DNA from: Crambe crambe
Lineage: Eukaryota > Porifera > Demospongiae > Poecilosclerida > Crambeidae
NCBI GenBank assembly: GCA_963924555.1
Contig: OZ004582.1
Location: 5,394,001 to 5,458,000 of the forward strand
DNA length: 64,000 bases
Direction: 5' to 3'
A model generated the notes under the pieces. It did no database searches and was not told where the DNA came from. It worked only from the letters and a program-made list of their open reading frames with translations. Both the position numbers and the translations under genes were made by a program. Below, in pieces: positions 1 to 64,000 of this stretch (position 1 is its first letter; each line of letters opens with the position of its first letter).

Positions 1-70
1 AATGAAGGCAAGGAACTATGTCTTCAAGGGTTTAGGAAAAAGTAATACCTAGCAACATTTTTTTCCCCAG

Positions 71-2593
<2,523 letters not shown>

Positions 2594-4192
2594 AGAATTG
2601 ATTTCTTTTTCTTTTTTTTCTTTTTTTAATCACTGAGTGACACTCCTTATTCAAATTGCAGACTATACTTATTCTCTTCACTCACCTGTCTCCATTGTAT
2701 GGATCCTTATTGTCCATAAGTTCCAACCTTAATGCTCTCAGTCCCTGTCATCAGTGCAATAATGATACAGAGATACCTTTTGTATCAGACCACCCTGTTA
2801 AGGTTACAATAAGAATAATTCATGGGTTAATGAGGCAGATAGTAACACAGACTATTTGAGATGCTATAGTTGAAAACTATAGTCTATTTTACAACTGAGG
2901 GCAAACCAGACGGTCCTGGCATTGAGTAAATACAGTAGTCCTAGTTTGTGTAAACAGACCACATAACGCATTTTAATGTTTTTCCATGTAGCTAGCGACT
3001 TGAGACAGAAACCTTGTGCTATGACACCACAAATACCATACCTTCATGCATCAAGCATCAATTAAAATTCCACTGAGACAAGGTTTCATCTTTGAAGTAC
3101 AGACAGATTTCATCTTTCAAGGTTAAATTCAATTAATAAAAATTATGTTATAGATATTGGTATAGCTATACTACTTTTAATAATTACATAGCTACAAAAG
3201 ATAAGATCCTGTTTCCTCAAGGATCAAGTTTCAATCATCAACATGTATATTGGTTTCTTTCTCAAGAATCCGTGACAACATTAGCTAAATAGCTAGTGTA
3301 CATCATAAATAGATGTACTGTGTTCATTAATAGAGTGAGCATCTTCACAGAAATCCAGGCAGTGTATATAGCTATTATATATCGTTGCACATTCACCTAG
3401 TCACTATTGCTATCAATGGATAGCAACAATCTCAGTTAGTTTATTAATATTTTGTCCTGCCATATATGGCTATGAAATAATAACTAGTAGTAAATAATGA
3501 GAGTCTGCTTCTTCCATCATAATTATGCTTCAAAAGAGAGGGGACCACAGAACTGGTGCCATGTGTTGCATCTTGTATTAGTAGCTAGCTATATGTATAG
3601 TTTCTCGGGCTTGGGAGGCTTTGGACAGTTTCGACTTTAAATGATGCCAGGTAGCTAGTTAGACCTTCTCATCACTGTCACACCATTAGCACTAACACAT
3701 CATAACACCAAAGAACTAGCTACCTTTAACAGTGATGGAGCCTTCGAAATTGAAGTGATCAGGTCAGGTGGTCTGGGGGTATGCCCCCCAGAAAAATTTT
3801 GATTCTTAGGGCCTCTTAGATCGAATCTGGTGCATTCTGGGGGAGATTTTTCATTTGCTGTATACAAGGCCAAAGTTCATGACTAAAAAGTGGTCAGGTA
3901 AATACCCCCATAGTGATACCTGACCTAAGACTCCACCTCTGCCTTAAGGTTGGTGAATGAGAAATTAGATAGCTAACATAATTATGGGTGGTTGCAACAA
4001 TACATTTGTTACTGTTATTGATTTTTTGAAGAAAAAAGTTAGTGAATGATCACCATAGCTTATAGCTAGAGTGTATAGCTAGCTACACAAAAAGAGAATC
4101 ACCCAATTAATGCTTTTCATAACAAGTCGGCTATACAAGAGTTTGTTCAAAGGAAGGTTGTTTTGATTTTTGAAGTTTATTATGATGTGTAT
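2594..4192. other. Intergenic spacer between two convergent genes
   Basis: AT-rich spacer between the IGHMBP2 stop and the 3' end of the receptor gene on the other strand. It holds the TIR element at 2999-3266 and no coding region I can support. Confidence 0.7.
2999..3266. mobile_element. MITE of family A (CTTGAGACAGAAACC termini)
   Basis: A 268-bp non-coding element. The left end CTTGAGACAGAAACC is the inverted copy of the right end GGTTTCTTTCTCAAG with one mismatch. The interior carries subterminal blocks (CCATACCTTCAT, GGTTTCATCTTTGAAG, CCTCAAGGATCAAGTTTCAA). The same order occurs at 24900-25190 and 32543-32811, so this is a dispersed family of small TIR elements. Confidence 0.75.
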
Positions 4193-7100
4193 TCATAGTT
4201 CCTGCATGAAAGAGGAAAAGTTAACATGCATGACCATGGCTACTGAGAGGGGGGTGAGGGGGTGGTGGGAGAGGGGACAATCATTCTTACTGGTTTCATC
4301 TGTCTGGATTGCAGAAGCTATTTTCTTCTGGTCAATTTTACGCAGGGCAGTGATCAGAGATGCCCAAGAGGCAGTCTTAAACACGTTATCAGCCCCTATG
4401 AGCCAAGCATGCACCATCTCTTCAGGTAAGTCCTTCATCTTTTTGACGTTAGAGTAATGCAATCCAAGAGCAGTACCCAATTTTATGAGGTCCTCATTTG
4501 TTAAATGTTTGAGCCTTTGACTGACTTTAAAATGATCATCTGTAGATAAAGGCTTTTGTAGTTCAGGTGCAGGTTGTTGAAGTTCATCAAGAGCTAGAAT
4601 AATATGAAAATAGCAATATTTGTTGGAACTATAATACATTAAAAATAATAAGGAGACTGAGCGGTGTATACTAACAATGACAATCATATATAAGCTTCAA
4701 GTTATTGTACGGAGCTAAGAAATTGCCTCATTAGATCAACCAATTTGTGATCATGATAGATATTGAAGCTTGCTAATTAAGATTTCAATCCTAAGGAGTT
4801 TGGTTCCAGCCTTTACTCTTCTTAGTGGATGAAGAATGTTAGCTGCTATTAACTGTTTGCACTTACAAGGGGAAGGAACATCTTGGGGTGTGGTAGGAGG
4901 TGTATCGAACGGGATAATCTGATTATTAGGATGAGAGTAGGCATTTCTTGATGATTGTACCAATTTAGTAATGGATGTGATTAGATTTTCAATATTTGGA
5001 ATAATCACAGAAGGAGTTGCTTTCTCTATATCTATAGTGGAAGGATAATTATGATCAGTACAATTTGACACTGTATTGCTGACATAATACCTGAACAGTT
5101 TGATGAATATACCATTTTTAGTTGTGTAACGAGAAAATTAATGCCCTGCATGTACATCTCCATGTCAAATGTTTCCTACATAACATGAAGAACATAATGC
5201 TTTGTATGTACGTAGCTGTAGACATTCATTTTGAATACAAAATGAAACAAAAGGAGCAAGACCAAGCATAACTACATAGTTAAAAGGCTCCATGCAGCCT
5301 AAATATAGCTAAGTGCATTTTGGCCAGTACTTTAGCTTCTTATGGCAATTCTTTTATCAACCATAATTAGATTAGACCATGCACTCGTGCACTCTTTTGG
5401 ATACCATACTACAGCTAGCTGTCATGATACATCAGTTATGTCTCGGCTCCAGCTAGCTATTAATAGAGTACTATTATGATTAGCTACAGCCTTACTCTGA
5501 ATTGTTGATGCACTTCCTTAGCTCTATTCAACAGTGTAGGAATCATTGCTTCCACTCCTGCCAAAATTTGGGCACTTGCAGAAGAAGATCTTTTATCACT
5601 GTGCCATGCAGATAATATTACCATTAGCTCTACAGTACTATACATCAAAAGGCTATTTAGCTAGCTAACTATAATAAAGTTATGTAGCTACGTATAATTT
5701 TTGTTGTTCGTGGTCTTATACAACTATGAAAATACTTAATTTCATATAGCTACATGACATTACTGTATGGAAATTGTTAAGGGTGGTCAGACATACCACC
5801 CACACATGGTTGCTATGGAAGCCAATCTCCAAAGCTACTAATGCTAAGGACTTGAAACTCCATATGACTAAGACACACTATAACACTACCACACATACAA
5901 AATATGAAGGAGAAAGGACAATTCTTACCCAAGATACGAAGCTTCATCACTCTCAAAGTATAAAAAACTATTTCTCACCAAATACTTGAGTTCAGTGGCT
6001 GATTTTTGGTCAGCCATTTCTTATTACTATCCTTTACAAATCTACGTGAGCTTTTGTTGATATCTTTTAATTTATTCCCATGGCAACATTAATAGTGACT
6101 ACATGGCTTGCTAAATGAAGTTCTAGAATAGGTATCGATAAATCCAAATGTAAATTTGTTCACCTACTCAGATAATAGCTGTATGCAAATTTTAGGCCCA
6201 GTGCTATACTTCATTCCAGAGAAACAATGCATTTCATATAGTCCCATTGAAACTCTATGTATCACACTGGAAATTTATGGTTAGTAATTACATTCTTTTG
6301 TGACCACATGGTTACTATGTCTGACCACCCTTAACATGTCCAAATCATGCATAGCTACGTAAAAGTATAAGCTACAAAAAATAATACTAACCATAAACAT
6401 TTTTCTAATGACTCCACTTCTTCAAGTAATTTTTGGGCTGTACACAAAATAGTAGCATCACTTGGAATTTGTTGATTGATTTTAATTTCCAATTCTAATA
6501 ATTTTATAGCATTCTGAAAATCAAGATAAGAAATCTTATAGCATAATAATCATAATGGTGATGATACGTACCTTGATAGGACCAGTGTTGACTCCAAATG
6601 ATGAGCTATTATTTCGGAAGAATTCTAATACAGATATAATTATATATCACAATGTTTTTTACGCTGATGTAGAGTAGCCAGTGTTATAGCTACTTTAGCT
6701 ACCTGGAAATAATATGAAGGCACCACAGTCTAGTCCTTTCACTTGCAGTTTCAGATTTTCTGTAGTAGCAGCATGCACTTTCATCTTGATACTGGAAGGA
6801 CAGGGTAGTCTCAACAGCTCTTGAACATTTTGTGGATTATAACTTTGTTGACGTTCAATCTCAGTTCGTTTTATCTAAAATTTAATGTATTAATATTATT
6901 TCATAGCTAAATATGGGGACTTAGCTATAATATAAAAACCAGCTAAATATTGCGTCATAGCTAATCATAGTTATTCACTTTGGATATTAAATTATTTTAC
7001 CAAGGCTGGATCTGTAAAGAAACAAATTTCCCAATTCTGGTTGTGCACAGGTTCTACCATGACCTCATCAGAATTGATAGTTGCACAATTGTGTTCGGCA

Positions 7101-9089
7101 TACAACTTCACTTCTCCATGCTTCTTTTTGACTGCATCATCACAGTACTGTTTGATAGTAGTAGAGTTAGCTACAACTATGTAACAATAATAGCTAATCA
7201 TTAAGCTACCTGCTGATAGTATTGACAGGATGGGACAACACATAGAAAGGCATGATTGACTGCATTATGATACAATCTTACTGAGTAGATGCTTTTTCCT
7301 GTAAGAGCAAGAATTGATACAGCTAATAAGCATTACATAGCTAATGTTAGGGGTAATAATCATATCAATAACAATAGCTAATAGCTATTTGGCATTAATT
7401 TTATCACCATGCATGCATGCACATTGCCTATAATAGTTAAATATGTACCTTCATCTGAGGCAGTGGAATCTGGAGTATTGGCATACTGCTTGGCAACTTC
7501 ACTGTTGTGGGTGTAGCGAGGGGAAGTGGGTGATTCATTGTTGGATGTTGCAGAGGTGTTAAAGTTTATCGGACTGCATGCCATGCTAAAGTTTTGGTGG
7601 ATGCTCTCATACATTGGCCCATCATAAATAGGGTTGGCTACCATGGTCCTTACTGAAGCACAACCAACATTGTGCCCATTCTTATCTGGTAAATAATAAT
7701 TTAAATGTAATAATATGCAACAACAGTCTTACTTTGGGATTTTTTTAATATGATAAATGAACCTATACAGGTAATGATAACAAGCATGAGAGTCCCTGTT
7801 AGTCCACCAAGCACTGCCACAACAACGAACAGTTGATCTATTAATTTTTATAAATTCAAAATCAGATGCTAATATTTACCTCTGCTTTTTCTGACTTTCT
7901 GTACCTCAAACTGATCTAGACCTCTTGTTTGCACTAATACTGAGTTGGATAATGATAAATAAGAATGCATGTAGCTAACTGCAATTAATTTACCTATACT
8001 TTCATTGCCATTGCTACAAGTTGTGTTCATATTATTGAGCTTCACTAAGTAATAGGAAACAAACATCATGATGTTATCATGATCCCAAGAGTTTTCTAGC
8101 TAGCAGTCCAATAGAGAAAAGAAAACCATTAATTTACCTATACTTTCATTGCCATTGCTACAAGTTGTGATCATATAGAGCTGCAGGTGTGTATCTAAGT
8201 AATAGGAAAACAAACATCATGATGTTATCATAATCCCAACCAGAATTTTCTTTAATTGTTATGATAGCTAGCAATCCAATAGAGAAAGAAAACTACCAAT
8301 CATCAATTTTTCTGATAGATTCCTTCCTTCGGGCATAGATGTCATAGCCTCGATTTGGATCCAATAGGTTAGGTTCCATTCTAATAGTTCTTCAGAGATA
8401 TCTTCCTCCACTTGTTCTTTTCCTATGTACATTGTGGGACCCTGGGAAGCAATGGTTTTCTCATCTCTGTCCATTATCAACACGGTATAATTAACAGACT
8501 GGTCCACACACTGCTCTGGCACCTGCATGCATGCATGCACTAAATTAATAATGTAGTCGATCATGCAAGTAAGTTAGCAAGGTACTTCAAATATAACTCT
8601 TGCAAACCAGTCTCCATCCAAGTCTGAATAAATTTTAGTTTGTCTAATTTGTGTAATAGCAGAAGGAAGAGCTGCATGATACAATCATAATCATCGTCAT
8701 CATAATTGTTAACTTGGTAGCATGCATAATACCTAAGCATGAAACGACAAATAAATGAGCTGTTCTTCTCTGATAACCCCCAGGAATGCTACAGACACAC
8801 ACAACAGAGGTATTATTCTCATAAACTTCTGCAGATATATTAGCTATTAAATTGGCAGAAGTGGATGAGGAAGCAGAACCAAATGGTATATTATTTATCA
8901 GCCAGTAGGTTTGACGACATGATTGAGTCCGACAATGAAATGAGGCATTTTTTCCAGGAGGTACATTTTGATTTTCTGGTCTTTCAAGAAAATGCACTAT
9001 TAAGAGTGATGGCATTTAATAATCATAGCTAGCTACATTATCAACTTACTCTGTCCCATTGCTAGAGAAAAGAGTAGTAAAATTATCAT
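4193..9089 (-). CDS. UNC5-like receptor: signal peptide, Ig-like, FN3-like, TM, UPA, death domain
   Basis: Exons in transcript order: 9089-9050 (signal peptide MIILLLFSLAMGQ), 8996-8733 (Ig-like: GKNASFHC, YWLINN, VVCVC), about 8672-8586 and 8521-8296 (FN3-like), two small repeated exons near 8190 and 8040, about 7933-7879, 7837-7733 (TM helix ending IILKKSQ), 7685-7449 (tail with NPIYDGPMY), 7298-7210 and 7147-7001 (UPA domain), 6874-6703, 6624-6572, 6514-6392, 5598-5496, 5091-4867, and 4593-4193 (death domain, LGTALGLHYSNVKKMKD). Intron phases agree at the junctions I checked. SP-Ig-TM-UPA-death recalls the netrin receptor UNC5, which in other animals has ZU5 before UPA. No ZU5 exon is visible here. 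The cytoplasmic exons from UPA onward are close copies of those at 16545-18975. The inferred role is a membrane receptor signalling through a death domain; ligand unknown. Confidence 0.8.
5781..6330. mobile_element. TIR element with TTAA target duplication, in an intron
   Basis: The left end GGGTGGTCAGACATA (5781) is matched by the inverted right end TATGTCTGACCACCC (to 6330). Both are flanked directly by TTAA. TTAA duplication is typical of piggyBac and Kolobok elements. About 550 bp, no transposase visible, so a non-autonomous copy. The matching intron of the paralogue (about 17839-18093) lacks it. Confidence 0.8.
7988..8295 (-). repeat. Tandem duplication containing a small exon of the receptor gene
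   Basis: Two adjacent copies (about 7988-8128 and 8130-8295) share the blocks CTATACTTTCATTGCCATTG, AAACAAACATCATGATGTTA and CCAATAGAGAAA. On the minus strand each carries the same short exon (TCSNGNESI followed by a GT donor). This looks like recent exon duplication in the juxtamembrane stalk. Confidence 0.75.
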
Positions 9090-9124
9090 CTTGACTTTAT
9101 TTTTAAGCACTGAGATCTACGTAT

Positions 9125-9296
9125 ATATGGGGAGTTAGCTATAATATAAAACCAGCTAGATATTGCTAATTATAGTTACTCACTTTGGATGTTAAACTTA
9201 TGATTATAAATATTTTACCAAGGCTGGATCTGTAAGGAAACAAATTTCCCAATTCTGGTTGTGCACAGGTTCTACCATGACCTCATCAGATGCTAG
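9125..9296 (-). pseudogene. Orphan UPA-exon fragment
   Basis: Nearly identical to about 18590-18750, which is an intron plus the 3' half of the second UPA exon (HNQNWEI...FTDPAL side). It sits between the receptor start and the kelch pseudogene with no neighbouring UPA exons. It ends abruptly at the codons for SDEV. This is a breakpoint relic of the segmental duplication, not a functional exon. Confidence 0.8.
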
Positions 9297-10261
9297 CTAA
9301 GTAATAAAATTTATATGCAATAATATAATATGTTCTCTATGCAAAAACAAGTAGCTATCCCAATTCATTTCATCCATCCTATTTCAGTTGCATTGAGATT
9401 CCAATATCCTCCCACCACCATCAGTTCATTGGTGGGGAGGACTGCAGCTAGAACATTGTATCGTGGGGTGGGCATCTCTGATAAGACATTCCAGGAGTTA
9501 GTGTCTCTATTATAGCGCTGAACGGCTCCTGATGGTTCATCACCACATTTTCCTCCTATAACAAGCACATGTCCTCCAAGTGTAGCTAGTGTGGAGTCTT
9601 CATTGATGTTTGCTAGTCTATTCCACACAGAGTCAACATTCCTGCTAGTGATGGATGTGGACTTGTCAGATGACTGCAGTAGACTTTCCACCGAACAAGA
9701 ATAGACAATTCCATCATCTGAAGAAATGTACAAGGATCCATTGCATAGAATCTCTCTGGAAAATATAATACTTCAGGTGTGCTACTAGCAGTCCACTACT
9801 GGAAGTTCTCTGTATTCAGTACTTCAACTTTAGAGAGAAAATTTTGATCAGTGCTTTGTCCTCCGGCCACCACTAGGTGGGTGGTGGTGGTGATAGAGGC
9901 TGGAGATGATCGCTTTGTTGGCATTGGTGGGAGCGATTCTTTCCAATTCTTACTTTTTGTAATGCTGAGGAGCATATTGGTATGTTCATTCTTAGTCCTT
10001 CCTCCAATAGTTGTTAATTCGTCATTGATGACTGCTAAACTAAAAAATGAATATGGCGAGTGTTGTAGTTTGTTCCACTTCTCTTCTGATGGTTTGTAGG
10101 AATAAATATTATTCTCACTAGAGAAGTATGCAGTGTTCAAATGGACCACAGCTGCTCCCCATTTCGATATCATATTCTTTGGTGCTGGTTTTTGTTGCCT
10201 CCATTTCATTGTCACTGAATGACTTGCTACTCTATCTGGTTGATCAGCCTACATTCAATTC

Positions 10262-11938
10262 AAAGTAATAATAATTAGGATGCATAATGCATGTACTTGT
10301 TGCAAACATAGCTGCATTCAAATAACCCATAATAATAATTATGAATATATTTGTGACCACACCCACTGGCTTCGAGGATGCATTCCAATAATGAATGAAT
10401 ATTGTTATATTTGTGACCCCATCCACTTGCCAGTACTAAGTACCTTTGTAATATTGTTATACATTAGTATAGGTTCTTAAGTGCTCCTTTGAATTCTTTA
10501 ACATAATTATAATATTATCAGAATTTTTGTTAAAGAAACAGGCTAGCTGAAACTAATACTTAATCACGACAAACTCATGATCATAACTAGCTATTACTAA
10601 AAGGGGTAAAATAGCTAGCTATCATATTCCTACACCAGATTTTCTTGCATGGATGGCCCAGTAGCTAGCTACTCTACTTTTCCAAAAGTTCAAGCTAGAG
10701 ATGAGGGAAGGATGGTGATGCACTGTCATAGCCGATCTTCTTGTCATTGAGAACTTTACGTACTCTTTCTCTCCAAGATAAACAATGGAATTATGCTCGA
10801 GATTCCCAATAATATATTACTAAAATCAAGTCATAACAGAGGCTAGTACGTATAGCTATAGAATCAGGCTATTGGATTCTCATGCTAGGTATCTTAATGC
10901 TCTCAGTTCTGAGGAAGTCAAGTTGATGTGTCATCATGCAAAATGTAGTAATTAATATTGCAATATTTACCCTTATAGAACCTGGATTCTCCAGTACAAT
11001 ACAGCACATGCATAGTAAAATTCCATAGTCTGTAAAATAGAGTCCCGGAACCTTTCTGTTCCGTTCCGTTCCATAGAAAAGTGAGGTCCTCAGTTTATAC
11101 AGCAATTCCAGCACATTGCATAGTTATGCATATTGCTGGAGGAGTAGCTACCTATAAGCCTTGAAGAGCTAGCTGGTAACTGTCTGGAATCTTAAAATTG
11201 TAAAAGCACATTGCGCAGTAAATGATTAACAGAGCATGCATAACAACTATAATGGGGTGAAGCTATTAATTTTGTTGACCACCTTACAGAAGTTTGATAA
11301 TCAGGTGATTATTTAGTAGCTATACATTAACTATTAATTCACACACATCAGACATACATTATTGGTATTCCTGTGTGTATTATGTAGGTTATTGCACGAA
11401 GTTGAGGAGTTTCAGGAACCTGAGAGCTGTTGCTATTATGGTGACTGAGGGCAAAGCCCGAGGTCATTAACAATTCAAGTATACAGTTTTGATATCACTA
11501 GCTATCTGTTAGTAGCTACAGTTTAAATCAATGCAAAATATATAATAATTGCAAACCACGAGAAACCCAATGAAAGTTTGACACTAAATGAGCCCTTCAG
11601 AATCACAAGCATTAGCTTATGGAGCCCAGGCTGGTATTGGTCTACTGACTACTGGTGATTAATAGAAGTGAAGTTAACCAGTGGCAGATCTAGAAAGTCT
11701 AAAAGAGAGTTCAAATTGTATCCATGCACTAGCACGGAAATTTTTTTTAGCTTAGCCATGCCCACTTTACCTAACCACACCCTTTTGGTTAAACCATGCC
11801 CACTGGCTGCTATACATGAGACATTGGTGCTTTATCTTGGTCACATGCATGCTGTTAGTTTTCTTTACCCACTAAGTAGCTGTATAATAGCCCATGGCCT
11901 GGAGAAGTAGCTACTGGTTACTGAAGTATTATCTCGGA
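10262..11938. other. Intron of the kinase-kelch pseudogene
   Basis: About 1.7 kb between the kelch and kinase exons. AT-rich with scattered TAGCTA motifs; no gene or clear repeat recognised. Confidence 0.6.
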
Positions 11939-12765
11939 TTATCTGTAGTGACATACTATAGTACTCACAGGTACATCCTGATACATGTCATCTTGCTGCT
12001 CATTGCTCTGATCCACACACTGTGTGTACCTTGCTCCTGTCTTCAGTAAAGCTAGTTGTTCACAGAGTTGGTTTGCTGATGGACGTTCTCTCTCCAAGTC
12101 TTTGATGCAATGAAGAGCAATTGGAAGAAGGGGGTGATCAGGCTCAATCAAATCAATATCTTTCTTACGACGATCAATTTCAGGAATTTGTATAAGCACA
12201 TGTTCAGTATTGCGAGTATCAGACTTGTGCGCATCTCCAGGATTGGGGAAGTTCCTGGTAATCACCTGAATGGTGAGTACTCCATGGGAGAAACAATCCA
12301 GTTTATCGGAGTAGCTAGGTGGCGTTAATAAAGCCTCTGGAGGCATGTATGCCAAGGTTCCTGGACACTGGGTAAGAGGGGTCATTTGAGGGTTCATGTC
12401 CACAAGCTTAGACATCCCAAAGTCGGTCACCTTTGCTCTGCTGCCTGCACCAATCAGCAGCACATTGTTTGTGGAGAGATCTCTGTGGATTATGCCTTTT
12501 GAGTGAAGGTAAGCTAGGGCAAGTGCTACGTCATGGCAGATGCTGACTTGAGTATGATATTGAATAGTCTCGCGTAGCCAGACCCAATTCTTTCCTTTTT
12601 CTTGGGGGCGGGGGAAAGAAAGGGTCTGGTCAACTCCCGTAGAGCGTTTTGTTCTGAGTGCACCCAAATTCCGGTGCGCGCTAATTGACCACCACTTAGT
12701 TAGCGGTAAGGCGATAACCGCCGTGGTTACTATGAATCTCATTAAAGTCTGTTTTGCATTTTATC

Positions 12766-13245
12766 ATGGCTGATCCTTCTGTTGCTCCTGATGTTCCTTC
12801 AGTTACACTGACACAGGCCTTAGAAGATACCATTTCTGCATGCATTGAAGCTGAAGCAAAAAGAAGCCATTGGGCATTAGTGTCTTGTAAAGATACTTTT
12901 GTATCTCTGCCAACCGGGTATGGTAAATCTATTATATATTATATTATATATGGAGTCCTACCTATTCTCTTCGATAAGCTGAACGGTAAGAACAATTTCC
13001 ATACACACTTATAGCTAGCTGTCCCCTTCAATTTATGTGCTACTATAGGCAGTATTGTCGTGTGCATCAGTCCTCTGATAGCTATAATGATCGATCAAAA
13101 GGCCAAGTTTTCCCCAAAAGGAATTGTTACAGACTTCATTGGTGAAGCCCAAGATGACCCTGAAACAATTAGAAATGTGTTGCAAGGGAAGCAGCTTCTG
13201 TTCGTTAACCCAGAGTCTCTCCTAAGAAATCGTAGCTCCTTGTAG
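12766..13245 (+). CDS. Truncated RecQ-like SF2 helicase inside the transposon
   Basis: Two exons, 12766 to about 12985 (donor GGTAAGAAC) and from about 13049 to 13245. The start MADPSVAPDV lies 17 bp inside the left TIR boundary. Visible motifs are Walker A/motif I PTGYGKS followed by IIYY (RecQ: PTGGGKSLCYQ), motif Ia-like CISPLIAIMIDQ, and FVNPESLL matching the segment just before the DEAH box. The frame then stops (LLRNRSSL), so motifs II-VI are missing. As encoded it could bind nucleotide at most and is not a complete helicase. It is either a decayed autonomous-element gene or a truncated passenger. Confidence 0.75.
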
Positions 13246-13371
13246 CTAGCTCCTTTGTGCAACTCTTTTGATGGTTCTTTTCCTCCAAGGTGTATTCTTT
13301 TGTCCTGAATGGTAGTCAATATTTACCTGTTAAAGTAAATAGTCAGTGTGATGCACAAGAATAACAATAAG

Positions 13372-13630
13372 ACTTACATGAACAGGAAGAGAATGTTTAT
13401 TAGTGCTCTTATTAGTGCTCTCTGATTCCACTGGTTGTTGCGATACAGTTCTTTTAGCATTAGCTTGGGATAGCCACTTTCTTTTGGCTTTTAGTTTACT
13501 ACTCAGAATGAGACATTGCATCTTTGTTGCTTCTAGCATCACAGTCTGCAGTTTCCACAAACCCATTAAGACCAACTTGTTAAACAGCACATTCAGCTCA
13601 GCCTTAAAGCTGCAAGGATTAGTTAGTTAG
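13372..13630 (-). other. Possible minus-strand exon inside the transposon
   Basis: Open frame between an acceptor-like TTGCAG near 13610 and a donor-like CATGTAAGTC near 13375. It encodes a basic, helical-looking peptide (LKAKRKWLSQANAKRTVSQQ). I do not recognise a domain. It converges on the helicase gene and could be a remnant of the element's second gene. Confidence 0.35.
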
Positions 13631-14249
13631 CTAGCTAACTGTGATGATATCATTTCTTACCTGGCTCCTGTTATTCCATGCATGCAGTTTTTCCTAAACA
13701 CTTTTGCACAAGCTAGCTAATGCAATGGACTTTAATGAGATTCATAGTAACCACGGCGGTTATCGCCTTACCGCTAACTAAGTGGTGGTCAATTAGCGCG
13801 CACCGGAATTTGGGTGCACTCAGAACAAAACGCTCTACGGGAGTTGACCAGACCCTTTCTTTCCCCCGCCCCCAAGAAAAAGGAAAGAATTGGGTCTGGC
13901 TACGCGAGACTAATATTGAAGGGGTCTAGTAGACCGGTCTAGGAACTTGGTTAGACTTTCATCCATAAGCTCCATCAGGAGAACAGGTCTGCCTGACTCG
14001 GGATCAGTGATACTTTGAAGATATTGAACAATGTTTGGGTGTTTCATGTTGCTTAGAAATTGGCACTCTTGTTCAAACCTCCTGGTGAAGCTGTGAACCC
14101 CAGGGTCATCGAACTGGAACATGGTGTCATGGAGAAGTTTGACAGCACAAGAAAGCTGACCACATTTGCCCTTGCAGACCTTGCCGTAGGAACCTACACC
14201 AAGGGTATCGTCATAGTAGATCTTAACAGAATCACAGCGATCCATTTTT

Positions 14250-15300
14250 TAGGGGGCGTAGCTGAGTCGAGGGCGTATAGGTGCCAACGTATTGGGTATG
14301 CGCAGTAAACTTAAACCGCATCACGTCATCATGCATGAAAACGGATCACGTGCGCTCGTTGTAATTATAGGGCTAAATTACTGAACCTACTACTGTACTA
14401 ATTGCTGTTGCCAAAAGGTATGTAAACTTTGTAATGTTAGTCTCGCGCGGGCCATACTCTAAGTTTTCGTATTAGGGTTTTTTCCTGTTTCTGGTCAACC
14501 GGCCGGCCGGGCGGGCCGCGCGAATAACAAAATATGTGGTATGCGCATGCGTAGTAGCCTACAGTAAAGCAGCTAGCTGACAGAATGTAGATGTGACTTA
14601 CACTTTTGTGCAACTGAATAGGTGAGGAAAATGAACAGAGAGCAGACTTTAAAATATTTTTAACAAACATGGCTTTAGTCATTGCAGTGTCCTTTGTCGA
14701 TCTAATACACAGCTTAATATCCCGTCTACTGTGCCTCTGTCATCTGTATAGAGCCTGCTCCAGATGCTGACTATTTACCTCAATGCAGACTGTACTGGTC
14801 CTCATATCATGAAAATTTTTTATAATCATTGTTTATTTAACAAGATCGTGGTTACATTACGTAAATGATTATTTTATACAAGTACAAGAGATTGTGTAGC
14901 TAGTCTCTGTAATGCTAATATTCTGCCTGCCTGCATGGGTTGCTGTGGGAAAATCCTGTCTCTAATATTGCAAGTGGCATTAAAATCCTTCTCTCAGATT
15001 AACGATATTGCAACTGTATTAGTTATTTCAGGGAAAAGAACGGTACATGGAATTTGTGCATTTGTCAATAGTGGTGTCAAAACCCAACAGTCAAAAGCTG
15101 GGAGCATTGCAATAATGCTGATGAGGGAGAACTAAGCAGATAACTTCGGGGCAAACTATATTAATGAAAGCCTTTCTTTCAAATCAATCACAATTAAATT
15201 GAGCAATGATAGGTACTCACTGATAATTATAATTAATTAATAACTTAGTTCCTTCCTCAGAGTCTCCAACTGACTCTCCTTAGTTTACTTGCCCACCACA
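14250..15300. other. Spacer with a transposon-end-like motif
   Basis: Contains TAGTCTCGCGCGGGCCA at about 14446 (same core as the TIR ends of the helicase elements) and a very GC-rich patch at about 14500-14522. No second end with a matching duplication was found. No gene recognised. Confidence 0.5.
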
Positions 15301-15304
15301 AAAG

Positions 15305-15730
15305 TGAAAGCCCCCAAGCGATGGACCCTCGGTGTAGGCTCCTATGGCAAGGTTTGCAAGGGCAAGTGTGGTCAGCTGCCTTGTGATGCCAAACTTCTCC
15401 ATGAAACCATGTTCCTGTACAATGATCCAGGGATTCATACGTAGGTTCACCAGGAGGTTTGAACCAGTTTCTCGGCAACATCAAGCACCCAAATAATTAT
15501 TGTTCAATGTCTTGGAACTATTGCAAATCCCGAGTCAGGTAGGCCTGTTCTCCTAATGGAGCTCATGCTTATGATGAAAGCCTCACCAAATTTCTAGCTG
15601 GACCCCTCCCATATTGTCAATATTTGCCATGATGTAGCTAGCCTACTTCCACTTAAATGGCATCATCTAAGATCTCTTCAGCTAGCAACAATGTCCTGCT
15701 GGTCGGTGCAGGCATCAAAGCAAAGGTGAC
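15305..15730 (+). pseudogene. Decayed kinase N-lobe/C-lobe fragment of the kinase-kelch family
   Basis: Reads in broken frames through GVGSYGKVCKGKCGQLPC, the HDT-like segment, a damaged KHPNN segment, NPESGRPVLLMEL and NNVLLVGAG, aligning with 35520-35950. There are several frame changes and in-frame stops (for example CATACGTAGG near 15440). It ends near the residues before DFG and no kelch exon follows. It has a different orientation from the neighbouring pseudogene, so it is a third, older copy. Confidence 0.85.
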
Positions 15731-15739
15731 TATAGTAGA

Positions 15740-16391
15740 CCGAGTATGCTACCAACAAGAGATCTATAGCTAGACTACCCTAAATCAGATTAGTAACTAA
15801 ATTAATGGCAAACAGAACTCAAGAAACTCTAAACTCTCAAACTGTCTCTGCTAGCTACCTGCTTTTATACAAAACTCAAGTTCAAGCCTTCTCTTCTTGT
15901 CATGTGCCAAGATAATTGCACAAAATTGTACTGATAGTGCTGCAGCTATAACAGGGCTCACTATAACTCTCTATTATTGTTCAGACATGATTACCTAATA
16001 CCATTTTAAATGTATAGCTATAAATATTGCAGAAAACGACCAGATGAATGAAGAAATTCCAGAAAATGTCCTGTGACTGACTGTTATTGTGAGCCCTGCT
16101 ATATTAACAGGGACATTGAACTTTGATCCCAGTAGTGCCTCTAGGGAAATAATTAAATTTGGTGAATGATCACTGACATGAAATAATTATGCTTCATAAT
16201 TACTATGTTGATATGATGGGTGCATGATAGCAATATTATTTACAATGGTTAGAAGGAAAGAAAATCAGTGAGGAAAAAAAAATCAGTGAATGATCATATA
16301 TATACAGGGCAAGAGAGGCAAGATTAATCATAGCAGCTCACTATACAAAGGCTGGTTTATTATGACGATGATGTGTCCTTGTAGTTCCTGT

Positions 16392-16433
<42 letters not shown>

Positions 16434-16544
16434 GGGGGGGGGGGGGGGGGAGGGGGGGGTGGAAGATGTAAACATTTAGCTACTTTTTTTCCCTTTTTTT
16501 TTATCTGTGTGCAGCCACAATTAATCTGTTTTGTTTTGTACTAA
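15740..16544. other. Spacer with a poly-G tract
   Basis: AT-rich sequence ending in the G-run at 16392-16459. No gene recognised. Confidence 0.6.
16392..16459 (+). repeat. Poly-G tract, about 68 bp
   Basis: Almost unbroken G with single A interruptions at 16433 and 16451. Expected to form G-quadruplexes. Its length may be unreliable in sequencing or assembly. Confidence 0.9.
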
Positions 16545-19500
16545 CTATAAGACATTGACCTTTACCATTTCATTGTTGTCTATAATTATCTTACTGGTTT
16601 TATCTTTCTGGATTGTGAAACCTGTTTCCTGCTGGCCAATCTTACATAGGGCAACAGTTTCATCTCTCTGGATTGCAGAAGCTATTCCCTGCTGGCCAAT
16701 CTTACGTAGGGCAGTGATCAGAGATGCCCAAGAGGCAGGACCACTGGTCTTAATCACATTATCAGCTCCTATGAGCCAAGCATTCACCATATCATCAGGT
16801 AAGTTGTTCATCCTTTGGATGGTCGAGAATTCCAGTCCAAGAGCAGTACCCAATGTTATGAGTTGCTCATTTTTAAAAGGTCTGAGCCTTTGACTGATAT
16901 TGAAATGATCAACTCCAGATAAAGGCTTTTGTAGTTCAGGTGCAGATTGTTGAGGTCCATATTCGAGACCTAGAATAAAATTAAAAATAATGATGCTTTT
17001 TGCAGCTAGCAAAGAATAACACTGGGTGTTATTATTTTTGATAACAGTGACTGAAGGATTATAGTTCCAGCCATTATCGTATTATAACTATACAATTAAT
17101 TAACTCTTTGCACTTACAAGGGAAAGGGACATTTTGGAGTGGTGTGGGAGGAGGTGTATCGAACGGGATAATCTGATTATTAGGATGAGAGTAGGCATTT
17201 CTTGATGATTGTACCAATTTAGTAATGGATGTGATTAGATTTTCAATATTTGGAATAATCACAGAAGGAGTTGCTTTCTCTATATCTATAGTGGAAGGAT
17301 AATTATGATCAGTACAATTTGACACTGTATTGCTGACATAATACCTGAACAGTTTGATGAATATACCATTTTTAGTTGTGTAACGAGAAAATTAATGCCC
17401 TGCATGTACATCTCCATGTCAAATGTTTCCTACATAACATGAAGAACATAATGCTTTGTATGTACGTAGCTGTAGACATTCATTTTGAATACGAAATGAA
17501 TCAAAAGGAGCAAGACCAAGCATAACTACATAGTTAAATGGCTCCAGCCTAAATAAATATAGTGCATTTTGGCCAGCACTTTTATAGCTTCTAATGGCAA
17601 TTCTTTAATTAACTTGACCACTCGTGCACTCTTTTGGATACCATACTACAGCTAGCTACTGTCATGATACATCAATTATGTCTCGGCTCCAGCTAGCTAT
17701 TAATAGAGTACTATTATGATTAGCTACAGCCTTACTCTGAATTGTTGTTGCACTTTCTTAGCTCTATTCAGCAGTGTAGGAATCATTGCTTCCACTCCTG
17801 CCAAAATTTGGGCACTTGCAGAAGAAGAGCTTTTGTCACTGTACCAGATAATACTACCATTATAACTTTTAGCTATTATAGCTATAATAATTATACAGAA
17901 TATACACCAAAAGGCTAAGAAACTTCTACTATTTTAGCTAACTAGTTACCGGCAGCTAACTAACTATCATTATATTTTTGTGGTCACCTAATATGTATAC
18001 ACAAATGGCCTCAGAAATTAAGGCTTTATGGAAATTGACTGCCCCAATTGAGCTACAGCATAAAGATTATATAAGCTACAAAAATATACTAACCGTAAGG
18101 ATTTTTCTAATAATTCCACTTCTTTCAGCAATCTTTGAGCTATCAGCAAAATAGTGGCATCACTTGGAGTTTGTTGACAAATTTCAATTTCCAATTCTAA
18201 TATAGCTTTCTGGAAATCAAGATAAGAGATCTTATTTATATTACACAGCTATAGTGATGATACGTACCTTGATAGGACCAGTGTTGACTCCAAATGATGA
18301 GCTATTATTTCGGAAGTATTCTAATAGAGATACAATGTTTTTACGTTGATAGAGTAGCCAGTGTTATAGCTACTTTAGCTACCTGGAAATAATATGAAGG
18401 CACCACAGTCTAGTCCTTTCACTTGCAGTTTCAGATTTTCTGTAGTAGTAGATTGCACTTTCATCTTGATACTGGAAGGACAGGGTAGTCTCAACAGCTC
18501 TTGAACATTTTGTGGATTATAACTTTGTTGACGCTCAATCTCAATTCGTTTTATCTGTATTAATATTATTATTTCATAGCTAAATATGGGGAGTTAGCTA
18601 TAATATAAAACCAGCTAAATATTGCTAATTATAGTTACTCACTTTGGATGTTAAACTTATGATTATAAATATTTTACCAAGGCTGGATCTGTAAAGAAAC
18701 AAATTTCCCAATTCTGGTTGTGCACAGGTTCTACCATGACTTCATCAGAATTGATAGTTGCACAATTGTGTTCGGCATACAACTTCACTTCTCCATGCTT
18801 CTTGTTGACTGCATCGTCACAGTACTGTTTGATAGTAGTAGAGTTAGCTACAACTATGTAACAATAATAGCTAATCATTAGGCTACCTGGTGATAGTATT
18901 GACAGGATGGGAGAACACATAGAAAGGCATGGTTGACTTTATTATGATACAATCTTACTGAGTAGATGCTTTCTCCTGTAAGAGCAAGAATTGATAGCTA
19001 ATAAGTAATTAGCTACTGTTTGGGGGTAATAAACAATAACTACATTAATAAAATTTTCACCATGCATGCATGCACATTGCCTATAATAGTTAAATATGTA
19101 CCTTCAGTTCTTTTACATAATGCACCACAACAGAAATGATTTAATTTGACTTCTCCAAATGGTTGCTCTTCTCCTGGTTTGAACAACCCCTCAGCTCCTT
19201 GGGTTTCTCTGAATACATAAACTGGACCAGACTCCCTGTGCTCTGGAGTGGTGCTTGCTGTGAGGAAAACCATATCTTCACAGTCCTCCTCACTCTGAAG
19301 ATAAGCATGGTGATTTATTCTCACTGTCACCTTCTCTCTGAACTCCACCTCTCTACTTGGCTCTATGATATATACTGGACTCATGAATGTGTAATGTTCT
19401 GGTAGTTCAAAAGGGCCACTGAAGCAGGGCCGAATGTAGAACTCCAGAGATGAGTCGGTGGGTGGTAGTGATTTTTCGGGAAAAGATAAAGATATACCTA

Positions 19501-22375
19501 TTTCCTCTTCCAAATCAATAATCCTGTTATCAGGGGAAATAGATATCTTCTGTGGACCTTTAGAAAATAGTATTCCTTCATAATCAGGGTCTTCTGTTAG
19601 GCAGTTGCAATCAAGAACCATTGCTTTTAGATTCTTTCCTTCATTGTTTTCTAAGTCCACATCAGCATCTTTACTCAACAGAGAAGCAATTACATCCTCG
19701 TGTCCATTCTGATATGCTATCATCAGGGGTGTCCATCCCCCATTGTCTTGTAAGTCAATCTTTGCACCATTTTCCAGCAGCATTTCAACCACAAGGACGT
19801 ATCCTTTTGAACTTGCATGCATTAAAGCAGACCATCCATTTTCATCTTGTAAATCCACCTGAGCACCATTTTCCAGCAGTATTTGAATCACATGGAGGTG
19901 TCCTTTTGAACTTGCATGCTGTAGAGCTGACCGTCCTTTTATGTCCTGCAAGTCAATGTGAGCACCATTTTCTAGCAATAATCTCACCACTTCAATATGT
20001 CCCTCAAAACTTGTTATCATCAGAGCTGTGCATCCATCATTATTCTGTAAGTTAACCTCCACATTCGGTGATTTCAATAATACGGCAACACGGTCAGCAT
20101 ATCCATGCTTACAGGCTTCTAGCAAAGTAAAATTGTCATTTCCATCGATTGCATTGATATCAGATGGAACCTTTTCAGCTTCCTTGACACTCCCTTTTGT
20201 AGCTATACACAGAATGATAATAATTATGTTGTCTGGAATAATAGTGTAAGACATGTCCATTTTTCATAGCTAGTTGCCTACAAATGGATAAAGCTCCAGC
20301 TATTGCAAGAATATGGAGAGTGGCATGCATTGTGGGCATGATTGCTAGAAGCTATTCCTTGATTTTATGAATTATAGATACCCTATTTAGAATAATTTTT
20401 TCTACATAAGCATATACATAGCTAATTGCTCATCTCAATTATTTTGCTTACAGCTGATTTGCTTTAGTCTTTTTTCACTTGCAGCGACCAATTTTCTATT
20501 TTCCTGGATGAATTGCTCCTTTTGCTGTACCTGAAATTCAAGCTCACGTCGCTTCCTATCATTCAATGGCCCAAGCAACTTATTTCGATGGTAGGCAGCA
20601 CTCTGTGCATATGAACAGAACATAATAAGTATGCACCACCACACATGTACAAAACCAAGCTATTAGCTATTAGTCTCGCAGGCCACACCCCCACCAACAC
20701 AAGACTACTATAGTTATATGGCTAGTTCTCTCTTACTGCAGGTTGAGGTTTATACCACCATAGCTATTATTTCCCTCACTCACCTTTTTCCATAATGTAA
20801 TTTTTTCTTCTAATTCAGTTATATGCTACAGGTATAACAATTTTGACGTCTATTCAGCTGGCTGGTTAATAACTAACCTTTGCAAGCTTTTTAATTCTCT
20901 CACTCTCTGATTTCAGTCTTGGATTGTATGAAACTGACCTTGGTAAGCAGACACCTTTGGTAGCTGAACATAAAGGGTTTTATAGCTACAGCTAAAAGTG
21001 CTATGCACAATTTAGCTATAGCTACGGCCATGCACTCATGATTATGGCTTCTAGCTAGTACTTACAATCAGGCTGCTTTAGTCTCTTTTCAGATATAGTG
21101 ATGCCAGATTCTTTTTTATCCTGGATCACTTGCTCCCTCTTCTGCATTCGCACCTGGTTATTCTTCTGCAGATGACACTTCTTTTTCACACCTGGGGATG
21201 GCTTATTCAACTTTTTCCATTCATCAACTTCTATCTGCATGTGCGCACACATACAGGACATATACATACGTCATAAGAGAAAAATAATTACATGCACCCA
21301 ATGCAGTGCTAGCTATAGCTATTTAGACCTTCCACGTATACTCTTCACTCACCTTCATTTTTTTCTCTATTTCTGCTATGCGCTGTAATTGCATAATCAT
21401 GTTATAGCTAGCAAGCCTATAACAACAACTAGTTCGCAGCTAACCTTCTCAATTTTTTCCATCTTTATTTTCAGCTCACACTGCTGCACTGCATAGTGAT
21501 AAAAAAAATAATGATGTGAAGATATTCTACAAAGGAACCTATTATGACAAGAAGCTAGTGGTTTGAGATTTGGTAACTAGCTAGAATGATTTTTAAATAG
21601 AGAGAGCCACAGCTCAGTTTCTTTGATATAGCTAACTACAGTGATAAAATTTTACATAACACAAAACATTAATTTTAAGCTGAGCCTGGAGCACAGCCTA
21701 GCTATTAAATCTTGTGTATCACCAATCTTATAGCTAGCTATACTTACAATTATGCGGTTTTAGCTTCTTTTCATATTTAATAATGTACTCCTTTGTGTCT
21801 TGGACCACTTGTTCCCTCCACTGCACTTGCAACTGCAGATCTCGTCTCTTCCACTCAGTCAAGGACTGGTTAAGCAACTTGTTCTGGTAGTTAACTGTAG
21901 TCTGCATGCACAATAGAATAAATTCAGTACATGCTGTATAGCTATCTATCAAAATTCACTCACCTTGTTCAATGTTGTAATTTTTTTCTGCAACTTTTCT
22001 ATACGCTGCATACATTATTAGGATTGGAGTAGGAGTAGCAATAAAATTAATTATGACATAATTATTATTGTAGCTAGGTATTATCACAATAGCTAGCATC
22101 CATTTGGGAATAGCTATAGTTAATTATGGGTAAACTCAGCATGTGCAAAAAGTCATGAAGCTATAAAAATCTGAGTTACGTAGCTAGCTAGCTATACCCA
22201 TCCTTATACGTATTTCTCAAAAGCTATATATCTATATATGAAGATATCTAAACCTATAACTAGCTACTATCATACTGTAGCTATAGCTGTAATGGTTATC
22301 ACTACAGCACATAAGCTAAAACCTTTTCTATCTTCACTTTCTCCATCCTAATTGTATAGTTTTTCAGATCACTGT
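16545..22375 (-). CDS. Coiled-coil, ankyrin repeats, ZU5, UPA, death-domain protein (paralogue 2)
   Basis: Transcript order: coiled-coil exons (about 22375-22320, 22005-21962, 21903-21750, 21490-21442, 21385-21350, 21236-21068, 20960-20878, 20826-20784, 20600-20452), then a large exon 20202-19102 with about six ankyrin repeats (GHIEVVRLLLENGAHIDLQD type) followed by ZU5 (GILFSKGPQKISISPDN to KLNHFC). UPA exons are 18975-18887 and 18824-18678. Linker exons are 18554-18383, 18320-18268, 18209-18094, 17838-17736 and 17344-17118. The death domain is 16969-16545 (LGTALGLEFSTIQRMNN). ZU5-UPA-DD is the supramodule of ankyrins, PIDD and UNC5, so a cytoplasmic scaffold or signalling adaptor is likely. 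An ATG at 20260 exists, but splicing from the coiled-coil exons into 20202 fits the paralogue better. The first coding exon was not identified. Confidence 0.8.
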
Positions 22376-23175
22376 TGTGCTAATAAACAAATGAAAGTGA
22401 TGATACCTTGTGAGACAGAGCCTTTTATAGGCTTATGAACGTGCCCTTATGATTCACGTATAGCTAATGCACATTGTATGTGTACACCTGCAGGCATTTT
22501 GATTACATTCCTGCATGATTTCCTCTAAAGTTGCAAGTATAGCTAGTCATGCACGTTTTTAGAGTCCTGAGTTTATTGATTAAATGCCAGCTTATTGCTT
22601 GATCAAAACAGTACATTATCTTTTGAGAAAATCCATTTTGTACCCTGTAGCTAATAGTTTCTTTGGATCTCTTTTAAACTTAATGAGATGAAAGGTATTC
22701 CCAATTCAAGTGTGGCTATTTGCACTCCCACACCACAATGAATACTGTTTATCAGCCTTGCCTCCTAACTCTCTCTTTGCTCTGACTAATCCAATTCAAG
22801 ATAATCCTCCACAACCTAGTGGGACCCCCTCTAATTCAGACCCATAAAAGACTATATTATTAGAACTCTCTCTAATTAAAATCCCTTAAAAGAGGATAGA
22901 ATTCTAACTCTCTTTGTCTTACATTTAAGTAGCTGACTAGAGACAGAAGCCTTATGCTTTGTTATACAATGCTTTAAATACTCTTCATGCATTCAGTTCG
23001 GAAAATGTTCCATGTTTTGATATAACTATTGTTTTATTACATGATCGATGATCTAAATACTCTTTATACATTCAGATCTGAAAAAGGTTCATGTAGCTAC
23101 TATAATATAGCTAGCTACATGTCATCATTATAAGTGCACTCATCATTATGTAGCTTGCTAATCACCCAACTATTT

Positions 23176-23342
23176 TAATGCTTGCTGACTATCTAATGTA
23201 AATTTGACCTTAGCATAGTTATATAAAAAGCAGTTATTATTGTCTTAGGTAGAAACCAAAATTTTCTTGGCTACTTTTTCATAACTTAACGCTGAAAATT
23301 TGGACTTGAAATTATATAGCTAGCTAAGGACACCCTTTCTAA
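23176..23342. repeat. Upstream block duplicated at 33231-33386
   Basis: About 160 bp almost identical to 33231-33386 (shared blocks CTGACTATCTAATGTAAATT, GAAAATTTGGACTTGAAATT). This copy has about 12 extra bases (GGTAGAAACCAA). Both copies lie 5' of an ankyrin-ZU5 gene, so they probably travelled with the gene duplication. Confidence 0.85.
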
Positions 23343-23781
23343 CATTGTTCACATTCATTATAATGCATGCAATATTATTCATTCTCCTTCATACGCAACT
23401 CTGTTCAATCACTGTTCAGCGTGTGTGTTTTTGTTTTAATTCTTCATTCATTTTATCTTAAACATGTACAGAAAATTTTATAAGCGTCGGTGCAGCCATA
23501 AATGAACATGCACATGTATGCCCATCACTCAGCCCTGGACAGACAAATGTCATTTTAGAGTTGTTTGTTTATTATGGCCTTCTTGAGAAGGAAACCTGGT
23601 AGGAAAATAATTGCATAACTATATACATGCCATTGAAACTTGATCCTTGAGGAAACAGAATTCATCTCTTGGGGATTATTTGGCTTTTATGATCGTATAG
23701 GGGATATCACGACATCACAATTTCATGTTTTGTTGCTGGCCTACATAGCTAGATGATTAATCACACATTAATTTTTTTATA

Positions 23782-23928
23782 CAGTGGAACCTCCAATAAA
23801 GGACTGTCCAAGTAAAGGACAACCTCCTAACAAAGGACACTCTTTCCCATAGCACTATATAGTACATTTTTTAACCAACTTCTCTACAGAGGACAGAGTG
23901 ACTGATCCTTTACTTGGAGGTTCCACTG
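23782..23928. mobile_element. pogo/Tigger-like MITE
   Basis: 147 bp with inverted ends CAGTGGAACCTCCAA and TTGGAGGTTCCACTG, flanked by TA on both sides. TA duplication and CAGTGRAACCTC-type ends fit the Tc1/mariner-pogo group. Non-coding. Confidence 0.85.
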
Positions 23929-24899
23929 TATAGGTATAAATAATGCTTAAGGTTCGTACAAATTGCAGTAGAAGACATGCTGTCAGGAAATAAGTGCATC
24001 TATGTCTGCCTACATAATTATGAGGTGAAAGGTCAAGGATTTACTGATGTTATGATGTGCCACCATGCATGTAGTCAGCTATTCCACACATAGTCAACAG
24101 CTAGGGTGGATTAGAGTGTGCATAGTCCTTACTCAGCTGCAGTTAGAAACAGAATGTTCAAATAGCTATAGTGACTATCTATAGGGGAAAAGCAGAGATG
24201 ATGCAAAAAGGGTCAAAGGAAACTGTTTATGATAGTCCCCCTATGCAGCGCAAGGGGAGGGGGGAACAATCTTCCCATTCGATCAATATCAGTTAAATTC
24301 CTCGAGTGACCTCTCCTGAAGGTCCCACTGAAGGTCCCATTGGGTATGTGGGGCTCATTTATTATGGAAAATCCCCCTTTTTTATCGATATGCAGGCATG
24401 CGCATTGTGTGAAGGCACACACATTTTTAGTCTCTGCCGGAACTGCCAATTAGCTAAAATGAAATGAAAGTGACTATTATCCATTTGCAAGGCAACCTCT
24501 ATTATGCTAGATGCTAGGGGGGTTGGTGTGGAGGTTCTTCATTTGTGTGATTGATGAAATGAAGTTAGCTAATAAGTCTGATGAGGGAGTGTTAAGAACC
24601 GGATGTGTGATTTTGAAAAGTGATGGTGAGTCTGTGTGTATAAAGAAGACATTTGATGGCAAGACAGCAAGAGGACACTGAAGAAGTGTGCAGAAAACTC
24701 CACTAGATCGACTGTGTATGTGGGTGGCTCAATTAAGCTTTGGGAAAGCACACTGATGGAAGCACTATAGTGGGATTGCAAGCTCTACCACACATTCTTG
24801 GAGATCACAGTCAAGGAAGCAACCCTTACCCAATGTGTCCTCTGATGGAACTTCTCTAATATATTATTTCCATGTAGCTTAATAATTATTAATGATCAA

Positions 24900-25190
24900 C
24901 TTGAGACAGAAACCTTGTGTTTATGACACCATAAATCCCATACCTTCATCAATTAAAGTTCCACTGAATCTTTGACTGCATGTGGTTGGATTCGGTTACT
25001 AAGAAAGGTTTCATCTTTGAAGGTTGGATTTGATTACTGAAATTAGGTTAACATTGCTATGACCATTAGTGTAACTGCTTAACTAAATTTAATACATAGC
25101 TAACTGCAACAAATTAAGAGCTAAACTCCAAAATGAATCCTGTTTCTTCAAGGATCAAGTTTCAATGTATAATCGGCTTCTTTTCTCAAG
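24900..25190. mobile_element. MITE of family A, second copy
   Basis: Left end CTTGAGACAGAAACC; right end close to GGCTTCTTTTCTCAAG. Interior blocks are in the same order as at 2999-3266. 291 bp, non-coding. Confidence 0.75.
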
Positions 25191-25563
25191 AAGTATATAC
25201 AAAAGGACTTAGTCACAACTTAAACACTGGAGAGTATTGTCTAAATATTATTGATGCTGATGTTGAAATGCTCTAATTGCTACTGGCCATGAAGTTGATG
25301 AACAAACAGACTCGTGTGACTCTTGGGGTCTCCCGAGCATTGTAGGGTAGGACTTATAACTGAAAAATCTCTTATTCAGACAGCAACAGAATTCAGTCTT
25401 TTGGTAGCTATACTCTGACCCATACGTATGTCCTGACACTGAGTCTCCATCTACGTATGTGTTGGAGGGTGCATGGGGCTGTGCATGTGCTGTCCCAGTA
25501 TGCTCAATCAAGCTATGATTTGCGCTGTGCATTATTATGTTGCCAAAATTTATAGGTTGGTGG

Positions 25564-28500
25564 TTAATGCATATATGTATTTCTTATTATACGTGCTTCT
25601 TTTGGGTAATCTATTTCTATAACATCTACGAGTTCACTCCATGTAGGTTCCTTGATTCTGAACCACAACAAAATCATCTCCCTCAATGCATCCTTTGAGT
25701 CTTGATAACGATGTTCAATTTCCTTCAAGTAACCATCATCAAGCTCCAACTTGAAGCCAATATCCTGCCAATCTGCTCTTAGTGGACGTAGAATGCTACA
25801 AACTGTTTGTGGCTTTATGCACTTACGAGGGGAAGAAACAGCTCGGATTGGAGAGCGTTCACGAATTACTGTTTCACAAATGGTAGTATTACTGAATGGA
25901 ATATGGACTTTGTGGATTGGTGTGGTAGGAGGTGTATCCAATGGGATAATCTGATTGTTAGGAAGAGAGTAGGCATTTCTTGATGATTCCACCAATTTGG
26001 TTATTGACACAATTAAATTTTTTATAGTCGGAATAATAGTAGTTGCTTTCTCTAGTAGTAGAATAGAATCATTATTTATTGTCGGCATGATTGAAAATTT
26101 CAAATACCTGAATAATTTGATGAATACAACACTTTTAATTCTGTAGCATGAAGATATATGTCTTCCATGTGTACCTCCATGAAATAAGTTATCTGAAGAA
26201 GAAGATGGGCATATCTATTAACCAATTAGCTAGCTTTACATTAGTAGCTGTGTACAGAATAATTGCAAGTTATACTAAAATCAAAATGTTTACACAATAG
26301 CTAAATTTCGCTTAAAGTTTGCACATTACAACTGAATCTGACATGATAATGCCTTGGATTTTTTACAGAAATAGCCAGCTGCCAACCTTAGTTACGCATG
26401 TGATTGAATTGCACGAACTTTAAACACATACTTTTCAAAATTTAATTTTGTATGAATGGTTTGATTTTATCTCTATTAGTGAGCATGACTGTGATACTAT
26501 GATGAAAATAATTATCTAGATTTATAATAGCTACAATAAGAGATTTTATAGAGGCAAAGGATTTAGAGTGGTCACAACACCAAATTTGGAATTTAAAATT
26601 TAAATGTGTTTGTCTTGCTATAGCTAATGGTTGGACAGAAAATTTCAGCCTCAGGGTTAGTCTGGTGCAGCCAACCCAGCCCTAGCCCCTAGCAAGCATG
26701 TAAATAGCTAGATGGTCTGTTGACTTCAGCAAAGGAAAAAACAACAACGAACAAACAAACCATGCAGGAGCCTCAAGTGCTTCAAAGCTATAAGTGCTTT
26801 GAAACACTTGTCTATAATTATTGTGCAAAAGTGCAATAGTATACAAATTATGAAGGTAAATATATTATCACTATTATGGAGTAGTATTAGCCTATCACTA
26901 ATAAAATTAATTATGGTGTCCTCTTATCTTAGACCCTCATTACACAATTGTTTAAGCCTATGCATTCCTGTTGTTATTTTTTGTTCTAACCCACTTATAA
27001 TAAAACATGATGCCATCCCCCCTGCTTTCGGACCATTAAGCTAAGAGCACAGCTTTCTGAACACTTAGCTTTGAGATCATGTACAGACTACTGATAATCT
27101 ATGTAGGTAAACACTGTCATGTTTCTGGTTTTAGGATAACATAATTGTAGCTACATTAAATTTTACTTTAAATTGTTGTAGTGCTTCCTTGGCTAAACTC
27201 CGTAGTTTACGACTCCTCTCTTCCATTTTGATCAGAACTTCAGTTGCTGATGAAGGATGTTTATCGCTGTAAAAACTAACACAAAAGCACATTACTTGCA
27301 TGTTTAGCTTCGTACATGAGTGCCAGCTACTAACCATATATATTTTTCTAACAACTTCACTCCTTCCAGCATTTCTTTAGCTACTATCTTAATAGTGCTA
27401 TCACATTGTGTCTTATAAATTTCCTCTTCTAACTCGGTCATAGCACTCTGAAAATAATTGGGACGAAAGTCATTATTTCAACTATTGTAATTATTACAAA
27501 TACCTTGATGGAAGCAGTATCGACTTGTTTATCTCCAAATAATAAACCATTGGATTTGAAATCATCTATTATGAATTATACATATAGCTAGTAACATAAT
27601 GACATAAATTATGAAGTTCCTCAGATGCATGCAGTTAGCTATATGCAACAGCATAGCTACCATAATTATACCATTTTTGAACTGGCATGAAAGCTACGTG
27701 TATGTACCTGGCAATAATACGAAAGTGCAGTTTAGTCCTGTCACTTGCAATTTCAGATATTCTGTTCTTGAAGCTACACTGCACACAGTCATCTTGATAT
27801 TGGAAGGATAGTCTAATTTCAATAGCTCCTCAATTTTTTGATATGATTTCTGATATTCAATCTCAGTTTTGTTGATCTAAATGAAATACGGTATTATAGC
27901 TATAAGCTACACAGATCATGCTAGCATAATTATTTTAGGTACGCTCTGAAATCTTTCATTATAGGGAATCATAACACTTAGGGAAAGAGAGAAAATTCGC
28001 AAAGCTTTATTGCATTCTCAACTCTTCTCGTAGGCTGGAGTTTCAGGTGAAACTCCAGCCTACACATTAGCTTTGAATTCCCCAAACTGACTCAGCAGCT
28101 CATTATTTGAAGAAAGGGACCCGCAGCTTTTTAATTTGGCACACCCCACAGCACGACAGCATGATGCTGTGCCCTAGTGGAGATACATAGGTACGTATGT
28201 AGTAGCAAGCTACGTTATGTACAGAGCTAGAATATATGATGGGTATAATTGAAAGAATAATAGGGGCTACAGTATACCTATGGGAGAGAAATCAGGGTCG
28301 AAGAAAGTTAGACTATAATTATTTATATCTCTGATACCTCGCTATAGCTGTATGTAAAATTTACCAAAGCTGGTTCTTTAAGGAAAACAATTTCCCAATG
28401 CCGGTTGTTCACAGGCTCTATCATCACCTCATCAGAATTAATAGAAACACAATTGTGTGAGTTGTATATTGTCATTTCTCTATATTTTGTGGAGATAGCG

Positions 28501-31456
28501 TCATCACAGTGCTATAAGAATGGCAAAAATATAATTATCATTGAAGTATATATGGCTTAATTACCATGGCATGAGTGGATGGGAAAACACACAATAAAGC
28601 AAGATTTTCTTTGTTGTAATACAATCTTGCTGAGTAGATGCTTTGTCCTGTGAGAGAAACAATAGTTGGCATGTATCAGCATGTATGTGCTTTGATAATT
28701 TACCTTCAGTTCTGTTACCTACTGCCTTCATACAGAAATGATTTAATTTGACTTCTCCAAATGGTTGCTCTTCTCCTGGTTTGAATAATCCCTCAGCTCC
28801 TTGGGTTTCTCTGAATACATAAACTGGACCAGACTCCCTGTGCTCTGGAGTGGTGCTTGCTGTGAGGAAAACCATATCTTCACAGTCCTCCTCACTCTGA
28901 AGATAAGCATGGTGATTTATTCTCACTGTCACCTTCTCTCTGAACTCCACCTCTCTGCTTGGCTCTATGATATATACTGGACTCATGAATGTGTAATGTT
29001 CTGGTAGTTCAAAAGGGCCACTGAAGCAGGGCCGAATGTAGAACTCCAGAGATGAGTCGGTGGGTGGTAGTGATTTTTCGGGAAAAGATAAAGATATACC
29101 TATTTCCTCTTCCAAATCAATAATCCTGTTATCAGGGGAAATAGATATCTTCTGTGGACCTTTAGAAAATAGTATTCCTTCATAAGCAGGGTCTTCTGTT
29201 AGGCAATTGCGATCAAGAACCATTCCTTTTAGATTCTTTCCTTCATTATTTTCTAAGTCCACATCAGCATTTTTACTCAACAAAGAAGCAATTACATCCT
29301 CGTGTCCGTTCTGATATGCTTTCATCAGAGGTGTCCATCCCCTATTGTCTTGTAAGTCAATCTGTGCATCTTTTTCCAGCAGCATTTCAACTGCAAGGAG
29401 GTGTCCTTTTGAACTTGCATGTAGTAAAGCAGACCGTCCATTGTCATCTCGTAAATCCACCTGAGCACCATTTTCTAGCAACATTTGAACAACATGGATG
29501 TGTCCGTTTGAACTTGCATGAAGTAGAGCTGATCGTCCTTGTTTGTCCTGCAAGTCAACACGAGCACCTTTTTCTAGCAATAATCTCACCACTTCGATAA
29601 ATCCATTAAGACTTGCTTTCATCAAAGCCGTGTATCCATCATTATTCTGTGAATTAACCTCCAAATATGGTGATTGCAGTAATACAGCAACACGGTCAGC
29701 ATGTCCATGCTTACTGGCTTCTAACAAAGCAAAATTGTAACTTTCATCAATGGAGTTTATATCAATTCCCTCAGATAAATTTTCTTCTGAATCAATTTCT
29801 TTAATACTCCCTTTCGATGGATCTAGTTAGTATTGGAAAGATCATTATTTAATTAATGTCAAAGCTTTTTATGCTTATTACATGTAAGTTGCTCCAGCTT
29901 TCTTTCATATTTAGTGATGGACTCTTCTTTTTTCTTGATGTTATGTTGTCTCATTTGCAAACGGAATTCCAGCTCTTGTCTCTTTCTGTCACCCAGGGAT
30001 GGCTTAAGCAACAATTTTTGATGATAAGCTGTAGACTACATAATGAGCTCTATATATTATGACAGTATACGTATATTATAACTCAATTCACTTACCTTTC
30101 CCCACATTTTTATCTTTTCCTTTAATTCAGCAATGCGCTGTAGTATAGGAGATTAATGGAAAATAAAAATTAGCACTGCAATGTTCATGTATTGCAATTG
30201 ATTAGCTGATACAGCTCAAGTGCAGAGCCTCCAACTATAGTATTTTTACTGAAATGTGACCAAAAATACTGAAATTTAGATAAACTTACTATACATTACT
30301 TATAAAATGGCTAAAAATAAAATACTGAAAATGGGAGCATTTAAATTTTTATACTGAAATCAAATTCCATAGGTTGGAGGCACATGCACTGAGGGGTATA
30401 TAGATACACTCAAGCATGCAGCTCCAAATATTTAGTTCTTGTATACGCTTTTTCCATTGTTAAATATTTTCGGATGCATGTTACTATCCTGAAAATATTA
30501 CAATAGTTGTTAATCTAGTGTTAAAAGCAAGCTACACATCCAAAATTAAATTAACATGAATATTCTCATTTGTAAGATGAAATGTTGCCAAACTACCCTA
30601 GCTCAAATTCTTAGTGTACCTTTTGAATTCTCCCTCTCTCTGTTCTAATTTTAGGATCACATAGCTGGACTGCTGTATCAATGAATAAGTGCAAAATTGA
30701 ATAGCTTATTATTGCACATGTGCTTGTAGCTACAGCATATAGGTTACTGGTATAACTTACAATTAAAATTTAATTCGCTCAGTCTTTCTTCATATTTTGC
30801 GATAGTATCTTTTACATCCTCGATTGCTTGCTCCCTCCACTGCACCTGCAACTCAAGGTCACATCTCTTCCACTCACTCAGGGAAGGGCTAAGCAACTTC
30901 TTTTGATGCTCGGATGCAGTCTGCATGTATGCATGGAATAATAGCTTGCAGTCCACGCAGGAAGTCATGTATCACACATAATATGTATGCATGTACGTTA
31001 TCTCACCACATCATGCATGATAATGATATAAGGAACTAGCTGTTATAGCTATCAAACTAGCAAGTTACCAAGTAACAACCTCTATAGCTATAATAATTAT
31101 GTATCAGGGTTGCTTTACCTTCTCCCATATTTGTATCTTTCTCTCTGATTCTTGGATACGCTGTATACGAGGAAAATAATAGCTACGTAGCTACTAAGTT
31201 CACTTTTGTTTTTTGTTTTTTTTTTAACTAAAGTGCAGCTACGTAGGTGTACCTTTAGTACAGCTAGCTAATAACTAAGCTCTGTTTGTTTTGGTTTATA
31301 TACCTGTTCGTGTCAGTGCAACTATGTAGGTGCACTAGCTATAGCCAATAGGCTCTGTTTTATCAAAATACAAGCTATGGTGAATTATTATTATACCTTT
31401 TCTATCCTTTCAATCAGTTTTCTTTCCATTCTTAGTCTGAGCAGGCACTGCTGAGC
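25564..31456 (-). CDS. Coiled-coil, ankyrin repeats, ZU5, UPA, death-domain protein (paralogue 3)
   Basis: Transcript order: coiled-coil exons (about 31456-31397, 31162-31120, 30920-30762, 30662-30620, 30138-30097, 30036-29872), then 29822-28704 with about six ankyrin repeats and ZU5. UPA is 28647-28565 and 28511-28365 (SIYSARLYYNKENLALLCVF, then HCDDAIS). Linker exons are 27875-27707, 27565-27504, about 27449-27333 and about 27268-27148. The final exon, about 26106-25564, encodes a tether and a death domain (LRADWQDIGFKLELDDGYLK, WSELVDVI) ending NTYMH. Same architecture as the gene at 16545-22375, but the death domain is contiguous with its tether exon and unrelated in detail to the separate death-domain exon of the other two genes. 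The first coding exon was not identified. Confidence 0.8.
28031..28062. repeat. Perfect short hairpin in an intron
   Basis: 15-bp arms TAGGCTGGAGTTTCA and TGAAACTCCAGCCTA separated by GG. It lies in the intron between a UPA exon and a linker exon of paralogue 3. Possibly a transposon remnant. Confidence 0.8.
30228..30378. mobile_element. Small inverted-repeat element
   Basis: Ends GCCTCCAACTATAG and CATAGGTTGGAGGC are imperfect inverted copies, and the interior repeats ATACTGAAAT several times. A related degraded piece is at about 31830-31890. It lies in an intron of paralogue 3. Confidence 0.55.
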
Positions 31457-32045
31457 TATTATAATGCAAGACATGTATCCTTTTATAGCCTCACATTCAT
31501 AGCAATGAAATTCTAGTTACATAGCTAGCTAGCAGGAATCCATGCAGTTATCAATTTTGATGGCTGCATACGTAATCACATAACACTGATAGTACAACCC
31601 ATTGCACCCTCCATGGTAACCGCATTAATTGCAGAGCTTATTATGGATTTTGAATGAGTTCTAATCTACATCATATGATTGTGCATCATGTGATTGCATC
31701 ACTTGTGTGATTGCATCTATGATTTTAGAGTATGAACTGAATCAAATAATTGTTGCAAGAGACTAGCTAGCTATAGCTCACATAATTAAACTTACTAGCT
31801 ATACAAGCATTAAGCATTATACTTATGAAAATACTGAAATTCATGGTAAAATACTGAAATGGGAGAAATCAAAGTTCGCAGGTGGGAGGTACTGTGATGC
31901 CCCTAAGAACATGTAGCTAATTATAGTTCTGTATGAGGCATGGGAAACTGATGCTTGAACATGTTGTCAATTGGTTATAATAAAACATGAATATCAGTTT
32001 GTGGAAAGACTTAATAGTGGGACAATCATTCCACAATTCCACATA

Positions 32046-32493
32046 CAGTGAAACCTCGACCCCGAAAAATGGACAACCATCAAAGCACAACCTGCATGCC
32101 TCTAAGAAGATCTGCTACTGGATAGCTCAAGTCGTATAACTAGCTATGTATATCATTGTAATAATAATTATTATACTTCAATGTAATTTCATTTGCATGC
32201 TCGTTTAGCAAGTAATCTATGGGTGTGGCCTAATGTCTGCTATTTTCTGATTGCTTTGGACATCAAGCAGTGTCTGTTGTCTGGAGTTCGGAGGTATAGT
32301 CCATTTCTCGAAGATGAACATTTGGACTTTATACGTATATAGCTAAAGTAATACCTGCTGATGAGAAGCAAATCTTAAGGAAACCACTCATTCATGACTA
32401 TTCTTCTAAACAAATCAGACACTCATTTTTTGCATGGAAATAGTATATACTCCAAGACTCCCCTCAAGTGTTCTTTATTTGGAGGTTCCACTG
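32046..32493. mobile_element. Degenerate pogo-like element
   Basis: Left end TA-CAGTGAAACCTCG; right end GGAGGTTCCACTG without an intact TA after it. About 448 bp with no coding potential. Related at the ends to 23782-23928. Confidence 0.55.
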
Positions 32494-32542
32494 GAAATTT
32501 AAATGATTATTATCATGATTATGTTTCTATGTAGCTTCTAGA

Positions 32543-32811
32543 TATGAGACAGAAGCCACCATTATTACATACCTTAACTATAGTTAAGTTCCACTTAAAC
32601 AGGTTTCATCTTTGAAGGTTGATTACTGAAGATTAGGTTAACATTCCTATCCAATAGTATCTACCTATGTACTTGGCTGTAGTTAATCGTACTTATGGAT
32701 ATTAAAAATTCACCATAAAAATTAAGAGATGATCCCCAATGGTCCCGTTTCCTCAAGGATCTGGCATGCAGTTATGCAAATATTAATTTCCTACAAGGTT
32801 TCTTTCTCAAG
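32543..32811. mobile_element. MITE of family A, third copy
   Basis: Ends close to ATGAGACAGAAGCC and GGTTTCTTTCTCAAG, with interior blocks as in the other copies (GGTTTCATCTTTGAAGG, CCTCAAGGATC). 269 bp. Confidence 0.75.
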
Positions 32812-33230
32812 AAATGCATAATAACATTAAAAGACTTACAATATAATGTACATATTTATCATGAATGTACCGAGGAAAGGGGTACTCCTGCCCCCCCCCC
32901 CTCCAATATGTCTCACACTTAATTTCTAAGTGCTTGAGAGCATGATTTTTTAAGTGTTGCAAGGTGTGATTCTAAGTAAAATAGAATCCTGCTACGTAAT
33001 TGACCAATCAGATCTGGTGTTTCAATATAAGTATAACTAGTCTAAGGAAGGAGTATAGTATATAGCACATTCAAGGTGTGAATGACATCATAAGCATATT
33101 GGCTTGATGCAGAGGATTCAGAATTAGATTCTAGGTAGCTAACTTATGCTATGGCTGACAGCATTAATCAACTTTGGTCTCAAAGTTATACCTTGCACAT
33201 GAACATGAAATTACCTATTGGTCTGGTCTT

Positions 33231-33386
33231 TAATGCTTGCTGACTATCTAATGTAAATTTGACCTTAGCATAGTTATATAAAAAGCAGTTATTATTGTCT
33301 TAGATTTTCTTGGCTACTTTTTCATAATTTAACGCTGAAAATTTGGACTTGAAATTATATAGCTAGCTAAGGATACCCTTTCTAAT
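33231..33386. repeat. Upstream block duplicated from/to 23176-23342
   Basis: Near-identical partner of 23176-23342; lacks the 12-base insertion found there. Confidence 0.85.
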
Positions 33387-33544
33387 CCTAAGGTCCTTCA
33401 GCACTAGCTACCTAGCAGGCATATTGTTAAAGGGTAGCTACAGTCGGTGAGAAATCTATTGGCTTATCCACATACTGTAGAAGTATGAATTGCTACTTGA
33501 AACTGAAATATCGAGGTAGTCAAGAAGTACTTACCTGATCTGAA

Positions 33545-34133
33545 TAGTATCGCGGGCCCGACCCTTTACCAACCGCGAGGGAAGGAAAGAGTCTGGTCAA
33601 ATCCAATGTTTCAATTGCCCAAAGATTTGGTGGCGGGCATGCGCAAAACGTCACGATACGTCACGGCTCTCAAACAGATTTTTTCGCGCGTGCACTTACA
33701 GAGTAGTCCTAGAGTTTAGTCATGTCATAGATATATCTATTATATGGTCATGTTAATGAGCTACTTGCTTGTATGCAGAGATAAAAGAAAAGGCTGCATG
33801 GTCCAGGGTGTGCATCAGCCAAAGAACTGCTCCAGGTACTTGCAGGAGTTGCACTGGAAAAATTTCCGACACTTTCTGACCAGAAAGCTGTTTCCAAGCC
33901 TCCTCCCACTCTCTTGAATAGCCGCCTCCAGTCTGTAATCATATTCCTGCTCAGCCATGTAGCGCTAAGAAATCCAGAGCGCAGATTTTTCCTAAATTCG
34001 TGATGTATAATAACCTCATAGTCGCGCCCCTCCTTCCGAAGATTGCTGACTGTGCACAACAAGATCGTGTATTGGATTTGACCAGACTCTTTCCTTCCCT
34101 CGCGGTTGGTAAAGGGTCTGGCCCGCGAGACTA
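33545..34133. mobile_element. Non-autonomous relative of the helicase transposon (9-bp TSD)
   Basis: 589 bp. The ends TAGTATCGCGGGCC and (reverse-complemented) TAGTCTCGCGGGCCAGACC pair over about 63 bp with a few mismatches. TGATCTGAA is duplicated on both sides (33536-33544, 34134-34142). As in the larger element, each TIR contains its own inverted pair (CCAGACCCTTT and AAAGAGTCTGG). The interior has a short unidentified minus-strand frame (RKCRKFFQCNSCKYLEQFFG) and no helicase motif. Confidence 0.88.
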
Positions 34134-34339
34134 TGATCTGAAGGAGCTGACCAGACCATTGTGATTGTCTCATTGCAGGTTGGTTTTTGGGAAATTTAGT
34201 ACCAAAGGGCTGTTGAAACCAAGTCTCGCGTGGGCCAGTAAAGCTTGATGTAACGAGCATGCATATGCTCATAAGACCTGGGAGAGGGGGAGGGGCTCGC
34301 CCCTGGCGAACGAAGTTTTGACTTAGAAACTCTCCAGCT

Positions 34340-35352
34340 CCATTGACCTTTGAACCAAGTTGTGCGCATGCCCATGGCAATATGTTCCCAGGCAGGCCTT
34401 TCATTTTGTTTTGTTTCTCTGCGAAGGAGTTAGTGAAGCCAGAACCAAGACCCCCTTCACTGGTAAGCAAATCTAGCTCTGTGTTAAGCTTAGATATGAC
34501 TAAAAATGTATGTTTTCTAGCTACACACAGAGCTAGAGGCCAAGGAGGATGAGTACATTATACTGAATCCTTGTCAGAAGAAGCCTAGCCTTAAGCCTTA
34601 AAGCCTAGAAGGCTGGCAAGGGAGCTTGATCTACATGCCACTGTGAGATACATAATGGCCACCTGTCAACTATCCATCATCTCTCTACAGTTACTTATTA
34701 TAAAATGAGCAGTTTACCAGAGAGAAGCTTGAGGCATGGGAACCAATTATTTCTGAAGTGACAAAATAAACAAATAGTGATCAAAAAGAAATAAGACTCA
34801 AGGTCCCATAACAAGTGTCCTATAAGAAATAATAAATAAGGTGCTAAATAAGAATGAATAAACAAAAAGGAACTGACAGGAGAGAAACTGAGAGGGGTGG
34901 AGCGAGCTACATGGCTATTCCCTTTGGTGCTCGAGAATACTATTTCCCTTCTCAAAGTTCAGACCTATGTAGTATCTCTGCTTGATGTAGCTGGGGAAAA
35001 GGGGCTTCAAGAACAATTTTCATGGCCAGAAAGTTCGTGAAACATTTCTCAACAACTGCTTGTATTTGAGTTGATGGGCTGCGTTGATTGATTCTGTCCA
35101 GTTGTATGGGATAGTTATTTCTAGCTATAATGTTAACAACGAGGCAGTATGTTGCAGGATATGTAGCTACTCATCCTCCCTAGAGAGCAACTCACATAAC
35201 TCAGAGCTAGATTTGCTTACCAGTAACCTTTATGGCGGAATAGCAACAGTTTCTAGACTAATAAGCTTGCCAGTCCGCTGGTGGGTGTGGCCTGAGGGAC
35301 TCTGTCTCCCACGGGCATGCGCACATCTTGGTTCAAAGGTCAGTGAAGAGTT
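34340..35352. repeat. Imperfect inverted repeat upstream of the kinase-kelch gene
   Basis: Arms at about 34340-34560 and 35140-35352. Shared blocks in inverted orientation are CCTTTGAACCAAG, TGTGCGCATGCCC, CTGGTAAGCAAATCTAGCTC and GGAGGATGAGTA. Arms carry indels and the spacer is about 580 bp. A further TIR-like motif AAGTCTCGCGTGGGCCAG lies at about 34221. Probably a degraded foldback element; it ends about 120 bp before the kinase start codon. Confidence 0.6.
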
Positions 35353-35475
35353 ATAAAAAAAGTTCCCTCCTCCAAAAAAATTCGCCCGCCTGCCTGGTAT
35401 AGGGCGTCACTAAACTATCTATCTGTACTTTCTGCTAAGAATTAGAATATGTGAACAAAGTTAGTTCTATAAAAG

Positions 35476-38400
35476 ATGGCAAAACAGTTATCCTATGGTT
35501 CTGTTCAGATCTGCTTTGATGACATTCTTGGTGTTGGCTCCTATGGTAAGGTATGCAAGGGCAAGTGTGGTCAGCTTCCTTGTGCTGTCAAACTTCTCCA
35601 TGACACCATATTCCAGCAGAATGATCCAGGGATTAACAGCTTCACCAAAAGCTTTGAACAAGAGTGCCAGTTTCTCAGTACCATTAAGCACCCAAACATC
35701 GTTCAATGCCTTGGAACCATTACAAATCCCGAGTCAGGCAGGCCTGTTCTCCTGATGGAGCTAATGGATGAATGCCTCACTAAATTCCTAGAGCAATCTA
35801 CTGAACCCCTCCCATATCACACTCAAGTTAACATCTGCTATGACGTGGCACTCGCCTTAGCTTATCTTCACTTCAATGGCATCATCCACAGAGATCTCTC
35901 CAGCAACAATGTCCTGCTGATCGGTGCAGGCAGCAAAGCAAAAGTGACAGACTTTGGGATGTCTAAGTTTGTGGATATGAACCCTCGAATGACCCCTCTC
36001 ACCCAGTGTCCAGGAACCTCGGCTTACATGCCTCCAGAGGCATTAATAACGCCACCTAATTACTCCAATAAACTGGACTGCTTCTCCCATGGAGTGCTCA
36101 CTATTCAAGTGATTACCAGAAACTTTCCCAGTCCTGGAGATGCACACAAAAATGTTACAGACCCCAAATATCCCACTGGGCGTGTGATAGTTCAGGTGCC
36201 TGAAGTTGATCGTCGCAAAGAAGATATTGATTTGATTGAATCTGATCACCCCCTCCTTCCAATTGCTTTTCATTGCATCAAAGACTGGGAGAGAGAAAGA
36301 CCATCGGCAGATGAACTGTGTGAACAACTAGCTTTACTGAAGGTAGGGGCACAGTACACTCACAGTAAAGATAAAGATCGAAACAATGTCTTGGAAATCA
36401 AAGAGCAAGAGATTCAATTGAGTAAAGAAGATGTGAAGAATCCAGAAGATCTTCAAAGGAAAGTTGTTAAGTACAAGAAAGAACTGGAGGCAAAGGAGCA
36501 AGTCATTCAAAGATTACAAAGCAAGTTACTAGAGTCATCATATATTAAAGTTCCTGAAGATGAACCTGTAAGTGAGAGTTGGGCAAACACTCGACTAATA
36601 TTGGGAGGATTAGCTACATGTACTGTAGTTAGAAATTATGCAGTGAAACCCCCTCATAATGGCCACCTCTGATGAGTGGCCACCTTGCCTATTGTGGCCA
36701 CTCTTCTCAGTCCTGACTGCATCACTATTCAGTATAGAGACACCCCTCTATAAAGGACAAAACTTCATTCCTCACACTGCAAAACCAGAATTGTTATTTC
36801 AATAACCATAACTGTTAGGCAAAACTAATCATCATCAAATAACCAAACAGTTTGTTATATTCACCAAAAATAACTATAGTGTTATTTTGACAGAAGTAGG
36901 TTTGTTAAAATAACAATTTCGTTTTGCAGTGGTGACCATTATAGAGGGGTTCCTCTAGTGACCAAGCAATTGGATGAGCAATAGAACAAGCAAAGTGAGT
37001 CAACACACATCAGGGATTATACATATGCCCAGTTAAAAATTTGATCACTCTTGCATTTTTTGCCAGCTAGCACACTATAGGTCAGCTCAGAATCATGTGA
37101 TACACTGACAATAATTATTGGTTCTATCACTGTTTTCTTTGAACTTTTTCCAACAGGAACCAGTAGCTATACTGCAAAATGAATGTGTAAAACCAACCCC
37201 ATGTTGTCTGAGATGTAAAATTTACTCATGCAGATAAAAAAAGGACTATTATTACACAGTCCTGTTACAGTGAACTCTGACTGTGCACAAGACAAGCATT
37301 ATATGCAAGCAAGGATTTGCATGTAGTGCATCCCATCTTTTTCATTCATTGCTCAGAAAACTGAGGTTCTGGCTAACTCTAGCTCTTTAAGCTTTGGAGT
37401 GCAAAATATTGATGACCCTTACCCAACAAAAACAAGCCAGCAACAGTGATGACCCTTACCAAATATATGTATCTTTAGCTTTCCCAATAATGAGAAAATT
37501 GCTGACATTCCCTAGCCACAGAAGTTGGATTAGTAACCAATTAATGCAACAAGTTCTCTGTCATAGAGTAGTCTCTCCTTAAACATACTGGTATACTGGT
37601 CAAAAATAAATAAATAAATAAATTTTTAAAAAATGGGTGTTTGAATGTTAGATTACTGACTGCTTTAGCTACAATAATGAATGCATTGACCACACTGCTA
37701 TTATGCCAAACTTCATTATTTTGCAGGTATCTGCAGATAATCATCCTGTGACAATGAAATGGAAGCAAGGGAAAAGGGCACCAGAAACTATGTCATCACT
37801 CTGGGGAGCAGCTGTGGTCCATTCAAGTACTGCATACTTCTCTCAAGCATACAATGTGTATTCATATGAGTCGTCAGAAGACAAATGGACTAAAGTACAA
37901 ACCTGTAAGCATGGTTACTTCTGTTTAGCAGTCATCAATGACACATTGACAGCCATTGGAGGATTGGACGCCTACGGAGAGTGTACCAATAGCCTCCTTG
38001 GCCTTACAGGAAGTGAAAAGAAAAATTGGAAAGAAATTTTCCCACCAATGCCAACGAAACGAGAACATGCAACTGCTGTCACCACCACCACCCATTTAAT
38101 TGTAGCAGGAGGTTCTGACAACGGTCGCTGTTTATCCACAGTTGAAGTAATGGATATGAACAATCTCCAGTGGTTATCATTGTCTCAAGCAGTTCCAATC
38201 CAAAGCTTTGGAAGCATGGCTCTATGTGATGAATACTTGTACATCTCTGTTCAAGGTTCAGTGTACTCTTGTCTCTTCCGTATATGGCGTCAGGCCAAGG
38301 GTATCGCATTTACATGGAAAAGACTTCCAAATATCAATGACTCTGCCACACTAGCTACACTTGGAGAACATGTGCTTGCTATAGGTGGTATGGACAATGG

Positions 38401-38626
38401 CAAACCATCAGGAACTGTTCGAAGGTATGATAGAGACACCAATTCTTGGTGTATCATAGGAGAGATGCCTACCTCTCGATTTAACGTTTTAGCTGCTGTC
38501 CTCCCTAGCAATGAGCTGATGGTGGTGGGAGGCATGAAGGAGAGTTTATTTATGCACATCACCATTGATACAACTGAAATTGGACAGATGACACAAATGA
38601 AATTTGAAGAATTTATACATGTATAA
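35476..38626 (+). CDS. Protein kinase-coiled coil-kelch fusion protein
   Basis: Two exons: 35476-36567 (364 codons, donor CCT|GTAAGT) and 37727-38626 (300 codons with stop); both are phase 0. The kinase spans about residues 12-285: glycine loop GVGSYGKV (19-26), Lys39 in CAVKLL, HRDLSSNN (138-145), DFG (159-161), MPPEAL in place of APE. It is tyrosine-kinase-like (TKL) in flavour. Residues about 300-350 form a Glu/Lys-rich coiled coil. The second exon gives 4-5 kelch repeats (VINDTLTAIGG, HLIVAGG, HVLAIGG, ELMVVGG), expected to form a propeller. Reading through the donor gives a shorter frame ending in transposon sequence at 36672, so the spliced form is preferred. The broken paralogue at 9365-14245 has the same exon structure. 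Substrate unknown. Confidence 0.88.
36641..36960. mobile_element. pogo-like MITE in the kinase-kelch intron, host of a nested MITE
   Basis: Left end CAGTGAAACCCCCTCATAAT; degenerate right end ATAGAGGGGTTCCTCTAGTG. The repeated 'ATAATGGCCAC' and 'CTCTATAAAGGAC' motifs are typical of this element type. A second element is inserted at 36775-36931. Confidence 0.7.
36775..36931. mobile_element. Nested MITE (CACTGCAAAAC ends)
   Basis: 157 bp with inverted ends CACTGCAAAACCAGAATTGT and ACAATTTCGTTTTGCAGTG. The interior is AT-rich and non-coding. Its position inside another element makes it the younger insertion. Confidence 0.75.
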
Positions 38627-38742
38627 TTATACAGTCATTCCTATTACTTTTTAGTGTTCTTAAGTAGCTGTAGCTATAATAATTTCAGTTAAAAAGAAAA
38701 CAAAACCAAACCAAATAACAACAACAACAACAACAATTAAAG

Positions 38743-41700
38743 TTATATGGAGCCAGAATGGAGTGAAGGTGCCTTGTAACTGGAAATTGCCTTATATGGA
38801 AGGTCAGTGTTGAGGAGTGTGAGAGACATCGAATCAACAGCTTCCTCTCCTTCCCCTTCATAAGCAATCTCCATGTTATAATCATTTGCCTGAATGAATG
38901 AGAAAGCAAAGAAAGAGATGCCGATCATTGAATGTATAAAATTTAACAGAGAATTGTGTGGATTGCTTTGATGAATATCTGGGCAGGGTAGCTACTTCTA
39001 ATCATGCATGGATATTTGAAGGCTCATGCACCCACTCATTGGAAGTAACCTAAAACAGACATACACCAACCAGAAAATAAAAAACAACAATAAAAATAAC
39101 AAAAACAACAAAACAACTATTATTACTGCAGTCTTACCAATTGGAGTGTGGCAGTAAAGAGCCTCGATATCTCATAATGCTCCTTGTTCTTTACCACGTC
39201 TCGAAAGTAGACACACCCATCACCTACACATTCACATAATGAACAAAGATAATGAACAAAGATAAAGTACCTATAACACTTCTATCTTGTGATTGTTTCA
39301 TAAAATGATACCAATAACTCCGTTTTGAATTTCTGCTCCATAAGACCCCTTTTCTCAAGTACTATCACATATGTGTATAGCCTGGCTGACTATGATCATG
39401 CAATCTTACCATTGGCTTGTTTGTGATGTTGGAATTCATCCATCACTCTTGCACCATAATCATGGATGTCAAATAATGGGTAGGATTCCTGCAGTATAGC
39501 CAGAATTATTATTAAAATACCATAGCATTGTGGCCATGAAGATATACAACAGCCAATAATTATTATAACCCATATTTATATAATTGGTGGACTGAGAATC
39601 ATGGGTCATTCTAAGTAAACAGGAAGTTGGTTTATTGCCTTCCACACAAGGAATGCAGTTAATGTGTTTTAATTCAATACATGTACATGACTCCTCAATT
39701 TAGGATTAGGGATAGGACAATAATTGCCTTCTTCAAACACTGGAATAATAATAATACATAATTTGACTTGCCTCCAAGGCTAATTGAGGTTTTATCTTGT
39801 TTTCCCACTGCTGGACACGCTTTGATACTTCTGTCTCTTGAATATACGCATGTGCTTCCTCTATGGTGCTCTCCTGCAATGATATGGTTATGTAACTACT
39901 AGGGAAATGCAAGCATTATGGGGCGAGCATGCATGCTCAGGTCATCATGAAAAGAAGTCGTATAGAAGATACATAATTATTTATATGCTTGTATATGAGG
40001 GTGAAAGGTCATTATCACTAGTGTGGGGTGAAAGGTCATTATCACTAGTGTGGGGTGAAAGGTCATTATCACTAGTGTGGGGGTCGCTCACCCAATAGTT
40101 AGGGTGTAAGATTTTTCGACAGCCACATGCATTCATTGAATGTGTTATGTGTACTTGAAGGTGGCTGGAAGCAAAACGATATAACTCCAAAGTTTCATTA
40201 AGTATGCAAGAGTGTGGATTTGAACTATAGTACTCCATTGGCATGCGAAGCTATCATAATTGTAAAAAAACCTTAGCATGCATCATAGAAAAATTATGGA
40301 ACCCTTGCTATACTTTGTACTTAATTTGAGTAAGGTCAAGTTTATAGTCACCATGAAAAAGAGAGCTAGATAAGTTGTCAGTGGTCAGTATAACATGCAT
40401 GCATGGTTAACAAAATTAATGTACAGAATGCTACAACGACCTTTAAACTTATGGTCGTAAGTATGCATGGATGCATGGGTGATTGTAATAATTAGACCAC
40501 ATACATTGTATGTACGTCATTATAATGAGTACCTAACTGGAAGTGAATGACATGACTATAGTGGGTGTTGTACAGACATATCCTCTGATTCATTCTCCTT
40601 GTCCTCCCAACTGGAAGTTAAGGACCGAATTTGTATGCATGCTTTCAGGTTAAAGGTCACCTGTCAATATTAGATTTCATGTCACCATTACTATAGTGTG
40701 AAATTTTTTGTGAGGTAATTTTTTTGCTGTTAAGAAAAAAATGGAAGGGTGGGCTATATAATTCTATTGTGCATTTAACCATGAAATTTTTATTCCAAAA
40801 CTTCTATATGGTATTTTGCACCTCATGCTTCAGTCTATACTTATGTCTGCACTGAATTAGGTAGACATAATGAATAAGAATAGCAAGCCAATTCTCTAAT
40901 CATAACAAATTATATTATTATAACGTTCCAATTAGAGCAATAAGAGAGAGAAGCAATTAAGCCAATTCTCTAATCAACATTCGTAGAAGGCAAATGTATA
41001 ACCTCAAACAGTATGATCATTACTCCAGTTGGAAGTATCAAAGCGTGCTCTAATTAACCAACATTAAGAGTTAATGTGCAATCAGTGTTGTTGCTCTACT
41101 AAATATAATTAAGTGTTGGTCAGTGTATGTTAGGTAGACATAGAAGCAAGCCAATTCTTTAATCTTTAATAACACATTAACTTAGTGTTGGTCAGTGTAT
41201 GTTAGGTAGACATAGAAGCAAGCCAATTCTTTAATGTGTTGTTGCCCCACAAATAAAGATTAGCTTGCTTCTTTCACACTAGCTATGATAAATGTGTAAA
41301 AGAAGCAATTAAGCCAGTTTCTTATATGACTATAATTATACTGTATAGATGGGTTATATCCCATTCATTAATAAGCAAGGATAATGGAGATCAAGAGAGT
41401 TAATCTGGTATAAGCAATATTCTTAATGGAGAATAAGGCGTCTTAGAAGAAAAAAATAGCATGATTTGGGTTTCATTTCCTCAATTATCTTGGTCCTCTT
41501 TTCTTTTTCTCAGTGACTTCTTGTTACAGCAGCAGTTGCTGCTTCAATAGCAGATGATGGAATGGAAGAAGACAGGCGGCCCAGAGGCTTTGGGTGGGTC
41601 GTATGATATTAGATGACTTTTAGGCAATTACATCCTGCACTATGAGCGAACAGGAGTGCTAGCTACCAAGCCTATGATGAATATAAATATCATTAGGCAT

Positions 41701-44700
41701 AGAAATTTCGATAGCTGACTAATATTATCGAAATCACAAATTATTATTTCTCCCCTTAGTGGATTGGTCGGCTCGATGTACAGTAGTGAGTCGAACATTG
41801 ACAAGGTATAATTCTGCTATATAATAATTATATGGTTTCAGGTTAAAAATCACTCATGTCTACTCTACTTTCACACTTTAGTCTAAAAGACTTCCTTTCT
41901 TGCCCTATTTAGAAATCGAATAAGATAAAATGACCTTAATTGATATAAGAAATGACCTCTGACATCTGACACCAAAATAAAGTAGTTATACCACATCCAT
42001 CATCTAATTACTACAATCTTACATCTTGATTAGAGTACATGTGACAGTATGAATTAGATTTGATACTGCTGTTTGAAATAAATGATTTCAAGGAAGTAGC
42101 ATAGATCACCACAGAGACTCATATTGGAGTTGTGGGTAGCAAACCAATAGAGATTAAACAGGTTGCCATTCAGATGGCACTGCATGATATCCATGGGATA
42201 TAAAATATAGAGGTTTCTTGAGTCCAATTCTAAATAAAGATATCTTCAGCTAGAGGTATCCACAACTTTAGACTGAAATCTAATTATACCTTTTGTTATT
42301 GGATATTGTACAAACAGCATGATATTAATTGAATACGGTGTTAAACATGATACCATCAACAGCTTTTGCTCCTGTGAAGCAAAATAGGTATTTGTGTATG
42401 TTATAAAATTCCTCTGAGAGTCATCCACACATCCAAGTGTTAAAAAAAATTGATAGCTCTGGAACACACACAGAGGATATATTATTAGACTATAAAAGGG
42501 AGAATCTGAGCAGAATATTCATTATTTACTAGCAGTTTCATAGTATCTTGTAAAGACTTTCTGAAGCATTTGAGCAGAGTTATGTTAAGGAAAAATGGAT
42601 GCCTCCCAATAAGTGTAAGTATATTGAATACATGGTGAGCAGCTTAGTGTGCAGGCACATATATCGACTCTTTAATTAAAATGTAAAACCTCTAGCTTCG
42701 TTAATTATAATCAGGTGTCCCATATTATATGTAGGGGAAAAAATCTTTGTGTGTGTAATTGAGAGGTTCAGTGTTATTTAGTATAGAAGAAATCAACCAG
42801 AAGACAGTAAAGTATGCACTGTTTCTGTTCAGTGTAAGAGTTTCTAGCTATTAATCAGGGATTGGTCATTTCTAGCTATTAGTCCTTCTGGTACTGTTGA
42901 ACTGTATGCGGGGGATGGTTACTGCAACCTACATTGGTACATGTATGTAGTGTGGAAATTCAGACCTTCAAACCATAAACACTTTAGTAAAGTGGTACAA
43001 CAGAAACAAGAGCTTGAACATGTATATCAGCCCAGGCTATAGCAACTATTATAGGGAAAGCATAAATTAGATCAATCAAAAAATAGTAATGCCAAGAACA
43101 AATGATCTATGTATATGTAGCTGCAATCTAATCTGTGACATGATAGGTGCTAACATTAGCATTCAATCCCTCTGATGTGGTTACTGAAAAGATATTTTAT
43201 AAGTGTGTATATAATCTATAGGGAAGTACTTGGGGAGCGGAGAAAAAAACAGTCATTAAATTCAATATTCCCTTCTACACCAAATTGCAGGTCAGTTGTC
43301 ACAAAAAGGTCGTCAATTGCACACAGGCGTTCATCTTAATTAAAAATTCAACACGCATGTGTGAAATTGGTTTGACCTTTTATTGGACAGCCAACCTGCA
43401 AATCGGTGCATGCACATTGTGGGATAAACACACATGCTCAGTTTACCCAAGGCTTGCCCTAATTAACAAAACAGTAAGCAGAGCTGAGGCCTTAATTAAC
43501 CACATGCACTCACTGTCCCCTTTTCAAGTTGTTTGTGTAAACTGTATCAAGTTGCTCAGGCTATATGGAGCTCTAGACTAAAAGGGCTTGATGACAACTC
43601 CCCCTGGCCAGAAATTTAGTGTAATGTCCTGTAGAGAATTTGAAAGACTTGTATACAGTTCTGTAAGCTGGTGCAGATTCAAAGTGTAACAAAAGAAGAT
43701 GCATAATTATAGTGAATAGCATAAGAGCCAAGCCTAAGCATGATGATATTGATGCCAGTGATACAAATCTGCTATGGATTTGAATTGAGCATTCAGTCTT
43801 CCCAGACAACGCATAAATAAAAAAAAAAAGGCATGCATGCTATACCCATGAGGAATAAGTTAAGCCTCACAGGAAAACACGTCTTTAATGAGCCCAATCC
43901 TTCAGGAGCCAACAAGGAAAAATATGTTTCATCACATAAATACATCAATTCGTTTGCATTTACTTCCAGTAAAGAGTGATTTTTTAAAAACGGTTTACTA
44001 TAATATAGAGTGAAGAGTTATATCAATTGCTAATAATATAATGTGATGTGTTCTAGATCAGACTCCATCAGTTTCGTAAGTTGATACACAATAATTATGA
44101 TACATAAAGTATGAATTAGATCCAATACTATCATTGAATAGGCTAAAGCGTATCCATTACTGATTTCAAAATATTCTGCTATGCAGCTCATTGGCCTACT
44201 TGCATCTAGCTATGACACAATCAGCATGTTATCATAATGGAAGCTCATTTTAGGGTTATATTCACGTCCTGGACCTCCCATTCACAGTGCAAATAGACTT
44301 TTCCCTTGGTCACATACATGAATGTGATTACCCCTGTGTACACTTTGATCTTTGTCAGTTAGAACCTGTCTTATTAGGTATACTGTCTAGAACTCCAACC
44401 ACAACACAAAAACAACTTTTGCCATGCGAGCTATAGTAACATAGCTAGTGGATGTGTTAACCGAACCTGTATCACATTAGCCCACTGGTGTCATGCATGT
44501 ACACTAAAATGACCAATTTCAATTCATAGGTCATGCATGCCATACAAACTCTAGTCCTGCAGCTATTCATTATTTGCCCACACAAATGCATAGTGTATAC
44601 ATCTGGTGACCACATGATAAAGGCTAGACTGTAACAGAAAATCAGGATGAAGGCTAGACTGTAACAGACAGTGCACATAACATCAGTGTCACTTATTATT

Positions 44701-47700
44701 TCAGCCCACATATTTATCATGTCTGGTGCACATTGCTATACAAATCAATGCTCCCATTGTATAACATAGAAATCGGTTACACTAATAGATTACATCTGAA
44801 TATTTACATGTACTTGCTACAGTGACTACTGTAGATTTCAGGATGGTTGTCCATAAGGAATGAGAAATAGGTAGTGGCTTACAAGGACCTAAGAAACCTG
44901 ATCCTTTCATGTCCTATACAATCCATGCAGTTGTGTAAACCATAGGACAAAAATGTATCCACCTATTCCCCAAACCTTCCTGACAACCAACCTGCAATGG
45001 ACAGTATGACTACCTTATATGAGGACATGTATAGCTGGGGGTGTAGTTGACCACAAATATTCATTAATCATCCTTCTAAGAATATTCATGAATCCCAAGG
45101 GCATTGCCTCATCACTATAGCGACATTACCAACCCACACTGTACACAGAAGCCACAGAACCACCCACTATTACAATTTTGTTTCCTGTATGTGTCACTGT
45201 GTGGTGTGTGTCCCCGGTTACACCCAATCAGATAGTTTTGCTGTTAGCTAATACTGGGAGGGAAGAACATAAAGCTGCTTGTAACTGCTACAATCAACAG
45301 AGCACTGTCCTCTATTGGACTTGGTAAGGCTGTGTATGTGTGTAGGCCATATAAGTGGCACTATTTAAAGCCCAAATTCGGTGCAGAAGTGAGCTATTCT
45401 TATAGTGATATAGCTGTAGTATTGGAGTGCCAATACACTATTGCTAGTAGGCTAAAGTAGTACACAGTAAGAAGCTGAGCAAAAAAAGTGTGCTGAAAGA
45501 TATCTTTGAGACAAAGTTAAAAGCCTTGAGTCATGGCTGCAAAGTCTCTGATCGGACGATTTGGGAGCATGGGTAATATAAACCAGACAGCCAAAAAGGA
45601 AAAGGTATGGAAAAAAAGTTTTGTATGTGTGATTATAAAGTCCTAACAGAGTGGAGAAAAGCTACAATGTGTTTATAATTATTGAGTACAGAGCTAAGAG
45701 AGTGGGAATGTGTAGACAAAGATGACATTGCTTATCCCATCATAAAGTTGGCATTTGTATAGTTATTCTGAAGTAGCTGTATGTTAGGAATATATAAACC
45801 TCCTTTAAAAAAGGCTGCCTATCTCTGCTGAATAGTAAATGCATAACTCCAAGTTGTGTACAAATGGTATTGCTAATGTGAAGTGTAGTAAACTGTAGCA
45901 ATAGTAATTCCACCCACATTTGTGGCACAAAGAGTACTGCATGCTTATCAGTGCCAGGGTAACCATGGAATCAACATGCAGGTATGAATCAACCTCTCCC
46001 CTTTCAAAATGCCCTACACTGGACCTGGTGTAAATTTGGATCAGATCACAGGCACTTTGCCTCATTGTAATGCCACACATGGACAATGCAATGAATGCAT
46101 GCAATATACATGCATTTGTGTATAACATAATATAAGCCATGCTATAGGACACCCACATTGTGTTGGCAACATAATTATGCTGACAGTCCCAGATTCCCAT
46201 ATGGTACTAGTGTTGTTCTATGTAGCAACTTCAGACTGATTATATCTACAGTTTGTTGTATATTCTCAGCTACACCTTTCTCAGACTTTCCTACCTTTCC
46301 TACTAGGCTAGCTTGTCAACATACAATAAGCTTGTCTAACTCTTGTACACGTACAAATGATCTAAGTACCAATAAAGGCTTTCCTAGCAGAGCCGACAAA
46401 ACATATTGCAATTTTTTCACTTTTGTCTATAAATCTTCTATTGTCACAATACTAAGCGAAGTTTAGGCTGAAACTAATGTAAGTACTTCTTGAGTGGCTA
46501 TTGTCAGGGAAGTTTACCTTTGTCAAATGCTGTTCAATGGCCTATTGAGAAGCACAGAAGTGTGAAAATTGCATAGTCAGAAAAAAAAGTGATGAAACAC
46601 GGCATTCTTATACTGGTGACCATGACTTACCATGGAGACCAACAAATGGTATGACTATTTATGTCAGATCAATCCTTAAAAATATATTCTAGCAGTCCAA
46701 GGATTACATGCGTAAACTGATCTTTATATGGCAATTACTTTGATGGTTGTTATTGCATATAAACCTCCCATTCATACAATAAAATGATTCAGGCGTCAAT
46801 AACTTTTATCCACATAACACTGTAAGAAGCCATTCAAAGAGTCACCAGAATGAAGTATTACTTGCAAACACCGACATTACAAACAAAATTATGTTTGAAA
46901 GCATTTTGCTACTTGAGGAGCATATGGCATTTATCTAACTGCAAAGAAAGTTATTAATTTTGAGCCATTCACTAAATGAGGGGACTACCTGAGCTGTAAT
47001 ACGAGTCAAGTGATGTTTCATAACATGCAAACTTCAGTATTGTCACATCCATCTAACTGCTTGTTACTAGTATCCAATTTGATTACCAAAAGAAGAAATC
47101 TTTTTGGCTATTTCTTTGTTTTTTGGCTGAAATCGATTCGCACAGAACTAAAGTTTTAATCAAAGCATGTTTGGGGAATGTCTAACTGAAAAAAATCCGG
47201 TGACTACCTTGGACTGTGTTGATTTGAAATGAGTCCCGCTGTTGATGTATGCTAAGGGAGATTTGAAAGCTTGCACATGTAAGCAAATCTTACCTGTTTC
47301 TTCAAGACTAAGCAAATCCTGTTTTCCCTATTTTGCATGCCTTTGGGAGTATGCAGCATTCACTGTGGGTTAGTGGTCTAATTCCTGATCTCCACACACC
47401 CTAATAAGGAAGGCCAATTAGACCTTTCAGCACTTTTGTGGTAGTTCAAGGATCAAGGAGAGTCTGTGTTGCCAATACTGTCATGGTATGTACTATAATA
47501 TTCCGTGGAGATTCTATTGATATCTTGAATAGAATTTTGGTCCTAGAAATTAAGCCTTATCCAGACCCTTGCACAATGGTAGGTATTTACCAATGTAAAC
47601 TTCCATGGTTCTAAAAGTATTCCCTGAAGACCTCTGTAACATCCTTGTTCTAATTTGCCAGTCCGTGGAGAATAGTGATTAAGATTAGATTGCCTTTAAA

Positions 47701-50700
47701 TTAGTAGCTGTCTTGTTTCAGTATTGAAAATACTGCTGTCTTGATCTGATAATTGGTTTTGTGTCCAGTGAAGTAACAATTGATAGGAATTAATGAGCCT
47801 GTTAGAGCATAGGGAAACAAGCCTGATAGAGTGAGCCTGAAAGACTGCAGGGCTAAATGAGGACCACACCTTGACTAAGAGTTTGCTTAGTTCAAATTTC
47901 CCACACACATACCCAAAGCAATCAACCTATGTAATGTAATCCCTTTTTTCCCTCTAGAGAAGTGGGTGCTTATGAACTCGTACATTAAGTGACCCCAGGA
48001 ATGTCAATCCACACATGTGCATGTTGTACATGCATGTATAACATGTACTAATGAATGTATACATAGTGTATACATGCATGTACATGTAATCAATGTATAC
48101 ATGCATGTACATATGATGAATACATTCAGTGAATGTATATGATATAGACCACTCTGTCACGTTCTAACCTGAGACTGCCTTCCTATTAAAGACACTGCCA
48201 ATACATGGTCATAGCCAGTAGGTTTCACTGTGCATACATTAGGCAGGAAAAAAGCCTTGCATGAAAAAGATTGCTTCTATTTAGCTATCTTCCTGTTTGC
48301 TGTATAAGACTTCTGGTTGCTAACATTAATTTTGATGTAATGCATTACAAGATGGTCTGATCAGAATGGTTTCATGGTATATACCCCTGAAAAGAAACAG
48401 ATTCTATGAAATTTGTGTGACACTTTTGTAATAATAGGAAATCTGTGCTTTGTACCGCCTTTAATGAGCCATCTCAAAGTATACAACTTCATAGAAGCTT
48501 TCTACTTTGGATGTTGAGCAACAAGAACATTACCACTAAAAGTGATAGTTGTGACTATAGAAACATGTGTTGCCAGATGCTCTGAATGTAGTGGATTTCC
48601 TGAAACGTGTAAGTCAGCAACAACAAAGACTTGAGAAACTCTACAAAAAGACAAAGCAATTAAAGGAAAAACCAAACTTGAAAAAGATGGGAGAAATGCA
48701 TGCCTCTTTCTGGGATAAAAGACCGATTTCCATGTGATGTCTGGTATTTTGGGCGTATCATCAAGTTTGTGCCACCACAGTGTAATTTTCATAGTCATAA
48801 GGTCAAACGGATTTATGGACTTGCGTACATACATCTGATGGAATGATAGTTAGGAGTGGCTTTAGGAATTGGCACTTCATGCCAATTGCATTACGTGTGA
48901 TGAAACAGCAGACACAATCACATCACAAATCAAAATGCCAAATCTTTTTAGATGTACGTATACACGAGTGTAGTGAACTTGAAGACCAAACAGAGATAAT
49001 TGTTTTTGAATGGCATCGAGTCTATAGCATCAAGGTGACAACAAAAAAACAAACATAGAAACAAAGAACAAACAAACACTGCATCTACAAGTTAACATAT
49101 TCAAAGGCTTATAAGCAGAGATGTCTTGATAGAGGTATACTGATATATAACTATAGAAAAGCTCGACAAAGGATTCTCTAGGAAGCTGTTTCTCGCCACA
49201 CTTTACTACTTCCTTTGATGTTAGGGAAATCATTGTAGAAAGCTGTTCACTTGCACCTCATAGAGTGCTTCCTCTGTCATTCTGCTACAGAGCATGTATC
49301 CCTTGCAATTTTACAACTTTTAACATGAAGACTTACTGGTAGACGACACAAGCTAATTTAAAATGCAAGCTGATATGCAAGTACTAGACTTCAATTAATG
49401 TAATTTCAAAGAATCTTTTTTTCATCCATAAAATTAATTACATAAGATTAGAGTGTAAAATGTGATCACAAAGACGAGTAATCAACCTTCTAGAAGTAGT
49501 GATGATTTCCTATACTGTATGCTATGAGATCCTAAACCCTAAAAGTGATGGGAGTTACTGTTTCACTATCCTCAGTTGACGAAACCTGCACTTGTGTGCA
49601 AATAACTCTCTTAATTTTATAATTGTATGGAATGCAAGTTACCTGTCTTCATACAGTACCTAAACCTCTGACTGGTATACGTACAATAAAGTCTCTAACT
49701 CATTTTACAAACACAATACCCCATTATAGAAGCTACTGTGTAAAATATGGTGCTTTAACCTTGTGGTTAACTGCTTCATAGCTTTGCCGACTCAACTAGC
49801 AAACCTATGTTAAATGATTCACGCAATGTTCAATGAGTCGCAGTTGATAACATAGAGGAATGTACACACCTACACGTGTGGTTGTTCAAGTCTACTATAG
49901 TTTACTGAAAGGAAAATAAATTTCATGTAGTAAGATTCGTACCAAAGGGCTGTATTGGTGGTCAGAGTATTAACATTAGCCAGGGCTTTAATTTCTACAT
50001 CATTCCTACATAATTCAGGCATTTCAGCTCAGAAAGAACTAACAATGTTTCCCCCAGTATACTAAATGTGGGGTGGGCCACCCTGTTTGGATATAGAACT
50101 TCAAAGAAAGTGGGCTGGGTCTATGGCACTAAGTGAACTTAAGCACCTGGTTTGAAAGCACAGCTAGGGGAGACTCTGATTAAAACAATATCTCACATGT
50201 AGCTAAATTTTATGTAATCTTTCATCTTTTATGCAGATTATCACCATGAATAATACTATGCCCAAAATGGATCACAATGGGCCTTCGTACGACTTTGTTG
50301 GAAGAGTATCGGATGAACTGATTTGCAAGTTGTGCTCCAAGGTTCTCCGAGATCCTCGTCAAGTGGTCTGTTGTGGTGCTCACTATTGCCAGGGTTGCAT
50401 CGAGAAGAGGATCAACCTAAATTACTCCTGCCCGTCATGCAAGACCCAGAATTTCAACCACTTCCGTGACGTCCATTTTGAGCAACGTGTTAACACTTTG
50501 AAAGTTCATTGCCCTCACCACAAGAAAGGTTGCAAATGGATGGGAGAGCTCAATGCAATGAAGTCTCATCTGACTGGGAATCCAGGCTGTGGCTACGCTC
50601 TGAGTCCATGCCCCAATAAATGTGGGCACTCTCTCCCTCGTAAGGATATGAGAGACCATTTGGTCAAACAGTGCGAGTACCGCCAAGTGAAATGCCAGTA

Positions 50701-53700
50701 TTGCAACCATGATGATACTTTTCGTGCCATCACTAATGAGCATTACAAAGTATGCGTGAATTACCCGATGAAATGTCCGTTCAACTGTGGCGTGAAGGGG
50801 ATACGTCGATGCGATTTGCCGAAACACGAGGAAGGATGTCCACTCAGACCGATGGAGTGCCCCTTCGTTAAAGTAGGCTGCAAAACCAGGCCCTTGCAGA
50901 AAGATATCGGGGAGCATTTGGCCACAAATTCACCCGGCCATATTGAAATGATGTCAAAGTCACTCGACTCGCTTCAAAGAAGGGCCCAGAAAGCCGAAAA
51001 GGAAGCTGTGAGGAAAACAGAAGAGCTTGAACAGCTTCAAAAACATGACGAGTCGACGAAACGCATCATTGGTAAGAAGATGCTTGCAATAGCAGGAAAT
51101 GCTAATGAGTTGCTCAAATCGTGTGTTGAGAACCAACGCTTTGCTATCCAATCGATTCGCTCGCTAACAGACGAGTCTTTCCATATACAAGGGATCGGGC
51201 AGCCCCTGGTGTTTCAGATGATTAATTTCTCTGAGTTCAAACGCAGTGGCAAGCCATGGTACAGTGCTCCGTTTTATGTTGCAGATGGCTACAAAATGTG
51301 TCTGGCTGTCTACGCCAGTGGGAGTGGCATCGGAGCAGGAACGTTCATTTCAATCTCCCTCTGCCTCATGCAGGGCGAGTTCGACGATGAACTAAACTGG
51401 CCGATAGAATTACCCTTTCATCTCATCGTGGAAGGACTTCGTAGTGAAGACACCAGCGGAGGAAGCAACACTCCCGAGACTCCAAAAACGTACATGTATT
51501 TCCACTCTGATACACCGCAAGGAAAAGTGACTGAGAGCATTCTCGTTGAGGCCCGAAAATGTGAGAATTTTGTCACTCAGGAGCAGGCAGAAAACATGCT
51601 ATTGTACTACGATGCAATCACTTTCCAGATAACAGCCGAGTCCGAGTTTTTATGAGAGGGTCAATTGAGAGAGGAATTTTCGTTCTTTGAAACACTAACA
51701 TCATTTTAGCTGAACACACTTCTAAAATTATAAGTACATACCCTGAATATGGCCAAACAAAACTATTCCCTAGCTTATTATTATCATTACATACTCATGT
51801 TTTCAACACATCCACACATACTTATCATTATATACCAAAAAAAAAACAACATTTTTGAACCTTGAACCTGATTTTTATACAGGTTGTAATCTTACTATCC
51901 TAAACATACCTGGTACATTCATTTCCTTACTTTATTACATACACTACATCTGCTGTTTCTTTTGTGTGTGAATTAAATTTTTTGTGAACTTACCACGTAA
52001 TTTTTAACCAAGTCTTCATAGTCGAGAATTTTTTCTTTCCGGTTTGCTCCACTCAGTTCATCCAGAGCTAAAAATGAACGAAATATGTAGCCACTGTCAC
52101 CATATGATAGAGAACATCCCTTATCATAAGTAGCTATAGGGCTCTGGCCCTCCATTAGCACACCATTACATAATTATGATTGTCATTGTTGAACAAGACA
52201 ATGAATAAGGTTATGCAATGTGGCACATGGAAAAAGGTCATTTCAGTGTGTGGCATATGGAATGTATAAAGAATGTGGAAGTCCTTCTTGGATCTAGAAT
52301 TCCATTGGAGAACCATGATACACTTGGTAGACTTTTATAAACAACACTATTTCTAGTGTTCATGAAATTAAAATAGAGCAGCTATATATATATATAACAC
52401 ATAATTATAATGAATAATGTGCTATAGATGTTTATGGTGTGATGACCACACCAAGATCAAGTTACTAGATCTATGCTATTCATAGAAATTGGAGATGTGA
52501 TCATATCCTACTTACATAATCATATCAACTGATTCTATAAATAGTACGTGTTATATATATATCCTATATCTAGTAGTTCATTTATAGACCTACATCATTT
52601 AGCTGTGATCACCATTACCTAATTCTTGTATTAACAATGATGACTATACATTAATTTGCAACAACCAAAATTAATTATGAACAGTGGAAGTCAGCTTGGG
52701 GATATGATAATTGTAAGACTCGCACCACTGATTGGCGTTTATCTCGTGTCACTTCTGACTTTGTCAAACTGACTTTCACAGCTAATAAGTACAAACAGCT
52801 GTAGCACATTTACTCTGTACACCATTTAGAATCTTGGCTGTTGCATAATATGGCTGATGATTGACACCAAGCATATGACTCACCCATCGGTTCAACTCCC
52901 TGAAATGTTGTTCCCATTCTTGCTTCAGCTACCATAGCAGTGAGGTGATCTCTACCAGTAGCAACATAGTTATTGAAAGCACCTTCAAATTTATCGTCCA
53001 TATCACCACCATCATCTCCAAGCAAGAGAGATTCTTCATCTTCATGATCTGAGTAATCTAAGTGATAGCATACAGTAATCAGGGTTTCATCTAGGAATTT
53101 CACCTTGAGGGGGAAGCTCACCGATTGCATGGCCGTAGGCCACAGCAAGGGGGATGTACACTGAAGTATCCCAAATTGGTCCTTAATTACTCCCTTTGGT
53201 GACTACATGTAACGACCTGTGGTCACCAAAGGGTTGGGGGGGGGGGAGGGAAGAGCTTGGGACCCCACCCCCTACAGATAATTCACAGTTGGGACATTTC
53301 AGTAATGATAATTATGTAGCTAAGTCAATGTTTACTGAAATGCAATATTCTATGTGCCCATGCGATTCTGATGTGAAAAGTAAACAGGAGATTATATGGA
53401 GAAGTAATTAAAATAATAAACTTAAGATTCAGACTTTCCCATGCATGTATGTGTACTAGGGGAATTCCTTACCATCTCCTAGAGGATGATAGTCTTCCAC
53501 ATTATCCTGTTCTGCCTCCTCCTCCTTCAAGGCTTGTTGCTCTAGCAACAGAGCATGTTCTTTACGTAGCTGGATCTAAATAATAAAAGTGTATGTACAA
53601 TGTATATGCTAGAAATGGACTGTAACTGAATTTTCTAAAGAAAAAAAAAAGGGGCTAAAGGATCCAGCCTTAGGAGATATTCATACTATCAAAGGTCACG

Positions 53701-55611
53701 AAAGGACTTTGCCTTAGATACCGTATAGCGGGAAATTTCGTTGGTTCCAATTTTTGTTTAGGGTGGAAAAAAACCTTGTTTTATCAATAAAAAAACAACT
53801 CCATTTACATGACCTTTGACCTTGCATTTTATGTTATAAAAAAATCTTAAAAAGCTTGATCGATTGCAGGATTCGGTATGTTTCGAGCTCTGTTAATGCT
53901 CTCGTGTATGCATGTGTTATAAAGAGCTTAGAGCTAGCTAGCTGTCTGTGGTAGCTATTATGTGATGCGAAGATACCAGACATCTGGGACGCTTCCATGG
54001 AAGAGAGGAAGTTGACAACCCCCACAAATCATTTTGCTGTAGCAATAATGCAAGAAACAGTCATATAGCCACCCCAAACTATTTGCTCCGTTTTCCTACG
54101 TAGAGGTAGCCTCATCCCCAGGCTCTCATGTGTGCACGGAAGTGGGGAGGGGAAGAAAGAGAGCCTGGTACACACTGACTGCACATGCTCAGGTTTTTCA
54201 CAGAAATCTGTGAATTTGTATTCTTCCATAATTCTTCGGTTCATTCTACGTACAAATTGTAATAATGATGTCATTGATTCATAATGTCGACAATGGAGTG
54301 TCTAGTGTTCCTAGTGCTGCTAGCTTTGAAGAAGACGGACTTGGAAGGCTAGGTTTTAGCGATCTCTCCTTGAAGGATGAGCAGCATCTGTCTATCAGAG
54401 CCGTTTACAAAGGAAGCAGCGTATTCCTACCGGCTTTGGGAAGAGCTGTGTTATGAAATCCTCCCTTTTGTGATGGAACACTATAACCAACTTGACGCTT
54501 CCAAGAGCTGTGCTGTACTGGTAGTTTCTCCCCTGATTGTAGATCTAATTGTAGCACATCGAAGTATCATCACGTGTCATACTGAGAGAACACACCAAGC
54601 GGCAGAAGTCGCACATGATGAAATCTACGATCACTGTGTACCAGGCTCTCTTTCTTTCCCTCCCTACTTCCGTGCGTGCGCGAGAGCCTGGGGATGAGGC
54701 TAACATAGAGGAGGATCTAGGTTCTAGATGGTAGACCAAGCTAGTTAGCAGCTGCTAGGTGTACATGTGGTGCACATGTGGCACATCACACATGCATGAT
54801 TGTGTTCGCTTTATTAATAATGTTTGCGCATGGCAAGTATAAAAATTAATCGGGGGGCTAATCAACAACAGTAACGAAATGAAAAGACCAACAAAAATTT
54901 CCCACTATACAGTATGTGTTTTACCCTCACAATAATGGGTGTGCATCATTTAGAACTTCAGTCTAACAGAATTAGATATTGCTCACCAATCTCATATTAT
55001 CCCTTCTCTTTTGCTTCAATCTGTTTTTTACTTCAGCCCAATAGTAGCCCTCAAATTCTGTAAAATTTATCACATATTATTAATCTCCTTCTCTCACAAG
55101 AATTCACTGCACATAATACATACCAGAGGAGAGAGGTGCTTTCAATGGATTTTTAGGAAATGTAGATGAACAGGAATAAACTGGAAGAGAAAGACAAATA
55201 ATAACCAAGCTGGCTTCATGAGAATAGATAACGATTAATTTATGTCAGGTATAATGTGTAATGGGACTGGTAGATTTTTCAGAACTATCTAGATCTTGGT
55301 GAATGGTGGTCATTGCCCCAATATGGACTATTGTGGAGGATCTCGTTTCCCTGGAAATATTCGTTACACAAGTTAATGTATTGGCCCATCAATGCACTGC
55401 AATTTCTAATTGGTCGCTGTAATCATAATTACACTCCAGTATTAGCCACAGCATTAAATTATTAATATATCTCATCTCCTTATTCATGTATGCTTACTTG
55501 ATCGTTGAATGAATTTCATAAGAGACTCAGTAGGCATGCCACGAGTGTCATCATTTTTCCTTTTCCGGCTTTTTTTGGTTTGTAGGCTTGGAAGAATCTT
55601 GTATGTGGTTC
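38743..55611 (-). CDS. NCAPH2: Condensin II subunit H2 (kleisin-beta), C-terminal and middle exons
   Basis: Kleisin subunit of condensin II, which acts in chromosome compaction. Exons in transcript order: 55611-55498, 55180-55124, 55057-54987 (FEGYYWAEVKNRLKQKRR), 53575-53473, 53057-52884 (acidic, DYSDHEDEESLLLGDDGG), 52067-51994 (YEDLVKNYV), 39873-39772 (AHAYIQETEVSKRVQQWE), 39488-39410 (FDIHDYGARVMDEF), 39223-39138, and 38889-38743 (ANDYNMEI, AVDSMSLTLL, TAA stop). The C-terminal winged-helix region (LQLANDYNMEI, AVDSMSL) matches vertebrate NCAPH2 closely. The intron 51993-39874 is 12.1 kb and contains a TRAF gene on the other strand. The intron after LALE starts with GC (GGAG|GCAAGT). The N-terminal SMC-binding exons were not found, so the gene is partial or extends beyond 55611. 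Its 3' end is 116 bp from the kinase-kelch stop. Confidence 0.88.
39999..40079. repeat. 27-bp tandem repeat, three units
   Basis: Unit GGGTGAAAGGTCATTATCAC plus TAGTGTG, repeated three times without visible change, inside the large NCAPH2 intron. Confidence 0.92.
40245..45530. other. Part of the large NCAPH2 intron, no gene seen
   Basis: AT-rich. Contains a direct duplication (41112-41161 and 41184-41234, starting AGTGTTGGTCAGTG). A block at 43430-43460 (CACATGCTCAGTTTACCCAAGG) recurs near 62700, and part of its flank recurs near 39905. Short open frames here overlap repeats and have no recognisable domain. Confidence 0.6.
41112..41234. repeat. Direct repeat, two units of about 50 bp
   Basis: Unit beginning AGTGTTGGTCAGTGTATGTT and ending AAGCCAATTCTTTAAT, at 41112-41161 and 41184-41234, separated by 22 bp. 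Confidence 0.85.
45533..51655 (+). CDS. TRAF-family protein: RING, TRAF zinc fingers, coiled coil, TRAF-C/MATH-like domain
   Basis: Main exon about 50237-51655. Counting from the first ATG at 50231, the RING covers residues 32-70 (CKLC, CCGAHYCQGC, CPSC), TRAF-type zinc fingers about 90-235 (CPHHKKGCKWMGEL, CPNKCG, CPFNCG), a coiled coil about 243-285 (RRAQKAEKEAVRKTEELEQL), and a divergent MATH region at the end. The ATG at 50231 lies in TTTTATGCAG, which looks like a splice acceptor, so translation may start at 50246 (MNNTMPKMDH). Alternatively it starts in a 24-codon exon 45533-45604 (MAAKSLIGRFGSMGNINQTA), whose phase-0 GTATGG donor fits that acceptor. Family role: adaptor/E3 ligase downstream of TNF/Toll-type receptors. 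It is nested antisense in an NCAPH2 intron. The main exon is confident; the 5' exon is tentative. Confidence 0.85.
45605..50220. other. Putative TRAF intron 1, within the NCAPH2 intron
   Basis: No coding region supported. Contains a palindrome-rich stretch at about 48008-48130 made of TGTATACATGCATGTACAT-type repeats. Several short open frames lack domains. Confidence 0.5.
51656..51993. other. TRAF 3' flank inside the NCAPH2 intron
   Basis: AT-rich with an A-run near 51838; probable TRAF 3' UTR. No gene on the other strand until the NCAPH2 exon at 51994. Confidence 0.5.
53192..53233. repeat. Inverted repeat (CCCTTTGGTGAC)
   Basis: 12-bp perfect arms CCCTTTGGTGAC and GTCACCAAAGGG with an 18-bp loop, followed by a G-run. 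In an NCAPH2 intron. Confidence 0.75.
54107..54702. mobile_element. Helicase-derived TIR element with 9-bp TSD, in an NCAPH2 intron
   Basis: 596 bp. The ends TAGCCTCATCCCCAGGCTCT and its inverted partner pair over about 72 bp with a few mismatches. Target duplication ACGTAGAGG (54098-54106) / ACATAGAGG (54703-54711) differs at one base. Each TIR contains an inverted pair, CCAGGCTCTC and GAGAGCCTGG, the same design as 12565-13912. The interior (+) reads as a damaged RecQ-like N-terminus: LSLKDEQHLSIRAVYKG, then a frame change, then CYEILPFVMEH and VLVVSPLIVDL. The Walker A region is broken. Confidence 0.85.
54272..54600 (+). pseudogene. RecQ-like helicase remnant inside the 54107-54702 element
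   Basis: Two frames cover the Q-motif-like DLSLKDEQ, the helix before motif I, the helix after it (CYEILPFV) and motif Ia (VVSPL). The PTGxGKS loop is replaced by FLPALGRA, with a frame change near 54450. Non-functional. Similar in extent to the gene at 12766-13245, which also stops before the DEAH box. Confidence 0.65.
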
Positions 55612-56443
55612 CTGTATGGATTGCATATGCTCCTAAACCATGCAGACATAATTTAAGCCCTATGTTTTTACACATACATACATGTACACTTATTTTACCA
55701 CTGAAATTAATGCATTAATCATTTAAAATCAAACTGCTCATGTTTACAATTAAGAGATCAGGAGACCCATTAGTGTTTTGATGTAGGGATTGTTGCATTT
55801 AGCAGAATTCCCTCAGAGTTAAGTAATTATGTGGTGGTGCTCATAGGTAATTTTCAGTGTTTATAACATTAAATTCTACTAATTACACACTAGTCAGTTC
55901 ATGATGCAGCATTTGCTATGTAGCTTGGCATTCAAAGTTCAGTGGGACAGAGCTGGGTGTGTTTCTATGAACATGTGCTGTTCATTCAAAAACCGTTCCA
56001 AAGATATACTCCCATCAGCCACCACTGATGACATACGTAGAGATGAGGGTCTGTCATGATGAGAGCAGAAACAATGAAGACATTGCTGTTTCAAGTGTTC
56101 AGATCAGATCTATAGTCATTATTGCGTGATTTCAAACCCTCAATTAATTATTCCTCTTACAAGTAGATCCCCTCTCACTCATCCAAGGAACTGTAGCAGA
56201 CCGTCTAGCCCCCTGCTTCCAGGACACTTTATGTATAGCTAGTATCATAATAATTATTCAAACACACACTTCCTTGATTGATGATGTATAACCACAAGTT
56301 TACATAGCCTATCTATGAGGTTGACCTTTGTTACTTCTTTATGTAAGGGCTGTGCTCATAAGGGCCTACACTTTTAGCTATCAAGTTGTTGTAGCTATAG
56401 TTATACTTTTGAGCTTATAGCAGCTATCTACAAAATTTGATAC
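55612..56443. other. Spacer upstream of the transporter array
   Basis: No NCAPH2 N-terminal exon or other gene recognised on either strand. Confidence 0.5.
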
Positions 56444-58300
56444 ATGGAAAATACCAAGTACAAAGCTGATGAGAGTTGTACAATTGAGACTACAAAAGCT
56501 GATGAAAATACTCCAATAATAACAAAATTTCAAAATCGAAAGTCATCGTACAGAAAAAGATGTAGTTTGAGGAATGTATGCATCAGTTCCAATTCAGCAC
56601 TTCTGATTCTATTATGGTCGTTTCTGATGTCGTTGTTCTATAATATGGCATTTTATCCGGATAGTTATAGTGAGGTATTTTTCGCTACTGTTCCCTTATA
56701 TGTATCACTACCTGCTTATGGTGTCAGTGCTCTTGTGATGATTTTCTATCCATTAGCTGGTTTCCTTGGTGATGTGAAGTGTGGAAGATTCAAAATAATA
56801 ACAAAAAGTCTCAAGTTAACTATCATTGGAATAATGACATCACTTATTTCAGCTGGGATAATAACTGGCTTTGTTTTTCTAGTAAGTGATGAATCTGCAT
56901 ATGTCACTACGATTATAATAGGCTCTTTAATAATGAGTCTTTTTTATATTGCTGCATTTTGCTCTTTACTAATATTACTGACAGCATTTATTTCCTTCCG
57001 TGCTAATGTTATTCAGTTTGGCATGGATCAACTCCACGACTCGCCAGCTCAAGATTCGAGCTCTTTCATTCACTGGTATATCTGGGTCTTTTATACCAGC
57101 ATGGTCATAGCACAAATCCCATGGCTCATGTTTTCCATTTCATTCAACTGGCAAGAAAAAAGAATTATGTACATACCAGGGTTATGCATAGTGTCTATGA
57201 TAATGGTTATAGTTGTAGTCCTTCTCATCATTTCTCTGCGTGTGGTACGTCACAGACAGAGGTGGTTTCTGATTGAGCCTGGTCTGGAAAATCCTTATAA
57301 AAAGGTCTACAGAGTAACAAAGTTTGCCAGGCAGCACAAGATCCCAGTTCGCAGGAGTGCCTTCACTTACTGTGAGGATGAAATACCTTTAGGACTGGAC
57401 CTTGGCAAGGAGAAATATGGAGGTCCCTTCACCACTGAACAGGTAGAGGACGTCAAAGCTTTCTATGGAATACTCAAGGTCCTGTTTTCCATTGGACCAG
57501 CATTTGCACTAGAAACAGCTACAAACTCAATGCTTCCCTTCTTTGCTTACAACTGGTTTTATGCCTGTACCAGTACATTTGATTATGGTTCAATCCAAAC
57601 AGAAAATGATTTCATTAAAATATTCATGATCAACAATAGCCTACTATCACCTCTCCTCATAGCTGTCCTGATCCCTCTTTACCTTTGTTTCTTTCGTCGA
57701 ATCATTTCCCCTTATATTCCAGGAATGTTGAAAAGAATGGGAATTGGAATGATATTGAATTTTCCATCTTTGCTCTGTTTCATGGTGGTTGCGATTATCA
57801 CGACTAAAAGAAATGCTAATGGAGAAGATTTTGAATTGTATCATTGTTATAACATCACTAACTCCACAGTACTATCACTGCCACTCCAAGACACATCTTT
57901 GCTGATCATACACTACATTATGTCAGCTTTCTCAAGGATGCTACTCTACATTGGAATGTTTGAGTTCATCTGTGCCCAGAGCCCCCACTCCATGAAAGGT
58001 CTGCTTATAGGTTTGTCATATGCCATCAAGGGTCTATTCCAACTCTTGGCTGTGGGTCTTGCAATTCCTTTTGTTCTTTTGAAACATGACACAACATCTT
58101 ATATGCTTTTGAATTATGAAATCCCTGGCTTAGGTTATGGCTACTACATAACTAACTTGGCCCTTGGAACTATTGCTTTTATCATGTATGCGTACACTGC
58201 TTGGAAATATAAATATCGAGTGAGAGATGAACCTTCTAAGGAACGTCAGTATGCTGAAGACTACTACTCCAACATACAGGAAGAACCTAACTATGATTAA
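56444..58300 (+). CDS. POT/SLC15-like proton-coupled peptide (or histidine) transporter
   Basis: Single-exon frame of 618 residues, usual length for the family. Hydrophobic segments fit about 12 TM helices. Family-like motifs: FYPLAGFLGDVKCGRF (cf. the POT GR-motif region after TM2), NVIQFGMDQLHDS (cf. FGADQ), and FTTEQVEDVKAFYGILKVL before the second helix bundle. POT proteins import di/tripeptides or histidine with protons, in plasma membrane or endolysosomes; SLC15A4-like is the nearest guess. The N-terminus is a short acidic cytosolic tail with Thr/Glu and the C-terminus is charged (EDYYSNIQEEPNYD). The ATG at 56444 is the first in frame. Confidence 0.82.
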   Translation: MENTKYKADESCTIETTKADENTPIITKFQNRKSSYRKRCSLRNVCISSNSALLILLWSFLMSLFYNMAFYPDSYSEVFFATVPLYVSLPAYGVSALVMIFYPLAGFLGDVKCGRFKIITKSLKLTIIGIMTSLISAGIITGFVFLVSDESAYVTTIIIGSLIMSLFYIAAFCSLLILLTAFISFRANVIQFGMDQLHDSPAQDSSSFIHWYIWVFYTSMVIAQIPWLMFSISFNWQEKRIMYIPGLCIVSMIMVIVVVLLIISLRVVRHRQRWFLIEPGLENPYKKVYRVTKFARQHKIPVRRSAFTYCEDEIPLGLDLGKEKYGGPFTTEQVEDVKAFYGILKVLFSIGPAFALETATNSMLPFFAYNWFYACTSTFDYGSIQTENDFIKIFMINNSLLSPLLIAVLIPLYLCFFRRIISPYIPGMLKRMGIGMILNFPSLLCFMVVAIITTKRNANGEDFELYHCYNITNSTVLSLPLQDTSLLIIHYIMSAFSRMLLYIGMFEFICAQSPHSMKGLLIGLSYAIKGLFQLLAVGLAIPFVLLKHDTTSYMLLNYEIPGLGYGYYITNLALGTIAFIMYAYTAWKYKYRVRDEPSKERQYAEDYYSNIQEEPNYD

Positions 58301-58469
58301 TTAGATGTGCCACTTCATCCATTTACATAACTTCCTTTCACCTGACCTACATGCATGTAGTAGTAGATGTAATGTTGTCGTGCACAATGTAGATAATGTG
58401 ATTGTTACCAGATGATTGTTGTAGAGAAAAACCAGAACATAATGACACGCAAAACGCCCACGCTCATTA

Positions 58470-58474
58470 ATAAT

Positions 58475-58513
<39 letters not shown>
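58470..58513. repeat. (AAT)n microsatellite
   Basis: About 14 units of TAA/AAT just downstream of the intact transporter. Confidence 0.95.
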
Positions 58514-58519
58514 CTTCTT

Positions 58520-58833
58520 CTTGACAGCCATAACTCCCGACTGCTTCATCCTATATTTACGATCTTGGTACCATATTGAAGCTCTACACCTGATCTAAGG
58601 AATGGTATTGTTCAAATTGAAGTAAAGCTCAAGTCCTAATTGTCAATTGCCGTTCGAGTGCCTTCGTGGACGCTTGACAGCCATAACTCCTGACTGCTTC
58701 ATCCTATATCTACGATCTTGGTACCATCTTGAAGCTCTACACCTCAGGTAAGGAATGGTATCGTTCAAATTGATCAAATTGAAGTAAAGCTCAAGTCCTA
58801 ACTGTCAATTGCCATTCGAGTGCCTTCGTGGAC
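58520..58833. repeat. Tandem repeat, two units of about 153 and 161 bp
   Basis: Units 58520-58672 and 58673-58833 start CTTGACAGCCATAACTCC and end GTGCCTTCGTGGAC. The second has a 9-base internal duplication (CAAATTGAT). Confidence 0.92.
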
Positions 58834-59057
58834 AACTCAAATTCTCGAACGCTTTGTAGACAGCACAGTTAGTTTATACACTTCATAGATGCTATGTAGA
58901 CGTTTCGTAGACAACATTAGAACGCTAGAACACTTCGTAGACACTGTTGAGAAAAAAACTGTCTTGCTGAGTTGCGGTGGGCGTGGTAAGATTATTTGGT
59001 AAAGGGTCGTTCTAGACATCTTTAGCCACGCCCCTTGAAAAAAGTGTGCAAACAAGT

Positions 59058-59362
59058 GAGAGTAAAAACATTTCTTCTAAATGAAAGAGTGATGTAGGCT
59101 TGAGTACATGACCCTACATCGCTGCATGGACTGCTCTGCTAACTGTCATAAAATTGACATAAACCCTACATCGCTGCAAGGTGTAGCCAAAAAGGATCGT
59201 ATGGCAGCAGCAATGTAGGGTTTATGTCAATTTTATGACAGTTAGCAGAGCAGTCCATGCAGCGATGTAGGGTCATAGCCAGCACCTTGTTTCCGTACTT
59301 TTTATAGTCATGTACTCAAGCCTACATCACTCTTTCATTTAGAAGAAATGTTTTTACTCTCA
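59058..59362. mobile_element. Foldback (long palindromic) element
   Basis: Left arm 59058 to about 59180 and right arm about 59203-59362 are inverted copies (TGAGAGTAAAAACATTTCTT outermost; CCCTACATCGCTGCATGGAC inside). One arm has about 40 extra bases. The arms would form a hairpin of more than 100 bp. Non-coding MITE-like element. Confidence 0.9.
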
Positions 59363-60484
59363 TAAAATTAGCTTATTAGCTTATAACCATGTTAGCTAGC
59401 AGAGCATATAATATATATGTATGTAGAATATAAATATCACAAACTCCAGAGCCAACCCGCTAGTGTGGGGCTCGCTCAGGCTTGCTTATAAATTTGCTTA
59501 TTAATTTGCTGACCTTTCACTGTGCCCTTTCACTGAGGTGAAAGGTCAGGCCAAGAAGTACAGCTCCTTATAGTGCAGAATACTGAAGCTTGAAGACCAT
59601 AACTTGATAACGACAGGGAAGATTTTTCATAATGTATGCCAATTGAATTGATTATGACTATAATGCTAACTAGACACTAACATGAACCACACAATGCCTG
59701 TAGCTACACATTGGTCAGCAAAGTCAATCAAAGAGGGTTTTTCAAAATGCTACAGATGAGAGAAGATCATTGCAGCTGCTTGGCATGCATGTGCTTTGAT
59801 CGTATATGGTAAAGATTGTCAACATGCAGAAGGTAGTGCAATTTCTGATCCGATGCGCAGTCCAAAATGAAGTAGAGTTAGGCGCTGTAAGTTAATAGCT
59901 TATAGTTTGGTGATATTGGTGATGGATAAGGGGTTACTTGACTGAAGTTCACTCTCTTGTTGCTGAACTTTTTTGAACTGCCCTACTTTTCTTTTATATT
60001 TAGAATAATACTACAGGATCGATTCATGAACAATGAGTGCATTTACAGTTTGTGCTCACTTAAGAAGTTCATTGAGAAATCTGTGGGTATGAGTTGAGTG
60101 AGAAATTTGAGTACAAATCATAAACTCACAACTAGCATCTACAGTAGAAATTATTCTCACAAGTACTGACAAGTTTCAAGATTATATGTCACGTTACCAA
60201 CACTAGGCACTTCATTCTATGTTGGCATAAGATTATTGGGTATTTGTTAATGGTGCATAAATGGCTATCTATTACAAACGCATTCAATGATAATCAGTAC
60301 AATCATATAATTATATTATATTACATTGCTTTTGTTATTGCTATAACAAATCATGTTAAATTTATCAACACAATGTTGATACACTTTTGATTTCAGACTC
60401 TCCATTCTAAAAAAATATATATTATACTGAAGAGTGCAGAAAATTCGTCAGAATCAGGAATATACGCATTTACAAGACTGGATC

Positions 60485-62291
60485 ATGGAGAATGAACACC
60501 AGGCTAGGGAGACCACAGCACTCATCACTACTGCAGCTGATGAATATACTCCAATACGGCGAAAAAATAGAAAGCTCAAGAATGGATGCAATTGGACGAA
60601 TTTCTGTATCAGCTCCAACTCAGCCCTTATGATTCTGCTATGGTCATTTCTGATATCCTTGTGGTATAATCTGGTATTTTATCCAGATAATTATAGTCAG
60701 ATCCTTCCCGAAATAATTCCTGAGTTTGTACTATATGTATCACTATCTGTCTATGGTTTTAGTGCTATTGTGAATATGTTCTATCCACTAGCTGGATTCT
60801 TAGGGGATGTAAAGTGTGGACGATTCAAAATTGTAACAATTAGTCTCAAGTTAACTATAAGTGTTATGACAGCACTCATCATTTTGGCTGGTATGATAAC
60901 TGGTGTTATATTTCTAAAAATACCAGTACACAATGACATATATATCATAGTCCAGATAGTACTTCTTTTGATTTGTATTTGCATTTTGGTGGTGCTACTG
61001 ACGGGACTAGTTTGCTTTTTCACCAATGTTATTCAGTTTGGTATGGATCAACTCCATGACTCACCAGCTCAAGATTCAAGCCTATTCATTCACTGGTTCA
61101 TCTGGCTCTTTTATACCAGCATAGTCATAACACAAATCCCATGGCTTATGTTTTCCATTCCATTTGATGGTGGGAACATAACAGGGGTATGCGTAGTATG
61201 TGTGATAGTGGTTATAATTATAGTCCTGCTTATCGTTTCTCTGTGTGTGGTACGTCGCAGGCAGAGGTGGTTTTTGATTGAGCCTGGCTTGGAAAATCCT
61301 TATAAAAAGGTCTACAGAGTAACAAAGTTTGCCAGGCAGCACAAGATCCCAGTTCGCAGGAGTGCCTTCACTTACTGTGAGGATGAAATACCTTCAGGAC
61401 TGAACCTTGGCAAGGAGAAATATGGAGGTCCCTTCACCACTGAACAGGTAGAGGATGTCAAAGCTTTCTATGGAATTCTCAAGGTCCTATTTTCCATTGG
61501 ACCAGCATTTGCACTAGAAACAGCTACTAACTCAACATTTCCCTTCTTTGCCCAAAACTGGCTTTATACCAGTACGTTTGATAACAGTTCTTATATATAC
61601 TATTCAGAATATGCTAAACAATTATTCATGACCAATAGCCTACTACCACCTCTCCTTATAGCTGTCCTGATCCCTCTTTACCTTTGTTTCTTTCGTCGAA
61701 TCATTTTACCTTATATTCCAGGAATGTTGAAAAGAATGGGAATTGGAATGATATTGAGTTTACCATCTTAATTTGCTCTGTTTCATGGTTGAGATTATTA
61801 CAAGAAAAAGAAATGTTGATTTATATGATAGTTATGACACAGCTAACTCAACTGCACAATTTATAGTTGTACAACTGCCACTCCAAGACACATTTTTGCT
61901 GATCATACACTATATTATGTCTGCATTCTCAAGGATGCTACTCTACATTGGAATGTTTGAGTTCATCTGTTCCCAGAGCCCCCACTCCATGAAGGGACTG
62001 CTCATAGGTTTATCGTATGCCATCAAGGGTCTATTCCAACTCTTGGCTGTGGGTCTTGCTACAGTATTTGTTCTTTTCGATTTTTTTAATGAGGATGTCC
62101 CTGGCTTAGGTTATGGCTACTACATAACTAACTTGGTCCTTGGAACAATTGCTTTTATCATGTATGCATATACTGCTTGGAAATACAAGAATAGAGTGAG
62201 AGATGAACCTTCTAATGTACATCAGTATGCTGAAGACTACTACTCCAACATACAGGAGGAACCTAACTATGATTACTCTGTTTCTATGTAA
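60485..62291 (+). pseudogene. Second POT/SLC15-like transporter with a frameshift
   Basis: Aligns with the gene at 56444 along its whole length, including DVKCGRF, FGMDQLHDSPAQDS and FTTEQVEDVKAFYGIL. ATG 60485 matches the paralogue's start better than an upstream in-frame ATG at 60434. At about 61766-61772 four extra bases create TAA after MILSLPS and shift the frame. Coding similarity resumes in the next frame (LLCFMVEIITRKRN) to TAA 62291. No splice sites suggest an intron. The remaining sequence is well conserved, so the lesion may be recent or a sequencing error. Confidence 0.8.
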
Positions 62292-63229
62292 ACATCATTG
62301 AATGTGCAACTTCACACACTCATTTTTTTGTAAATTGTCCATAGACTCTTGCATACATATATACGTAGCTAATATAAATCATTTCCTACATATTATAGAT
62401 AGGATCATAGATTACTTTGTGTGTCACTGATAATGAATAAATGGGTGTCAAATTTACTCTAATAGAAGACTCAAATGTGATATGTTCTTTCATTCAACAA
62501 AATTAAGTGAATTAACTAAGTCTTGACTACACTGGTATGAACTAATATACATATTATGCATAGCTATAACATCTTCAGTGATTATTATAATGAAAGATGA
62601 GTAACATACTTACATTATTAAAGAAACATTGCGTAAATCCTGTATCACATCATATTAAGTTTACTAGGGAAATGCAAGCATTGTGGGGTGAGCACTCATG
62701 CTCAGTTTACCCAAGGTCATCACGAAAAGAAGCTACATTAGAATGTACATACATATAGTAGCACTCCCCCATTTGACTCCCTAATGTGGGGCTTACTGCA
62801 TTTGCCCGACACTACTTTCCCATCATCCCTGACATTCAGTGAGCGAGTGCAGTGAGTGAGCTGACTCTCAGGTTATGACTCAATCAATATGAGCTGGTAT
62901 CTGCATGCACGGTTCCTTGTCTGCATCGATTTTATACATACTAGGGATATAATCCAGTGCACAACACACAGAGGAGTATATATAGAATATCCATGCCATT
63001 ATGTGTAGATGGTCTGTGACTTGATCACAACATACTGATCTACATACATAGTACATGTATGTATTTGACTCTAAGCTGTTGAGTCTTCTGCATTGTCATT
63101 GTATACAAGAAGCAGAGATTAGCTGGCTCCTGCTATTTATTATTTACGAGTGTTGTTTTACATGCAGGCTTACATTTGCTAGTGCCCTATAACTCACGTA
63201 CAGTCCTGAGGACAGCAGTATGCTAAAGC
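62292..63229. other. Spacer between transporter copies
   Basis: AT-rich. Holds a block near 62668-62740 (GGGAAATGCAAGCATT) shared with about 39903 and, in part, 43436. No gene supported. Confidence 0.55.
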
Positions 63230-63760
63230 CGATGAAGATACTCATTAGAAAATCGTCATCCGAAAAAGATTAAGTTTGAAGAATGTCTGCATCAGCTCCA
63301 ATTCAGCCCTTCTGATTCTACTATGGTCATATCTGATCTCCCTGTGCTATAATATGGCATTTTATCCTGACAATTATTGTCAGATATTAACTTATTTTGA
63401 TGTTTATCTTCTATATGTATCATTACCTACCAATGGTGCCAGTGCTTGTACGATGATTTTCTATCCATTGGCTGGTTTTTTTTTGTGATGTAAAGTGTGG
63501 GCGATTAAGTCTCAAGTTTACTATCATTGCAATGACAACATTCCTTATTTCAGCTGGCATTATAACTGGTGGTAAGTAATAAGATTACTTTGTAGTAGTA
63601 TTACTGACTGGGTTTGTTTCTTTTCATGCCAATGTTATTCAGTTTGGTATGGATCAACTCCACAACTCACCAGCTCAAGATTCAAGCTTGTTCATTCACT
63701 GGTATATTTTACACTAGCATGGTCATAGTACAACTTCCAATGGCTACTTCAATCAAACTG
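63230..63760 (+). pseudogene. Third POT/SLC15-like copy, degraded fragment
   Basis: Matches the N-terminal third of the paralogues: VCISSNSALLILLWS, FYPDNYCQIL and FYPLAGFF, then a frame change at a T-run (63477-63484), DVKCGR, a gap, then NVIQFGMDQLHNSPAQDSS and a final break after HWYI. It has multiple frameshifts and internal deletions. The rest is lost, and the foldback element at 63842 follows. Confidence 0.85.
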
Positions 63761-63841
63761 TTCTATGATTATCAGTATATGTAAAGGAAAAAAAACTATG
63801 CTAAATAAAAAGGCCTTGTAGGGTTAGTGTGTATTTTTACC

Positions 63842-64000
63842 TATAGCAGTTTCTGTGAGCAAACATCAAAATTATGCTGCCTTCAATAATAATCCCTACA
63901 TCACTGCCTCTCACCAAGCTGCTTTAATTGTTCATGTCAGTGTAGGGATTATTATTGAAGGCAGCATAATTTTGATGTTTGTTCACAGAAACTGCTATAG
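63842..64000. mobile_element. Foldback element at the window edge
   Basis: Arms 63842-63901 and 63941-64000 are inverted copies over 60 bp (outer CTATAGCAGTTTCTGTGAGC; inner AATAATAATCCCTACA) with a 39-bp loop. It may continue past the window. The CCCTACATCRCTGC motif also occurs in 59058-59362. Confidence 0.88.

Follow-up and report, generated by a model that had tools for sequence, protein, structure and literature searches.

A stretch of 64,000 nucleotides from the sponge Crambe crambe (assembly GCA_963924555.1, contig OZ004582.1; hereafter the window) carries a short element with terminal inverted repeats (TIRs), which contains a piece of a RecQ-like gene and no visible transposase. To which group of transposons does such an element belong, and is the helicase a gene of its family or a captured host fragment? 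We propose that it is very likely a non-autonomous, internal-deletion derivative of an AcademH-type cut-and-paste transposon, with Academ compared by printed descriptions only. Its longer relatives pair a RecQ-type helicase gene with a gene for a protein of the Pfam family DUF6589. AcademH DNA transposons were reportedly the subject of Kojima 2020 (Mob DNA 11:15). The features of the locus are as follows.

11939..14245, minus strand: protein-kinase gene split by the element; the frame is open upon removing the element and 8 bp
12557..12564: target duplication, left copy, ATATTGAA
12565-13912: window element, 1,348 bp, with TIRs and target duplication
12565..12749, plus strand: left TIR, 185 bp, first bases TAGTCTCGCGTAGCCAGACC
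12766..12985, plus strand: predicted exon 1 of a truncated RecQ-like gene, an ORF with motif I LPTGYGKS
12986..13048, plus strand: predicted intron, 63 bp, GT...AG, inferred from sequence
13049..13245, plus strand: predicted exon 2 with an Ia-like stretch; a stop precedes motif II
13246..13727: right internal stretch, in which protein homology to the compared relatives is not recognisable
13728..13912, minus strand: right TIR, 185 bp, exact (100%) reverse complement of the left TIR
13913..13920: target duplication, right copy, ATATTGAA

The preliminary description took the element for a young TIR transposon with identical-looking 185-bp arms and a perfect 8-bp target duplication, and these points were borne out. 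The two arms lie 978 nt apart and match each other over all 185 nt, and the duplication was confirmed both by direct reading and by the interrupted gene. The Pkinase model of Pfam has 263 positions, of which one half of the kinase gene matches 5-92 (E 5.2e-09) and the other half 94-260 (E 5.9e-28). When the element and one 8-bp copy were excised in silico, a single open kinase frame was obtained, in which ...RPLQY is joined directly to HTQVSICHDV... at the junction. Removing 9 bp would shift this frame, and thus the gene provides an independent test of length, by which the 8-bp duplication is real for the window copy. Since the frame reopens in this way, the insertion looks recent. An inverted, degraded paralogue lies beside the interrupted kinase gene, at 14094-15730 of the window (326 of 442 aligned positions identical).

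The end of exon 1 was placed at the GT at 12986 from the sequence, and taking out the intron leaves one 138-aa frame. We take LPTGYGKS to be motif I and the following part to be an Ia-like stretch, in agreement with the RecQ-like motifs I and Ia described previously. As the frame stops before motif II, the product should not be a working helicase. Read through the intron, the fragment matches DEAD in Pfam (E 1e-05; 25.8 bits, cut-off 26), a genuine match, although a weak one if Pfam is taken by itself. In addition, the genome holds at least 74 matches to the fragment, itself included, with identities of 27-99%. For instance, a copy in C17 shares 99% identity with exon 1, and two of the best matches (C13 and C3) have four stops each, some of them possibly within the intron. 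For the right half of the element, the best protein match to the compared relatives had an E value of only 2.2, and two ORFs of this half scanned in Pfam matched no transposase family. The absence of a visible transposase was therefore found again in these two comparisons.

The preliminary description also counted two relatives in the window. One of them is clear:

33545..34133: MITE relative, 589 bp, ends TAGTATCGCG/TAGTCTCGCG, perfect 9-bp duplication TGATCTGAA

The others, however, are lone ends at 14438, 20671 and 34221, and a convincing partner was found for none of them in the window; for the end at 14438, one weak pairing spans 470 bp, its end mismatched at 4 positions and its duplication at 1. 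The 20-base end was found twice in the window at up to 3 mismatches and never in 100 shuffles. At up to 1 mismatch, 304 ends were found in the genome (146 forward and 158 reverse), against 0 for the reversed-pattern control. A DNA search of the genome with 196 left-end bases gave at least 42 matches, where scoring covered 40 out of 360 candidates. The first helicase exons are kept in copies of about 1.3 kb, and sister copies bearing the helicase fragment are present at L039-L045. Among the matches listed, none of DUF6589 falls inside these sister copies, and among the copies compared we did not find one that has both the 185-bp TIRs and a transposase. A 6,719-bp pair of ends in C17 (L043) was considered as an autonomous copy and rejected, its extra 5.4 kb being a nested insertion. 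This insertion, at about 3000-8370 of L043 and inside the sister copy, contains a 614-aa ORF that appears pogo/Tigger-like by eye.

Twenty-four facing pairs were chosen by eye among the listed ends of the 304. Nine of these 24 span just 62-112 bp, barely more than two joined ends:

C1:780900-780982 and C1:6886778-6886863
C3:8659852-8659963
C6:232265-232347 and C6:8126280-8126341
C8:8505974-8506046
C9:6942979-6943074
C14:843259-843332
C15:6350696-6350769

They may be mini-palindromes that arose when excision or repair failed. Facing ends were also seen 9,100 bp apart at C6:5671485-5680584, with no helicase or DUF6589 there among the matches listed.

The gene content of the family was revealed by two longer relatives:

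L049, positions 4460-7909: two-gene element, 3,450 bp, ends nearly those of the window element, 9-bp duplication ATATTGATC
L054, positions 4115-9459: two-gene element, 5,345 bp, perfect 71-bp TIRs starting TAGTCTCGCG, 9-bp duplication CTGTACTGT

Among the relatives compared, the L049 element is the two-gene relative whose ends are closest to those of the window element: the first 20 bases are the same, and about 90 bp of TIR are shared at 88-91% identity. Its helicase gene on the plus strand matches DEAD (E 2e-11) and Helicase_C (E 2.3e-08) in Pfam and shares 48% identity with the window fragment. On the minus strand, a second gene encodes N-terminal cysteines and DUF6589 (E 4.1e-23). By eye, both genes of L049 are internally deleted compared with those of L054, and its DUF6589 protein has lost the first two of three acidic motifs. 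The L054 element has a RecQ gene convergent with a DUF6589 gene, and the exons of both are fuller than in L049. Two helicase exons of L054 match TIGR00614, the RecQ family, with E values of 1.2e-22 and 3.9e-38, below the whole-protein cut-off because the exons were scanned apart. Its second helicase exon matched WRN/RecQ chains in PDB, with WRN as the best (E 2e-23), and DUF6589 was found in two exons of the opposite gene (E 3.4e-08 and 1.2e-25). Near-identical copies of L054 (96-99% over long aligned stretches) are present at L026, L027, L028, L052, L053 and L055. We also considered near-identical helicase matches of 33% identity in C11, C13, C20 and C5 as host RecQ genes and rejected this, because all four sit in copies of one TIR element, of which the C20 stretch contains both ends and the duplication in full.

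To estimate how often the two genes occur together, all helicase matches (at least 74) and DUF6589 matches (at least 110) were merged to 64 and 81 loci, respectively. Within 4 kb there were 26 convergent RecQ/DUF6589 pairs and 4 other pairings, where chance alone would give 0.29 pairs of whatever orientation. As near-identical copies were each counted singly, the 26 cannot be treated as independent. The 4 non-convergent pairings are neighbouring elements or remnants, namely two in L049 (adjacent elements), one in L055 (a nested element) and one beside the L042 sister copy. Among the remaining 38 helicase loci are the non-autonomous copies and, perhaps, host RecQ genes. For the remaining 55 DUF6589 loci, if the non-convergent pairings are set aside, the helicase matches listed include none within 4 kb. 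The preliminary description had supposed that a helicase may be part of the mobilisation machinery. By the 26 convergent pairs, a helicase does belong to the gene set of the wider family; its role in transposition is our conjecture.

What, then, could move these elements? Pfam states no function for DUF6589, and a literature search on DUF6589 found nothing. We compared by eye the helicase-partnered DUF6589 proteins of L049 (first element), L052, L059 and L060 together with a long DUF6589 ORF (P0001). Three acidic motifs were recognised: DNIDK/DNVDK/DNIDF, then GDQL/GDYL/GDAK, then EH[LI]N or its counterpart HEMLIN. These motifs fit a DDE transposase, a fit rather than a proof, and the DUF6589 protein is probably such an enzyme. 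A transposase function may thus be suggested for Pfam DUF6589. The predicted structures were too poor to add to this: the D-to-E part of the L060 protein (with 12 fragment rows) reached a mean pLDDT of 44.7, too poor for recognising an RNase H fold, and the C-terminal part of the long L055 DUF6589 ORF (single sequence) reached 33.4. Scans of viral contigs gave 145 pattern matches for DUF6589 relatives, 0 of them confirmed, and 1 unconfirmed match for the L055 C-terminus.

The long ORF belongs to a DUF6589-only element:

C5:6045252-6052251 (L061 53-2801 and L055 1-4252): 7,000 bp, ends TAGTCTGGC

This element has inserted into the left TIR of an L054-type element, where a 9-bp duplication GGTGTCACG flanks it. 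Its one ORF of 1,861 aa matches DUF6589 with an E value of 5.8e-16 in the part that lies in L055, and the C-terminus of the ORF presumably resembles XPG/FEN nucleases, judging by motifs only. XPG_I (Pfam) was undetected in the scanned part of the long ORF and at its genome position, and against PDB sequences the best match of the ORF was msl-2, with an E value of just 3.4.

Fourteen of the elements compared have both ends. The duplication is 9 bp in 12 of the 14 and 8 bp in the window copy, and L056 has none. The script behind this count accepted 8-10 bp with at most 1 mismatch (0 at 8 bp), and other lengths were invisible to it; it found 13 delimited elements, of which the window copy has 8 bp and the 12 others have 9. 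L044, L045, L048, L050 and L058, which miss one or both outer ends, were outside the count. The fourteenth element, L056 2982-3582, lacks a direct duplication, and its flanks ACCTGTAGTTCCAAC and GTTGGAACTACAGGT are reverse complements of each other, so that the palindrome continues past the element ends. The 8 bp of the window copy and the missing direct duplication of L056 count against the AcademH reading, and so do the limited likeness of L049 to the window element and the failure to find, among the copies compared, 185-bp TIRs together with a transposase.

Putting these results together, the following course may be proposed. In relatives of autonomous type two genes converge: one, read from one end, encodes a RecQ-type helicase, and the other, read from the opposite end, encodes the DUF6589 protein, which also has cysteine motifs near its N-terminus and the three conserved acidic motifs and is probably the DDE transposase. 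The window copy would have retained both TIRs and the first two helicase exons and lost motif II onwards together with the transposase. The proteins of a relative may recognise the shared TAGTCTCGCG(TAGCCAGACC) ends and mobilise the window copy in trans. Joining to staggered target cuts would then leave a duplication, of 8 bp for the window copy and of 9 bp for most of its sisters, and the helicase may assist transposition by processing or unwinding ends or gaps.

Other origins have to be weighed against this AcademH-type derivation. Mutator, P and hAT elements usually make 8-9-bp duplications, and Pack-type elements often contain captured pieces of genes; hence the window element could be one of these with a captured host RecQ fragment. 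However, no Pfam match to these transposases was found in the ORFs scanned (L049, L054, L055 and L059). Furthermore, the helicase is paired with DUF6589 at the 26 convergent loci and is therefore a gene of the family, not a one-off capture, which makes this origin very unlikely. A Kolobok transposon with a RecQ helicase, that is KolobokH, we regard as extremely unlikely. Kolobok targets TTAA, whereas the duplicated targets here vary in sequence over 8-9 bp and are not TTAA. It is true that a RecQ helicase in a DDE transposon is a shared character, since the excerpted text of PMC9587614 gives one for KolobokH and one, on the complementary strand, for Kolobok-1_CCri. However, KolobokH is placed there in fungi only, and the EDWH that is conserved in our family (by eye) misfits the C/DxxH motif of Kolobok in the same excerpt.

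Whether the RecQ/DUF6589 group should stand as a superfamily of its own, apart from Academ and with the RecQ helicase as core partner of a DUF6589 transposase, is another question. The silence of Pfam on DUF6589 would suit it, Academ being known here by description only, and so would the C5 element, which has no seen RecQ gene and also makes 9 bp, unlike the 3-4 bp of AcademX in the excerpt of PMC10045372. Nevertheless, RecQ, 9-bp duplications and TIRs together are the profile that the consulted parts of PMC3627910 and PMC10045372 print for Academ and AcademH, and we consider a separate superfamily quite unlikely. It is also rather unlikely that the RecQ/DUF6589 elements (TAGTCT ends, 8-9 bp) form a lineage apart from Academ that includes the long single-ORF, RecQ-less DUF6589 elements (9 bp), in which the DUF6589 protein, not the helicase or nuclease, would set the stagger. 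With AcademH-type ancestry, an apparently transposase-less helicase element becomes a deletion derivative of a known group. Moreover, one genome with several RecQ-bearing transposon families and a recurring convergent gene pair offers a setting to test the role of the helicase in transposition.

Internal-deletion derivatives and MITEs generally keep their ends, lose genes and move in trans. The window element resembles them in these respects; the difference is that the copies of its size class still hold helicase exons. As regards named groups, a RecQ helicase in Academ was reported by Kapitonov et al. (PMC3627910, in the part consulted). The excerpt of PMC10045372 gives AcademH 9- or 10-bp and AcademX 3- or 4-bp duplications and relates them to helicase and nuclease. 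AcademX, with a nuclease and 3- or 4-bp duplications, differs from the relatives here, which are helicase-bearing with 8-9 bp. AcademH agrees with them in the TIRs (185 bp in the window element and 71 bp in L054) and in the helicase gene (TIGR00614 in L054, DEAD and Helicase_C in L049, a fragment only in the window copy). For duplication length the picture is mixed: against the 9 or 10 bp of AcademH, 12 of the 14 elements with both ends have 9 bp, the window copy has 8 and L056 has none. The window copy differs from AcademH in its 8 bp and in lacking a transposase, with Academ again compared by description. The DUF6589 protein is presumably the Academ transposase. The undescribed group first envisaged is thus unsupported, RecQ in Academ and the 9-10 bp of AcademH being already in print in these excerpts, and at the level of anatomy the family matches a named helicase-bearing group, AcademH. 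The window element is very probably a new, ordinary non-autonomous member of this known helicase-bearing transposon group.
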